NCBI GenBank assembly: GCA_964036295.1 | Contig: OZ038462.1 | Coordinates: 33,438,355 to 33,502,354 of the forward strand | DNA: 64,000 nucleotides | Direction: 5' to 3' | DNA from: Plumapathes pennacea | Lineage: Eukaryota; Cnidaria; Anthozoa; Antipatharia; Myriopathidae | Shown here: positions 1 through 64,000 of the stretch, piece by piece | Position numbering within the stretch: the first letter of the stretch is position 1 | How the letters are laid out: each line of letters begins with the position of its first letter | Made by a program: the position numbers and the translations under genes | Notes under the pieces: model-generated | The model's input: the letters and a program-made list of their open reading frames with translations, nothing else | Databases searched by the model: none | What the model was told of the DNA's origin: nothing

Positions 1-263
1 CAATCCCGAAAAGGTTGTCCAGTCTGAATATATAAATATACAAATATATCTGTCACGTGACGACTAAAAACTATCGTGTTTTAAACTGGAAATACTCCAA
101 ATGCTCTTGGTTTTATCATTCAAATGACTAGCAACCATAAAATTATATAAACATGCTGACTTAATGTATTTCTTTGTCGTTATATGGTGTTTTTCGGTGG
201 TCACGTGATAGATATAATTGCCTAAATATACATTTCAACTGGACACCTTTTCGGGATTGACTG
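1..263. mobile_element. MITE-like element with terminal inverted repeats
   Basis: Bases 1-22 (CAATCCCGAAAAGGTTGTCC...) reappear reverse-complemented at 239-259, giving about 20-bp terminal inverted repeats around about 215 bp of AT-rich DNA with no ORF. The right end continues as GACTG, so the left end is probably cut by the window edge. This fits a non-autonomous DNA transposon. No transposase is present and I cannot name the superfamily. Confidence 0.7.
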
Positions 264-1290
264 TATATATATATACGACGTTGCCATTAGATCCAGTTAA
301 AGAAGCTACAGTCAGTGACAAAAGGTCTTGGGACACTTTCAAAAATTGAAGTATCTCAGACACAAGTCATTGACTAAGCGTACTGAAAAGCGCGAAACCA
401 TTATTCTCCCCCCTCCCCTCTGTACAATGTTGCGTGTGTTTGGAAACACAAGTTCAGGCCACTTCAACATTGAACGGGGGGAGGGGGGTTGTCTTTCAAC
501 TGTAACAGTAGATAAATTACTAAAACTGCGCGAGTGTCCCAAGACTTTTTTCACTGTAGTCTCGGATATCTTTTTACTGGAGTTCCAAAGCTGCATGAAG
601 AACTTTAAAAATTATAAAAGGGATGTGATACAAATATGAGATACACAGCGGAACGAGATTATACTGACAATAGTTCATAAACAGAACAAAACAATATGTT
701 TTCTCTGCTATCAGGACAAGGTGAGAGGATGCGAGTGGCGTCTTACTCATAATAATGAAACGTTTGCCTCCTTATTCTGGGATTTAGACAGCCAGAACAG
801 TTTTATTCCTTCGAAACCTTAGCGTCTTGTCAGCTAAGGTTCCACCTCAAAACTAAAGAATGACAACAGTTCAGTAACAAGACTGAAACTTGCAATGTAT
901 ATTAGTAACAACAGCAACTATATTCGTACCATTGCTATATAAATTACAAGTATGTCTAAAGGTGCGAAAGTACAGGTTCCCTTGAATGTACATTTTACCG
1001 GTGCATTCCCGGATAAAGCAGAATGATGTCATGTAGTGTAATGACATAAAGTAAGAACTGTAACGTTTTAAGGCCGGGCCCTCAGGCCTGGCTGAGCCTA
1101 AAGGCCCGACCGTAGCCGAGCTGACAAACGGACCAAACGACGCACACGTGAACCGGGACAAGAAGAGGTTTATTTAAACAATTCATCTGCTTTTATATAG
1201 TTTCGGTTAATAATTAGCAGTATCCGTTCGTTTGCGTAATGGAAGATTACGCAATTATCTCAATGTGGCACACGTTACATTATTCCCCTC
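264..1290. other. Non-coding stretch
   Basis: No ORF here has recognisable protein character or convincing splice sites. Short open frames at 328-639 (plus) and 871-1161 (minus) look like chance. A G/C-rich run pair (ccccctcccc at 410-420 and gggggagggggg at 476-488) is the only visible structure. Confidence 0.5.
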
Positions 1291-1374
1291 TTAGAAAAAG
1301 ATGCGTCCCCGCATCTGTAACTTTACAAATAATCTTACTTGTACACACAAGAAAAACGATTTGATATATATATA

Positions 1375-2350
1375 TATCAGTGAGTTATATAGAACTCTGA
1401 GGGTGTTATTGTCAAAGAATTGGCAGGTTTTGTTGATGATACCTGGTGGTTTTGAGATCTTGGTCTGTATGGTTTGGATGTGGGGCACCCATGAAAGATT
1501 TTGGTGTACTACAATGCCTAGAAACTTAGTGTGCTCCACCCTATCAATATTAGTTCCACTGATGGAGAGGTTAATGTCATGGAGGTTAACTTGTTTTCTG
1601 GCTGGATGAAATAAAATAAACTTAGTTCTGTCGGGATGAAGGGTTAATTTGTTAGCTGCTAACCAAGATGCAACACATTTGAGTTCAGTATTAACAATAT
1701 CCATGAGAGTTTGAGTATTTTTATGTTTAGCAAAAATATTCGTGTCATCAGCAAAAAGAATAAAGGCTAAATACTTCGAGCAGTTAAATATGTCATTGAT
1801 GTAAATTAGGAAGAGCAAAGGTCCTAATACAGATCCTTGGGGAACCCCACAATTTATTTTCTTGAGGGAAGATTTGGAGTTATTAATTTGAACATATTGT
1901 TGCCTGTCACTTAGGTAACTTTTAATCCAGGTTAGAAGGATGCCTCTAACGCCGTAAAACTCTAGTTTATTAAGTAGGATTTGGTGGTTGACAGTGTCGA
2001 ATGCTTTCTTTAGATCAACAAAAATTCCTATTGTAAATTCATTATTTTCAAAACCTTGATAAATTTGGTCAACAAGTTCAAGAACAGCCATCCATGTGCA
2101 GTGTTTTTGTCTGAAGCCATATTGGTGGTCATTGAGTATATTAGACTTAGTAAGGAACTCAGATGTTCTATGATAAACAACTTTTTCTAAAATTTTTGAT
2201 AAACATGGTAAGACTGAAATTGGTCTGTAGTTAGAGAAATTAGAGGCATCATTAGTCTTGTAAACAGGCACTACCTTAGCAATTTTAAAGTTTTCAGGGA
2301 ATTCTCCAGTGGAGGTGAGTTCTGATTTAGCTTTTCTTTGAAAACACAAA
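1375..2350 (-). mobile_element. Truncated non-LTR retrotransposon (LINE, jockey/CR1-like) reverse transcriptase
   Basis: An open minus-strand frame encodes most of a LINE reverse transcriptase. In order it shows an NYRPISVLP motif, DLKKAFDTVNH (palm aspartate), GVPQGSVLGPLLFLIYIND, the catalytic FADDTNIF box (the xxDD centre), and the later KTKFLGI-type thumb motif (here HTKFLGIVV). The fragment lacks the endonuclease and the start of the RT at its 5' side. At its 3' side it breaks off at a TA-rich microsatellite near 1365. The family normally copies its own RNA into nuclear DNA by target-primed reverse transcription. This copy cannot be autonomous, although the RT core is uninterrupted, which suggests a fairly young insertion. 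It lies just beside two exon-like units on the opposite strand. Confidence 0.9.
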
Positions 2351-2438
2351 CACGAAAGACTTAATAATTCCACACCAGTACATTGCTTTACCATGCTTAC
2401 AAATTATATGATAAGTCAATTTCTTTCATGTTTTACAG

Positions 2439-2489
2439 AAAAGGACAGCATTAGAAGCACCACTATTGAACCAAGCAAAACCACCAAAG
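2439..2489 (+). CDS. Candidate 51-bp Ser/Thr-rich exon, copy 1
   Basis: A polypyrimidine stretch and acceptor (TTTTACAG) precede 51 bases, and a GGTTTGTTTAC donor follows. Read in phase 1 it encodes KDSIRSTTIEPSKTTK, a Thr/Ser-rich stretch like a mucin-type stalk. A second unit of identical length, phase and donor context lies 120 bp downstream. Length (17 codons) and symmetric phase would let the exon be added or skipped without shifting the frame. The host gene is not identified. It could be a relic. Confidence 0.35.
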
Positions 2490-2608
2490 GTTTGTTTACA
2501 CGTAGTTCTTAAAGAGCCGAAGTGGAAACTATGCTAAATATTGGACAATCAGCATTGTATGGGAAGATCAAGGGGATATGACTTATCAATTTTTCTCTTG
2601 CTTGACAG

Positions 2609-2659
2609 ATATCATATACAGCTTTAGTCCCACCACTGCACCAAACAAAACTGCCGAAG
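2609..2659 (+). CDS. Candidate 51-bp Ser/Thr-rich exon, copy 2
   Basis: The unit is bounded by acceptor TTGCTTGACAG and donor GGTTTGTCTGCC. In phase 1 it reads IIYSFSPTTAPNKTAE, containing a possible N-glycosylation site (NKT). It matches copy 1 in length, phase and the donor-side bases, so the pair looks like a tandem exon duplication. A third, weaker donor-like site of the same form (TTCAAG followed by GTTTGTC) sits near 2943 without a clear exon. Confidence 0.35.
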
Positions 2660-3974
2660 GTTTGTCTGCCTTAAGTATTTTTTGAGCCTGCACTTCTAAA
2701 CCTTTTAAACCAATTCTCTTTTACCTAGTAGCTTAGAATGGAGAAAATAGTTATAATGTCCCTTTGTTAGACTGACTATAGACTAGCAATCTCATAAAAC
2801 ATATATACTTAGTTTGGGTTTTGTTTAATTAAAGAAGAGTGTAATCTTTTCCTGTAAGGTATGCATTACTGTACTTCAAAGAATTTTCTTTTGACTTTTG
2901 CTAACAAAAGGTGATAGTCACACTGGCTGATACTGTTCAAGGTTTGTCTAGCTATGGGTGGTTTACCTGTGACATCATAAAAAAGCTAGGCATTCTACAA
3001 AGCTGAGACTGATTGATTTTATGAATGTTTTAGAAGCCTATAATTCATACAAATTTCTAGGAACTTACAAAGCTTTCAGGAGCTATGGATGTCAACAACA
3101 AAGTCATGTGTCACACTTTTGGCTAACTAAATTCAACCCTTTTCTTTTAGAAACTTTTAAATAATTTAGAAGTGATACTGCTGGAAGTGTATTTTGTCAA
3201 TTCTGTTAGCCAATATCCTTCTTCTTTGTTTCACTGCATTATTACCTATCATATATTTTCAAACCACAACAACTGTATCAGGTTATGTATCATGTGGTGA
3301 AAAAATGTATTACTGCAAGGCAGCCTAAATTTAAAGAATCCAATATTCGTGCATCAAGTGGTAATAATATGGACTGGACAGAAAAGAAACAATATTGTTA
3401 ACTATTCAGCTACTAACAATAATTGTCTAGGATTGCATATGTTCCTTGACGTTCTTGATGAATGGAAAAAATTGCTGTTGCTTATTAAACCTAACCAAAA
3501 GGTCCTGTTTTTTTGTTTGTTTTTTTGTTTGTTTTTTTGTTTTTGTTTTGTTTTTGTTTTGTTTTTTTTGTTTTTTTTTGCACAAATTGTAATGGGTTTG
3601 AGGCTGAATTATTTAGTTCAGATACAAGAAACATCCCATGAAATGAAGATTACAGAAGCTAAACATTGTTGTGTTTGTGGGGTGCTAAGGTTTCAATTTG
3701 AAGTGAAAAGAAAAGTTCATATGGAAAATTACAAAAAGGGAGTGGGTAGACAATACTGAGATGTTGCAAAATTCAATGAAGTAAAAAACAGCAAATTGTA
3801 TGTACTGCAGAAGAGTGAAGTTTAAGGATGAATTAAGGAAAATCATGGTTATGAATGTAAACGAAGATGGTTGTGTGGCTGCTATAAGTGTTAAATCGAT
3901 CAAAAGTGAACAAAGTAAGTGAATTTGTGCAAACAATTTTAGCATAGATTGAGTTGTGAAAATGGTTAGCTGAT
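2660..3974. other. Non-coding AT-rich stretch with T/G-rich low-complexity run
   Basis: No credible coding exon is visible. The run of TTTTTTG units at about 3508-3585 is a simple repeat. The frame at 3349-3759 that crosses it is an artefact of that repeat. Confidence 0.5.
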
Positions 3975-4312
3975 AGAGCCACTTTCACATGACTGTCAAA
4001 ACTAATCATGTGATTGCTTTAGTTTTGTGTTTGCTATCCTTTCCGATTGGTCCTAACAAGTTCAGTAACATTCTTAGCCAATCAAGATCAAAAGCAAAAC
4101 CTGGTTGCAATATTCTCACACAAGAAAGCAAGTCTCTGTGGCATGTTCTCGCACTGCTTATTGGTTAGTAAAACCAATCGCAATTACTTGGTTTTGGTTT
4201 TGGTTTTGCTGACTCATACTTGTAGTTGGTCCGATGGGTTTATGTTCACCTCATTGATTGGCTCTGTGATTGCTTTGGTTTTGGTTTTTGACAGTCATCC
4301 AGAAAGCGCTCT
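3975..4312 (+). mobile_element. MITE family A, copy 1
   Basis: The element starts AGAGCCACTTTCACATGACT and ends with the reverse complement type CAGTCATCCAGAAAGCGCTCT, so it has about 25-bp imperfect terminal inverted repeats. The interior carries CCGATTGG/CCAATC boxes and runs of TTTTGGTTTTGG. Five more copies occur in this window (9853, 39068, 39422, 53097, 56570). It has no coding capacity. Confidence 0.8.
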
Positions 4313-6164
4313 ATGTTGAGGCATTTCTAAATGCAGGTTCACAAGCCTAACATAAAGATGTACTATTTACAATATTCATGCCTATGTTCTACCTGACTAC
4401 AATCTTAAGCTGCAGGTGAATGATAAAGCATACTATACTAATAATTTTAAAGTTCTTCTTGATGTATTGGGGTACAAGAGAATGCATGTTACCTGAAAGA
4501 GTGGCCAGATTGGATAGAAATGAATGTTATAAATTTGTGAAATAAGAGATATGGCAAATAATATTATTGTGTGTGACAAGTCATAATTACATATAATACA
4601 ACCCAAAAGAGTAATACAAACTGTACTTTCAAAACTGTTCTAAATGAACATCAATGATATTCTGTCTAAAGTATGGTTTTACAGTATAGCTGTTTTGGAC
4701 AAAAATGGCCAATTTCATCCAAATGACATTCCAAGTGACTTTTCACACCATTTAACAGTCTGATCTTTAATCTTTTGTGATCTTAATACTATTTATGGCA
4801 ACTGACAAAATTGGTAACATGGCATACATATATGGTCTGTCATCTTTGAAATTATTGTTTAACTTATTTACATGGACCATTTTGACATCTCAAGTAATGC
4901 TGGGTAATAAATCTATTTTATATTATCACAGCAATGAAAATCATGACATGAGTTCAATTATTTACCTAGCTCTGGCTTGGAGACCTTCAAAGTAGCACTA
5001 TACTTTCAAAGTTCCATGCATCTCATAAAATATTGTAATGTTTGAGCACGACTTTCAAGAGGTCACTTTACAAAGCATCGACCGCCTCTGACCTTAATCG
5101 GTCATTTGACGTATGACTTTGAGCACAAGGTTTAGTTAATTAATTTGACACTTGCACTCTGACGAAACGACAGACAACTTTAAACAGGCAATAATTTAAG
5201 TTTATCGTATTTGACGAATGAACTGCTTTCTTGTTCCGACAAAGAGCAGGCTTGAAACTCCAGTTTAAACGGCGCTTTGCTTTCCCAATCGACTTTTAGT
5301 TGATTTATTATTATCTACTCCGACGCAGTCTAAACAGAAAAGCCTTCCAAGGAAATTCTTGAATTAGACTTAATACAAATTATGTGGATCCTTGCATCTC
5401 TTAAACCTATCAGAGGCGGAGAGCACTATCTGTAAAACTACAGCGTTCAATGTACGTACCTTTTCTTCCATCGCTTTGAGCCCGAATGGCTGGACGAGAG
5501 AGACTGGGACTAGCTGAGCAACGACGTGGTGTTTTAGTGCATGCAGTTTCGTGGGCGATTATTTGCAATGTTGCCTAATTTAGGACAGACACGTCACCGT
5601 ACTCAACGAATACTGAAACCCTTTATAGTTTTAATTTATTTTGTACTTGCAAAGGTAATCAAAGCAACGATGCAACTGTAAGCTCGGGTTCAGTGGGGCA
5701 AGAGGGTATTTCCACAGTAAAAGCCGTAAAGCCGTATTTGGTTGTTGATCGTGCCGCATTTTTGTGAGGCATTTTCGTGCTAGTGTTTATTCTTTATAAT
5801 TTTGCGCATTTAGTTGCTGGCAATTCTTTACTGGGGGGGAAAGGGGGAGATAGAGAGGGAGGAGGGAACGGGGGGGGGGGGGGGGGGGGGAAGGCACTTT
5901 CGGCTCCCGTAGATCTTCTGTGTATTTATTATCACTATTTTTTTTTTTTTTTTTGTTAAAGTACAGAATTGTTTGTCTAAACACAACAGGAATGTAGCTC
6001 CTACTTAGATAAAGCGTTCCTATTCATAACTTGCAAAAGAAAAATAGGATAAGAAGGTAGCTCGAAATGAAAAACCACGATAACCAAGGTGACGATTGTA
6101 TAATATGTCGGTCTAACAAAAAGTATTAGTTACTCAAGAATACCCGAGAAAAAGGTGGCTCCTT
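4313..6164. other. Non-coding stretch with poly-G and poly-T tracts
   Basis: No supported exon is visible. A G-only run at about 5868-5890 and a T run near 5938-5955 are length-unstable and may be misassembled. An ATGGAAGAAAAG followed by GTACGT occurs on the minus strand at about 5473, but nothing downstream supports it as a first exon. Confidence 0.45.
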
Positions 6165-6500
6165 CCACTCCAACTCCAGGCGCAGACAATCATGGTATGA
6201 TAGTTTGCTCACTTTTGCGCAGACTGACTGTGATGTATGCTCAACTGCTCTTTCTTAGCAGTAGAGTCAAACCGAAGGAGGTGGCTGGCGGTACGATTCA
6301 GTATGTCAAGAGAGTATGAGGTATACTTACCTCATATACTCTCTTGATTATGTGTAGTCTGTAAGATACCATCCCACTCCAGCAAACTCCAGCAAATACC
6401 ACTATTAATACACTCCGTTTAGTTAATTCCCCATAAGTCTAGCCTCTAGTGATAATAACTAATGAAACTGGGGAGCACTAATAGGACGGGAGGTGCTTAC
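6165..6500. repeat. Direct duplication, unit 1
   Basis: CCACTCCAACTCCAGGCGCA and the following TCATGGTATGATA are repeated at 6763. The distal part (GTCTAGCCTCTAGT...ACTGGGGAGCACTAATA, about 6437-6485) is repeated at about 6932-6980. Two diverged copies of one segment therefore lie about 0.6 kb apart. Confidence 0.7.
6306..6347. repeat. Short hairpin inside duplication unit 1
   Basis: TCAAGAGAGTATGAGGTA is followed within 4 bases by TACCTCATATACTCTCTTGA, an almost perfect inverted repeat. The second duplication unit lacks it, so it may be a later small insertion. A related ATACTCTCTT hairpin occurs near 9016-9051. Confidence 0.65.
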
Positions 6501-6762
6501 CCAAATAGACAAGAAAACTTACAAAAAAGGAAAGCAGTGCTGAAGTCAAAACAGGGCAAAGCAACAAGGTCGTCGAAAGCTCTTCCTTGCAAACATAAAT
6601 ACACTGACGATTAATTGACACATGACTATATTGCACACAGTGCAAGAACTTAAAGCAGAGATCTAAAATAATTATCATTTGAAATTTTTCAGTTCCACAA
6701 AAGGACCTTTTTGTCAGTCTTAACTCTAACTACTTAATACTACTGTAGGTACTAAAGAAAGT

Positions 6763-6995
6763 CCCACTCCAACTCCAGGCGCAGACAATCATGGTATGAT
6801 AATTTGCTTATTTTTGCACAGAATTGAGCTTTTTTAGCGGTAGAGTCAAGCCTGTAGTCTGTACAATTCCATCCTCTCCATCAAAGACCAGCAGATACCT
6901 CTTTAAACTCCATTTAGTTCATTCCCCACGGTCTAGCCTCTAGTAATAATATCTAATGAAACTGGGGAGCACTAATAGACGGAGGATGCTTACTC
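6763..6995. repeat. Direct duplication, unit 2
   Basis: This is the second copy of the segment described at 6165. It is shorter because the hairpin-bearing middle is absent. Confidence 0.65.
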
Positions 6996-7560
6996 AAAGA
7001 AACAGAAAAACTCTAACAATAATCGCACTGTCTTTGACAGCTATCAGAAGGGCACCAACTGCTTCTATGTCCTCCCAAGTCATAGCAGGTAAGGACTATA
7101 ATAATGATATAATAGCAATTTATTTACATAGCTCAAACTCCAGTGGACGCGTATAGTCACTAAAACTCTCTTGAAACTGAATAAACATAAAAAGCACTGA
7201 AGTTCAAAAACTGATGTCGGTGTTTCTAATAGAGGAGTTCTATTTCTTGTGTTGAAATTCATTGTAAAAAAAATGCCACGCTCTGCAAAACAGCTTAAGA
7301 AGCCTATAGCGAGCCTACAGTGAGCCGCGGTGGCCTGGGGGGTTGCCTTTAACGCTACGTATGCGGGTGCGGGTTTAATGCCCACTCACGGCAGTGAACA
7401 AGTACCACCTGAAACAATGGTACAGTTCCGGTTGCAATGCATGTTGGATGACGTCACTGAGATTTGCGGACATTCGTCGGTCAGTTATGTATTTTGTCAC
7501 GTTTGGAATGCATGCTTGCCGCATGAGCTCAAACTTGTTGGTATTTCTGCTGTTTACATA

Positions 7561-7932
7561 GGACCCGGTCACACTAAGAAGTTTATTCAATAATAACTCA
7601 GCATCGAGAGCAATACGACGGCTTTTTCAATGTTTGGTAGCAACCTACTGACATATATTTCTGGTGACAAGCGCTGTTTGCACTTCAGATGATGCAAATA
7701 TCGATATTAATGTCGTTAATGTTACGAGTGCGACCGGAGCCATAGGCTCTGGTCGCACTCGTAACTTTAATGACATCAATATGAACATTGCATCATTTGA
7801 AGTGCGAACAGCGCTTGTCACCAGAAATGTATGTCAGCAAGTTGCTACCAAACAATGAATTGAAGAAGATGTCGTATTGCTCTCGATGCTGAGTTATTAT
7901 CGACTATAAACAGTCTTAATGCGACCGGGTCC
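7561..7932. mobile_element. Foldback (palindromic) MITE, about 372 bp
   Basis: Almost the whole element is one inverted repeat centred near 7739 (CCGGAGCCATAGGCTCTGG). It runs outward through GCGCTGTTTGCACTTC/GAAGTGCGAACAGCGC to ends GGACCCGGTCACACTAAGAA and its complement GCGACCGGGTCC. Arms are about 160-185 bp with few mismatches. The same terminus (GGGCCCGGTCGCACTAGGAAG) occurs singly near 12270. There is no transposase ORF. Confidence 0.85.
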
Positions 7933-8307
7933 ATCCGGTGAAGTCAGGTGCATGACTGTCCGTGAGAATATATATAAAGGCCTGCTTTGCATGTGGTTTT
8001 CACTTGACAACATAATTTCTCGTTACCTCCAAATTTCTTTTGTTTGGTTAATGTCTGCAAGTTAATTATGATTCTCTTTGTGAATAATAACTTTTATATA
8101 GTGTGATCTGATTTGATGCTTATTTTCTCTCCCTCTTCCCCTTTGACTTACCTAATAAACATGTTTGTAACTTACAGCAATAGTCGTGATGGGAATTTTT
8201 TCCATTATTGTACGCTTTGTTGCGATTTACCTGCCCATTCTTCAGAAAAAAAGAGGTGAGGAAAAACCCTGTATATGTGTATGTTTGCATGCATGCACGA
8301 CCTACTA

Positions 8308-8426
8308 GGGTCCAGTTGCATAAAACTCTAACGCCCGGCACAAAGCGCTATTATATAACAATGGAAATTTTTATTATTATTATTAACACTTCGTCCTGAA
8401 CGTTAGAGCTTTACGCAACTGGGCCC
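8308..8426. mobile_element. Short MITE with 26-bp terminal inverted repeats
   Basis: The left end is GGGTCCAGTTGCATAAAACT and continues CTAACG. The right end is CGTTAGAGCTTTACGCAACTGGGCCC, its near-exact complement. About 65 bp of AT-rich DNA lies between. There is no ORF. Confidence 0.8.
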
Positions 8427-8770
8427 AGGTGTAATGAAAAGTGCAGGACTAACCCTAATTGGGCCTACTTACTACTCTGTTTATTAAAATTATCTAATCA
8501 AAATTGTTTCACTGTGTTGCGTAATGTGACGGAGTGTCAGCCAATCAAGCGCCACCACGAGGCGTGGGAAAATCAGTTCTGACTACCGCCCAGTTTCTCA
8601 ACAGAAATACATACAATATGGACAACTTGGCATTGATAGCTTGCTGAGATGATAGCTGATTGAACTACCAATTCTCACTACATCACTCGTACGTTTTCTT
8701 CTAGTCTGCTTAGAATTTGTACTCTGGGCTTCGGAGTGAAAGGGTTTACAATGTACTCGATGGGTGCACT

Positions 8771-8862
8771 AGCCTGATTATCAGACGGTCGGAGCCTGTT
8801 CGTTGCTCTTCCTCCTCCGAGGAAGAGCAACGAACGATCTCCGACCATCTGATAATAAGGCT
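8771..8862. mobile_element. Palindromic repeat (foldback element)
   Basis: AGCCTGATTATCAGACGGTC reads into GTTCGTTGCTCTTCC, then turns at CTCCGAGG and returns as GGAAGAGCAACGAAC and CCATCTGATAATAAGGCT. Arms are about 44 bp with few mismatches. It would extrude as a strong hairpin. Confidence 0.8.
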
Positions 8863-9852
8863 ACGATTGTACCAATGCCGTGAGACTAAAGCAATAAACT
8901 TTTAGATAAATAACTAAAAAATGACAATTACAAAATAATTGTCAGGTTCAAAGTTCCAGGCTCAAAGTTCAAAACCCCTGAACAGTCGCACACAGGAAAT
9001 AAATGAGTTACAGCAAGAGAGGATGATATATCATACTCTCTTGGTTACAGCGTGGTAGAGAATTGATTGTTGAATCAGCTTCATCGCGTTCACCTTCTAC
9101 TGTACTACTACATATCTTTAGATAGGGCTTGAAGCGGGAAGATATTTAATATTTCAGTGTTTTTGTTTCCAGGGATCATGACAGAAATGAAGTGACGCTC
9201 TTGTAGAAGATGGATGTCGGTTTAGCCCTTTCGCTGCCATGTTAGTCTGTCTAAACTTAAATGCTGAAGGTGTGCTGAAACTGCTGTATAACTCTGTTAT
9301 TGAAATGTCTCGTCGAGAACTTTTCTTAATTGGTCACACCTTAAGATTTTTTGACATTTCCGGAATTGGACTTTTTCGAAGTTAAGTCACATGCGGCTTT
9401 CGCGGTGAAAAGTTTATTCTGCCAAATTAACTCTTTTCAAAAGTTTTCAAGAATTTATTTATGTTGTAAATGCGAGAATTGAGTCTTTACAAGTTCGACA
9501 TCATAAGCGTTAAATGCTTCAATTCAAACTTGTGACGACTTGAAAATACATTTCTCGTTATTTGGGTCAATCGATTCAAACACTGTATGTCAGGTATTGA
9601 CAATAATAATGAAAAAAAAATTGAAAATGCTATAAGAAAACTATGAAAGGCCTAGCAGTGTTAATGTTCAAAATTCGGAATTCAAACTTGAAAATATTAA
9701 ATGCTTTCTGATCAAAATGCTGAACCCGAGTCTACTTGAATTATCATGTCTATAAGGGATAGTCACGAATACACTCGTGTTTAGGATTAAGTCAGGAAAA
9801 CTAAGTCTAAAATGCGAATTGACCAAGTATCCTGTCTATGTCCGTAATTCTT

Positions 9853-10145
9853 AGAGCCGTTTTCGCATGACTGTCGAAAGTGATCGTGTGATTGCTTTGG
9901 TTTTGAGTTTGCTACGCTTTCCGATTGGCCCTAACAAGTTTAGCAACATTCTTGGCCAATCAAGAGTAAAAGTAAAACCTGGTTGCAATATTCTCGCGCA
10001 AGAAAGCAAGTGGCGATGGCGTGTTCTCGCACTGACTTTGGTTTTGGTTGTGTTCGTATTTCTAATTGGTCAGACGTGATTTTGCTCGCCTGATTTATTG
10101 ACTCTGTGTTTGCTTTGGTTTTCGACAGTCATCCGAAAAGTGTTC
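9853..10145 (+). mobile_element. MITE family A, copy 2
   Basis: It has the same termini and interior as the copy at 3975 (AGAGCCGTTTTCGCATGACT at the left, CGACAGTCATCCGAAAAG at the right). The right end is slightly eroded. Confidence 0.8.
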
Positions 10146-11680
10146 TAATACACGACATAAAATTGAAATATAGTGCAATATTTTTTCCATTGAAAAAAGT
10201 ATTTTGACACAGTACTTTTCCAACGCTTTAAAGTTAAAATATTTTTTGGAAAAGTGCTGTTATTTATATACAGTATTTACAAAGTAGCATCACAGCTAAA
10301 GGTTTTGTATCAGTTGTGCCTGGATAAGTGTAATCCATTATTTAAATAAAATTAAGGATGTATTGTCCTCCAATGCCAGGAGAATTGCTATTTAGCCTGC
10401 AATGCAAGACGTTCCCGTTCGTTTTCAGCCCTCCCCTGCCCCTCCGCAGCTTTTGCCTCGTCCCAGTCCCACTTCCGAACAATTCTGCCTGAAAAACGAA
10501 CGCCATGGGAATATGGGTTCAAAAATGCACGTTTACTGACCATTCCCCATTATCAAAATAACCGCTTTCAGTAATGTCGCCCAAAAAACTTTTCTAACTT
10601 GTTCTCTGAAATCGCGTTCCTTACTAGTTCTAAAGGAATGCCCTTAGTAGTAATGTACCACCAATGATAGATCTGAATGCAAGACAATTCGTCTAAGGTT
10701 CTATACTTTGATCGTTGGGGTTTTAGAAATAAGTTTTCCGGTTGCATAACCTATTTTGCATGTTTTGTTATGGAAATATATGTTTCCGTTTTTGTCTGTC
10801 AATCTATAAGAAATATATAAAATGCAAGTCGTAGTTTATAGTCATTTCATATCATGTCAATACGTCTCATCACGTGTCCAACTACTTTATTTAACACCTT
10901 TACATTTTAAGAGATATTCAAACGTATTGAAATCTTTCTTATTTTTAACCTGTTTTCCCATTGATGTACGAGAACCTCAATGCCTTTTTACAATAACAGG
11001 TCACACGACCCAAAACTAGCCACGTGAATGAAGATTGTGTTTGAGTACCATACATGGAAGCAAAAAATATATATATAAACTTGTCAAATTTCAGGTCCAT
11101 AGCTTTAAAACAAATTTGGCAGCATTTTAAAGTTCAGAAATATCTAAGGTTTTGTGTGGGAGTCGCTGGAGGGCAAGGCTACAGTGGCTCCGACTACAAG
11201 GAGTATCGCCCAAACAGAACTGGAATAGTCAGTTATGTGGGAGAGATGGAATCCACATAGCAAGAAAGAGAATAAATTATTCGAGGGGGAAGGGATGGGC
11301 TGTAAACAGAATGATGTTACTGAGAACATGGAATCAAGGTTTACAGACGCCTCGTAAGTGGTGCTTTCACCTGTCTAAAGCTCCCTCCATCGCCCAGCAG
11401 CATGTATTCTACTCCCACTGATGCCAGATTGTACCCACTCTGTTGCGCGAGCAAGGAAAAAAAGCACTCAGGGGCAAAGATGGTTATGGACTACTATTAC
11501 AACTAAAACGCCGTCTATTTCTGTTCTCACAATAACTGCATATTGCAAAGCGTAAATAGAAACTGTTCGCATGTACAGCATCATCTACTCAAAGTTACAA
11601 AAGTGAATTTGTCTTATGCGGTGAAATAGACGTAGTTCGAGGTAGGTCAAGTTTGTCAGTTAGCCATCAGGTCGACTTAT
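10146..11680. other. Non-coding stretch
   Basis: Several 60-90-codon open frames occur (for example 11152-11421 plus), but none has family character, consistent splice sites or a plausible neighbour. I see no gene here. Confidence 0.45.
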
Positions 11681-11917
11681 TCAAATCTGCATGGTAAAAC
11701 ACTGCAACTTTTGCCCAACCTCAGGCACAATGACAATTTTTTCGCCAGCTAGTCCCATCAGCATGTTGGTCATGTAGCAGGAGCCCGCTTGAGTCACATC
11801 ACACAGCCCCGCAGATTGTGGGATATTGTAGGGTCGACAACAACGAGTACAATAGCATAAGCCGGCATAGACGCAGTGCACCAAGATAAAACAATAAAAC
11901 CTTGAAACCAGCACCAT
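11681..11917 (-). CDS. Small putative secreted cysteine-rich protein or first exon (unrecognised)
   Basis: An uninterrupted 78-codon frame starts with an ATG and a hydrophobic N-terminus, MVLVSRFYCFILVHCVYAGLC, that looks like a signal peptide. The rest contains closely spaced cysteines (CYCTRCCRPY, then isolated Cys residues) and ends MQI-stop. I do not recognise the family. It lies on the same strand as, and about 0.6 kb downstream of, the death-domain exon of receptor A. Cnidarians encode many small secreted Cys-rich proteins, but short frames with a hydrophobic start also arise by chance, and no Kozak or splice evidence decides it. Confidence 0.3.
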   Translation of the reverse strand: MVLVSRFYCFILVHCVYAGLCYCTRCCRPYNIPQSAGLCDVTQAGSCYMTNMLMGLAGEKIVIVPEVGQKLQCFTMQI

Positions 11918-12540
11918 TAGATACTAACAATAAACAGAGATTAGTCAAATGCGTTCAACTTATCTTTGCTTGGGATTGTTTTTTGCTCTAAAATTACACA
12001 AAATTTTTGCAAGCAAATCCTGAAGGCCTACAATTTGCCTTCCACACAAAATGGAGAATTTAGGTGGCTTTTGCGCAAACACGAACGAAAAAATTTATTA
12101 TACATTTCGTTCACCTGGTCTCTTAGCACACATTAGGAACTGAAATAATGACATCGTGCTAATGAATTGTAACGACCTGACAACTTCTCGAATTATCTAT
12201 GTACCGAACCCTGCCTGGTAGCGTCGAATAGCGTCCGAGAACGCTCTTTTTGATTCACAGACAAACGAAGGGCCCGGTCGCACTAGGAAGTTTAGTGGAT
12301 AATGTACCGATCAATTTGAAACTTGCACATCCCACCCACTCCCCAATTTGATTGAAATTCAGTAATCCAAGTATATGATGGAGTAAAATTTTGCGGATTA
12401 TTTTTTCGCGGGAGTTTATTTTCGCGAATCGTCGGAAATTCCCGCGAAAATTTCGTGCCACACGGTAACTAACCCTAAAACAGGCCTAAAACGTGTTTGG
12501 TGTAAACATGGCAATAAAATATTATGATGTGCTGTCACTA
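11918..12540. other. Intergenic stretch downstream of receptor A
   Basis: It contains one end of the foldback family seen at 7561 (about 12270-12290), plus a small TTCGCGGGA...TCCCGCGAA inverted repeat near 12405-12455. A TTTATT at about 12414 could be the complement of an AATAAA signal for the minus-strand receptor gene, but this is weak. Confidence 0.4.
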
Positions 12541-14589
12541 TTACTTTTGGGCATTTACACATCGAAATGCATCTACAACATCTTGTCTCTTGATATTCTG
12601 CAGAACAAGGAAGAATTCTCGTAGTGTAAGCTGGGGTGATGTGCCACCAAGCCATGCAAACAAGGCCTTGGATGGGCCATCCCCATGCTTTTCAAATCGA
12701 CTTTGGATGGTCTGGGCTGTAAATCCGTAATGCTTTGCCACTTGTTCATAATTGCCACATCCCTTGATAGGTATGTCCAGCAAATCGCAGACACTTTCAA
12801 ATTCAAGGTAGTACTTGTTGGAAAACTCTGTCAAGGTCATTCCCTCTGCAAAAATGACAAAAAAAAAAAAAAAAAAAAAAAAGATTAACTAAACTATTTG
12901 GTCTTATATTCAAAGCCATATTATGGTAATAGTTTATTAGGACGGCTGAAACCATGTCACAATGTAACACAAGTCTGTGTTTTAACAGGATTAAAGACTT
13001 CTGCTAACTGAGGACACCACAATGACTATAAATACACATTCAAAGATTGTCAGTATGTCATCAACGTCTTGATATATCCAAACATATATATTTCATGGAA
13101 ATTACAGGCAAATAAAACTAAAATAATATTATCATACACTGATCAACTATATTTAGTTGACTTACCGTATAAAGAGAAATGGTTGGTGCGTGATTATTAG
13201 ACTCCTTTCTTATTTACAAGCTAATCCTAAAGGCATTATTTTAGTCTAACTGCTTCTCCTGCATGCTTCTAACCATTGATTTTTGTAGAGAGTGAGTATT
13301 TTCACATACCGTTAAGGAAGTGTTGCCCAGCACAAGTGCACACTGTCATTAGAGGGCTTTTTGCCTGAAAGAGTCATAAAAAAAGCTGTAATAGTTATTT
13401 CAAAACTACATTATAACATGCCAAAAGTCAGACCGACTGCAGATTAAAAACTCACTTGTAGATTCTTTAATGAGGCAAGGTGTCTCATGGAGTCTAACTT
13501 TGCAGCTGGTGAGAGAGCAAAGTGAAGAATGTTCATTATCATTGAAGATATTTTCCAAGTTAAAGTCAATGTACTGATCACTGCCACTTGGGGGTGGGGA
13601 CACTTGAATAAATCTTGTTCAAGGGGGCTCCACCCAGATTTTTAACTTTTTTAAAATTAAAATATTTTAACCCTTGTTGTTGAAATAGAAATGACTTATT
13701 CTATAGCTCAGGTAAAAACTATGTTTGAGTGCAGAATGCATATGGTATACTTACAGGAAATAAAGGCAAGGTCAGATCTTGTAGTAAAGGCACTTTGACT
13801 GCCATTTCCATCAATCAATATTCCCAGCTCTGTTCCACTCATTGGATCTATGTTCTGCCCACTTCTGTTATAACAGCATCTTATATACACTGCCAGTACC
13901 ACTATAAGAAAAATTAAAACAACACCCAAAGCTGTAATGAAAACTACAGTTGTGTTTACAGTTGCGTGTTCGGTTGTTGCTAATTTTCCTGCTGTGGTGG
14001 AGCTGGTGGCCAGGGTTGGTACCAGTTCTGTAGTATTAGCTGTCTGCTTGTTTATGGGCACTGCTGTTGTTGGTGCTGTTGACCATGGGGCTGGCTTATT
14101 CGTCGACTTCACGGTTGTTGGCTTACAGCGGTATTTATGATGAAAACTACAGCTTCGTTCCTCGGGCATCCCTCCGTCTAGACACTCTTTCTTCACCGAA
14201 TCGATTGCTATCTCTCCACAGCACCAGGAGCATTCCTGACAGTTTCCTGTGCTAGTTTCGTGATACATTCCATTGCCGCACTTCACACCACCGCATTTCT
14301 TGTCAGCTGTTACAGAACAGTTGTACACGACCACTTTTTGATCAGGGCAGTTAGTTTCAGTGCATGGGTAACATTGAAAAGTGTCGTTGGAAGAGGAAAA
14401 TGTTTTTCCATGAACGCAGTCCAGGCAATGTACGTTCTTAACATCATTAGCTGATATATTCGTACCACAGCGATGACTCGGTTCTTGTCCGGGAGGACAA
14501 AACGGACAGTCTTGGCAGTCGGTGGAGCCATTAGCATGTTGTACTACAAACTGATCCAGCAAACATTTGTTGCTTCCTGAAGCATTCCC
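12541..14589 (-). CDS. TNF receptor superfamily death receptor A
   Basis: Three exons close in phase: 13755-14589, 13456-13602 and 12541-12845. The first encodes the ectodomain, with cysteine-rich repeats (QDCPFCPPGQEP, CLDCVHGKTF, CYPCTETNCP, CQECSWCCGE), a Thr-rich stalk and a membrane span (VVFITALGVVLIFLIVVLAVYI). The second is a cytoplasmic linker. The third is a C-terminal death domain (CGNYEQVAKHYG, KALFAWLGG, IKRQDVVDAF). Such receptors bind TNF ligands outside the cell and recruit death-domain adaptors to trigger NF-kB or caspase signalling; that role is inferred. The 14589 border has a good acceptor (TCTTTTTCTTGGAAACAG), so a signal-peptide exon is expected upstream. The in-frame extension to 14697 has no ATG. 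About 428 codons are seen. It is paralogous to receptor B at 33369, with the same phase-1 junction into the death-domain exon. Confidence 0.88.
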
Positions 14590-14651
14590 CTGTTTCCAAG
14601 AAAAAGACAACAGCAGTGAGACAACAGTAGCGCCAATTTTACTAAGAACAT
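14590..14651 (-). other. Signal-peptide-like ORF out of frame with receptor A
   Basis: An ATG at 14651 opens MFLVKLALLLSHCCCLFLGN, an excellent secretion signal that runs directly into the receptor A ectodomain but one base out of frame at a GGGG run (about 14586-14589). Either the true signal exon lies upstream and splices to the acceptor at 14589, making this coincidence, or a base is missing in the G run through assembly error or mutation. Confidence 0.4.
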
Positions 14652-14759
14652 CAGATACCAATACTGGGAATCTAGGGAGAATAGACCTAACGCCCAAGAA
14701 TAATGGACAATGCCTCTTTTGTCAACGCATACTGGAAATATCATAACTGGCACTGGCAT

Positions 14760-16375
14760 ACCCTGCGAGCAGAACCTCCTTCACTCTCTCTACGTTGAAA
14801 CCGAAGAAAAAAGAAGACTCTGCCAACGAGCTCCACTTTCTCCGTCACGCGCGAGACCTCTCGACTCATCGATAACAAACGATTAATACGGTGGTATGTG
14901 TGCGGTGAGTAAAAGAATTCCGAAAATATGATCTTCGGTCCTTGTCATCGTCAGAAATTGAATATTTAGCCGCCACATGACCTCTTATATTTCGACCTTT
15001 GGCATGAATTTACAATCGACCTGATCACGGAAAGAACATTTCTTGCTTCAACAGAAGTTGCAGTAAAGATGAAGTAATACGGGCAACATTTTCAGTGCAA
15101 CTTGTCGCGCAACAATGTTGCGTTGCAAGTTGCACCGTAATATCGCGCGTGTTACCACTATGATGCACGTTGCAGCAACATGTTGCACAAAGTAGAAGTG
15201 GTTTCTACTTGATGGATTTTCAGCTATGCCTTATATGTGTCACCGAAAAACTGTCAGTTTCTGTCAAGAGAATTTCAGCTGTCCGTGAAAGGATGACCAT
15301 GTTCGAAACGAGTAATTGATGTCGATCGATCGGTGGTTCGACGAGGTGAGTACAATCGACTGGTACAAGCTCAACAGAAGTTTGTACTTTGACAATGTAA
15401 ACTGCTTTCGAGATGCTCGAGTGGAGTTCAAAAAGGAAAAAAAAAGACAGACAAACATTAGGAAAAAAAGTCCAATGACCGTATTTTACGGGGGTTGCGC
15501 TAGTACAAAAATAATCCGTTCCCGGCCCATAATACGTCACAGTGCTCTGGCGCGGTTATTAATATATCTTGATTGGTGCCATTTCGAAATTGTCGCTAAA
15601 GCAGTCTCGAAAAAACTTTCTGTGTCAATACGGAATACTCCTGCGAACATAACAGACCAAACAAATATCGTACTTCGGCTAAAGGACCAAAAACCTGAGA
15701 AAAATACATCAATGCTGAAGTATCCCCAAAGCTGGTTGTCAATGAATCCCCACTACAAAACTGTATCGCAAACAGCTCTGCCGCTTCTAGAGTAGTCTCG
15801 ACAAAATTTTCTATGGCGACACGAAATACCCCCAAGAACTATACTAGACTACTAGCAAAACTTTCTTCTTGCAAAATTGAGTGAACAATGGGACATAATT
15901 GGAAGAGATGAGAACAAGGAAAGTATATAGAGTTCTCTAGGATCCGCCATGATCAAGACAAAACTGACTCAGCTATACCCTGCCTATATGTTTTATACAT
16001 ATAAATGCGAAGCGTCTCGCGGCTCCGGGTGTCCCTTAGGCTCAGTCCCCAGTCGTCGGTTGTTCGGAGCCTGCAATCTTGACGGCTTGTTACGTTATAA
16101 ACTACACTGCTTGTTGGTATGTACGTATTATATAAAATTATAGAACTTGTAATGGATAAAAAGCCTCTAAATTTACTTCATATAAAACAAATCACCGACC
16201 GCCTTTTCCCGCGCCCCTAAATTTGATTCAATTTCACATATTACGTAAGCACTTGTGTAACCTCACTTAAAAATAAAATAAAATCCTTCTTTAAGTGAGA
16301 CCATCTAAAAGCTTTCGCGCGAAGGTAGCAGACTCACAACGCAGACCATATTTATAAATTATTTTTTACGTATAC
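14760..16375. other. Non-coding stretch between receptor A and TNFR-like locus C
   Basis: No further cysteine-rich repeat is visible on the minus strand, so locus C has no obvious downstream exons of its own here. The motif ACCGTATTTTACGGGGGT near 15479 recurs in variant form near 32470 and 51320, marking a dispersed repeat. A TTGC/GCAA-rich palindromic patch lies at 15095-15200. Confidence 0.45.
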
Positions 16376-17437
16376 CTGTGGTGTCGTAAGTTTCAAGTTT
16401 CCGCATCGCAATGCTTCTTTCGGGGAAATTTCTGTGCCACATTTTGTGTTCAACTGTTGCTCGTTAGGACAAAATGAGCAGTCCAAACAGTACTTGGAGC
16501 CGTTACCATAGTTGATGGTGAACTGTGAAGGCTTGCAATCTTGACGGTTTGCCATTAGTAGAAATACTGAAAAATATCGAAACTATTTCAACGTTTATGT
16601 GACAAGAAAGTTTCCAAACAAACAAAACCAATACATGTAAGAACGAAAGAAAGAACAAGAAAAGAAAGTCAGACCAGCGCCAACAGCCATATGGGACCCA
16701 ATTACATTTCATTTTCGCGAGGTGATGAGTAACTAATACTGTGTATGTTATATGTACGGATCGTTCGGGCGAGAGTAGTCTTCAAAAAGACTGTTGGAAG
16801 TAATGTTTTGTAGGCCTGAGCGGAGTAAAAATAAAAGACGCGGTTTTCAAGATTTGTTAAAAACCAAGTGCTAATTTTTTAGACGTAATTTGTTATTTAC
16901 GTAAACGTACAAAATTTACGCTACCAGCTCGACTCACTAACCTGAAGTTGAGAGCACAGCAGAAGCTCCAAGAAGAATCCAACAAAGAATACAAAGGCGA
17001 GATAGTATCCAACAACGTGTGGGTCGCTCCTTACGTTCTCTCTTGTTTTCATGAAATATCTTCCTGTTTTGCTCTTTTTCAATTTCTGGCTTCGTCTTAT
17101 TTGATACCGACCCAGATAGATGCGTTTCATAACCGGAAGAGTCCTCACTCTTGATATGAGATGTGGTGTCGCACTTTCGTTGTAAAACTACTGGGCTTGG
17201 AACACGCATTTTCTTGCTGGGACAGAAATCCGTATTGATTCCATATTTATAATCTTTCTTAGGTATCACTCGACCTGAAGTAGATTCTTCAACTCGAGGG
17301 CAGATTGTATCAATCTCAGCAATGGACTTTGCGTTGTAGGACAATTCTTGGGTACATGGCGTACAAACTTCAATGGGACGAATTGCTTCCAAATCCAGGT
17401 GAGCGAGCTTGCAGCGTGTCGATGGAAAATTGTCCAT
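16376..17437 (-). CDS. TNFR-like locus C: cytosolic-type N-terminus, membrane span and one cysteine-rich repeat (partial)
   Basis: Two minus-strand exons fit in phase. Exon 16942-17440 begins MDNFPSTRCKLAHLDLEAIR and runs 165 codons, mostly charged, to a hydrophobic end (CWILSRLCILCWILLGASAV). Its donor is CAG/GTTAGTGAG. Exon 16376-16566 continues in phase 1 with FLLMANRQDCKPSQF and one TNFR-type repeat (NGSKYCLDCSFCPNEQQ, KCGTEIS) very like the first repeat of receptor A (NGSTDCQDCPFCPPGQE, RCGTNIS). It ends at a phase-0 donor (CAG/GTATAC). If both exons belong together, the repeat lies C-terminal to the membrane segment, a type II arrangement unusual for TNFRs. Alternatives: two unrelated gene fragments, a decayed paralogue, or an upstream alternative start for receptor A. 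A second frame also gives a membrane-like end (AFVFFVGFFLELLLC). Confidence 0.5.
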
Positions 17438-17440
17438 ATT

Positions 17441-18753
17441 CTGAAAGCAAAGGGCATACGTCAGCAAGCGAGCTTAAAAATGGACTTTCTTTTTTTTTTT
17501 TTTTTCTGGGTCGAGAATCAGGACACGGTGATTGGTTCATATTGTCACGTGATATGCAATGACGTAAATTGACTTCGCAAACGACTTGAGAGTTGGGCTA
17601 TTGAACTGCTCGTTACTTGTGTGTGAAAGTTAACTGCATCTTTTACGTTATCTGTGTTGCTCAAGCTTTACGTAGAGGCACACACAACAATGTGTATTGA
17701 ACAAGAACTGTCTTTTTAATGTTCATCTGCCGAGTACATACAGTTGACTGATGTATCGGTTATTGTAGTCTGTTCATGGCATGCTGATCATTCTAACTAT
17801 CACGATAGGATTATGTTGCGAATACGATACGATACTAAACGGCTATTGTTGTAATTGAACTGCTAAATTATTTAGTCCCGACGAAACTTTCTGTGGCAAC
17901 ACGAATACTTCTGGGAAGATAACAGGCCGAAAACCAAAGCTACAAATGAGCTTTTGCCGTAAAACAAAAGTGATCTATGCTTTACACTGTACATGACATA
18001 AATGCTTCTGCTTATCGTACATTGCCTGTTGAAATGTTTCTTCCATTCGATCTTGTAGCCATTGTTTCGCAATGGTCATTGTATATTAGAAATGAAAAAT
18101 ACGCCGAAATAGTCCTGAGCATTGAGTTTGAAGTCACAAATGGACTGAACACGCTGTGAACAAAACCGCAATAACATTGTAAACAGGTCTTGTGTTGGGC
18201 TCGTGGAAGCACGAATACTTGAAAGCTTGATTAAAAAACAAGACAGACTAGTATTGAAGCGAAGGCTGGATTAATCGTGGCCTTAGAATTAAGTGTTCGA
18301 AGTCAAACTGTCGATTGTGCATAAAAAGACAAGTCACGCATTACTCAGGTTTACTCGGTGGCCAACCGTTTCGCTTCTAAGCTCAAAATGCAGAGTCGCT
18401 CAACCTTTAAGAACCAAGTGTATGGGTGTTGTAATGATAAATTTATAGTTTAATAAAGTTTCATTTAAGCAAGGTGTCAAAAGTCAAGTTCTCTATAGTG
18501 TGTGATATATTTCTGGTGAGAAACTGGAAGTCTCTCGGGAGTTCCGCTCTTGTCCCTGCTTTCTGTTTTAGTTTATTCTGCTCTCGACCCAACTAACACC
18601 GCGAGCTCACTGGCAACGCCAGTCTAGTTTTTGTTATAGAAGTACTACAAGAGAAGAGAAGTGCGAAGGCCGGAACGACACAGCTCTAAATTTCCAAGTG
18701 CTTTTAAATCTCATCATATTGACGAGATGTTGGCTGATCACACTTTGTGGTTC
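17441..18753. other. Non-coding stretch
   Basis: Only short shadow frames are present. A poly-T run at about 17490-17506 abuts locus C. I see no gene or structured element. Confidence 0.45.
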
Positions 18754-19283
18754 CAGTGGAACTTCGCGGATATAACGAAGAGCAAGGGACTGGGAAAATG
18801 TGTTCGTTAAACCGGGGGTTCTCTACAAAACGAACCCTTTATAACGAATTTGTGGGAAATCTACCAAAATATTCGTTATATCGGAGTTTGGCTAATAATT
18901 ATTTGGCCCTAAAATTAAACAGGTGCGTTGCATCACTTAGCATTCGATTCAATCGTACAATTACTATGCGGATTTGAACGATTAAATAACATTTCGTAAT
19001 TTAATGTCGGCTGCAGCTGCATATAGCTAAATATCGTATGTGTTTCGCATTCAACTTAAGTGGCGTGATGACATTTATTTGTTACATCGGGGTAGATTTA
19101 AAGCTTGGGCTTCTGGATTGAGTTCGTTATAAATTCGTTATACCGGGGGTTCGCTATATCGGGGTTCTGTTCCATAAACTTTACTGTAACTTTAGCAGGG
19201 CTGAAGAATATCGTTCGTTAAAACGGGAACTTTGTTATACTAGTAATACTAGTAAAGGGGTTCGTTATATCGGGGTTCCACTG
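18754..19283. mobile_element. DNA-transposon-derived element with CAGTGGAAC termini
   Basis: The left end CAGTGGAACTTCGCGGATAT continues AACGAA. The right end is TTCGTTATATCGGGGTTCCACTG, its complement with two changes. Internally TTCGTTATA/TATAACGAA motifs recur at least six times (for example near 18802, 18837, 18872, 19136 and 19210). The element is non-autonomous, about 530 bp. A related patch (AACGAGGT...) is at 20250-20345. Confidence 0.75.
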
Positions 19284-20467
19284 TAGTCTGTGACTTACAT
19301 ACCTCGTGAGTGTACTGGGTTACATTCCTACCTTGGCTTGAGTCTTTCTCCACTGAAGCGCAAAATATCAGGAATGGTTATCCCCATGGTCAACAGATAC
19401 AAGCAAATAAACTATACTTGGAATCCTTTTTATGACATAGTTGTGATCAGATAAAATGCCATCTAAGTGCACTTATTTAGTATAAGGACGTTCACAGTGT
19501 CATTATGGCGTGACTTATTTGTTATTCTGTTTCCTGTGGTCTACCAATTTTGGTTTTCTGGCCAAAATTGAAACTACTTAGGGTGGTCACTCTCCTCGAA
19601 TCATCCTGTCAAAAGGTTCGAGTAATTGTTAGTCAAAAAAAATATTCCAGGATTTTCCACGATTTAATTTGAAAGAGTAATGACATGAAGATGGTGTGGA
19701 TGTTTGTAAACGAGAATAGATACTTGCATTTCAAAGGAGAAGAATTTAATCTGGTGAATTTGCAAAATTGTACAGAAAAATTATACGTGTATAGGTACTG
19801 CACAGGATCCATTCTGGTATTAAAGTATTTCCCGAGTTATTGTATTGTTTTTTTGTTTTTTGTTTTTTTGTTTTTTTGCTTTTTTAATTGTCAAAATAAG
19901 CATCCTTGGACTTCTTCGTGTTAAATAATCTCACAAATTTCTAGTCTGTGAAATGGCTGTTCGGTTTTAATGACAGTGTGCAAGCTCTTAACGATCTTTT
20001 CTCGTAAGTGTTTATCAACTTCTGCTTCAGATCTAAGCCGATGTTGCAGATACCCAAGCAGAAGACATTTATGGTAACCAAACTAGGCTAAACCAAATTG
20101 ATGTTTATAAACAGGAACAAAGTTTCACAAGTTCTCACAGTATACTACACAAAACGAAGCTCTTCTAGTTCAATTTCAACATCCAGCAATTAACTTAGGC
20201 AGACGTTTTGGAAAAAATTGGTCTTTTAGAGTTCACATTTCGTTGGAGTGGCCATATCAACGAGGTAAATTTATAAATGAAAGAGCCTGTCGGGATTTGA
20301 AAAAGTGGTCGTTGGTCGAATTAACGAGGTGGTCGGATTAATGGGTTTTCAGATCAGAAAATGAGAGATTGAGCGTTTGTCCGTGGCAATAATAAAGAGC
20401 TGGCCGTAGGTCCAAATACGATTATCAATATTCGTTACAATACACTATAAATTTTAGAGAATTAGAT
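19284..20467. other. Stretch downstream of the NB-ARC gene
   Basis: A TTTTTGTTTTT low-complexity run lies at about 19846-19886. I found no convincing exon on the minus strand that would extend the NB-ARC gene beyond 20468, but short exons could be missed. Confidence 0.4.
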
Positions 20468-23400
20468 TTAAAGAAACGCACCTTTGTTGATCGTACATGT
20501 CTGACTGGAATTCAGCCGTCTCGAGGTAACAGAGTTGTTGTCACCATACAAATCATCTCGAGTGACCCTGGTATACGTGCTAAACCAAATTAACGGCTTA
20601 TGTTGATAATATCCGTTTGAGGTCGGGTCGTACTCTACTAAACCTCGGCTCAAAAATCTTTGTAACGCTTCCTCTACGACAAAGTTCTTGAAACCTGACA
20701 CCCTGGACACATCATACGCGGTGAACTCGTAGTTTCGGACCAGATCGAGGTAGCCAAAGATTCTTTGATCCTGATGAGAGAGCCTGTGCAAAGAATAGGA
20801 AGCCGCTTGAAACAAAACAGGATAATCAGCATGCTTCCAAGACCCAGCTGAACATTGCAACTCTACTGTAAGGTCAGCTGGTGTGGTTCCATCTTCCTTA
20901 AGTGCCCTGGACAACACGTGGAGAGCAAGGGGCATGAAGTCGCAGAGCTGCCCAATTGTTTCTGTCTCACAACGCTGAATGTCAGGTAAGTACAGTTTCA
21001 TCAAACTGTGGGCGTTGCCAATGCTGAGTGGCCCGAAACTTACTGAAGATGCAAGACAACCATCAGGGAAGCAAAATGATTTCGTAGCTGTGCACAGTAT
21101 TTTCACATTCTTGTTGCTCTGGACCTTAAGAAGCATGGAGGAAAGAAGGTCGCTCTCCGTTGCGGTTGGCTCATCACGTATTAGATTGTCAACGCCGTCG
21201 AGAATAAAGAGGGTGTCTACGGAAATGATACTTAGACGATGACACGCCCGCCGTACAATGGCTCTCACGTACAAGTCCTCTTCATCAGCATCCATGGTGC
21301 AGCGTTTATAGCCGATTCTTCCAAGGATTGCATTGGCAAGGGCATCCAGCGTTTTGGCATTATCACAAGGAATATACGTGACCGTGTGACCTTCAGAAAG
21401 GAACTTATTTCCGACAATACTCGCCACGGCGGTTTTACCGAATCCGGCAGGAGCTGTAACAGTGACCAGCCGATGTCGCTTCAGATTGTTGATGATGCTC
21501 AAAAGTTCCTCTTTGCGACCAAAATGTAGCTTTTCAGGTGGGAGACTTCTCGTCCCTTGGTTTTTCCCTTTAGGCGGTAAAGCTGAAATTAAAAGAAGCA
21601 GTGGAGACCAAAATTGTTAAGCCTAATTTGTAACAGTGCATATCCATCGTTCTGCTGTCAAAAAGACGACTAGCTCTATCTGCATGTACTACAAATAACA
21701 TTTCTATATTATCCCCTTTTTTCTCCTTCTCCCTTTCTTGGTTGTTTGTGATAATTTATCATTGCAGTGAGGAGAAATGTCGTGGTATCTCTGATGGATT
21801 ATGTTTTTGCCAACTTACCGTTCAATTGATCACTTGACTGAGACCACGTTTTAAGCGTTTGCTTCACACGGATTCTGTTCTTTTAGATTTGGCAGAGGTA
21901 CAGAATCTTTTGCAGTGGACGTTGCCAGCAAACCAAAGTTACCCGGCTGCCGTTTGACGACAAAAACTTCATGCCTAAAATTACGCTTGGAATGATTTTG
22001 CTATAAAGGATATCCGCAATTGTAAAGTGTTGAAACTTGTTTTTCTATCCAGTGATTTTCACTGTCATGCTGGCATAGTCAAATATTTCGTGTAAGTGTG
22101 CCTGAAATTGTGCATTGCCTGTGCCTCATCCGTGCTCAAGTCTGTGCCTGCCTTATTTTGCCTTTTGTTTTAGATCTGGACGTCATTCTCTTCTTGTTCC
22201 TCTATTTGTGCTTATATGATTGTTTCTTAGTCGGTAACTATGTTCGTGAATGCATGAACCCACTCGTAAGATGATTCACTACTATACCTTGTGCACCTCC
22301 TAGCCATCCCTGGATAGAGTCCCCATCCCAGTTTTCTTGACTGCTGATGCTTGTGGAACTGACACTCCTCCGCGTTCCTCTCGGTGATTCCGATGTACTA
22401 CTGTCAACATCTGCATTGTAGCTCTGATCATCATCTAATAATTTCAGTTCACACGTGCACCTCAGCTCATCACCACTGAAACCTAAAGATTAAGAACGTT
22501 TATAGCTTTTGTAGTACGATTAGAATTGAAGCTGGTTATACTTTGGTATACGATTACGGCCGGGGCAGAAATCAGGGTTAGGGATAGGGTTAGCATTTTT
22601 ACGAGGCGAAGATGTTACCTTCAATCTTATCGCAACATGTGAATAGGTGCCTCTTTCCATGTTAAATTCTCGTTCAAACTAACTGAAAATTTACTAAACG
22701 CAATATACACACTAGTTCTGGTCATTAGGGTTATTTATACGAAAGAAAATAAGCCGCGTCTTACATAGGCCGCAGTTTAAACAAGACGTGCGAACAGACC
22801 CATGTACGAGTACGGCTTACACAAGACGCGAACTGCTCGTATAAATGGTTCGCAGCTTCACGTCCAAGGTAAGCTGCGGCTTAGATAAGAACAGATCAAA
22901 ACCCCTGGGCCGGGATAAGCCGCGGCTTGTGTAAGCCGTGAACGTGGAGTTCGTGCCATTTGTACGAGGTGTTCACGTCTTACGTAACCGCGCTTACTTT
23001 CTCTCGTATAAACGGCCCTAATATAAATATTTCACAAACCACCTTCTGATTCGTATTGTTCAGCTGCTCTTGCCAGTGCTTCCCAGTCCACTTCATCATC
23101 TTCACTCTCACTGCTGTCAGTGTTGGGGCAAACCCTGTCGTTTATAAACAACATGACAAGAACAGAATCAGAGCTAACACGTAACAAAAATATGTCTATG
23201 TATGTGTACTGTCGTGATTTGTAATAATCGTCGTGATTTGTAATACCTGTCGTGATTTGTAGTAAACTTGTCGTGATTTGTAATAAACATTGACGTAATT
23301 TCAACAATCTATCAATGCACTTTCTTAAGTATCTTGGAACAAGGTCATGGTCACCATGTCACGAGTCTGCGGTGGGCCGGAAAAAGGAACAGTAGGAGAT

Positions 23401-26400
23401 TGAACTGAGTGTCAATCGTTACTGGCGTTATACCGTAACTGCTTTTAGAATAAAGCTCAGTGTGAACTCAGACTAATTGCAATTGAATTTTTCTAAAGAG
23501 ATTGCTCCGCCAGGGTGCCCGCTTACGGGAGCTTAAAAACAAGAGAAAAATTGAAATATCACCCCTTAAAAGTGTCTGCGTCCGCTTACGGGAATGTGTA
23601 AATAGAGAGTTTGAGCGAGGGTTCAAAAGGCGTCCGTAAGTAGAGCTGTCCTCTTACGAGCGTATCCTCCCAGAGAGCTTTGGTTGTATTACAAAACATC
23701 AGTGATTGATTGAACTCGATTAAATACAACCAGAAACCGGCACCTGGAAGGGTACCAGAGGCTAATGTCGGCTAATGTCGCGCCCATTCTACTAACAATC
23801 GGCCGGCATGACAAGCCTCTGGCCGCAAACGCCAATGACAGAAAAAAAAGGATAAATGCAATAAATTGTACAAATATCTACTCTTCTTGGGTGCCGTAAT
23901 ATATAGGGTACTTAGATAAATTCCTACTAGAAATACGATAACCGCAGATACCCCCTCGCTCTGGCGACTATTACTTTGGTACTGCTGAACTTACTGAAGT
24001 TTTGATGCAATCATTTCCTTGAAGTCAAGTGCTGCACGCACAGAAAGAAGAGAAATATGGTGTGTGTCATACTTTCGCGTTGAAAGAAGAATCGATTGCG
24101 TGACGCCGTACGTATTTCTCACGGTCGACATACCAAATTAATTCATGCAGTCTGCAGGGCACATTCTCAAGCATTTAGTATTTGAATTGTGAAGTTGGTC
24201 GGCCGCCGTAGTACGGGAAAAAAAAGGAACACTGATTTTCCAGTTTTGAATTCATAGGCAGTACAATTAAATAGGCTTTCTGTGCGGTTTCTTTTCTTTG
24301 CATATTTAATGAGCGAGTTGTTTTCTATGTGAACCCGCTCAAAACAGCGTGATTTCTCCCAGAATCAAATTAAAATTTAAACGGTTTACTTCAAATTATA
24401 CATGGGCTTCAAATCTAATCATACTTCAAAAGGGCTTGTGAATGATTCTCGTTGCAATAACCGCTTGTCATATTGCAGCACTTCTCGAATAGACAGTTAC
24501 ATTTTTAATCTTGAAAGAAAAACACACGTCTGACTAAATTATTTAAAACCCCAGGTTCCGACTGCTCTGAGCTAATACGCTAGCCGAAACTGGCGACAGA
24601 AGCCGGTATTAGAACAATACTTCGAGAGAAAATGATCAACATGCAGATTTTATTTTTTTCTTGAAGTGATCGGGTCACAAGATACTGGATAGAATATAGA
24701 CGGCGTACTTGCAATTTTGCCCGCTTTTTCTCCTGAAGTTACCAGTTCCCTTTCAAGCGGTGTTCTGTCCATGTCGCTCTTGATCAGCATTCATGCGTAG
24801 CTGTTCACTTTGCGGAGTCGTTTCATCGGCACGATTCTGTTCACGACGCTGTCGCCCACATGAATGTCCTCTTTTCTTGAGTCGGAATTGACTGTTCGAT
24901 CGTTTCCACGATTGCCCGTGTTCCCTTCTCTTTTGAAGACGAGATTCGCGAGACTGTTGTGTTTCCAGTCTTCCAGTTTTCAAATTCGTTTTCGTGAATG
25001 CAGTACAATATTGTTGTTTCGTTCAAATCGCTTTTGTTTCTGTCGGTAACGCGTGACCGATCCTTTGTGAGGTGCTCTCACTGCATTCTGGACTTGCTCA
25101 TACGCCAGACTTACTGACAGACTAACATTAAATTTCGAGATAGCGACCCGTTTGGAGTCTCCAAATAAGGCGATATTACTGCATTAGCGTCGTGATTATT
25201 ACCCTCGCTTGCGCTCGGGGATGAATAAAGTTCCTCAGGGGCGAGCGGACGTAAGAAGGTCAGATGTCTCAGACTAGATTGTTTATCTTGATAGTAGGTT
25301 CACCGTCTGTATTGTCACGCGCGGGAGCTTCACTGTAAAATGTAATGTCAATTTTCCCACCATTACGTGGCTGGATTAAGTCACCGGTGGCCGTGCAATA
25401 AGGCACCAAGATACTTAAGAAAGTGCATTGGTAAATTGTTATTACAAATCACGTTAATGTTACAAATCACGACAGCTTTTTTAAATTACAAAACACGACA
25501 GAGGTGTATTACAAATCACGACAGCTTTTTTATTACAAATCACGACAGGTTTATTACAAATCACAACAGGTATTACGAATCACGACAAGTTTATTACAAA
25601 TTACGACAGGTATTACAAATCACGACGATTATTACAAATCACGACAGTACAGTATGTAACATGTATATTCAGTTTATGTATGATGTATGACGTGCACATT
25701 ACAGAAAATAAGGGTAAGTGTATTAAGAACATACATATACCTTTTGCGTGTCTTCTCTAATAGTTTAGCAAGCCCTGCGTTATTGCTCGCTTTTGCAACG
25801 TCTTCAATCAAGGGATATTTCCCTTCAAACGACTTCATAGCAATTTTTCCAGCTGAAGTACGAAGCACAACCTTGAAAAAGTCGACAGCATTCATTCGCG
25901 CTGCAGTATCCACCAGCATTCGGAAGAACACTACACCTCTGACTCTTCCTTTGTTTGTAAAAGTCCCTGCAAAAATGTATAAACAACGCACAACGTACAC
26001 ATTACTTCCTTTAGAATGATACGTACGAGGTATGAGTTAATCCATAACAGCTGTAGGAGGTATGTATTCACTGTAAAATAATCTGTAGCTCATTTGCAAA
26101 CCAACATCTTTTGAAGCAAGAAGGAGCTGAAATCAAGCGTTCACAGTGAAATGTACGCATGTTTAACTGTGGAGTCCGTGTAGTCGTATGTCATTCGCGT
26201 GTACAGCATGAATAAATATACGGCACACCAACAGTTGCTGGCATACAGTGTGCATCATTTGTATGAGGATTGCAAACTTTACAACTGCAAATATACAGTA
26301 TACTGCTATTAATTATAGCGGTATGAGAAAATAAGCTATTACCTTGTTCTGTGCTGTATGAACGTCCTTTCTGTTTGTTTCTGTCTGCGACCCTCCTGAA

Positions 26401-28221
26401 GGTTTTTTTGTGATTCCTAACCATGTTGGTGACCTTGTTTTCAAGCATGGAGGCATCGATAGCATTGTACCTATACGTTCCTGTCCCAATTAGATGTCCA
26501 TCAGTTTTGAGAAGAACAGACACCACACCTGGCTTCGTAACTCCTGTATAATTACAAAGAATTTAGCATCAAAACACACATGACAATTCAATCGTCCAAC
26601 ATGCGATCGACTACACAATTAAACAGAATGATACAGGGGCCGGGCGGAGCGGGTAGTTGGGGGTAGGGTCAGCACCTTCGTACATTTGTGCGGGGAGGAG
26701 CCGTCCAGATTTCAAATCCAGCTCACCCCTTCAGTCGAAATAGTGACCCTTTTATATCTGGCCGTGACCACCGTCAGTGCAGCAATTTAGTGAGTTATAT
26801 TGGAGACAGTCGCTCTGTTCTTTCTGTCATCATGCTAAGAACACGGTGAAAGCTGAGTGAGTGAATAAACTGTGTTGCGAGAAGTCAATCAATTTCTAAA
26901 ACTTGCTGACATGTTGCAAAACAGATAACTTCCCAAATGTCGCATGCAATGGTCTGTCACACCACAAAAGCCCGTCGCACTGTCTGTGGGGTTGAAAAGA
27001 CTCTACACCATCACCATTACTATACAAACTGGTGCTCTTGCAATATTTGCACAGAAATGGCATCGCTGAAGAGTGGATTGAAATTTAACATCGCTTACGA
27101 TAGCCACGATCGCCACGATTGTCGAATAAACTGAAGTGATTGCATGGATCACGATGGTCATATTTTTCAGCAATTGTAACAATCACACGATCACATAGAG
27201 ACCGGGAATTATGTGTATGATGACATAGCCACATGGTAATACTACAAACCTGGAACGGAGTTTACTCGAAGAAGATTCGGATTCTGCTTGACGGTCGGAA
27301 CTTCCTCACAGTCACCAAATGTCGCAAAAGGAGGATCCATTCTAATAACTGGCAATGGGGTCTTCAATTCCAGATAAGCTGCATTTCCACCCTGTATGTA
27401 ATTCATTATGAGTATTCATTACGGAAGTTCAAACTAGATCATTTATATTCATTTATGCATAGATATTGGTGAAAACTTCAAGTTAGGATTGCCGTACAAA
27501 GCTTACAAGTTTCCAGCTCCTGGCCAAGTCTCGAGGTTTTATGGGCGGCAGTAAAAACTTGAATTTGCTCTCTTCTCTAATCTCGGCGCAATGACCGTTG
27601 GCTGGCGCAATAGGTTGATCACAGAACCGATATTGTGTATCTCTAGCTTGACTGCTATTCGTGAATACTTCAACTTACCTCCATTGGTCCATTATCTGGC
27701 ACAATGTGAAACCTTTCGACAAGTGTTGTTGAAATCCTGTCAAAGTCGGTCATTTCGGCATCGCCTGAATCAAGTTCTTCAACGGCACGACAAAGCTCCT
27801 TAAAACAAAAATCAACTCCGTAAGAGACCTGATCGCTTATGGATCGAGTCACAATTAAATCCATAAGTTAATATGCTTGTCCTTCAGATCACGCGTGACT
27901 TGTATCTGCTGCTAACAAAGCTACAGAATTAGTCCTCTTACCTCGGATTCGTCTTCGGTTAAAGCCAACATAAACTCTACAAAGAAATCAGATTATAGCG
28001 TAAATGTTAGTTAAGCTTCTATACAAAACGGGTCATTTGCTGGGAAAATTGCAGAGAGACACTAAAAAGAACATTCACACTAATCTGCTGATATCCCATT
28101 CACACATCCCCCTACGCCCGACCCCTTATGACTTACCTTGAACCATATCGCGCATGTTAAATTCGCTGCTGTCTGTTTCACTGTCAACAGTTTCACTCCC
28201 AAGTCTCGGTTTGTGACAGTC
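20468..28221 (-). CDS. NB-ARC ATPase protein with IPT/DBB-like and ankyrin-like modules
   Basis: Nine exons close in phase: 28137-28221, 27942-27976, 27679-27798, 27250-27391, 26343-26543, 25741-25966, 23040-23134, 22288-22482 and 20468-21582 (737 codons plus stop). The last exon is an NB-ARC domain: LPPEKLHFGRKEEL entry, P-loop (APAGFGKT), Walker B (TLFILDGVDN) and a GLPLA-type FMPLALHVL motif. NB-ARC proteins are ATP-switched scaffolds of immune and death signalling. Exons at 27391 and 26543 give PPFATFGDCEE and GVVSVLLKTDGHLIGTGTYR, resembling the Ig-like (IPT) fold of BCAP/BANK-type DBB domains. The exon at 25966 ends KYPLIEDVAKASNNAGLAKL, like their ankyrin-type repeat. Acidic linkers join the modules. 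The DBB assignment is by pattern only. A GTGCGT donor near 20480 could allow extra 3' exons. Confidence 0.72.
22724..23022. mobile_element. MITE in NB-ARC gene intron
   Basis: Ends ATTAGGGTTATTTATACGAA and its complement (TCTCGTATAAACGGCCCTAAT) are about 30-bp inverted repeats. The interior repeats AAGCCGCGGCTT and CTTACACAAGACG motifs in both orientations. It sits 18 bp downstream of exon 23040-23134 on the gene strand, close to the splice donor. Confidence 0.75.
23209..25647. mobile_element. 2.4-kb non-autonomous transposon with tandem-repeat-loaded long inverted termini
   Basis: Both ends begin CTGTCGTGATTTGTAATAAT and are flanked by TA, fitting a TA target-site duplication. The left arm (23209 to about 23345) holds about four CTGTCGTGATTTGTAATA units. 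The right arm (about 25404-25647) holds about ten in opposite orientation, including degenerate ones. Both arms finish with the same unique 25 bases (around ATGCACTTTCTTAAGTATCT). The interior has no transposase. A minus-strand basic frame at 24753-24983 (SRESRLQKRREHGQSWKR) is of unknown meaning. A fragment similar to the 47927 element (GTCCGCTTACGGGAATGTGT, about 23579) is nested inside. The element lies wholly within the intron between exons 25741-25966 and 23040-23134 of the NB-ARC gene. Confidence 0.75.
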
Positions 28222-28616
28222 CTGTGAAGGGTACAACAGGCAAAGAGGGCATTAAACAAAGACCTGTATGCAAAATCTAACAGTCTGAGGTACCTTACTA
28301 ATAGTATAGACTCTACGTTGATTTGAGGCTAGTGCCCATATCTCGCGTGCCATGCATTTGTCCTACCTCAAAGTTCTCACGCTGTCCTATGCTCTGCGAC
28401 GACCGAACGGAGCCTAAAGTTGAACGAATAGGAATGGAAAAAATGGAAAAGGAATGTAACACGACCTGTCAACATTTGTCAACTGGGAGGGGGATTCTCG
28501 GTCACAAATTCGGAAACTTTTGCTCTTATAATGCGAAGGCCATCCCCGAGTTTTACGTGCAATAACTGAAACAACAAAGATGAAATACCTCAGGCCTCTC
28601 GCCGACAATTTCTCAC

Positions 28617-30241
28617 CTTCTCCTATGATCATGTCGTCACTGTCAGGAAGAGAGACCAAAGAAGTGCTCCTTTCCTGGTTAATGTCTCCAGTTGCTGCAC
28701 TTTCAAGTCCAGGATCATTATTGAACTGTGAAATAAGGACAAGGAAAAACTGTAGACGAGCCAAAGAAAACACAGAAGGAAGCTACCTCCAAGCCAAAGC
28801 ATGCATGTGTTCATTTTTTCAGAATTCGGCGCTACCAAATAATTCGCTTAAACCAGCCATGCTGCCACTAAACTGACACAGATGGATTCCCCTGGCAGTC
28901 TTTATAGACCCTGATGCGTGAACATCGATGCATGGAGCACCCGGCCCCACATAGAAACGAGAGGAGGAACTTACAGGTACGAGGTACAAGGCAGAATTTC
29001 CTGGTGCAGCCCGACGGATATTCCTCCCGGTCCATTCACGATCACATTCATCCACATTTTGACACTTTTTGTGACCAGGACAGAAATAGAACTTTCCTCC
29101 TTGTCTTATGGCAAATTTAAAGTTACTGTTGAAAAGGAGCAGCTCATTAGTACTTTTTATCCAATTTCCCTTTCGCCGGTATCCTCTGGCTCCCGATGAA
29201 ATGTCAAAACTCGACTTAACAGTATAAATTTGACCGACCAGTATCATATCTTGAATGAGCACGAGCTCCAGACACAAGGCCTAAAATATAACATTCAGCG
29301 TAGCTATCTGTAAAGTTAGGACAGTGACTTCTGCATCTTATTAACGAAATGCACGTTTGTAAAACAAAACAAATGAATAAAGAATAAATCTGCCAGGCCG
29401 TACTGATAAGTGACGGAAGAGAGAGCGAGAAACTCCTTATGGGGATATTAACCGTGTTTTTTGACTCTAAAACAATTCTACATCTTGCTTCACAGCAAAC
29501 TGTCCATTTATTGCCAAGCAATTACAACTTCAATAGGTCCTGACCTGCGGAAGCGTCTAGAACAAACACATGTACCGCAAGCTGTTTATGTCATCACTTC
29601 CGGCTTTTCAGTCATGTGACTGTACGAGTCCCAATGAGTAAATACACAAAATAACTGCAAACTCAAACACATTTTACACCACACTGTGTTAAATCCCTCA
29701 GTTTCTGCAGCTTTAAAACGGCAAGGTCTTCGCAACACCTATTTGCTTTACTCTCGTTAAACAGAAGGCCTAATTTGCTCCACTTACATGTGCATTCCAG
29801 AACAGTCATGCCGCATGCATTAAAACTGCGAAGAACTGTTTCGATTCTGTCCATACAACACAATACAACACTTATCAACCTGTGCCGCCCACAATTCAAG
29901 GGTGGAACGCTTGGCAAATATGCGCAATCTCACCTTGCATTCCTTAACCTTGTTAACCTGGAAGCAAGCAGCTCTCTGACGTCTGCCTCCGTCATGGACT
30001 CATCGATTTGAACTTTTGCTGCGTAGCACCCCTTTTCCCGCCTCCGTATAGTTGCAAGTTGCGAAAAGTTCGGTGGGTTCCATATTGCGTCTTCGTGCAG
30101 AAGAGTCACGTTAATCTCAAATATATTTTCTGATTGTGCCACATTTTCTCCTGGTCTCGCGTACAGTGTACTTCCGTCGCTTGTATCAGAGACATCCTCT
30201 GTGCCATTTGCCAAACCGGAATCACTGCAGTTCTCTTCCAT
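28617..30241 (-). CDS. Probable N-terminal exons of the NB-ARC gene (unrecognised domain)
   Basis: Exon 29934-30241 starts MEENCSDSGLANGTEDVSDT and encodes about 102 codons, including FEINVTLLHEDAIWNPPNFS and a basic YAAKVQIDESMTEADVREL stretch. It ends in phase 2 at a good donor (CAAG/GTGAGA). A possible next exon, about 29795-29861, would read IETVLRSFNACGMTVLECT in phase. Exon 28975 to about 29262 or 29280 encodes IYTVKSSFDISSG through KFYFCPGHKKCQNVDECDRE, ending at CCT/GTAAGT. Exon 28617-28725 (NNDPGLESAATGDINQERST) is acidic like the later linkers. A small exon near 28371-28388 would bring the phase into 28221. I do not recognise the fold. Continuity with the NB-ARC exons is inferred from strand, spacing and style. 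These exons may instead be a separate gene. Confidence 0.5.
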
Positions 30242-33200
30242 TCTACTTCCGTAGTAAGCTAGTGAAAGTAACAGTAACAGAATCAGTGTGAAATACGGGA
30301 GGACTTATCCCAGATTTGTTTTGCAGAGGAGAGACCCCTAAAATTTCAAGAAGGATAAGAGTTACCTCTTTATACTTGTCCTCGTCGCCTCGGATAGTGA
30401 ATAAAGAAATCTAGTCTGACCATATTTATGGTTCACGGCCGAAGGCTGACACTTAAATAATAAATTATGCGAAGTTAATTATGCATGACGTCATAGCGCG
30501 AGCATTTGGCCGGAAAGCGGTCGATATTTTCACGCTAAATAGCATCACGGAGGCAAATTAAAGCATCGTTTGGATTGATGATATGTAAAGTAAGTCTTGT
30601 TTGAAAGAAAGTTATCGTTTCTGTTTTCAGAATTTGGTTTTAAAGGTGCAAAATGAAGTGTCGTGTTGTTAAAAGGCAAAATTTTAGTGGCAAACTTTTG
30701 AATTTTGAAATTATGGAACGACAATTTCTTGACAAATGTATTCAGTTTGCTTCTGGTGGTGAAAGTAACACAGTGAATAGTTCCCTCAATTCCAATTCGA
30801 TTTACGTTCAACTGGTTCGTGCGTTTCTTCGACGTGAATCCGAACCATGCAGCATCGAAAGACGACAAGAAGAATCGAAACCACAACACCACACAAGATG
30901 TTGAAAAGTTTACTTTTTATATTTCGCGCGGAGCAATTTGTTGCCATAGTTATTATGCTGGCAACCGCGGCCAAATCGCAGGCGCGAACTTTCATGACGT
31001 CATGTACAAATTCAAGACTGCATCCGATTTGCCCACAGGCCGTGAACCATAATATTAACTATAGAAAGCATCCCTACAGGAGCGCATGTCGCATGTGAGG
31101 TCTAACGTGTCTTCCCTAAACGCTAAATGCTGATCAGACCTAATCGGCCATCGTAAATAATTCATGGCTTATCTATATACCGTATCGAAGCAACCTGATC
31201 ATAATCAAAGGTAAATAGATTCAACTGGGGCCTTACGTAAAGCCGTTTGTACTTACCAAGGTTAACATACCGATCAAGCTTTGAGCGACTAGGCTCTGAT
31301 GAAGAAAACGAATGTAAAAATGTGTACCTCTCTCTCGTTCAGACAGAAAATATCTAGCACAGATCAACAACAAGCGGTGTTGCGTGATCTCTCATCCTGG
31401 ACACGTCACGTGACTGTTCGGGATATGGAGGACAACAGAAATGCAAAACTGCCCCCACGCAGACAATCGACTTTCTGTGGCTAAGAAAGACAATGAAAGA
31501 TCTAACCTGATTGGCCAGAAGTCCACCAAGTCTTTGTTTCAAGAGGAAATTAAGGAAGCTGGACTAACTTTGAGCTAAACGCTGGGTATTTCAAAAGCAC
31601 TGAACTATCAAGCAACCTTATGAGAACGATGGACGCGAACGAAACGAAGAATGTTTCGCGGCTCGTGAAGCTGCATGCAGGAGATCGCCAATTTCATCAG
31701 TTTGTAAAAAGTGAACACCATAAAGAGGCTTTGCACGAGAAAGTAAAGCTTTTTTGACCTCATTCTTTACTGAAGACGTGTTCTTAGCTGTAAAACTTCT
31801 TTACGGCTGCTCAATTCATTTATACTGTTCAAGTCTCTAAAGGCGAGACGGTTTACGTGGCAGCGAATGTTAATTCGTGTTTCCGTAAGTACAAAGTCTT
31901 GTGAAATCTCAGTATGACTGAAATAATTAAATTTCAGCGTGGAAAGTGCTTTTGTACGGCATTTACGCACGAGTTTGTTTGTTTTCACGAAACTCACTCG
32001 CTCGCGGCTCGCTCGTTCGTTTCGTGAAAACAAACAAACTCGTGCGAAAATACCGTAAGCGCGCACTTTCCATGCAGTAATCTCTATCTTCACTTTAATT
32101 TTCAATGACGAATCTTGCAGTCTGTATGAGGAGTGAGCCATGTGAGTTGCCGCGACTTGAGAAAATGACGTCACAACTGAAATTGGTACAGGTCGCAGGA
32201 ACATGGCATAGGGAAAATACGGAATTTGGAACAATCGAATGACAATGCACTTTAGTGATCTCTCAGTTTAGGGTATTGACTACCGATTTGGTAGAAAAAA
32301 TAAGTATTGACCGATTTGATCTTAGTAGCACTTTAAACGACGTAATCCCGATGTCTAACGTCCTTAATTTCTTGCGAATTTGACAACGCTAAATTATATG
32401 AACAAGAGAGAGCATAAAGTAAAAACCACTGACCTGCATTTTTTGTTCAGAATCAATATTATCAAATTTCCCGTATTTTACAGGGGTCCCGCTAGTTACG
32501 TAATATTACTGGAGCTGTACATTACAAGAATATTTCAGTGTAATTACCTGCGTGTAATTACCTGCTGCTGATTCTGGGAATGCCACAGCAAACTTGAATC
32601 CAAGGCTCCGACCAAACCTCCTGCTTTGCTCCAATATTTTGAGGCACAGCACGGTGACAACACAACCGGACAAGTGAAGCAAAAATGCAACGTGCAGCTA
32701 ATTTTTGCCTTGGGCATCCACTATCGGTGCCACCTACAAAAAGTGTCGGTCGAGAGTTTAACTGGGGCTTGGAATAGCTTGGGTGACTACCCGCTGTGTT
32801 TCAGGCTTCAAATACGAATATCAGACTTTAAGTGATCTCAATTATCTCATCCCAAATTCAAGTGAATCCCTCAGTTATTTGGTAAGTCACGCCAGATAAT
32901 AATAATCATAACCAAGAGCGAGGTGTGAATTTTTATCACGCCCCCCCTACCCCCCCCCCCCCCCCCCCCCCCTCCCTACGCTTCATTCAGTCTAGCCGAG
33001 AGAACCTTAACCTGAGTATCAGGCGAACTTCCAGCAAAAAGCCTGAAAGTCAGGTTCACAACAGACTGAGGGGATTCCCCCTATATTACATAAACGACGT
33101 CCTATCAGGAAGCGCCATGTTTTAGTGACAAGGGGTTGGTTTTACTACCCGCGCAGAGCAGAAGCAGATTGATGCGGAATAAATTCAAAAATGATGTTAA

Positions 33201-33368
33201 AGTGAACCGATAGGGTAACATTTGCGATTTCTACAGGAACAGGCTTGTCGAGTGTGAACTTAAAAGTGGGACTAAAATTGTGGTTGAAACCTTCCAAAAC
33301 CACACCAGACTTTCACGAAGAACACATGGTGATGCGACAGTCGTCTCAGATTGGATTGCAAACGGACA
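30242..33368. other. Intergenic stretch between divergent NB-ARC gene and receptor B
   Basis: The two immune-type genes diverge from here, so their promoters should lie inside. I cannot point to a TATA box or defined binding site. Overlapping open frames at 30545-30995 on both strands have no family character. A C-only run at about 32943-32975 is length-unstable. Confidence 0.4.
31937..32075. repeat. Large inverted repeat (hairpin)
   Basis: GCGTGGAAAGTGCTTTTGTA continues through GCACGAGTTTGTTTGTTTTC. It returns as GAAAACAAACAAACTCGTGC and GCGCGCACTTTCCATGC, with arms of about 55 bp around a GCTCGCGGCTCGCTC loop. It fits a foldback element, with no ORF. Confidence 0.8.
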
Positions 33369-36155
33369 ATGTCGATCCACGTCGCTCTTGTGGCCGTCCT
33401 GTTCATAATTCTGGTGAGTGTCCGCGGAGATTTTGTTTACAGTTCACAGAACATTGAAGCTGAATTAAAGATATAACGAGGAAATCTTGAAAATAAGAGG
33501 CTGACTTGCGTGACATTTCTGCTGTGTCATCATCACGTGAAAGTCATGCTGAGATTGCCGACTGTCTCACGCAACTAAAGAAGAACAGCTATTTTCTGTT
33601 TCCAAATTTGAACTGTTTGTAAGTATACTGTAAATCGTGGCGAATAGATTACTGAATTTTCAATGAAAGTTTCAAAGTGACCCATGTCTCCGTTGTCCAC
33701 GTGCATTAAAATGTATAAGTCGAAGTAACGTGGCGTACAACTACGAGCTCTTTGTGGCATACTAAACTATTCATCAAGACGCAATATGCTCGATTTGAAA
33801 TTTAAAAAGATAACAGTTTCTGTATAGTTTCTCTAGCGGATATCTGGTTCATTAAAAACTCTAATAGGAAAACGCCATCTGCCGTAACATAGCACCGGTC
33901 TGTAACGACTCACAGTTCAATCACGAGGTTAATTGCTCATGTCCACAAATAACTCCACATCGAACCTCAGTCTTGACCGCCCACTCGGTGAAATAAAAAA
34001 AGGTATGTAGTAACAACCGAAAACCAATGTGTAAATTGTGCCTCTTTATGTATGCCTGACATGCTCAAAGATTTTAAATTGCCACTCTGACACACCTAGT
34101 ACTTATGTCAGTACTTATATTATCGGGTTTCAGTTGTATTAGTTAGTCTCCATATACAGTCGCTCATCAGTTGCTCCGTAGTGTCTTTTTACCCGCCCAC
34201 CCATCCCTATTTAGCCATTATATTATATCTTCGGATGGGTGGCAGAGGTTTAATTTCGCTGGTTGCGTTTCAGCGCTTATTTTTCTTTTGTTGTATTTAG
34301 CCTCAATAAACCTCTCTCTTGACCCCAGAAAGTGCGAAAGTGTGGTGTTCATGTGTTCAGGGGCGGGGGGGGGGGGGGGGGGGGGGGGGTGAATTAATTA
34401 TACTGATTACCTGATTTCATTTATACGCCGCCTTCAAAATTGGCTGCTTACAATAGGTAGTCACTCATGGAAGTTCCACAAAGTAAGGAAAGTGATAAAT
34501 CTGTCAATAGAGCGATCCGACGTGTTTTGGTTGTTTTCAACTGTTGTCTGAAATTTTTAGTTGCAGGAGGTCAGACCCTTAAATCCGTGCGGTCATGACG
34601 AGATCTTTTGGCAGACTACAAATCCAGCAAACTATTCGTGTCTCCAATGCCCGACGTGCCCCGAGGGAGCCGAACCGTCAATCATATGCGGGAGCACAGT
34701 GGATTATGGGACGCCACTGCACTGCGTTCCGTGCGGGACTGGCACCTACTCAGACAAGTTCGACACCAACCCCTGCCGAGTGTGTACCATCTGTCAAAAA
34801 CAGCGCTTGAAAAACTGCACCCGGACATCCAACACCGTCTGCACCAAGAACTGTCAAGCTGGGTACTACGAAGACTTTGTGTTCAGATGTGTACAGTGCC
34901 CAAAGTGTTGTAAAGTTAACCAGCAAGTTTCTGGGTGTGAAAGGAAAGAATGCCAAGCATACTACTCTTGCCCGTCTGAGCAGAGTACCGGCGCATCTAC
35001 CAACAGTGACGCAGTATCCACCTCTCCTACTCCTCCCTTAGCCTCCACTACTGACGTAGTTTTCACCTCTCCCACCCCTCCCTCAAGTCTCGAGGAGCAA
35101 CGCGAGTCTTCGGAACCCACTGCAACAAGTAAATTCCACGGAAGTAAATCAGCACTGCAGCTCCGGACGAACAGCGCATTTCCCGCCAGGAATATCAGCC
35201 TGTCGAGCACCGAGAGGGCAGAACAGTCGTCCAGACACCCTCCAAGCACCAGGCCCTGGACAAAGCTGAAGTCCCAAGTCTTGAACAGCACGAAAAGTAC
35301 AACGCGTCACTTTATAGAGAACACAAACATTTCATTGCCTTACGTCGCTATCATTTCGTGTCTTGCTCTACTGCTGTCGATTTTACTAGTGTGCCTGATG
35401 ATGGCCTATCGATGCCGTCGCAAAGAAGACCCAGGAAAGTCCACAGAAACTTGTAACGACGAACAAGGAAATACGTCTAGTTCTGATAACGAACACGTGG
35501 TTTTGTCAGAAAGGAGTGCATCAGCCAAAGCTGACGAGACGTCCGCTACACTCAGCAATGGTGACTCAAGTTCTACTGGATCATCGATGGTCACTGCTAA
35601 CGAGCAGTTACCTGCACAGACGGCTCTGATTGTTGGCAACAAAACAGAGAACACTGAATCCAGGAACACTACTCCGCTAACCGGAATTAAACGTAAGTTT
35701 CCTCACAAACATACCAAAGGAAAGTTCTGAGGAACGCATATAACAGCGACTTCATATCGCTTTTGAGTGAACAGGACTGATGTGTATCTGCAGACTTCGC
35801 TGTTTGTTGTTGGGTGCTCTGACTACTTTAATTTCTTTTCTCAGATAAGATGACATTGTCTGTTTTTGCTGACAAGGAATACAGTTCCTACGAGAAAGTG
35901 TGCGAGTTGCTAGATTTAAAAATACCAGGGTGTGGCAACTATGAGCACGTGGCAAGGCATTACGGAGTAGACAACTGCACCATCAAGAGCCGCTTTGAGA
36001 AGTACAAGGATGGACCATCTAAAGCATTGTTTGAATTGCTGATGGCTGATAAGCCCGAGTTAACTGTGGGTAAAGTTATTGAAGTTTTGGGGTCAAAAAG
36101 AATCAAAAGAAATGATGTCGTAGCCATATTTTTGTCAGGTAAAAGTGAAAAATAA
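33369..36155 (+). CDS. TNF receptor superfamily death receptor B
   Basis: Three exons close in phase to 493 residues: 33369-33413 (signal peptide MSIHVALVAVLFIIL), 34567-35692 and 35845-36155. An upstream acceptor at 34561 would add Leu-Gln in frame. The ectodomain has about three cysteine-rich repeats (CLQCPTCPEGAEPSIICG; CVPCGTGTYSDKF...CRVCTIC; CQAGYYEDFVFRCVQCPKCC), then a long Ser/Thr/Pro stalk with two near-repeats (VSTSPTPPLAST and VFTSPTPPSS). A membrane span (YVAIISCLALLLSILLVCLM) and a Ser-rich tail follow. The last exon is a death domain (CGNYEHVARHYG, KALFELLMAD, IKRNDVVAIF). The predicted role is a type I death or NF-kB signalling receptor for a TNF-like ligand. It is a paralogue of receptor A in opposite orientation, and lies tail-to-tail with CCDC22. 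Confidence 0.93.
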
Positions 36156-36342
36156 CTGTAGAACTGATTTCCATCCTATACTGATAGAAATTACGTTACA
36201 GCAACTCACTTGGCAAGGATCTTTTTCGCGGGTTAAATTTATTTCGAAGTACGCAGAGCGAGAAATGCGACAAAGCGTGCGACAAGTAAACGGACGAATG
36301 GAATACGCGTCGATAGCGCTAGCAATCGAATCTATTCCCATA

Positions 36343-36568
36343 AGATAACAGAAAGATTCAAATATGAAACAAAAGATAACAGAAAGATTCAAATATGAAA
36401 CACAAGATAACAGAAAGATTCAAATATGAAACACAAGATAACAGAAAGATTCAAATATGAAACATAAGATAACAGAAAGATTCAAATATGAAACACAAGA
36501 TAACAGAAAGATTCAAATATGAAACATAAGATAACAGAAAGATTCAAATATGAAACACAAGATAACAG
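36343..36568. repeat. 31-bp tandem repeat, about 7.3 units
   Basis: The unit AGATAACAGAAAGATTCAAA plus TATGAAACACA is repeated seven times with single-base differences (ACACA, ACAAA, ACATA), then a partial unit. It begins about 190 bp after the stop codon of receptor B, so it may lie in that gene's 3' UTR or just beyond. Confidence 0.9.
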
Positions 36569-37243
36569 AGTTAGCCTGACCGGGAGGATAATGACAGATG
36601 TTCAACTGTCGAATGTTACCCCTCTATTATTGACATAGTTGCGAACACGTAAGCGAAATCTTTTTCATAAAACAATTGCTCTCTTTTGATGATCAAATTA
36701 ATTAAGTTGCACTATAAGAATCTTTAGAAATGGTAGACCTTAGGCGGCTTTTAATCTGGAAAGGAAAACTGTCATCTTTTTTGCCTTCCAAACTACCATG
36801 GAAACAGTACGACAAGAGTTCAGTTACAAAACTGAAACTTTCAGAGTTTGTATATATAAATATCTACATACAATCATTTGGTGTTCTATAAATGTTAGCT
36901 GTGAAGTTGTATCGGACAGGAGACTGTACAGTATACTGTAGGGGAATTGAATGGCATAAACCAAACAATTTCGCTTGCGCGGTAGGGGACTGGAACGAGA
37001 TGTGTGGCAGTGTAAGATCCCTCCCCCTTCCCGTATACAACAACAAAACGAGACAAGAAGAAATTAAAGACAAAATATAAAAACATTTATGTTTCTTTTT
37101 TTGTTTGTTTTTGCTTTCATTGTTTGTCTCAAGCACTTGATTCGCATCATCAGCGTCTGTGATTTCTTGTTCTTGATTTTCTTCTGTTCATTAAAGTTCA
37201 ATTCGTCGTTTTGCGCGTATTCTTGTACATACTCACGGCTGAA
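36569..37243. other. Intergenic stretch between receptor B and CCDC22
   Basis: The two genes converge here, so 3' UTRs and polyadenylation sites are expected. I see no coding exon. Confidence 0.45.
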
Positions 37244-40200
37244 TCAGGACTTGAGGGCCTTGAGCTTCTTCGTGAGCACTGTGTTCTCTTCCTTCATCTG
37301 TTTGTAGTCCGCTGTGATCCTCTCCAGGTTCATTGAAGTGTTCTTCTGGGATTCCATGTCGATCTAAAAAACATTACAAAAATGTCAGAAAAATACTTTC
37401 TAATCTCAAGAGTGTAGAGGAACTTGTCTGTTCACCGCTTATTAGGTTCAAAAGACTACTGTAATAACGACTACAGTAACAACAAGCCTATACCCTCCCA
37501 CTTCTATAGACAAAACAACAACAACAACAACAACAACAACAAGTCTGTAGAGAGTTGACCTGTTCTTCCAGGTCCCGAATCTCCCTCATGACGACACCGG
37601 TGTCCTCAACTGACTGGATCAACTCCTTGCAGCTCTGTCACAAAGAACAAAAGGACCAGCTCGTTAGAAAGAACCTGCAAAAAAGTGATTAAACTGACAA
37701 ATCTGCGGACGTGATTATGACAATAAATAGCTCGTACAGCGTGTAAACTTGCTAGGTTCTTGTACGCCTTCCTGCAAGCCTCGTCCTTCTTCGCATCCTG
37801 GACAAGGAGAATACAACATCAGCAACAACAATAACAACATTAACATCCTCATCAAACAACACGAGAAAATCAAGATAAAGGAGTCGAAGATTTAATTTTA
37901 AAAAAAGGAAAGGAAAGTTGGGTGTTGCCACAGGAGGGGGGAGGGGGTTGAGGGGCATGTGGGCAAGAAGGGCCCAGACAAACCGTGTTCAGAACACTGC
38001 ACACTACAGACCCTGAAGATGAGTTCGTCCGTGACTGAAAACGTCCTTCCCAGCTTTCCCGACAGCTGGTTGATCTCCTTCTGTACAGCTTTAGTGTCGA
38101 CCAAGATCTACATGGAGGAACACAAACTAAGCTTCAATCCCCGCACAAAGAAAACACTCTGTAATGAAACACAAACCAGTAGGTTGGTTGTGATCGTCCG
38201 GGTTAGAGTAGTCTCCAGAAAGACTGTTGTTGGTGACTGACGTACACACGAAACACAAACCACCCATGTTCCCACCTTGCCGATCTCTTCTTTCTGCTTC
38301 TTGATATTGCCGATAATCTCCAGAATACGCCGAGTGTAAACCGATCTGTTCACGTCCTTGACCATTCTCTCGTACTCTGCCACCTGGACAAAGAGCCAAC
38401 ACACAGCAAATTTATCTTTACGCATATCCTCGATCCCAGAGTAAGACTGGGGCGAGTACAACAAAGGCATACTCGCCCCATTCCTACTCTCGGGTCGAAC
38501 TTGGCGGGACAGCGTGCTATGCAGTTAGGTCCAGCATTCCTAACTAGTAAGAGTAGACGTACTAACCAGCTGCTTTTGTAAGTCGTCCCTCCCTCTGACG
38601 TCTTCTGCAGCTTCTTTCATGGTTTCCCTCAGTCGTTTCATCTCTTCGAGCTTCTTTTGAGTCTCAGACTGAAACGAAGAGCTCACAATGCAAATTCTCG
38701 CAACCATTCAAGAAGGAAATGTATGAGTGATGCAGAGAGAATTGATTGTTCAATCAGCTTTCACAGCGAGCAAGCCATCAAGTTCTCGAAACTGTATTGT
38801 TAGTGTGCTTAGAATAGTCCTTGTCTTGCAACAACTTGTCTCACTAACAAGTTTTAATGCTCTTTCACGTTGTGATATTATTTGTTCAACCGGTGAGTTT
38901 TCACATTTCCGGATAAACCATCAGTAACTCTTCTAGGATCAGCTCTTTTAAAGGAATTTCGCTAAAGCTCGAAAGTGGTTCTCAACGAAACAAACTGTTA
39001 ACATCTTCACAAACAACTGATCGTCCCAGCTGACGGAACCAAACCAATTGACCCTACCGACCTTTTCGGGCGCTTTTCGGATGACTGTCGAAAACCAAAA
39101 CCAAAGCAATCACAGAGCCAATCAATGAGGCGAGCAAAAACACATCAGACCAATTAGAAGTACGAGCAAAACCAAAACCAAAACCAAATAATTGCGATCG
39201 TGACTTGCTTTCTTGCATGAGAATATCGCAAACAGATTTTGCTTTTGTTCTTGATTGGCCAAGAATGTTGCTAAAGCTGTTAGGACCAATCGGAAAGCGT
39301 ACTAGCAAACGCAAAACCAAAGCAATCACACGATTACTTTCCACAATCATCCAAAAACGGCTCTAACAAAGTCTAACAACAAGTAAGAACTGTGTTCGGG
39401 TGAAGGGGGCTAGCGCACATTAGAGCAGTTTTCGGATGACTGTCGAAAGTAATCATATGATTGCTTTGGTTTTGCGTTTTTGCTACGCTTTCCGATTGGT
39501 CCACACGAGTTTGTCAGCATGCTCAGCCAATCAGGAACTAAACCAAAACCAAAACCAAAACCAAACACTTCTCACGCAAGCGATGGCGTGTACTCGCATT
39601 GCTGATTGAAAAGTTAAACCAAGTGGTGGTGTGATTACTTTGGTATTGATTTTCGATAGTCATCTGAAAGCCGCTCTATAAGTTGAGAGTCGGCACTCAC
39701 CACTCTGTTGGTGTTGAGGACCTTTAGTTCACGGTATTCTTCTATAAGCGGAGCTCGGTGCTTATCCCACTGTTGTGCCAAGTTGACTAAACGCTGAGCA
39801 CTCGCGTCAACAACTTCCTAACAAGGACACAGCAAAAGACATCACATCAAAGAAGGCACGGGCAAAGCTCTGTTACCAGACTAACCACACTGTGAAAGTT
39901 GTTAGTGAGGGTGCTTGTTCAACGCTGTTTCTGTCACCAGAGGAGTGAGCTTAAATTTACCTGAAGCTTAAAGGAGCCCTCTAAACCACAGTCCTTTGCG
40001 CGCCGAAATCCTTGGTTCCGCCATTTTTGGGGCCCCCGAAAGTCAAAAGATGAATAGCAATCCACTTCTCCACTTCCATCCGACTCGTTTGAGAACAAGA
40101 TTAGTTTCTTTTAATCTTTTAATTTTTCTTTTGATTAATTGCGTTCTTCCATGTTGAGAACCAAATTCAGCCTTGGATTTTCCAGATGTAAACAAAACAT

Positions 40201-43200
40201 TGAAAAGGCTGAGAGGGCTCCTTTAATGATGTTGTTTGTGTTACCAGTGAAGTGAGCTCAGCTACTTACCTGTAGCTTAGCGATGTTGTTTTGTGCATCT
40301 GGCAGTAGATCCAGGGTCCTTTTCTTTACTTTGTAAGAGTCCTCTCGTTCGGTGTTTTGAGTCTTCTGAGTGGAGACCTTCTCATTTGTCTAAAAACAAA
40401 CAAACGATCAGAATAAAAGCATCTGACAATCACGCTGATCCGTCAAGCAAAAGCGGCAACAAGATGGAAAACAGAACGTACAAACCAAACTTGGATGGAA
40501 GCATGAAATGGCAACATTAAAGGGGGCCTCTCAGCCTTTTCAATGTTTTTTGCCGAAAATCCAAGGCTGAACTTGGTTCCCAACACGAAAGTACGTAATT
40601 AATCAAAAATAGGTAAGTAGCACTATTAGATCAAAAGAAACTAATTCTCTCCTCAAACGAGTCGAACGGAAGTGGTTGCTATTCATTGATCCGCCATAGA
40701 TGAATAACAATCCTCTTCCATCCGACTCGTTTGAGGAGAAGATCAGTTTCTTTTAATCTAAAAGTGTTACTAACTTATTTTTCTTTTGATTAATTACGGT
40801 CTTTCGTGTTGGGAACCAAATTCAGCCTCAGATTTTCTAGATGTAAACAAAAACATTGAAAGGCTGCGAGATAGCACTGTATACCTGTTGTATGCCAGCG
40901 TTGAATTTCTTGATGTCCACCTCCATGTCCTCCACGGAGGATGTGAGTTCGCTGAGTTTAGACCGAAGTTGCTCGATTTCTTCCTCTCTCTTCCTCTGCA
41001 GCTCCTGTGAATCAAAACAAACGATATAAATTATGTGATGACAGAGAAAATACAATAAAAATGGAGTCAAGAGACCTGCTTCTTTGCTGGTTTTCAAAAA
41101 ATAACTAGTTATATATAGTGATGATGAAATGTTCTTAAAAATACGTTATGGCTAGAACTGAGTCAGCAGTTATGAAAAGAACAAAGCACATGATAAATCA
41201 ACTTAAAGTCGATGTAGGAAAGCTAAACACTGTTAAGAAAGTTTCGGTGGCGTTTTAGGCGTTAGCCCTTTGCGGGGGCAAGTAAGTTGATTTGTCATAT
41301 GATTAATCACTTTGCCAAAGTAGTCTAAAACTCCTTCTAAAATTAGCTCAAACTTCTTCACACATCTTTTCATTTTTCGATTCATCATACGTCTTCCTCC
41401 ACGCCGATGCAGTCAAAAACTACAGTAGTTATGATCACAAGTACTAGCACTCCAGCATTGTATAAAATAAAGTCACTCACTTCTTCTGTGTCCACTTTCA
41501 CTGGTCCTTCTTTACTGAGCCCAGCCATAGCTGCAGCCTTTTCTTCATCCTGATTTCATGAAATAAGACAAAAAAGACAGAACTACTGTATAATACAAAC
41601 ATACACTATAATACCAACACTTACTACTTCTACTACAGGGCCCGGTTTTTCGAAGGTCGATTAAGCTAATCCAAGATTAACAAAATTCTTTCTCTCGACC
41701 TCTCTGTCATTAAACTGCTTGGCTTTGTTCAAAGATGGATTAGAACGCTTGTTCCAGCTTAAAACATTATCAAGAAAGTCATTGTGGATGAAACTTTCAC
41801 GTTTTCAGACATATGAATGACAATCATGCTTTGAAAAACTGGGCCCAGATGTTACTAACTGTTGTTACAAATACAGTATTGCTGATGCTCTTACTGTTCC
41901 TTTTTACTGCTACTGTAATATACGTGGAATGCCATTTCAACAGAAATAGAGCAAACATGAAAGATCAGCTCGCCAACCACTACACTGTTGTCTCTGCTAC
42001 ACAATAGCTTTTACTGCTACAGTAGATCTGCTCACTGCATACAGCTGCTAATTCTGCTTTCTATGGACACATCAACTGGACAGAAGAAAGAGAGAAGAGA
42101 GGGGAAGATACACAGAGTCAGGCAGGTCTGCTTACCTGAGCAAACTGCAGCTTCTCTGTTCGAGTAAAGCGTGAACCTTTTGTTGGTCCAGTTCCAGATG
42201 CACGATCTGATGGATGTAACAAGTTGAAGCATCAGAGGGCTGCACGAAGGGGTTCCATGTACAACTTAAATTGGCCCAAGACTTGATAGGTGGGAAAAAA
42301 ATTCTGTCCAATAGTTACTGTTTTCCTGAATTTGAAATAGCCTCTATTCTCAGCGATCAACATTAATGGTTGCCTGCTATACCCAGGGCAACCAAACATT
42401 TTGGTCAGGCAGGTAAATTCAGGGCTGGGATACCAGAAATTATGAAACTTTCTATTGCTTGAAGTCTCTCTGCAGTCTGAAGGGCAACCAACCTAAAACC
42501 TTAATGTTGAGCACTGATTCTAGACACCTAAAGTTAATTTCCTGAGAATGAAATAGCAATGTGCTATTTTCATCACATACCAGAAAATGAAGACACTAAG
42601 TCATTGAGATCTCCGCTGCCTTTGCTGCCCAGGTTTGCTCTCTGCAGCTCTGACAGCAAGTGTTGCTTAATCTTCTTCTGCAGGCGGTTTCTCTTCTGAG
42701 CCAGATACTCCTAAACAACACAAGAACACAGTTGTTTACTTAAATGTATTGTGCAGTATTTTACTTCAAAGGAGGAAATTTCCAAATGAGTTCTATATGA
42801 GGTCTACTATAGTGCAAATGTTTTCATATTGGAAAGGCTGATACCCACAAAAATATCAGGTGATATTATGATTAATAATTATTATTCATGAAAACAAGGT
42901 AAAGTGTACAGTACAGTAGGTGCACTTCCCATTTGAACAACTTTAATAAAGTAAATAAATAAATTGGGCTCATGGAATTAGCTAAGAAAGCATGAGATAG
43001 TAAAATCATCTGTCCCTCAGTGAGACCGTACCTCTTTTGACAGCCTTGATGCCAACCCACTGTGGTTCCATTCATTCTCCCACTCATTGGCCGCTGTCAC
43101 TGCAGCCACATTGCTCTCCAAGACAGATGGTGCAACATCTTGTCGACAGGATGGTTGGGATGTAATGAACGGTAAGGCTGTCCCATAGTAGACCTTCATG

Positions 43201-45714
43201 TCTGAAGAGTACAACAGAGAGTACAGTAATATTCAGTAACTTGTCTGGAAATTTCAGCGTATTAATTCATTTGATTACAAGCTCAAAACAACAAGGTGAA
43301 ACAAAGATTTGTTGACATACAAATATGCACTCACAGACAACAGTGGCATTACAAATTAATACAACTGCATACCAGCAGTACTTTATATACCAGCAGTACT
43401 TTATATACCAGCAGTACTTTATACCTTTTGGAAGTTTCACAGCCAGGTCTGCCAAGCCGTGGGGGGTCCTCAGTGGGCAAGTGTGGAAGCGTCTTGTGTA
43501 TTTCGTTCCCTAAGTAAAGTAGTTCAAGATTAGAGTATGGCAACAGTGCGCTCGTATTTCACAACATTTTTTTATTTGGTTCATTTTTGTCCTTTTTGGA
43601 GGTGAATTCATACAAACATATAATTGTACCTAATTTTAAACTGAGAAACATATATATCACAAAGTGGAATTCTGTGGTCAAAACAGTTTGTCAATCTTTT
43701 TGGGGTAGGGGGTCTGTTCAGCATACAAGTCCACTTTGTCTAACTACCATTAAATAAATCGTTCTGGTCTAATAAACAGTTGTACTATCAAGCAATTACC
43801 AACCTCTTGTTGCCAAGATCTTGGCTTTGTTCTGTGCCACCTTAATCCATCTTTCTTGCAGAATGATGGTGTCCATGGCTGTGCTAGACATTTGGAGACT
43901 TCTGACGCTATCCTACGATTCAGCAACACAGATGTTCCTGAAGTGACAAGGACCAAAGATTCAGTTCTGTCACACTCATTCAGTAATACAGTAACACAAG
44001 TGGCAAATGAAAATAGTATTAAATCACATATACAATGACACACTGTTACCATGTAGTCAAAAGAGAAGAATACCAACATGGCAGTATATTACAGATGATG
44101 AAATACATGTTTTATTGTAAGTTCTATTTTTGTGTGGTAGAATACACTGTAGATCATATTTACCTAGAGGTTCGCTGACAGACTCTGAGCTTTCCTTTGG
44201 AAGTTTTTCCACCAGAAACATAAACACTTTTCTGATCTCTGCCTCATTGGAGTACAGAAATGTCTGGTACCCAATCTCCCCACGATAACCAATTTCCTGT
44301 TTGAAATGAGAATAATCAGCATGGGGAAATGTTGGGGGTAGAAAAAGGAGGAGAAATTTTCAGGTTGCACATCTGTGATTAGTAAGGTGAAATTTTAAGA
44401 TGATAATTTTAGACAGCTCTTATCTTGTCCTTGGCACAATGAGGGAAAGCAGCACAGAGCTACCAGGCTCCAATTTAACTGTGTCCTGCTTGCATTAAAT
44501 ATGGTCATGGCCAAAGCATCCTCAATGGTTGTACCATTATTTTTTAATTGCCATTTTACATAGTCATCTGAGGAATGAGTGGAGAGTAAGGTTTTGACAC
44601 CTTGAAGTTTCATTGCCTTGAGTGGAGCTTCAACTCGTACCATCAGCCAATGCAGCTCTGCCAACACGGCTCTGCCTCTCCTTTTCCCAGCTATTCTACT
44701 TCATGTAAACTATCATCTACTGTAAAGGAAAAAGTTCTGACTAGCTCTTGAAAGTGATAGATCTCTGTGAGTTATTGGGAGATGAGGCCAAGAGGCTGGA
44801 GATTAGCATGAGTTTACCAGAGAGTGGGAATTGCGACATGGATGAAGGAGACTCTAGGATGAGTAAACAGATGGGTGTAAAACGTTCTCCAACAGACCTG
44901 ACATGCTGTTGCTAGTGTTGTTCCCAGCCTAAATCTAGCAGACATGCTTGCTGGAACAACTGATGGGATTTGGATCTCATCGTTGATCAGGTGCAAGCAC
45001 TTTGCTGTTCCATTCACTATGTCAGCTGTTGAGAACTCACGCAGACTGTTGACTTCTTCATCAATGTCACTAGAAAAGTAAACCAAAGATTGTGAATTAT
45101 ACAGTGGCTCTTTTTAGACACAGATATTAGTCTGAAATCTGAAAATTGCACCAAAATGCAATAAACTGATTTTAATATGCGCTGAAAAAACAATAGAGAT
45201 ATTTAGCTCAGCCCTTATACTATCAACAGTACAAGCATAAAATGTATTACTGTTGACCGTTGCATGTCATTCACGGTGGAAAGGTGCCCTTGTGTTGTCA
45301 CCAAAATTTATGTCAAAGCCTTGATAAGATGCTCTGTTAATTATAGGGTACGACACTCGTTTCTCGACGTTGGTTTTTCTGTAAGCGTCGTAATGATATT
45401 ATAATATGGACCAAGTATTCTATAGTTGATTCTCAGCTCTCTCCACAGACTCCAGTGCACAGTTTGGATTTAACGGCATCAACCTATTTCACAAAACTGC
45501 ATTACCGAGTGACCCTGAGACCAAGGCTGGTACAACAAGGTTCCGATCAGCAATACGCCAGGCAAGTCTGCACTCTTCCTAAAGACTTGAAACAGTTCTC
45601 GAACGACTTCACATAAAATACGAACTGTATAGCAACCTTCTACATGTTCATAATGACCACTTACCAGCCAATCTGCCGCAAGGTGTGCAGAATAATGTTG
45701 TCCACTTCCTCCAT
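37244..45714 (-). CDS. CCDC22: CCDC22 (Commander/CCC complex coiled-coil protein), complete
   Basis: Eighteen exons close to 643 residues (human protein recalled as about 627): 45665-45714, 44898-45069, 44164-44296, 43804-43937, 43425-43509, 43032-43201, 42581-42710, 42136-42206, 41481-41549, 40885-41004, 40270-40389, 39701-39817, 38567-38668, 38276-38383, 38012-38107, 37738-37797, 37560-37634 and 37244-37363. The N-terminus ([36 protein letters not shown]) is the calponin-homology-like head. [10 protein letters not shown] and long coiled coils follow ([86 protein letters not shown]). In other animals CCDC22 pairs with CCDC93 and COMMD proteins to recycle endosomal cargo and to limit NF-kB by promoting I-kB turnover. 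No break or lost segment is seen. Introns carry at least six MITEs. Confidence 0.96.
39068..39364 (-). mobile_element. MITE family A, copy 3 (CCDC22 intron)
   Basis: It is in reverse orientation to the 3975 copy: GCTTTTCGGATGACTGTCGA at the left, and AATCATCCAAAAACGGCTCT at the right. Together with the next copy it fills most of the intron between CCDC22 exons 38567-38668 and 39701-39817. Confidence 0.8.
39422..39677. mobile_element. MITE family A, copy 4, rearranged
   Basis: Ends are AGAGCAGTTTTCGGATGACT and AGTCATCTGAAAGCCGCTCT. The interior AACCAAAACCAAAACC tract is inverted relative to the left end, so this is a deleted or recombined derivative. Its right end is 23 bp from CCDC22 exon 39701-39817 (donor side). 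Confidence 0.7.
39968..40226. mobile_element. MITE with TTAAAGGAGCCCTC termini, copy 1
   Basis: The left end TTAAAGGAGCCCTCT is matched by AGAGGGCTCCTTTAA at the right. The TTAA ends suggest a TTAA target preference as in piggyBac-type elements, but this is inference. It sits in a CCDC22 intron. Confidence 0.75.
40517..40872. mobile_element. MITE with TTAAAGG termini, copy 2, truncated or nested
   Basis: It shares AAGGCTGAACTTGGTTCCCA, the GACTCGTTTGAGGAGAAGAT segments and the AAACATTGAAA end with the copy at 39968. It includes an internal inverted duplication (AACGAGTCGAACGG / CCGACTCGTTTG). The right terminus has lost the TTAA and stops about a dozen bases from CCDC22 exon 40885-41004. Confidence 0.65.
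41638..41846. mobile_element. MITE with GGGCCCGGTTTTTCGAA termini
   Basis: GGGCCCGGTTTTTCGAA at the left and TTGAAAAACTGGGCCC at the right are inverted repeats. The interior is non-coding. It lies in the CCDC22 intron upstream of exon 41481-41549. Confidence 0.75.
42351..42516 (-). mobile_element. MITE family B, copy 1 (166 bp)
   Basis: CAGCGATCAACATTAA at the left and TTAATGTTGAGCACTG at the right form terminal inverted repeats. The interior matches, in reverse, the element inserted at 56857, including GGGCAACCAACCTAAAACC. It is intronic in CCDC22. Confidence 0.85.
43369..43424. repeat. 18-bp tandem repeat abutting a CCDC22 splice donor
   Basis: ATACCAGCAGTACTTTAT is repeated three times and touches the donor of CCDC22 exon 43425-43509. 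Read on the gene strand, each unit starts GGTATA, so the authentic donor (AAAAG/GTATAAAG) is followed by lookalike sites at 18-bp spacing. Confidence 0.85.
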
Positions 45715-47926
45715 TTTGAAGGCGATCACGGCCCCGGTGGCGTGTGGGATAGCATGACCATTCCATGACGCACCCAGGTAAGGTGGGGATAATTGACGTG
45801 TTATTCTGAAAATCACTGCAAAAAGATAATTTCAATATTATATAGTACTATAGTATGTGATCTCGGAGCAGAGTCGTGCTCTCGCGTGCGACCGGGCAAC
45901 TGCTTCTTTTCAGGACGTAGACGACATTTCGAGAAATAATACGACGTCATTCTTCCTGGTAAGAAACGATGAAACTAAAAGAACCTCGGCAAAAACGAAA
46001 CAAATTGGGCAACCTAACAAAGGGCGAAGTTAGAAAGACATAAGGAATATGAACACACTATTTTCCCAGTTAGTAAGCCCCTCCCCACCACCAACACCAC
46101 CACAGTAAGTGTAAGACAGTCCTGTCGAGTCCTGAGTTATTTTTTAGAATGCCATCGGATTCATGACTGTAGGGCCTTAGCACAAAGTTTAGGGTTAGTC
46201 AGCAACCACGTCACTGTGGGACTTGACTGTGCCGTCCCCCCAGTCCCGACAGCGGAGCCAGAATTTCGCGGGAAATATGTTTTAAAAATAGCTAAAGACC
46301 GTAGGTTGCCAGGGACTACGAGCAGGCCGGGGCTGAGAAGATAATGGCAAATGCGCACGTGAATAGACCTTGGTTATTACATAAAAAGCTTGACCAACAC
46401 TGGAAAGAGCATATCAAAGGCTTTGTTAGTACAAGAAATCTTCAGAGCCTTACATAGCCCATTGTCGCGCAAATTAGAGTTTTGTTAACTAGAGCATGAC
46501 ATGGGGCTTGATGGTGTTACCTTGTGAACTCATAATAAAGAACCATGTCATTCATTAATTATGAAAGACTGGGGAAGTATAGCTAGCACAAGAACAACAT
46601 TGTCAGTGACTGTTCAAGGGGATCGACAGCCAGTCAAAACAATTCAATATCTTGATACCTGGTTAGCCTGATGCACGAGGCAAGTGACGTTACTGTCAGA
46701 GAGGAGGAGGGAAGAGGAACGAGATTGTCGCTCTTTTTGTCGTATGTTTTAAAGAGAATGTATTGAATGTGCTCCTTTCACGAAGTCTGAGGTGATTTTA
46801 GGGTGCTGCCACTGCGCCAGGTTTTTCCGTTTCAGTTCAGACTGTGAACTAAACATCGAACTGACAGTGAGTGATTGGTGGCTGGGAGGGGTGGGTGGGT
46901 GGGTGTAGTGCCGGTGAATCCGTGAGTTGTGGGTGAGTACCGCTCACGCGCCGTCAGCGGCGAGTCAGTAATCCGATGAGCACTCAGCGAGTCAGTCATT
47001 CAGTCTGTCAGTCAGTGATTGGGTGAGTGAGTGAGTCATAAGCAAATAAGTGAGTGAATGAGTAACAAGTGAGTGTTTGGTTTGTTTGTTTAGCTGGTGA
47101 TTAACGGGGGCTTAAGAGGAACTATAAACGCCATGACGGAAGCAACCACATAGGTTTTGTTTCTGTTTACTTTACATACTCCCTTGTTACTCGGGCAGTT
47201 CTTTAGCTTTTTTTGACTGCATTAGTGATAAACTGTTCACAACTTTTCATCAGCAGCGCGGCGTCTTGATGGGTTAGATCTCAAACTGCATGTTGGGGTA
47301 CGTACTTATTCTTTTCTTCTATTCCCTCGCATGCATCTTGAAAAAAAAAATGGATTGGTATACGTACTTACGTGCAAAGTATCCAGGTTGATTGCGCACA
47401 CCGCCAGTATCAGTCTCTGTCAGTGGTCTCTGACTTACGAGTAGCGCAATTTAACTCTTCAAAGAGGTTCGAAGCTCCAAAGTAGAGACGGCCCGCGCAA
47501 GTTCGAAGTAGCGATCATGAGTTCAGTGTAGCGACTGAAGCACGAGTTTATTGAGGCGGTGATCGGCAAGTTCAAACTACTAATCACCAGCCAAAAAATA
47601 TCTATTCCGGGGCCCTTAATTAAATTGCCCGGATAGCACCGACGCTTTAACGTTTAAAATAGCGCCCATCAGCAGTTAGCGCGCCTTTTCCCTGGTCATT
47701 ACCCGCACACACTACCTGTACTAAGTATATGAGTGCTAGAGTAAGCAATGTTAGCAAACACTAGTCGAAACGTCATTATAATACTATATCATATCTTGAT
47801 AATACTATGTGAACAGGTGATACAGATGAAGGCAGAATCCACGTCAACACTGTGTACTAACTATAGTTTAGCAGGCAAGCCAGTACCTTTAACGTGTGAC
47901 CCTGTCGCAATTGTTGAATCTTATGC
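45715..47926. other. Intergenic stretch upstream of CCDC22
   Basis: CCDC22 and MGAT4 start here back to back, about 4.2 kb apart. A GAGT/CAGTC low-complexity run (about 46930-47075: GAGTCAGTCATTCAGTCTGT and GTGAGTGAGTGAGT) is present. No exon is supported and no core promoter motif stands out. Confidence 0.45.
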
Positions 47927-48279
47927 TACAGTTGAAGCTCCCGTAAGCGGACACCTTGGGAAACAGATGAAGTGTCTGTAAGTGTCCGCTAACGAGAATG
48001 TGTAAATACAGAGTTTGACTGAGCTAGAGCTTAAACGGGGTTTCGTACAGGCGTCCGTAAATAGAGTTGTCCGCTAACGAGAATGTGTAAATACAGAGTT
48101 TGACTGAGCTAGAGTTTAAACGGGATTTTGTACAGGCGTCCGTAAATAGAGTTGTCCGCTAACGAGAATGTGTAAATACAGAGTTTGACTGAGCTAGAGT
48201 TTAAACGGGATTTCGTACAGGCGTCCGTAAATAGAGTTGTCCGCTTACGAGAGTGTCTGCCCAGAGAGCTTCGACTGTA
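47927..48279. mobile_element. MITE carrying three 85-bp tandem repeats
   Basis: Ends TACAGTTGAAGCTC and GAGCTTCGACTGTA are inverted repeats. Inside, units beginning TGTCCGCTAACGAGAATGTG start at 47983, 48068 and 48153, with a partial at 48238. The period is exactly 85 bp, with one or two substitutions each. A diverged single unit is inside the 23-kb transposon. Confidence 0.85.
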
Positions 48280-49425
48280 GTTGTCATTACGCCAAAACGC
48301 CTTGGGTCCGGGTTAAAAAGCACTTTAGTTCAAACAGAACGCCGACGCGCGCGGATTAGTGTAAAACCCAACGTAACACGGAATTCATTTGAGACCCAAA
48401 CATCTCCATGGAGATGTTTTTTTATCATATGACTATGGAAATATCACTAATTTCGTGGCACGAGCTTGTCGATGGTTTTAACTGTTTGGGCGAAGTGTCA
48501 GGTAATTGCACTGGCACAGTCCGCGTACTCCTACGATAAAAACACAGGCCCCTGGTTATTCTTCTAGGCTCACACTTCCGTGAGGTAAGCTATAGCTTGG
48601 CTTTAAACCTTTCAGTAACTGAAATAATCGGGTCGGTTTGTTTGGTTAAGTTGTGACGTTTGTCCAACACCTTAATCCAAGGGAACAAATTGTAGTCGAT
48701 CAGTCGGGCTTTGGAAGGCGCCCGAAATTCTAACAGAAAGTTCAATGTCGGGAAAAACTAGCAAAGTATAAGTTTACTTTTACAGCAATTTGGCCCGCGG
48801 AATGATCTGTTGTGGTTGAACTTCACGTAGGTTTTCACTTACTGTTGTTTAGTTGTTTATCCCTAGCCCGACCCCGATCCAAAGACAAAACAACTTCTTG
48901 GATTAACAGTTTCTAAAAGTAAACAGTAACGACCGCACTAAATAAAAAAAAAGGCATGAGTGAATCAGCCATGTTGGCTCGACTGTGCGGCGGAGACAAA
49001 TGAAATCCTCAGTGAGACACATAACAGCTGAGTAAAGACTCGGTTTGCTGCTGTACTTCTTGTTCAACTGGGACTGAACCCGTGCTGACTATTAGTTTAC
49101 CGTGAGGCGGGGTACACTGGCTCTGCAGCACAGTGACAACGTTAAAATTGTTTAAACGAGAAAACTATGTTATGCAAATTATTATAGGCGGGAACTTGGC
49201 TGGTTTTTATTCGACTTGAACTCTTAAGTAAGGCCTTCCACAGCCGGTAAACAACTCACTCTGATTCACAGAAATAGACAGTCATTGGTGTACACGGCGC
49301 CTGGTCTCAACCCCACAGTGTTTTGGGAAGACCAGCAGAGCATATTTGCATAAATTCACCTAGCCGCGCACTGCAAACTGAACCGGTTTTTCAAGTTTCA
49401 AGTTTCTTTTTTTCTTTTTCTTGTT

Positions 49426-49458
<33 letters not shown>

Positions 49459-49899
49459 AACCTAACTCCTGGGAAGCGGGAAGGCCGTCAAACAGAATAG
49501 TTGTTGCATCTCTCGGTTCCAATAACTGCCCATGTTACGTGGCAACCGCCCCTCCTTAAAAGATCGCAGTCCTGGAAAAGCCTGGGCGCTACTTTGTCAC
49601 TTGCCGACGTGACTCAGTGGGCCAGGGAAGCTACTGAAATTTGAAAAGAACCGATTTTTTTTTCTCTGCATAGAGAGAGAGGGCTACTGGGCTCTTTTCT
49701 GCTCTCACTGTGGACGCATTACTGAAATATTTATATGAAACCGTTGCGTGACATTATTGCCATCTTGTAGCGCCCAGCCTTCACGCGCATATCCGTCCGA
49801 GCCTGCATCGCATACGGCGGATGCGATGAGATTTTGTGTTGCGATGGTTCCGTTTGTCATTTCTGTGTGTGCTCCCTTCTGATCTTTAGGCATCAAAGG
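48280..49899. other. Upstream region of MGAT4
   Basis: No supported exon is seen. It contains a small palindrome (AACATCTCCATGGAGATGTT, about 48400) and a long T run at about 49428-49458. 5' UTR exons of MGAT4 may be here but cannot be placed. Confidence 0.4.
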
Positions 49900-52800
49900 A
49901 TGATTGGCGTTACTTTGAGAAGGAACAGGACCTTCTTGATCGCCTTGATTTTCGTTGGCCTTGTTGCGTATCAACTTTTCCATTTGTTCGTTCAAGTCGA
50001 ACGAGGCTCAGGTACGTCGAACTCAGCCAATTTAATTTAAGCTCAAATAAGATAAACTAGATCATTTGGAGATGGTTTTTAGGTAACATCGACGCTAGCA
50101 AAGGTGAGTTAACATCTCGTTCATACAGTTGGGTATAAACGTCTGTGCATTCATGCACGCTGCTTTCTGTCATCGCCATAATTTAATACAGTGAGTCTTT
50201 GTATAATGACGTGTACCAAGAGTTTTCGTGCACTCACTTTTTATTTGGGAGCGGTCTCATTCAAACTTCGTCTGTACTGGTAGGTTTGTGAGTGTTATTA
50301 TTTTGAATGAGTGCAGGTGTAGTTCCGTTCATGAGGGTGTTAATCACTTCACATACCGAACGCCGGCGGTAGCGATTCAAGAGTAGAAGGACTGTTTCAA
50401 TATCTGACTGACTGCTCGACAGCCTTTTCTGTGAATTGGACTCTTTTAGTTTAACTGAATTAGGATTCAAACTACGAAAAAAACAAACAGCGAAAAAAAT
50501 ATATATAACTCCTGGCCGGGTAAACAATATATTATTCGACTTTCAAAACGTCAAGATGTAAAAAAGAAATGGTTTTATCTTTGTGGACTTTTAAACTTAG
50601 CTATGGCTATGTAGTAACTTTTGAAACAGATGTTAATGTGTATCGATCGGTTGTATAACACGCGTGAATTTATACCACAATGAGTTGCGGGGTGTTAATA
50701 TGTTTCATAAATTATTAATGTAGTTTCAAAGCGACCCTCATTCACTTTGAAACGAAAAGGTACCTACAGTAATTTAACCATTACTTATTTTTTTCATGTG
50801 TACAATTTTGCATGTTTGCATGTATTTATCTGGATGTAATTTTTGACTGGTTCGCCCGGTATAACCCCCTCCCCCTTAACGTCCACCTCAAATTTTGTTG
50901 TCCAATAGTCGTAAGTTCCCCTTACATGATCACCAATTGAGGGCTGATCATGCGAAAATCATATGCTAAGGTGTACATGTACATTACCAGCCTTCCTGCA
51001 TAATTATATATGTGCCTTAAAAGTTTTATGGTGCACATCAATTTCCTACATATGTTGCTCAAGGATGGACCGTCAGGTAAACCTCTTCCCACCCCCTCTC
51101 CCTCTATCCCTGTCCCTCCTTAGGTTGGTGTCAGATGAATAGTCACTGAAAATATGCAACAGATATTAATGATGTACTACTGGGTAGTAAACTTGATCCA
51201 CATTCACACCTTTACTTAAACAAGTACTGGATAGGGTGCTAACTAAGATAAACTTCAAAAAGGAAAAAAGAAATAGAAAAAGAAAAACATTAGGGAAAAG
51301 AAAAGAAAATCTGATGTCACCGTATTTTACAGGGGTCCCAATAGTGTAAACGTATTGCTTGAAGGTATCTTTCTGGATCCTGATTTGATAATCTTTTTAT
51401 TTCAGAAGTTTCTCAAGAAATGACTGAAGGAGTCGATTCTGCAGGTTTAATGCAACGTTTACAGAATTTGAATGAGAGACTTCGTGATGCAGAATTTCAG
51501 AGCTCTGCTCGATCACAAGAACTTGTTGCATTAAAAGCACAACTTTCAAGTGTTCTTTCTCAAAATAGAAGGCCCAACATTAGCCAGAAGCTGCCCAGAT
51601 TGTCTAGTGAATTTGTAGAAAGCAATGTTCTGAGTGTTCCGGGAGTTTTCAGTTTTATGCCTCATCTGTTAAACAGTGGAGAAAGTCTAAAACCAGCTCT
51701 TCACATATCCAAGGAGAGGATAGGAGGTGAGTGTACAAAGCTTTTATGGGTTTTCTTTAAATGTACTGTACTCTGCTGGGCTGGTGTGGGGATTTGCAGA
51801 CTGCTTGTTAAATTTAACCATATTTAACAGCCATTATATATGCATGAGGGCACTTGAGGTGCATATTAAGGGTAATATGCACCTCAAGTGCCCTCATGCA
51901 TATGCATAAACTGACAGTGCTTTGATTGGTTATAATGTCCTGCATGAGAACTCCTGGATGTAATGATTACATCAGCCATTTTTTGGTGTTTCTCAGCCTT
52001 TATATGAAAAAAAAAAAAAGAAAGTTAACCAATACTTGCATTTCAATGCACTGAAACACATTACCTTTTTGTTGTAATTTCTTTCAGTGTCGCTAGTGTT
52101 TGGCATTCCAACAATAAGCCGTGCACAGAATACTTACCTTCTAGACACACTTGCTTCTCTTCTTGATGGAATGACACAAGAGGACAAAGATGATAGTGTG
52201 ATTGTAGTTTTTATAGGAGAGGTGGGTTTTGATTATTGATATTCGTTGCTAACTTTGTCATATTAGACAACATTTATTTACTAATATGTGACCCTCTCCA
52301 GAAAATAGTCCAAAACAATTTGAAATCGTTTAAACAGTTTTTTATATTGACCATTTAAACAGACATTAAACGGCCAAAATGCTAAACAAAAAATAATTGT
52401 TCTGTATGTTTTCCCGGAGAGGGTCACATATATTGTTTTGACCTTGCCATTTTGCTAAGCACATAATTTAACCCTCAAAATACTTAACCAACCCATTAAT
52501 TGGGAAAAGCAGAATATTGCAAAGGACCTATATGCACACTTTATGTACCTTGTGTGTGGCCATATATAGATCAGCCCACTAATCATACCTTCAGCACATT
52601 AAATTCAAATCCAGGAGCTGTCACTGTTTTGCCAAGATTTGTTTGAATTTTTCAACCTCTGTATTGTCTGTCAATTTGTAAAAATTTTCGGATTTTCAAC
52701 AAATTCTACTATGTTGTTGGCTTGTGCATGTGGAGCTCTCTGCTGTTATTTTACTTAATAATAATAGTACATTGACTGTATTTCTTTATTTTTTTAATAT

Positions 52801-55800
52801 TATACTTTAACTCGGTTTGATTTAATTTAATACTCTTCTTTCAGACTGATTTGTCTTATTGTCAGAAAATAGCATCCAGTGTAAAGAGCAGGTAGGGCTG
52901 CATGTGGAGCTTTGCTCTCTTCTTTGTGGGTTTACTGTATGAGGATCACCACATGCATGAAGCTTGAAATGGATTTTCACAGTCCTGCTGTATTATCTAT
53001 GTTTTTCGCTTTGCATTTTAAGAATTCTGCTTTGTTTAATTTATGGCCTTATGATCCATTGAAACACATTGCCTTGGATGCAAGAGAAGCAGCAGTAGAG
53101 CCATTTTCGCATGACTGTCGAAAGTAATTGTGTGATTGCTTTGGTTTTGCATTTGGTATGCTTTCCGATTGGTCCAAACAAGTTTAGCAACCTCTTGGCC
53201 AATCAAAAGCAAAAGCAAAACCATGGTTGCAATATTATAACGCAAGAAAGCAAGTGGCAATGGCATGTCCTTGCATTGCTGATTGATTTGTAAAACCAAT
53301 CGGGACTACAGTTTGATTTTGGTTTGGTTTTGCTCATACTTCTAATTTGTCCAACATGTTTCTGCTTGCCTCATTGATTGGCCCTGTGATTGCTTTGGTA
53401 TTGGTTTTCAATAGTGATCTGAAAAGCATTCTGTGTCAATAAGGTAGTCTTCTACTGGTCTAGCATGTTGGGAAAGTCTGGTAGCCCCATATTGATAGCA
53501 GATACAGCTTTGACCACTGCATGTCTGTATTGATATTATGCCAAGCATGTAACAGTATTTGATTTCCCCAGCTATACAGAGAGAAACTCAGAATTTATTT
53601 TATTAAATTTTGTTAAATATTACTTTTTAGATTTGGTCAGGAGCTAGAGAGTGGACTTCTTGAGATTATTTCACCCCCCGCTGCATTTTACCCAGACCTT
53701 GAAAATATCCCACTGACGTTTGGTGATTCAAAAGAAAGGGTGAAGTAAGTTGGCCACATTCTTCAGCTATTTTGTTTATCAAAAGTGTAGTGCATTATAT
53801 AATTATATTGTTTCTCTGTATTTTTTTTGTTTGTTTGTTTGTTGTACAATACAATTTTATGATAAAGTTCTCCACTCCAGGTAGGTTTGTTTGGATCTTT
53901 TTGCTTAAGGTCCCTTTAAATATTTCGAGAACTTGCATGATATATAAATATATAGTTACTTTTAATACAAAACTTGTGTTCATTGGCATAATGGTGAAAC
54001 AACTTTGCAGCACAGACTAAATTAATCAGCAAAAGGTTAATGATACTCAAGCTGAATGTCATGAACACATGTACGGCTAACATTTTGAGTATAATTAGCA
54101 CACTCTTCATCAGAGCAAATAAAACAAACCATGTTATTGTTATTTATACCCCTTTCTTTCTAATTGATGCCACGATTACCCTTTGTATAATAAACATTGC
54201 TGGATACACTTTGGAAATTTTGTCACAGCATCTTGACTTTGCAAACAAAACTGCAGTGGGTCATCTAGGTTGTTATATGGATTGCTTCATATTATAATAT
54301 GATATATATTGTGCACACTAAATTGTGGTGTTTTTCTACAATCAGATGGAGAACAAAGCAAAATCTAGACTTTTCTTTTCTAATGATGTATTGTCAGAAA
54401 AAGGCAAGGTTCTATGTTCAGGTGAGAGTAATAGACAGTATTCTTTGCCACATTTTTGTGATACACATACATTAGCACTTTCTTCTTATTAGTGAGTGAT
54501 AACATTATAGCATGGGAATATACACCTTATTCATAAATGGCAGACCAAATTTACATACACTTAGAGGGCCGATTTTTTAAACAAAGTTTAACTTAGACCT
54601 GGTTTATCGCTAAATTGAAGTTTAGACGGACACCGTAAAACAGGGTTAGCTAAATGTTAAATTGCACTTTTAGAACATGGATCAGAGTCGGTTTATAAAA
54701 ATGACGTTTAGCCATTGTCTGTTAAGCATGGCTATTTTTTAATTCTTGTTTAGACCAGGACTTTCTTAACTGCGGTCTAAACCTTGTTTAAAAAATCGGC
54801 CCAGAATGTTTAACATTTAAGATAAAATTTCTGACACCACACCGAAGGCCATACTTTAAATAGTAGCTCTGTGCTATTTCAATGGTGTATACTGAATTTA
54901 AGCAAACTTATCTGTATGTAAAGTGCAGCAAATACATGAAAGCAAGGCTTGTGAAGCAGGATTTACAACACTCAAATTTCTCAAGGTTTCTAATTTTGGT
55001 ATGTGCTTCCAATGCACACAAGAGAGTTCTTGCACTGATGCAGCAATGCTGTAACACAGAGGACACACCTTTATGAATATGGTGTATTTCATTATATATT
55101 AGAACTGATTGAGTTGTTTTGTTTTTCTGTTCCAGCTTGAGGATGACATTGTGGCCTCTCCTTCATATGCAAATACAATCAAAACTTTCGCTTTGCAACA
55201 AGAAAGAAACACCTGGTTGATGCTTGAGTTCTCCTCTTTGGGATTCATTGGTAAATCAGCTGCCTTCAATATTACACTGGGCTTGTGTGTATTAATTTAT
55301 TCAGTATACCTTTACAAAATGCTCAAAATCTAAACATCTTCAAACTGGATGTGCAACATCAAAATATGCAATTGTTTAAATGGAGAGCAGAATATTTCAT
55401 GAAAGAAAAGAGTAACAAGATTTAAACAAAGATTATTTCAATATCTGTCTCTCAGATTATTTTTTGACATAGATGAATGTATATTTTGTCTAAAATGTCA
55501 TGGGAAGGAATTATGAAACCGGTGCTATTTATACATACTGGGCACAAAATTGCAATCTGGAAATTGTAATTATTTTTCTAACTAGCTTTTGTCTTACTGC
55601 AACTTTTGCATGAAAAGTAAAATGTTTATATCAATTCGCCATGTATCTGGGGTATTTAGATGTGTACTTGTAAAATTATTGATAGATTGATGTGTGCATC
55701 CTATCCACAGTTGCCTGATAAACATGCTTTAATATGTACTTTATGTTGTTGCAGGGAAGCTGTTCAGATCAACTGACCTGAGCTATCTGGTTCAGTTTTT

Positions 55801-58800
55801 CTTGATGTTTCACAAGGATAAGCCTGTTGACTGGCTTCTGGATCACTTCCTCTGGGTCAAAGTGTGCAACCCAGAGAAAGACCAGGTAGGCACATATAGA
55901 CCGTACTCATAAAGGTGTGTCCTCTGTTTTACAGCATTGCTGCATCAGTGCAAGAAGTAATTTTATGCATTGAAAGGACACCCCAAAATTAGAAGTCTGA
56001 AAAAAATTCGAGTGTTGTAGGTTAAAAGTCTGCAAAGTTACAGCTGTTTCAATTTGTAGGGATTTGTATGGAGAAAGACAGTCTGGCCAATACCAAGCCT
56101 CGCTTCCATGTATTAGCTGCACTTTACATACGGATAAGTTCGCTTAAATTTAGATACATCGTTGAAATTGCACAAAGTTACTACTTAAAATATGGCCTTT
56201 GATGTGGTGTCGGAAGTTTTATCGTAAAAGTTTATCTTCTAATTGTATGTAAATTAGGTCCCGCCTTTATTCATCTATGGATGTCTCCCGCATCATCCCA
56301 TTCCATACTGTCCTATTTCAGTCCCTATCGTATTTTTTAGTTTCTTCGCTTCACTATCGTGTATGTATGGCTCTAATGTAGTTCTGAACTAAACTCAGTG
56401 GATAAATGAATTAATTTTACAGAAAAGCTGTGAACGAGAGAAGCAGCATCTGAGAATAAGGTTCAAACCGTCCTTGTTCCAACACGTGGGCAAGGAGTCA
56501 TCTCTGAAGGGAAAGAAACAGAATCTAATTGTGAGTAAATTACAATGACAATCCGGCAATGATAATAATAGAGCCGTTTTCGCATGAATATCGAAAGTAA
56601 TTTCGTGATTGCTTTGGTTTTGCGTTTGCTACGCTTTCCGATTGGTCCTAACAAGTTTAGCAACGTTTTTGGCCAATCAAGAGCAAAAGCACAGGACCTG
56701 GTTGCGATATTTTCACGCAAGAAAGCAAGTCGCGATGGCGCGTGTTCTCGCAATGCTGATTGGTTAGTAAAACCAATCCCAATTAATTGGTTTTGGTTTT
56801 GGTTTTGCTCGTATTCCTAATTGGTCGGGCGTGTTTTTGCTCGCCTCATTGATTGGCAGTGCTCGACATTAAGGTTTTAGGTTGGTTGCCCTTCAGGCTG
56901 TAGATTGACTTCAAGCAATAGAAAGTTTCATAATTTCTAGTTGCCCGGCCCAGAATTTACCTGCCCGACCAAAAGTTTTGGTTGCCCCGGGCAAGCGGGC
57001 AACCGTTAATGTCGAGCGCTGATTGGCTCTGTGATTCCTTTGGTTTTGGTTTTCGACAGTCATCCGAAAAGCGCTCTAACGTCGAAAATGACGACGATAA
57101 CGATGATGTTGATGACGATGACGATGACGATAATGACGATGTTGATGGCGACAATGATGACGATGATGATGAAGATCGTGATGACGATATGATGATATGA
57201 TGTTGTTGTTGAGGATGAGGACGATGTTGATGATGATGAATCCTGGATGACAATCATGATTTGATGGCGATGATGATGACGATTATTACGATGATGATAA
57301 TGATGGCGATTATGATGGCGACGATTTTGATGACGATGGTGCATGGTGATGACTATCTCGATGATGATGGTGATGATAATGACGATGACGATGTTGATAA
57401 CGATAAGGACGACAATAACGGTGGCGATAAAAGTAACTAGCTTGCATTCCTTAGACTGGGAAAGTGTTTCCTTTTCGCGACGGGCAATTTAGAGAAACGA
57501 CTCGCGCACTAATAACTTTCTCACAGTAGTCTCGCGCAGGTCATGAATCAGAAGCTTCTAACAACTGCTGTTTTACTCTCTCTATTCTTCATCGCAGGAT
57601 AAAGATTTCAAGAAGGCGCCATTATTTCAGGCTCACTTGAACCCCAAGGCAGTGGCCGAGGTGTCGTTTGAGGCGTATCAAAAGTATACTATCGACCGGG
57701 CTTACGCTGGAGAAACCTTTTTCTGGGCTTATCCCCCGGACGACGGTGATGTGGTCCGCTTCCTGTTTCAGGTGCCGCTGGAAATAGAAAAGTATGTGGT
57801 TTAATGATATGAGGAGACATTCAACTTTTCAGCGGGATAATAGCTGGATATTTATTGTGCTCGCGTTTGTTGCAGAAATTTCAGATTGAAAGAAACTTTT
57901 GACGATTAGCGTACCTTATCTTCTTCCTTTCTGTCTTTAAAAGTTTTCCTGCTTAAACATAGTTTTCATAGCTTGAGGACCGTTGTTAAACAAAACCCAA
58001 AGGATTGTAGGACAGACCAAGCTGTCAGTCATTCATTCCAGACCTCAAACTGTCAATATAATCGGCCATTGGGCGCTCTCAGATTTCAGTTTACTCGGAG
58101 ACAAAAAAGGAACCTACAAGTGAAAAAATAGTACTGATTGCACAGAATACTTTCTGAAGTGTACATTGATTTCTTTATGCTCTTTGTACAAGTAAAGTTT
58201 GACCTAAATTACGTATGTTTGGCTTTTTACTCGTGCATGTCCACAATTTTTAATTTTTTAATTTCTTCAATTCTTTTGATGACGGAAAAAGGGATGAAAC
58301 TATCCCTTTTATAGCAAGGGTCAGTTTTGCACTTCTGTTTATGCGAAGGGCTAAAGCTTGAAACGTCAGATTAAACCAACCTTTACGGCGTTAAGCTTAT
58401 CCACATCAACAACAACATTTTGTAAACCATTAAAATCTGTTTGCCTGAACACTCGTAATGCCAAAAGTTTTCTGTCGTCACACCGTGCTAAGTACCGCAT
58501 AAAAAAAGAGATCAGATCTGAGATTCTCTGCAGGATTGTTGATAATTTGACTGTTGCTTTGTGTCTCAGGTTTCGTTTGAAGTCTGGTAATCTAGACCAT
58601 CCTGGCGACATAATCACAAATGCCACTGTTGAAGTACTGCCTTACGCCGCGCTTTCTACGCTGGAGAGTAAACCAAGTAAGCTCGCAATGAAATTAAGGG
58701 TGCCACTCATATATTTTCGTGGATTGGTGTGCACGTGTGTTTGTCGGTTATCAAATCAACGTTCTAACTTCATTCTATTTTGTTCGTTGTTTTACAATCA

Positions 58801-59534
58801 CAGAGCTACCCAGCGATGCCTCAGCAGATGCGAAACTTGACTTTATGAAAACTCAATACCCAGTGTCGAGTTATAGACGTTTAGGTAGCTTCACCGTCAA
58901 CGGACTGGCCGAGGCAAAAGTCCCGGATGACATCGGAAAAGTGTTTGAATTCCGGATACGCTTTATGGGACATAAGGGAAGCAACTGGATCATACTGAGC
59001 GATGTGAGTAGGCACAGTTTGGGTGCAGTAATGCTAAAATATAAGGCACACGGCGCTTTGGATCTGACCTGTTTATACGGAGAAAAGTTGTCCCAGCAAC
59101 CAGAGACACCCTACTCCCCGCGTCATCCACCAACTATTCGTAACATTTCTTTATAATTACAGTGAACCGTTTACGTAAGGTGTTCCCAGCTTCCAGGGTT
59201 GACCTGCGCCCAGCCTCGGGGTCCCAGGATAACCTTCTCTGTATAAAAGGTGTTTTCGCAGTAGAGCACGGAAATTTTTAGTTGACTCTGATACTCTCTC
59301 TAGTTATATATTTTTTATCGTTTGGCCTTGGTATACTCGTGGCTTAGTGAAAACTATAGGTGTGATTCTGCGTACAGTGCATTGTCAACCCAAGGTTGAT
59401 ATAAGTAATTAATGGCCCTGACTGTTCCCGGCTTTTGCGGCGTAAGGTTTATCCATTGACACTTTCATTACATTTACTAACTCGAGAGTTTCTTACATTT
59501 TCAGATTCACATTGTGCCACGTGGAAAGAGTTGA
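49900..59534 (+). CDS. MGAT4: MGAT4-type alpha-1,3-mannosyl-glycoprotein 4-beta-N-acetylglucosaminyltransferase, complete
   Basis: Fourteen exons close to 569 residues: 49900-50011, 50083-50103, 51406-51726, 52088-52221, 52845-52891, 53631-53744, 54346-54421, 55136-55250, 55755-55885, 56423-56530, 57598-57791, 58570-58676, 58804-59003 and 59505-59534. It is a type II Golgi enzyme with a short cytosolic start, a membrane anchor ([20 protein letters not shown], residues 12-31) and a coiled-coil stem ([16 protein letters not shown]). The catalytic region has [27 protein letters not shown], the metal-binding acidic motif ([12 protein letters not shown], residues about 277-279), [20 protein letters not shown] and [13 protein letters not shown]-terminal lectin-like region ends [13 protein letters not shown]. 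It adds the beta-1,4 GlcNAc branch to N-glycans. The family assignment is secure. The paralogue (A or B) is not resolved. The last exon is tiny; reading through instead gives a longer unrelated tail ending at 59156. Confidence 0.95.
51841..51900. repeat. Perfect 28-bp-arm hairpin in MGAT4 intron
   Basis: TGCATGAGGGCACTTGAGGT continues to GCATATTA. After four bases the exact complement returns to TGCCCTCATGCA. It lies about 115 bp downstream of exon 51406-51726. Confidence 0.9.
52286..52429. mobile_element. Short MITE with TGTGACCCTCTCC termini
   Basis: TGTGACCCTCTCCAGAAAAT at the left faces TTTTCCCGGAGAGGGTCACA at the right. Internal GTTTAAACAG and GTTTAAATG motifs are also partly inverted. 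MGAT4 intron, non-coding. Confidence 0.8.
53097..53432 (+). mobile_element. MITE family A, copy 5 (MGAT4 intron)
   Basis: AGAGCCATTTTCGCATGACT starts the element, and the eroded end AGTGATCTGAAAAGCATTCT closes it. The interior matches the other family A copies (CCGATTGGTCC, AATCAAAAGCAAAAGCAAAA). Confidence 0.8.
54566..54802. mobile_element. MITE with GGGCCGATTTTTTAAAC termini
   Basis: GGGCCGATTTTTTAAACAAAG at the left and TTTAAAAAATCGGCCC at the right are inverted. The interior repeats GTTTAGACC/GGTCTAAAC. Non-coding, MGAT4 intron. Confidence 0.8.
54840..55079 (+). repeat. Dispersed repeat C, copy 1
   Basis: The segment from AGGCCATACTTTAAATAGTA through GTATGTAAAGTGCAGC to GAGGACACACCTTTATGA recurs reverse-complemented at 55906-56200. 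The two copies flank MGAT4 exons 55136-55250 and 55755-55885. Confidence 0.8.
55906..56200 (-). repeat. Dispersed repeat C, copy 2 (inverted)
   Basis: It starts CATAAAGGTGTGTCCTCTGT and ends TACTTAAAATATGGCCTTT. It is the reverse complement of the copy at 54840, with about 10-15 percent difference by eye plus a roughly 60-bp length difference. Confidence 0.8.
56570..57077 (+). mobile_element. MITE family A, copy 6, interrupted by family B
   Basis: AGAGCCGTTTTCGCATGA opens and CAGTCATCCGAAAAGCGCTCT closes the element. Between CATTGATTGG and ATTGGCTCTGTG a 165-bp family B element is inserted. It lies 40 bp after MGAT4 exon 56423-56530. Confidence 0.85.
56857..57021 (+). mobile_element. MITE family B, copy 2, nested
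   Basis: Termini CAGTGCTCGACATTAA and TTAATGTCGAGCGCTG are flanked by ATTGG on both sides, giving a 5-bp (perhaps longer) target-site duplication. Comparison with uninterrupted family A copies (GATTGGCTCTGTG) shows the empty site directly. Confidence 0.9.
57088..57435. repeat. GAT/GAC trinucleotide low-complexity tract
   Basis: About 350 bp of GATGATGACGAT-type units lie in the MGAT4 intron upstream of exon 57598-57791. The resulting Asp-rich or His/Ser-rich reading frames on both strands are repeat artefacts. Confidence 0.9.
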
Positions 59535-59753
59535 CGTGTGGATATTGTTTTTTTTTTTTTTTTTTTTTTTTTTCTTTTAGATATTTTTACTTGAATGTAA
59601 ATAAATTCCTAGAATTAACACCTTTGCTGCATTTTAAAATGTACGCACACAATTTTGAGAATGATCAGCATCACCCAATGCAATTTATTTATTGTCTTCT
59701 AAAGATTGCGAGTGGGTACAGGACGAAATTACGATCACTTTTGCATCACGATT

Positions 59754-59759
59754 AATAAA
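59754..59759 (+). promoter_or_regulatory. Candidate MGAT4 polyadenylation signal
   Basis: AATAAA lies 220 bp after the MGAT4 stop codon and is followed by a GT-rich region (TTGTCACTGGCCTCTGTTGATTGTGTTT). This would end a short 3' UTR. Confidence 0.45.
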
Positions 59760-59814
59760 GCGCACTTTCACCAAGTTGTCACTGGCCTCTGTTGATTGTG
59801 TTTCATTGCACCTT

Positions 59815-60020
59815 TAACCCTTTCACTTTCAAGAGTGATCAACTTCAATTTACTCTTTCGTTTATCTCACCAGATATATTGTACAGTTGGGAGAACTTAG
59901 CTTTATCCCTCGCTCAGATGAAAGCTGATCAAATTATCAGTTCTCACTACATCACTCATACATTTTCTTCTTAAGCAGTTAGGAGAATCTGGAATTTGCG
60001 CTTGGGAGTGAAAGGATTAA
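59815..60020. mobile_element. MITE with TTAACCCTTTCACT termini
   Basis: TTAACCCTTTCACTTTCAAG at the left faces GGGAGTGAAAGGATTAA at the right. A partial relative with the same TTCTCACTACATCACTC core lies near 8660-8745. Confidence 0.7.
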
Positions 60021-60050
60021 CTTCGTTCCCTACCGCACAAGGTTGATGTC

Positions 60051-60163
60051 GATGAACGCCGTAAAGAACGTGTTGGCATTTCAAGCATCGGTCATTATAC
60101 TATGATCCGTGGTGACGAAGAGCCATCGGTCGAAACGTCAACCAACATCGTTCTTTACGGCGT
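60051..60163. repeat. Inverted repeat pair
   Basis: GAACGCCGTAAAGAACG (60054-60070) is complemented by CGTTCTTTACGGCGT (60149-60163), with GTGTTGGC/AACC-type partial matches inside. It fits a small foldback element. Confidence 0.6.
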
Positions 60164-60193
60164 CTTGCATTTCCACCTCACGTGGTACATAAT

Positions 60194-60447
60194 GGCCTGG
60201 CAAAACGAGGACACACTGTGGCAACATTATGTCCTTCGATGTTTCCAGGGTGGCAAAACGTGCGGCACTGTTGTGCTCTGTGCGGACACAACAAATGTTT
60301 CCGATGGTTTTCAGAAACACTTCTTGTAATCCAGAACACAAATTTTGTGTCCGCAACAAATATTTCGCTCGTGGAAAAACGTGAAACAATTGGAAAACAT
60401 GCGCGCGCTAGCAATGTTGTCGCCACGTGTCCTCGTTTTGCCAGGCC
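60194..60447. mobile_element. MITE with GGCCTGGCAAAACGAGGACAC termini
   Basis: GGCCTGGCAAAACGAGGACA is matched by the complement GTGTCCTCGTTTTGCCAGGCC at the right end. The interior GTTTCCAGGGTGGCAAAACG and CTCGTGGAAAAACGTG are also partly inverted. A GTTGCA-rich tail (60455-60628) may be a second element. Confidence 0.8.
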
Positions 60448-60902
60448 TTTTGCAACGCCGATTTGCTCCAAATTCACGCAACGGTGTTGCAAGTTTTTTA
60501 ATCGCTTTCAAAAACTTGCAACGCGTTGCAGCACTGTAAACATCGCGAAAAATCGTTCGCAATGAGGTGTTACACCTGAACAATTTTTAGCGCAAGATCG
60601 TATCGTTGCAAATCGACCAGTGTAACACCACCTTCAGAGGGAGTCGACGGTGTATACTTTGTACCGTGAAGCTGTTTTAATCTATAAATGTAAACGCCAA
60701 ATTTAGACCAAGTGTAATTATTGAGTGCAAAACAATTTTTACCACAACACACTAGTTTCTCGCTCTCTGATTGGTCGATTTACCGTGGTAAATAAGAGTC
60801 CAGACAACGATGCTGACGCCAGCATGTCACGTTTTGCAGAGAAATACAACGAAAGTTTCCTGTATATTTCTAAATGTTGTGGTAAAAAACAAATTTCCAT
60901 TG

Positions 60903-61060
60903 GTTTACCGTGGTGTGGACTCTTATTTACCACGATTTACGTCATCACATGACCAAAATAAGTTGCGGACTCACTCGGCGAAGCGCCTCGCGAGTCCACA
61001 ACATTTTGACCATGTGATGACGTAAATCGTGGTAAATAAGAGTCCACACCACGGCAAACC
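60903..61060. mobile_element. Foldback element with about 50-bp arms
   Basis: GGTGTGGACTCTTATTTACC and CGATTTACGTCATCACATG are repeated as the complement CATGTGATGACGTAAATCG and GGTAAATAAGAGTCCACACC. The loop itself contains a smaller GGACTC/GAGTCC inverted repeat. A single copy of the GTGGTAAATAAGAGTCCA end also occurs at about 60784. Confidence 0.85.
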
Positions 61061-61898
61061 AGTGGAAATTTATTAAATACACGAACATTTTGCCTGTCCA
61101 GTTTAGAAAAAGAAAACACCTTTCAGGTGCATTGCAGACTCTAATTTAATTTGACACAACGGAACAGAAACAAGAGCGACGAAAACCCCATGAACAAGAA
61201 GGAGAGAAAAATACGAAGGTCATGTTTGTTGGTAGTTTGGCGTGTTAGAAGTTTAGCTGCATGCAGACTTGCCCTCGCCATGAATCAAATACAAACTAGA
61301 GCGTTTGACACATTTACTAACTGAGTACAGTCAACTCTGGCCTTGCCGAACTCCTAGTGCCTCCCTCTCGTACTAAAAAAAAAAGAACGCGAAAAAAGTC
61401 CCGCCGAAGCAGAAAACTGACTGAAAACAACTGCGCTACACCGAAGGATAAATCTTGGTCCTGAGATGTATCATATGTTCAATTAACTTACAAATAGGCA
61501 ACAAAACAAAACGGAGCACAGATGCGGGCCACCTTAGCACTCGAGTATAACAACAAATTCTCACTGCCAAGACAAGAGTTTACAAAGATCAAGACAAGTG
61601 CACTTTTTCAGACCAGTGAACTTGTACTATTGTGTAAATACACATATTCGTGTTATAAAAAAGACAGAACGCAAAAAAGAAACCCCACATTCAATACGAT
61701 AATCGCAACTAAGAACAAAATGGCAAAACACCGTTAAGTTTTGAATCTATTCAAAAACCTAAACATAATGCTAAATGCCGCGGTGTGATGAGCTGTAAAC
61801 AGCAAAGAAACAGCAAACAGAGGCGAGGAACTGATGGGGGCGTCGGATGGCGAGGAACTCCTGCCTTGCTCGCTTGTACGCTGCATGTCGTACGGCCA
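61061..61898. other. Probable calnexin 3' UTR and flank
   Basis: No exon is supported. The region directly follows the calnexin stop on the minus strand and is likely its 3' UTR at least in part. Confidence 0.4.
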
Positions 61899-63646
61899 TC
61901 AGTTGTCCTTTCGGGCACGCCGCCTCGTGACACGTTTGCTGGACAGAAAAAAAGAGAAGTTGATCTTCAGCTTATTTCTAACAACAACGGGTTCTAGCCT
62001 CAATTTGAGTTTATCTACAGCGTTTCAGAAAAACTCACAGAGCAACTTCAGGATTCACGGTTTGTGCACAGTCATGGTGTCAGAAAAATACGCCTCGTAA
62101 ACTCTACTGTACATCCGTGTGATATGTTGCGCACATCCGCGATGCTATCACTAATATGATTTAGCATCGTAAAGTAGCTGTACCTGTCGTCATCATCTTC
62201 TTTGACCGGTTCGTCCTCGGCTTCCTGTAAGGGAAATTCGACAAATAGTAAGTTCTTTTCTCATGAGGCAGGTGTTCAGGTCAGATTTAACAAGTGCATG
62301 TTAAGAATGGGCGTTTCCGAGTAGAAATGATAGGTAGGCCCCGTCCACACTAATCCGGATAAATGTGAAAACGGAGGTTTCGTATAAAAATGCATCAAAA
62401 GTTTTCCGTCCACACTACCGTTTTCGAGTCGTTTTTTGCTGTCCACACTAAAACGCGTTTTCGAAAATATCTCTTTTCGGTCATCCAAAACGCGTCTTGG
62501 TGTGGACGGGAGGCCAAAGCGGATAAATGAATATCCGTTTTCAATTTTATCCGGATTAGTGTGGACGGGGCCAGCCCAGAAATTTGCTGGTTTTAGTGAC
62601 TCAGCCGAGTCAGTGGAATCACGTAATAGTCAGTCCTAACTTTTTTATACCAAAATAATTGGCTATATCATACCATTTTGATTTCCTCTTCCTTCTCTTC
62701 AGCCTGATTGAAGTTAAGACAGAAAAATCTGAGTTAGTGAAATGAAGTGTGCTTTACAAAGACACCAGAGTAGTATTCTAAACCGACACAATTCGGGGCT
62801 GAAGACCAAACTTCTTCACAGAATGGGGTGAACATAGATTACCTCTCGTTCCTCTTCTTCACCATCGCCCTCTCCCTCCTCTTTTTTATCTTCAGCCTTC
62901 AAAAATAAAACCAACATAGATGCGTGAGATATGGTTGGACGCCGTACATTAAAATAACCAGGAAGAGCCAGCAAACCTCATCTTCCTCTTCTTCTTCCTT
63001 CACGTCGGCCGTAGGAGCATCGGTTTTCTTTTTCTTCGCATCAGCATCGCCCTGTAGGATTATAATATTACACTTCACCGTGTGGTCTTGTACGACTGGC
63101 ACATAAACTGTTTTAAATCAGGCTACAAACCTTTCCTCCTCCAGGGAAACAACAAGCTGCAATTAGTACAAATGGCAGGATGACCACGATAACGAACAGC
63201 ACCCACAGCCATGGCCTCTCATTAGTCGCCTCCATAAGATTACTCACTATACCCCCCTGGAAACAAAAAATGACTACATGTTAAACGACAACACATGCAG
63301 TAGAGCAAGTTGTGAGCTGTACCACCAAGCCACCCACCCACCCCCCCCCCCCCAAAAAAAAAAACAGAATTAATGTTCACAACGTACACAAACATGTACC
63401 CTAAATGTTCCAACTGTTTGATTAGTGTGCCATACCGTATAAAATTCTTGTGCTAGAGGCATTAACATCAAAAAACAACTTCCCTATTTCACCCAAATGT
63501 CCAGATGAAGCATCATACATGGCCTCAGAAGAGTGTTGAATTCATTTGCTATTTATCCCACTTTAGATGTTATTGCATAACTTGTGCATGAGACACCAAC
63601 CTCACTACTGTCACCATAAGTCTCTTTTGCATTCTTCTTGACCCAA
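61899..63646 (-). CDS. CANX: Calnexin, C-terminal exons (gene continues beyond the window)
   Basis: Seven exons close in phase: 63601-63646, 63131-63256, 62977-63051, 62843-62896, 62674-62703, 62184-62224 and 61899-61938. They encode the end of the luminal arm (WVKKNAKETYGDSSE), a membrane span starting ERPWLWVLFVIVVILPFVLI, then KKTDAPTADVKEEEEEDE and further acidic exons, ending DDDSKRVTRRRARKDN. Calnexin is an ER membrane lectin chaperone that holds monoglucosylated N-glycoproteins for folding. The PWLW start of the span, the KKTDAP motif, the acidic cytosolic tail and a basic C-terminus near the ER-retention position are typical. The globular lectin domain and P-arm are not in this window. 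About 136 residues are seen. The final exon is placed on a strong acceptor (CTCTTTTTTTCTGTCCAG). Confidence 0.92.
62337..62572. mobile_element. MITE with GGCCCCGTCCACACTAATCC termini (calnexin intron)
   Basis: GGCCCCGTCCACACTAATCC is matched exactly by GGATTAGTGTGGACGGGGCC, extending to about 27 bp (GGATAAA/TTTATCC). Internal GTCCACACTA/TGGTGTGGAC motifs repeat the theme. It lies in the intron between exons 62184-62224 and 62674-62703. Confidence 0.85.
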
Positions 63647-64000
63647 CTAGACAAAGGAAACAAACACATTTTGTGTTTTTAAAGATCATTGGACAAAATA
63701 AGATTTTTTTCAACTCTTCACCTCTCAATCCTGTGATTCTCCCAACCAAACACAGAGAAAAAAATGTACATGCATGAGTGAGGAAAGGAAATTGATCATT
63801 CCATGAGTTTTCAGCCAAGCAAGGCATTGTTATTGAGAAAATAAAGCTAGAACATCACTACTATCACAGTGTTTATAAAATAACTCTGATACTACCTGCA
63901 TTCTGATTGGCTAAAAAATTTTACAAATAGGTACAAAGACATGGTTTTGTGAAGCATGTTTAGTTATTTTATAAAATCAATATAACACACGTTTCCATGC
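63647..64000. other. Calnexin intron reaching the window edge
   Basis: No further calnexin exon is recognisable in these 354 bases. The remainder of the gene should lie to the right of the window. Confidence 0.55.

Follow-up and report, generated by a model that had tools for sequence, protein, structure and literature searches.

The DNA analysed here, referred to as the window, is a 64,000-nt stretch of the Plumapathes pennacea genome (OZ038462.1:33,438,355-33,502,354, forward strand, assembly GCA_964036295.1), and all coordinates are positions in it. On its minus strand lie nine exons, E1 to E9 (28221-20468), which join in phase into one frame of 736 residues ending in TAA at 20468. AG acceptors are present at all nine and GT donors at all but the last, so the unbroken nine-exon frame proposed in a first-pass annotation is indeed there. 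The range then given to the gene, 20468-28221, takes in all nine exons but misses its start: three further exons upstream (29280-28975, 28725-28617 and 28413-28367) fit in phase and extend the model to 12 exons and 890 residues without an internal stop, with the first Met at 29247. The joined frame is confirmed as real, beyond chance: three other genes contain counterparts of E4-E8, and E9 resembles further ATPase exons in the genome.

Gene model and linker exons

The candidate first coding exon, N (28975..29280; this and all other exons described are on the minus strand), is open, contains the first in-frame Met, and ends in phase 0 at a GTAAGT donor, which fits exon A. Pfam gives for it only DUF5415 (E 0.18), and it has no relative in its own genome at E<=1 but itself, the next match lying at E 3.8. 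An exon from 30241 (MEENCSD...) was rejected as the first exon since, read by eye, its phase could not be matched in a simple way with the exon that follows. Exon A (28617..28725; phase 0 in, 1 out), an acidic/Ser linker, is placed by its GT/AG sites and phase fit, and its phase series 0-1-0-1-0 reads as parallel to that of the exons following the N-domain of one relative, L029 (see below). Splice sites and phase (1 in, 0 out) likewise define exon B (28367..28413). E1 (28137..28221), a Ser/Asp-rich linker, E2 (27942..27976), another linker, and E3 (27679..27798), a linker that ends just before the Ig-like domain, are all placed by in-phase joining. On the other side of the Ig-like and ankyrin-like exons, E7 (23043..23134) is acidic, contains Trp and is conserved in relatives, its counterpart exon in L029 being NTDQDDNIGDINWQELRHAVN; E8 (22288..22482) is a Ser-rich linker with a phase-1 donor, found in all four family genes examined. 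A possible extra 3' exon, EVDKHLREKIVK... (19921..20021, minus strand), was read by eye and would require a donor AACAAAG|GTGCGT at 20481; this candidate is weak, and relatives give it no support.

The intron between E6 and E7 is 2.6 kb long and holds a dispersed repeat, putatively bounded at 23209..25647 and lying outside the product, its two ends carrying arrays of a TGTCGTGATTTGTAATA-type unit in inverted orientation; the genome search for this repeat used the 24300-25300 segment only. The intron was considered as the border of two genes and dropped, because the repeat inside it explains its length, which is therefore no sign of two genes.

The Ig-like and ankyrin-like exons

E4 (27250..27391) encodes the first half of an Ig-like, TIG/DBB-related domain and has phase 0 in and 1 out, as in three relatives and in a Dof/BCAP-like gene of the same genome (alignments A1 and A5). 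This Dof-like gene exceeds the Pfam cut-off for DBB. E5 (26343..26543) carries the second half and the sequence following it, and is in phase 1 at both ends, again matching both the relatives and the Dof-like gene. The latter thus shares three successive phases (E4-in 0, E4|E5 1, E5|E6 1), and in an alignment that includes it the E4|E5 intron falls directly after an invariant Pro. E6 (25741..25966) is ankyrin-like, with 30-36% identity to the three relatives. These paralogues (C5 23.870 Mb, C5 23.897-23.908 Mb and C2 33.018 Mb) have the E4-E8 order in common, with equal phases at every boundary that could be resolved. They differ from the fused gene in apparently using, as judged by eye, other 3' exons after E8 in place of the ATPase exon, and in carrying a domain of about 110 residues, here called the N-domain, at or upstream of the locus (3/3 matches). 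A search of the window did not find this N-domain, and the idea that it lies upstream of the fused gene there was dropped. No stray relatives of the module were detected in the bacterial genomes and viral contigs scanned.

The first-pass annotation had likened the N-terminal half to the Ig-like plus ankyrin region of BCAP and BANK. Pfam assigns no family to this half; none of its pieces passes the cut-off, there is no DBB, TIG or Ank score for the window protein, and in the relatives' pieces DBB, TIG, Ank and TIR likewise stay below the cut-off. Across the genome, PF14545 (DBB) exceeds the cut-off only at C1:1400535 and C1:1478894. Compared in full with the PDB sequences, the 736-residue protein gave chance matches only.

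More can be learned from profiles. One built from the four family Ig-like rows scored 12.4 bits against the BCAP DBB segment (6SWS), when shuffled family profiles reached at most 6.7 bits (200 shuffles, 195 with a score), a test that is not fully independent because the rows had been co-aligned with the Dof-like row, whose own match was that 6SWS segment. Omission of the window row raised the score to 15.0 bits, and the window row alone scored -0.2 bits. In PDB searches 6SWS was the top match to the Dof-like DBB profile (14.1 bits, E 0.43) and still the top match once the family rows had been added (17.1 bits, E 0.051); it was absent from the results of the family-only profile A6. With hhalign, the Ig part alone did not rise above shuffled sequences in comparison with the Dof-like gene (86/200 scored as high), and the full-length comparison gave a low probability of 12.5% (E 0.0023). 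The E6 region scored 25.9 against the Dof-like ankyrin exon versus a shuffle maximum of 17.3 (probability 58%; 0/200 shuffles as high). Profile A1 also resembles DARPin caps over E6, with a whole-sequence E of 0.002 and no single stretch passing, and an AlphaFold model of E6 alone was poor (pLDDT 57.5).

Because of the same-genome relatives, the shared splice phases and the BCAP profile score, E4-E6 are identified as a DBB(TIG)-ankyrin module that has diverged. The evidence, though mixed, supports a common descent of the Ig-like domain and DBB, and ankyrin repeats follow it by profile comparison, though without a Pfam Ank score. The suggested kinship with BCAP and BANK is therefore upheld as descent traced through relatives and shared introns, but not as a domain assignment that the window protein earns on its own.

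The ATPase exon

E9 (20468..21582) encodes an NB-ARC-type STAND ATPase and winged-helix region, identified by Pfam, by relatives in the genome and by alignment, and ends at the stop at 20468. Sequence and alignment place in it Walker A (APAGFGKT, 21431..21454), Walker B (LFILDGVDN, 21185..21211) and a GLPL-like motif (MPLAL, 20921..20935), all on the minus strand, and alignment with paralogues shows that the winged-helix His is also kept. Most paralogues have a sensor-1-like Arg (LCTTR), which E9 has lost (LCTATK). Two Pfam families exceed the cut-off, AAA_22 (34.3 bits) and NPHP3_N (29.4 bits). PF00931 (NB-ARC) does not: E9 is not among its 56 matches in the genome, nor does the family appear in hmmscan up to E 10. 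None of the four models through which the first-pass annotation hoped to recognise the predicted protein (Pfam DBB, TIG, Ank and NB-ARC) therefore scores.

The best genome match to E9 (8e-22) is at a locus broken by a stop, and the best intact one has 5e-21. At 13 paralogous loci the identity is 26-31% (blastp); 12 of these overlap PF00931 matches, the exception being L025, and all 13 appear by eye to start in phase 1. Both NB-ARC paralogues that were checked in Pfam consist of NB-ARC and TPR. In sequence, the ATPase and winged-helix region of E9 is homologous to that of NB-ARC proteins, so that the proposed C-terminal NB-ARC unit holds through its P-loop, ILDGVDN and MPLAL motifs and its homologous loci, but not through a Pfam NB-ARC score. 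AlphaFold was useless for E9 alone (pLDDT 34.6).

The stop follows right after the winged-helix region, Pfam finds no C-terminal sensor repeats (LRR, WD40 or TPR), and no repeat exon could be recognised by eye downstream of E9 as far as the next gene at 17.4 kb. Nor does Pfam match an N-terminal death-fold, TIR or HEPN effector. A classical NLR reading is weakened because neither a sensor nor a death fold was found. The 736-residue model contains no YxxM motif, of which several can be read in the Dof-like gene of the same genome, and this weakens a PI3K-docking role. The further suggestion of a link to PI3K/TLR adaptors is not supported, since YxxM, TIR (by Pfam), death fold and sensor repeat were all looked for and not found.

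Relation to known proteins

With Dof, BCAP (PIK3AP1) and BANK1, the DBB (PF14545) proteins, the fused protein has in common a TIG-type Ig domain followed by an ankyrin-like exon, three intron positions and phases (those of the Dof/BCAP-like gene) and the profile similarity to 6SWS. It differs from them in the missing Pfam DBB score, YxxM motifs and Pfam TIR, and in possessing an NB-ARC-type ATPase. A TIG domain followed by ankyrin repeats is also seen in yeast Spt23/Mga2, NF-kappaB p100/p105 and CAMTA; we know of no NB-ARC in any of these. Unlike NF-kappaB and CAMTA, the window protein has no Rel or CG-1 domain according to Pfam. One study describes the BCAP DBB as a TIG dimer and compares the p50 and CAMTA1 TIG folds with it (PMC7128310).

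Cnidarian NB-ARC-TPR proteins, which are NLR-like (PMC10236652), share with the fused protein the ATPase/winged-helix exon with its phase-1 start, at the level of identity given above for 13 loci; the fused protein differs in having no TPR match, in not reaching PF00931 and in its DBB-ankyrin N-terminal part. Coral NLR-like genes come in many domain combinations (PMC10236652, PMC8260672). No publication pairing 'DBB domain' with 'NB-ARC' or 'NACHT' was found in open-licence PMC texts, the titles and abstract openings of further papers showed no such fusion either, and the combination of DBB/TIG-ankyrin with NB-ARC seems to be undescribed.

Origin and possible function of the fused gene

The twelve exons probably make up one intact gene, in which a TIG(DBB)-ankyrin scaffold related to Dof, BCAP and BANK had its C-terminal exons replaced by an NB-ARC ATPase exon. 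The fusion likely arose by phase-1 exon shuffling, and the donor exon would have resembled those of the NB-ARC-TPR proteins in this genome. Most likely, the DBB-ankyrin scaffold would thereby have been placed under an ATP-dependent switch. Like the DBB of BCAP, the TIG domain would pair molecules; a partner would be held by the ankyrin-like helices; and nucleotide binding and exchange on the NB-ARC/winged-helix switch would build from these pairs a larger complex in which the partner is concentrated. Because no C-terminal sensor repeats were found, the signal would enter via the N-terminal module or its partner.

Two separate genes, the first a DBB-ankyrin gene with E8 as its last exon (or with unseen 3' exons) and the second a truncated NB-ARC gene in which E9 has a short first exon of its own, would agree with the different 3' exons that the three paralogues appear to use and with the NB-ARC-TPR architecture of both Pfam-checked ATPase paralogues. 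We consider this improbable: no Met precedes Walker A in E9, none of the 12 ATGs in the E8-E9 intron starts an exon that ends in phase 1 at a GTRAG donor (the one donor type scanned), and the phase-1 donor that E8 has in all four genes finds its matching acceptor at E9, 705 bases on. It is very unlikely that the fusion is decaying or unexpressed and stands open by chance, for its 890 codons run without stop or frameshift, AG/GT sites are present throughout, and Walker A, Walker B, the GLPL-like motif and the winged-helix His are all kept, even if the loss of the sensor-1-like Arg, the lack of TPRs, the intron repeat and the high divergence would suit such decay.

The same fusion might instead employ its N-terminal module as bait, as an NB-ARC receptor into which a copy of a host signalling scaffold under pathogen attack has been integrated. 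The integrated-decoy logic is known from plant NLRs; to our knowledge it has no precedent in animals. The genome retains free-standing paralogues of the module, the fused copy seems to have diverged most within the family (15.0 bits without it and 12.4 with it, the relatives being scored jointly), and neither the relatives' N-domain nor another sensor domain was found in the window. Against this, the module occupies the N-terminus, the usual position of an effector. Bait appears an unlikely role. An animal integrated-decoy receptor in the full sense, in which an NB-ARC switch captured a copy of a Dof/BCAP-type scaffold by exon shuffling and in which the ATPase is tripped when a pathogen, a symbiont or a receptor signal interferes with the scaffold, while the free-standing paralogues go on working, is likewise doubtful.

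If expressed, the fused gene would be a clear example of a STAND protein newly built by phase-1 exon shuffling, in a genome where relatives of both parents still exist. It raises the testable question of whether an NLR-type ATPase switch can come to control a receptor-proximal adaptor, and were its role immune, the combination could shed light on the assembly of new immune receptors. The free-standing paralogues, with their uncharacterised N-domain, offer a second lead.

Gene model

The nine minus-strand exons (E1-E9) proposed in the first-pass annotation hold in their coordinates, with AG acceptors, GT donors (last exon excepted) and fitting phases, and give a frame of 736 residues ending in a TAA at 20468. 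Three further fitting exons were added upstream (29280-28975, 28725-28617 and 28413-28367), making a 12-exon frame of 890 residues without internal stop, whose first in-frame Met, at 29247, is a candidate start. The added exons are supported by the 5' phase series 0-1-0-1-0, which parallels that of the exons following the N-domain in a related gene at C5:23.870 Mb. The candidate first coding exon (28975-29280, minus) has no other match in its own genome at E <= 1. A donor-like AACAAAG|GTGCGT lies just ahead of the stop codon, so a short additional 3' exon is possible.

The N-terminal half and its relatives

The N-terminal half matched no Pfam family up to E 10 when searched in one piece, and gave sub-threshold matches only when searched in pieces. 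When the whole protein was searched against the same genome, weak matches to the ankyrin-like exon E6 (E 1e-4 to 0.002) came from three further sites, each lying in a gene with the same exon order: Ig-like halves (as in E4 and E5), ankyrin-like, acidic and Ser-rich. With the protein of one of these relatives as query, the search found the other two, the window gene at E 2e-4, a fragment on C2 at E 1e-3 and a single further match at chance level. The fragment (C2:33048757-33048921) contains a stop, resembles the ankyrin-like exon of the family and is probably a pseudogene.

The relatives (L029/L030, L045 with L031/L032, and L033/L034; C5 23.87-23.91 Mb and C2 33.02 Mb) are built in the order N-domain, TIG/DBB-like and ankyrin-like exons, then, in at least two, repetitive exons. 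Their N-domain, of about 110 residues, is recognised neither by Pfam nor by PDB sequence search; a search of the genome placed it at three sites, each at or upstream of one relative gene, and none in the window. The 3' exons of the relatives look repetitive or different in other ways, and the 44 genome matches of the window protein placed no ATPase in any of the three. A hydrophobic stretch near the end of one (L030, about 930-1020) recalls membrane-tethered Spt23/Mga2.

Two sites of this genome, C1:1400535 and C1:1478894, score above cut-off for the DBB domain (PF14545); they are near-identical copies of a Dof/BCAP-like gene (99% over DBB-ankyrin; DBB 54.9 bits in Pfam). These copies, L046 (C1 1.400 Mb, minus) and L047 (1.479 Mb, plus), are oppositely oriented and separated by about 78 kb, and represent either a recent duplication or an assembly artefact. 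The ankyrin exon of this gene is sub-threshold in Pfam and matches PDB ankyrin proteins at E 6e-6, and YVDM, YIDM and YHYM motifs can be read from its sequence. PMC7260276 describes Dof proteins of cnidarians that carry both DBB and ankyrin. With splice sites picked by eye from listed candidates, and leaving aside the L033 E6 acceptor, the L031 E7 acceptor and E7/E8 acceptors beyond locus ends, the Dof-like gene and the window family share phases on entering E4 (0), between E4 and E5 (1) and between E5 and E6 (1). An Ig alignment of four family rows and the Dof-like row, built regardless of introns, places the E4-E5 intron, for each of the five rows, in the codon that directly follows an invariant Pro. 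The boundary after the ankyrin exon differs, being phase 2 in all four family genes, whereas the Dof-like gene has a phase-0 GC-type candidate donor.

Comparison of family and Dof-like profiles with hhalign scored 25.9 over the ankyrin part (probability 58%; shuffle maximum 17.3) and 26.6 over the full length (shuffle maximum 21.1), neither being reached in 200 shuffles; the full-length probability was 12.5% (E 0.0023), and 9.5% (0.0034) in another run. The Ig part alone scored 11.2, attained by 86 of 200 shuffles. Against the PDB, the Dof-like DBB alone matched only 6SWS, the BCAP DBB (14.1 bits, E 0.43); with the four family rows added, 6SWS headed three matches (17.1 bits, E 0.051), and the family rows alone listed one unrelated chain (E 0.12) and not 6SWS. 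Residues 45-111 of 6SWS scored 12.4 bits against the family rows, with 200 column shuffles (195 scored) at or below 6.7, a test that leans on rows taken from an alignment including the Dof-like sequence. The same residues gave 15.0 bits with the three relatives without the window gene, 13.4 with the Dof-like row alone and -0.2 with the window row alone; the window copy is probably the most diverged member. The profile tests are mixed, but on balance the family is DBB-related, and E4-E6 are very probably of DBB-family descent. The Ig-like and ankyrin adaptor half of the first-pass annotation thus draws support from the relatives' introns and profiles, although it has no Pfam match over cut-off. 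The BCAP DBB is a dimerising TIG fold (PMC7128310).

The ATPase half

In Pfam, E9 scored over cut-off for AAA_22 and NPHP3_N and sub-threshold for a winged-helix-type match (TrmB, 22.9 bits), with no score for NB-ARC. Fourteen ATPase loci outside the window were cut out, 13 of them single open reading frames that are 26-31% identical to E9 in alignments covering at least 56% of it; L014, which gave the best E in the whole-protein genome search, is broken by a stop. In the alignment E9 retains Walker A, Walker B, the winged-helix His and a motif resembling GLPL, while it has lost the Arg of LCTTR. All but one of the 13 aligned loci (L025) overlap PF00931 matches, and two checked in Pfam both proved to be NB-ARC plus TPR, the usual coral NB-ARC type (PMC10236652). 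By eye, each of the 13 paralogous exons begins, as E9 does, at a putative phase-1 acceptor that precedes Walker A by roughly 40-50 residues. The earlier assignment to NB-ARC, unscored by Pfam, is upheld by motifs and by homology to the 13 loci, and NB-ARC descent of E9 is almost certain.

One gene or two

The long intron between E6 and E7 might have marked the meeting of two genes. It contains inverted arrays of one short unit, and a 1 kb piece of it (24300-25300) has at least 54 genome matches, most of the long ones being 86-91% identical, in a search that scored the best 40 of 4,468 first-look candidates. The intron therefore owes its length to a dispersed repeat, not to a two-gene junction. 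At the E8-E9 boundary, no Met precedes Walker A in E9, and none of the 12 ATGs in the 705-base intron starts an open stretch with a phase-1 donor of the GTRAG type, the type covered by the scan. The Ser-rich E8 has a phase-1 donor in all four family genes examined, and E9 starts with a phase-1 acceptor. The Met and ATG scan and the phase match are good but indirect evidence that E8 and E9 belong together, and the fusion is in all likelihood a single gene.

Possible origin and function

In the simplest history, a phase-1 NB-ARC exon would have landed behind the phase-1 E8 donor of a DBB-ankyrin gene, with loss of its TPR part. Judging by what its parts are known to do, the fused protein could be a scaffold paired through TIG and assembled by means of an ATP switch, a working to which we give roughly even chances. 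No report of a DBB domain combined with NB-ARC or with NACHT was found in the open-licence literature. NB-ARC, ankyrin and IPT are covered in a cnidarian context in PMC6321704, where the IPT concerns NF-kappaB. PMC8260672 counts 35 Pfam domains that occur together with NACHT in cnidarians, and its passages on them name no DBB.

Neighbouring features

The fusion gene is flanked by two TNFR-like features. In the neighbouring gene at 12541-17473 (minus), Cys-rich repeats of TNFR type (TNFR_c6, 25.9 bits) and a death domain (16.7 bits), both sub-threshold, are accompanied by a hydrophobic segment. On the opposite side, 34561-35730 (plus) holds another exon of a TNFR-like receptor, again with a hydrophobic segment and a sub-threshold TNFR_c6 match, here of 25.0 bits. 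A reverse-transcriptase-like open frame, recognised by eye at 1291-2403 (minus), probably belongs to a non-LTR element.
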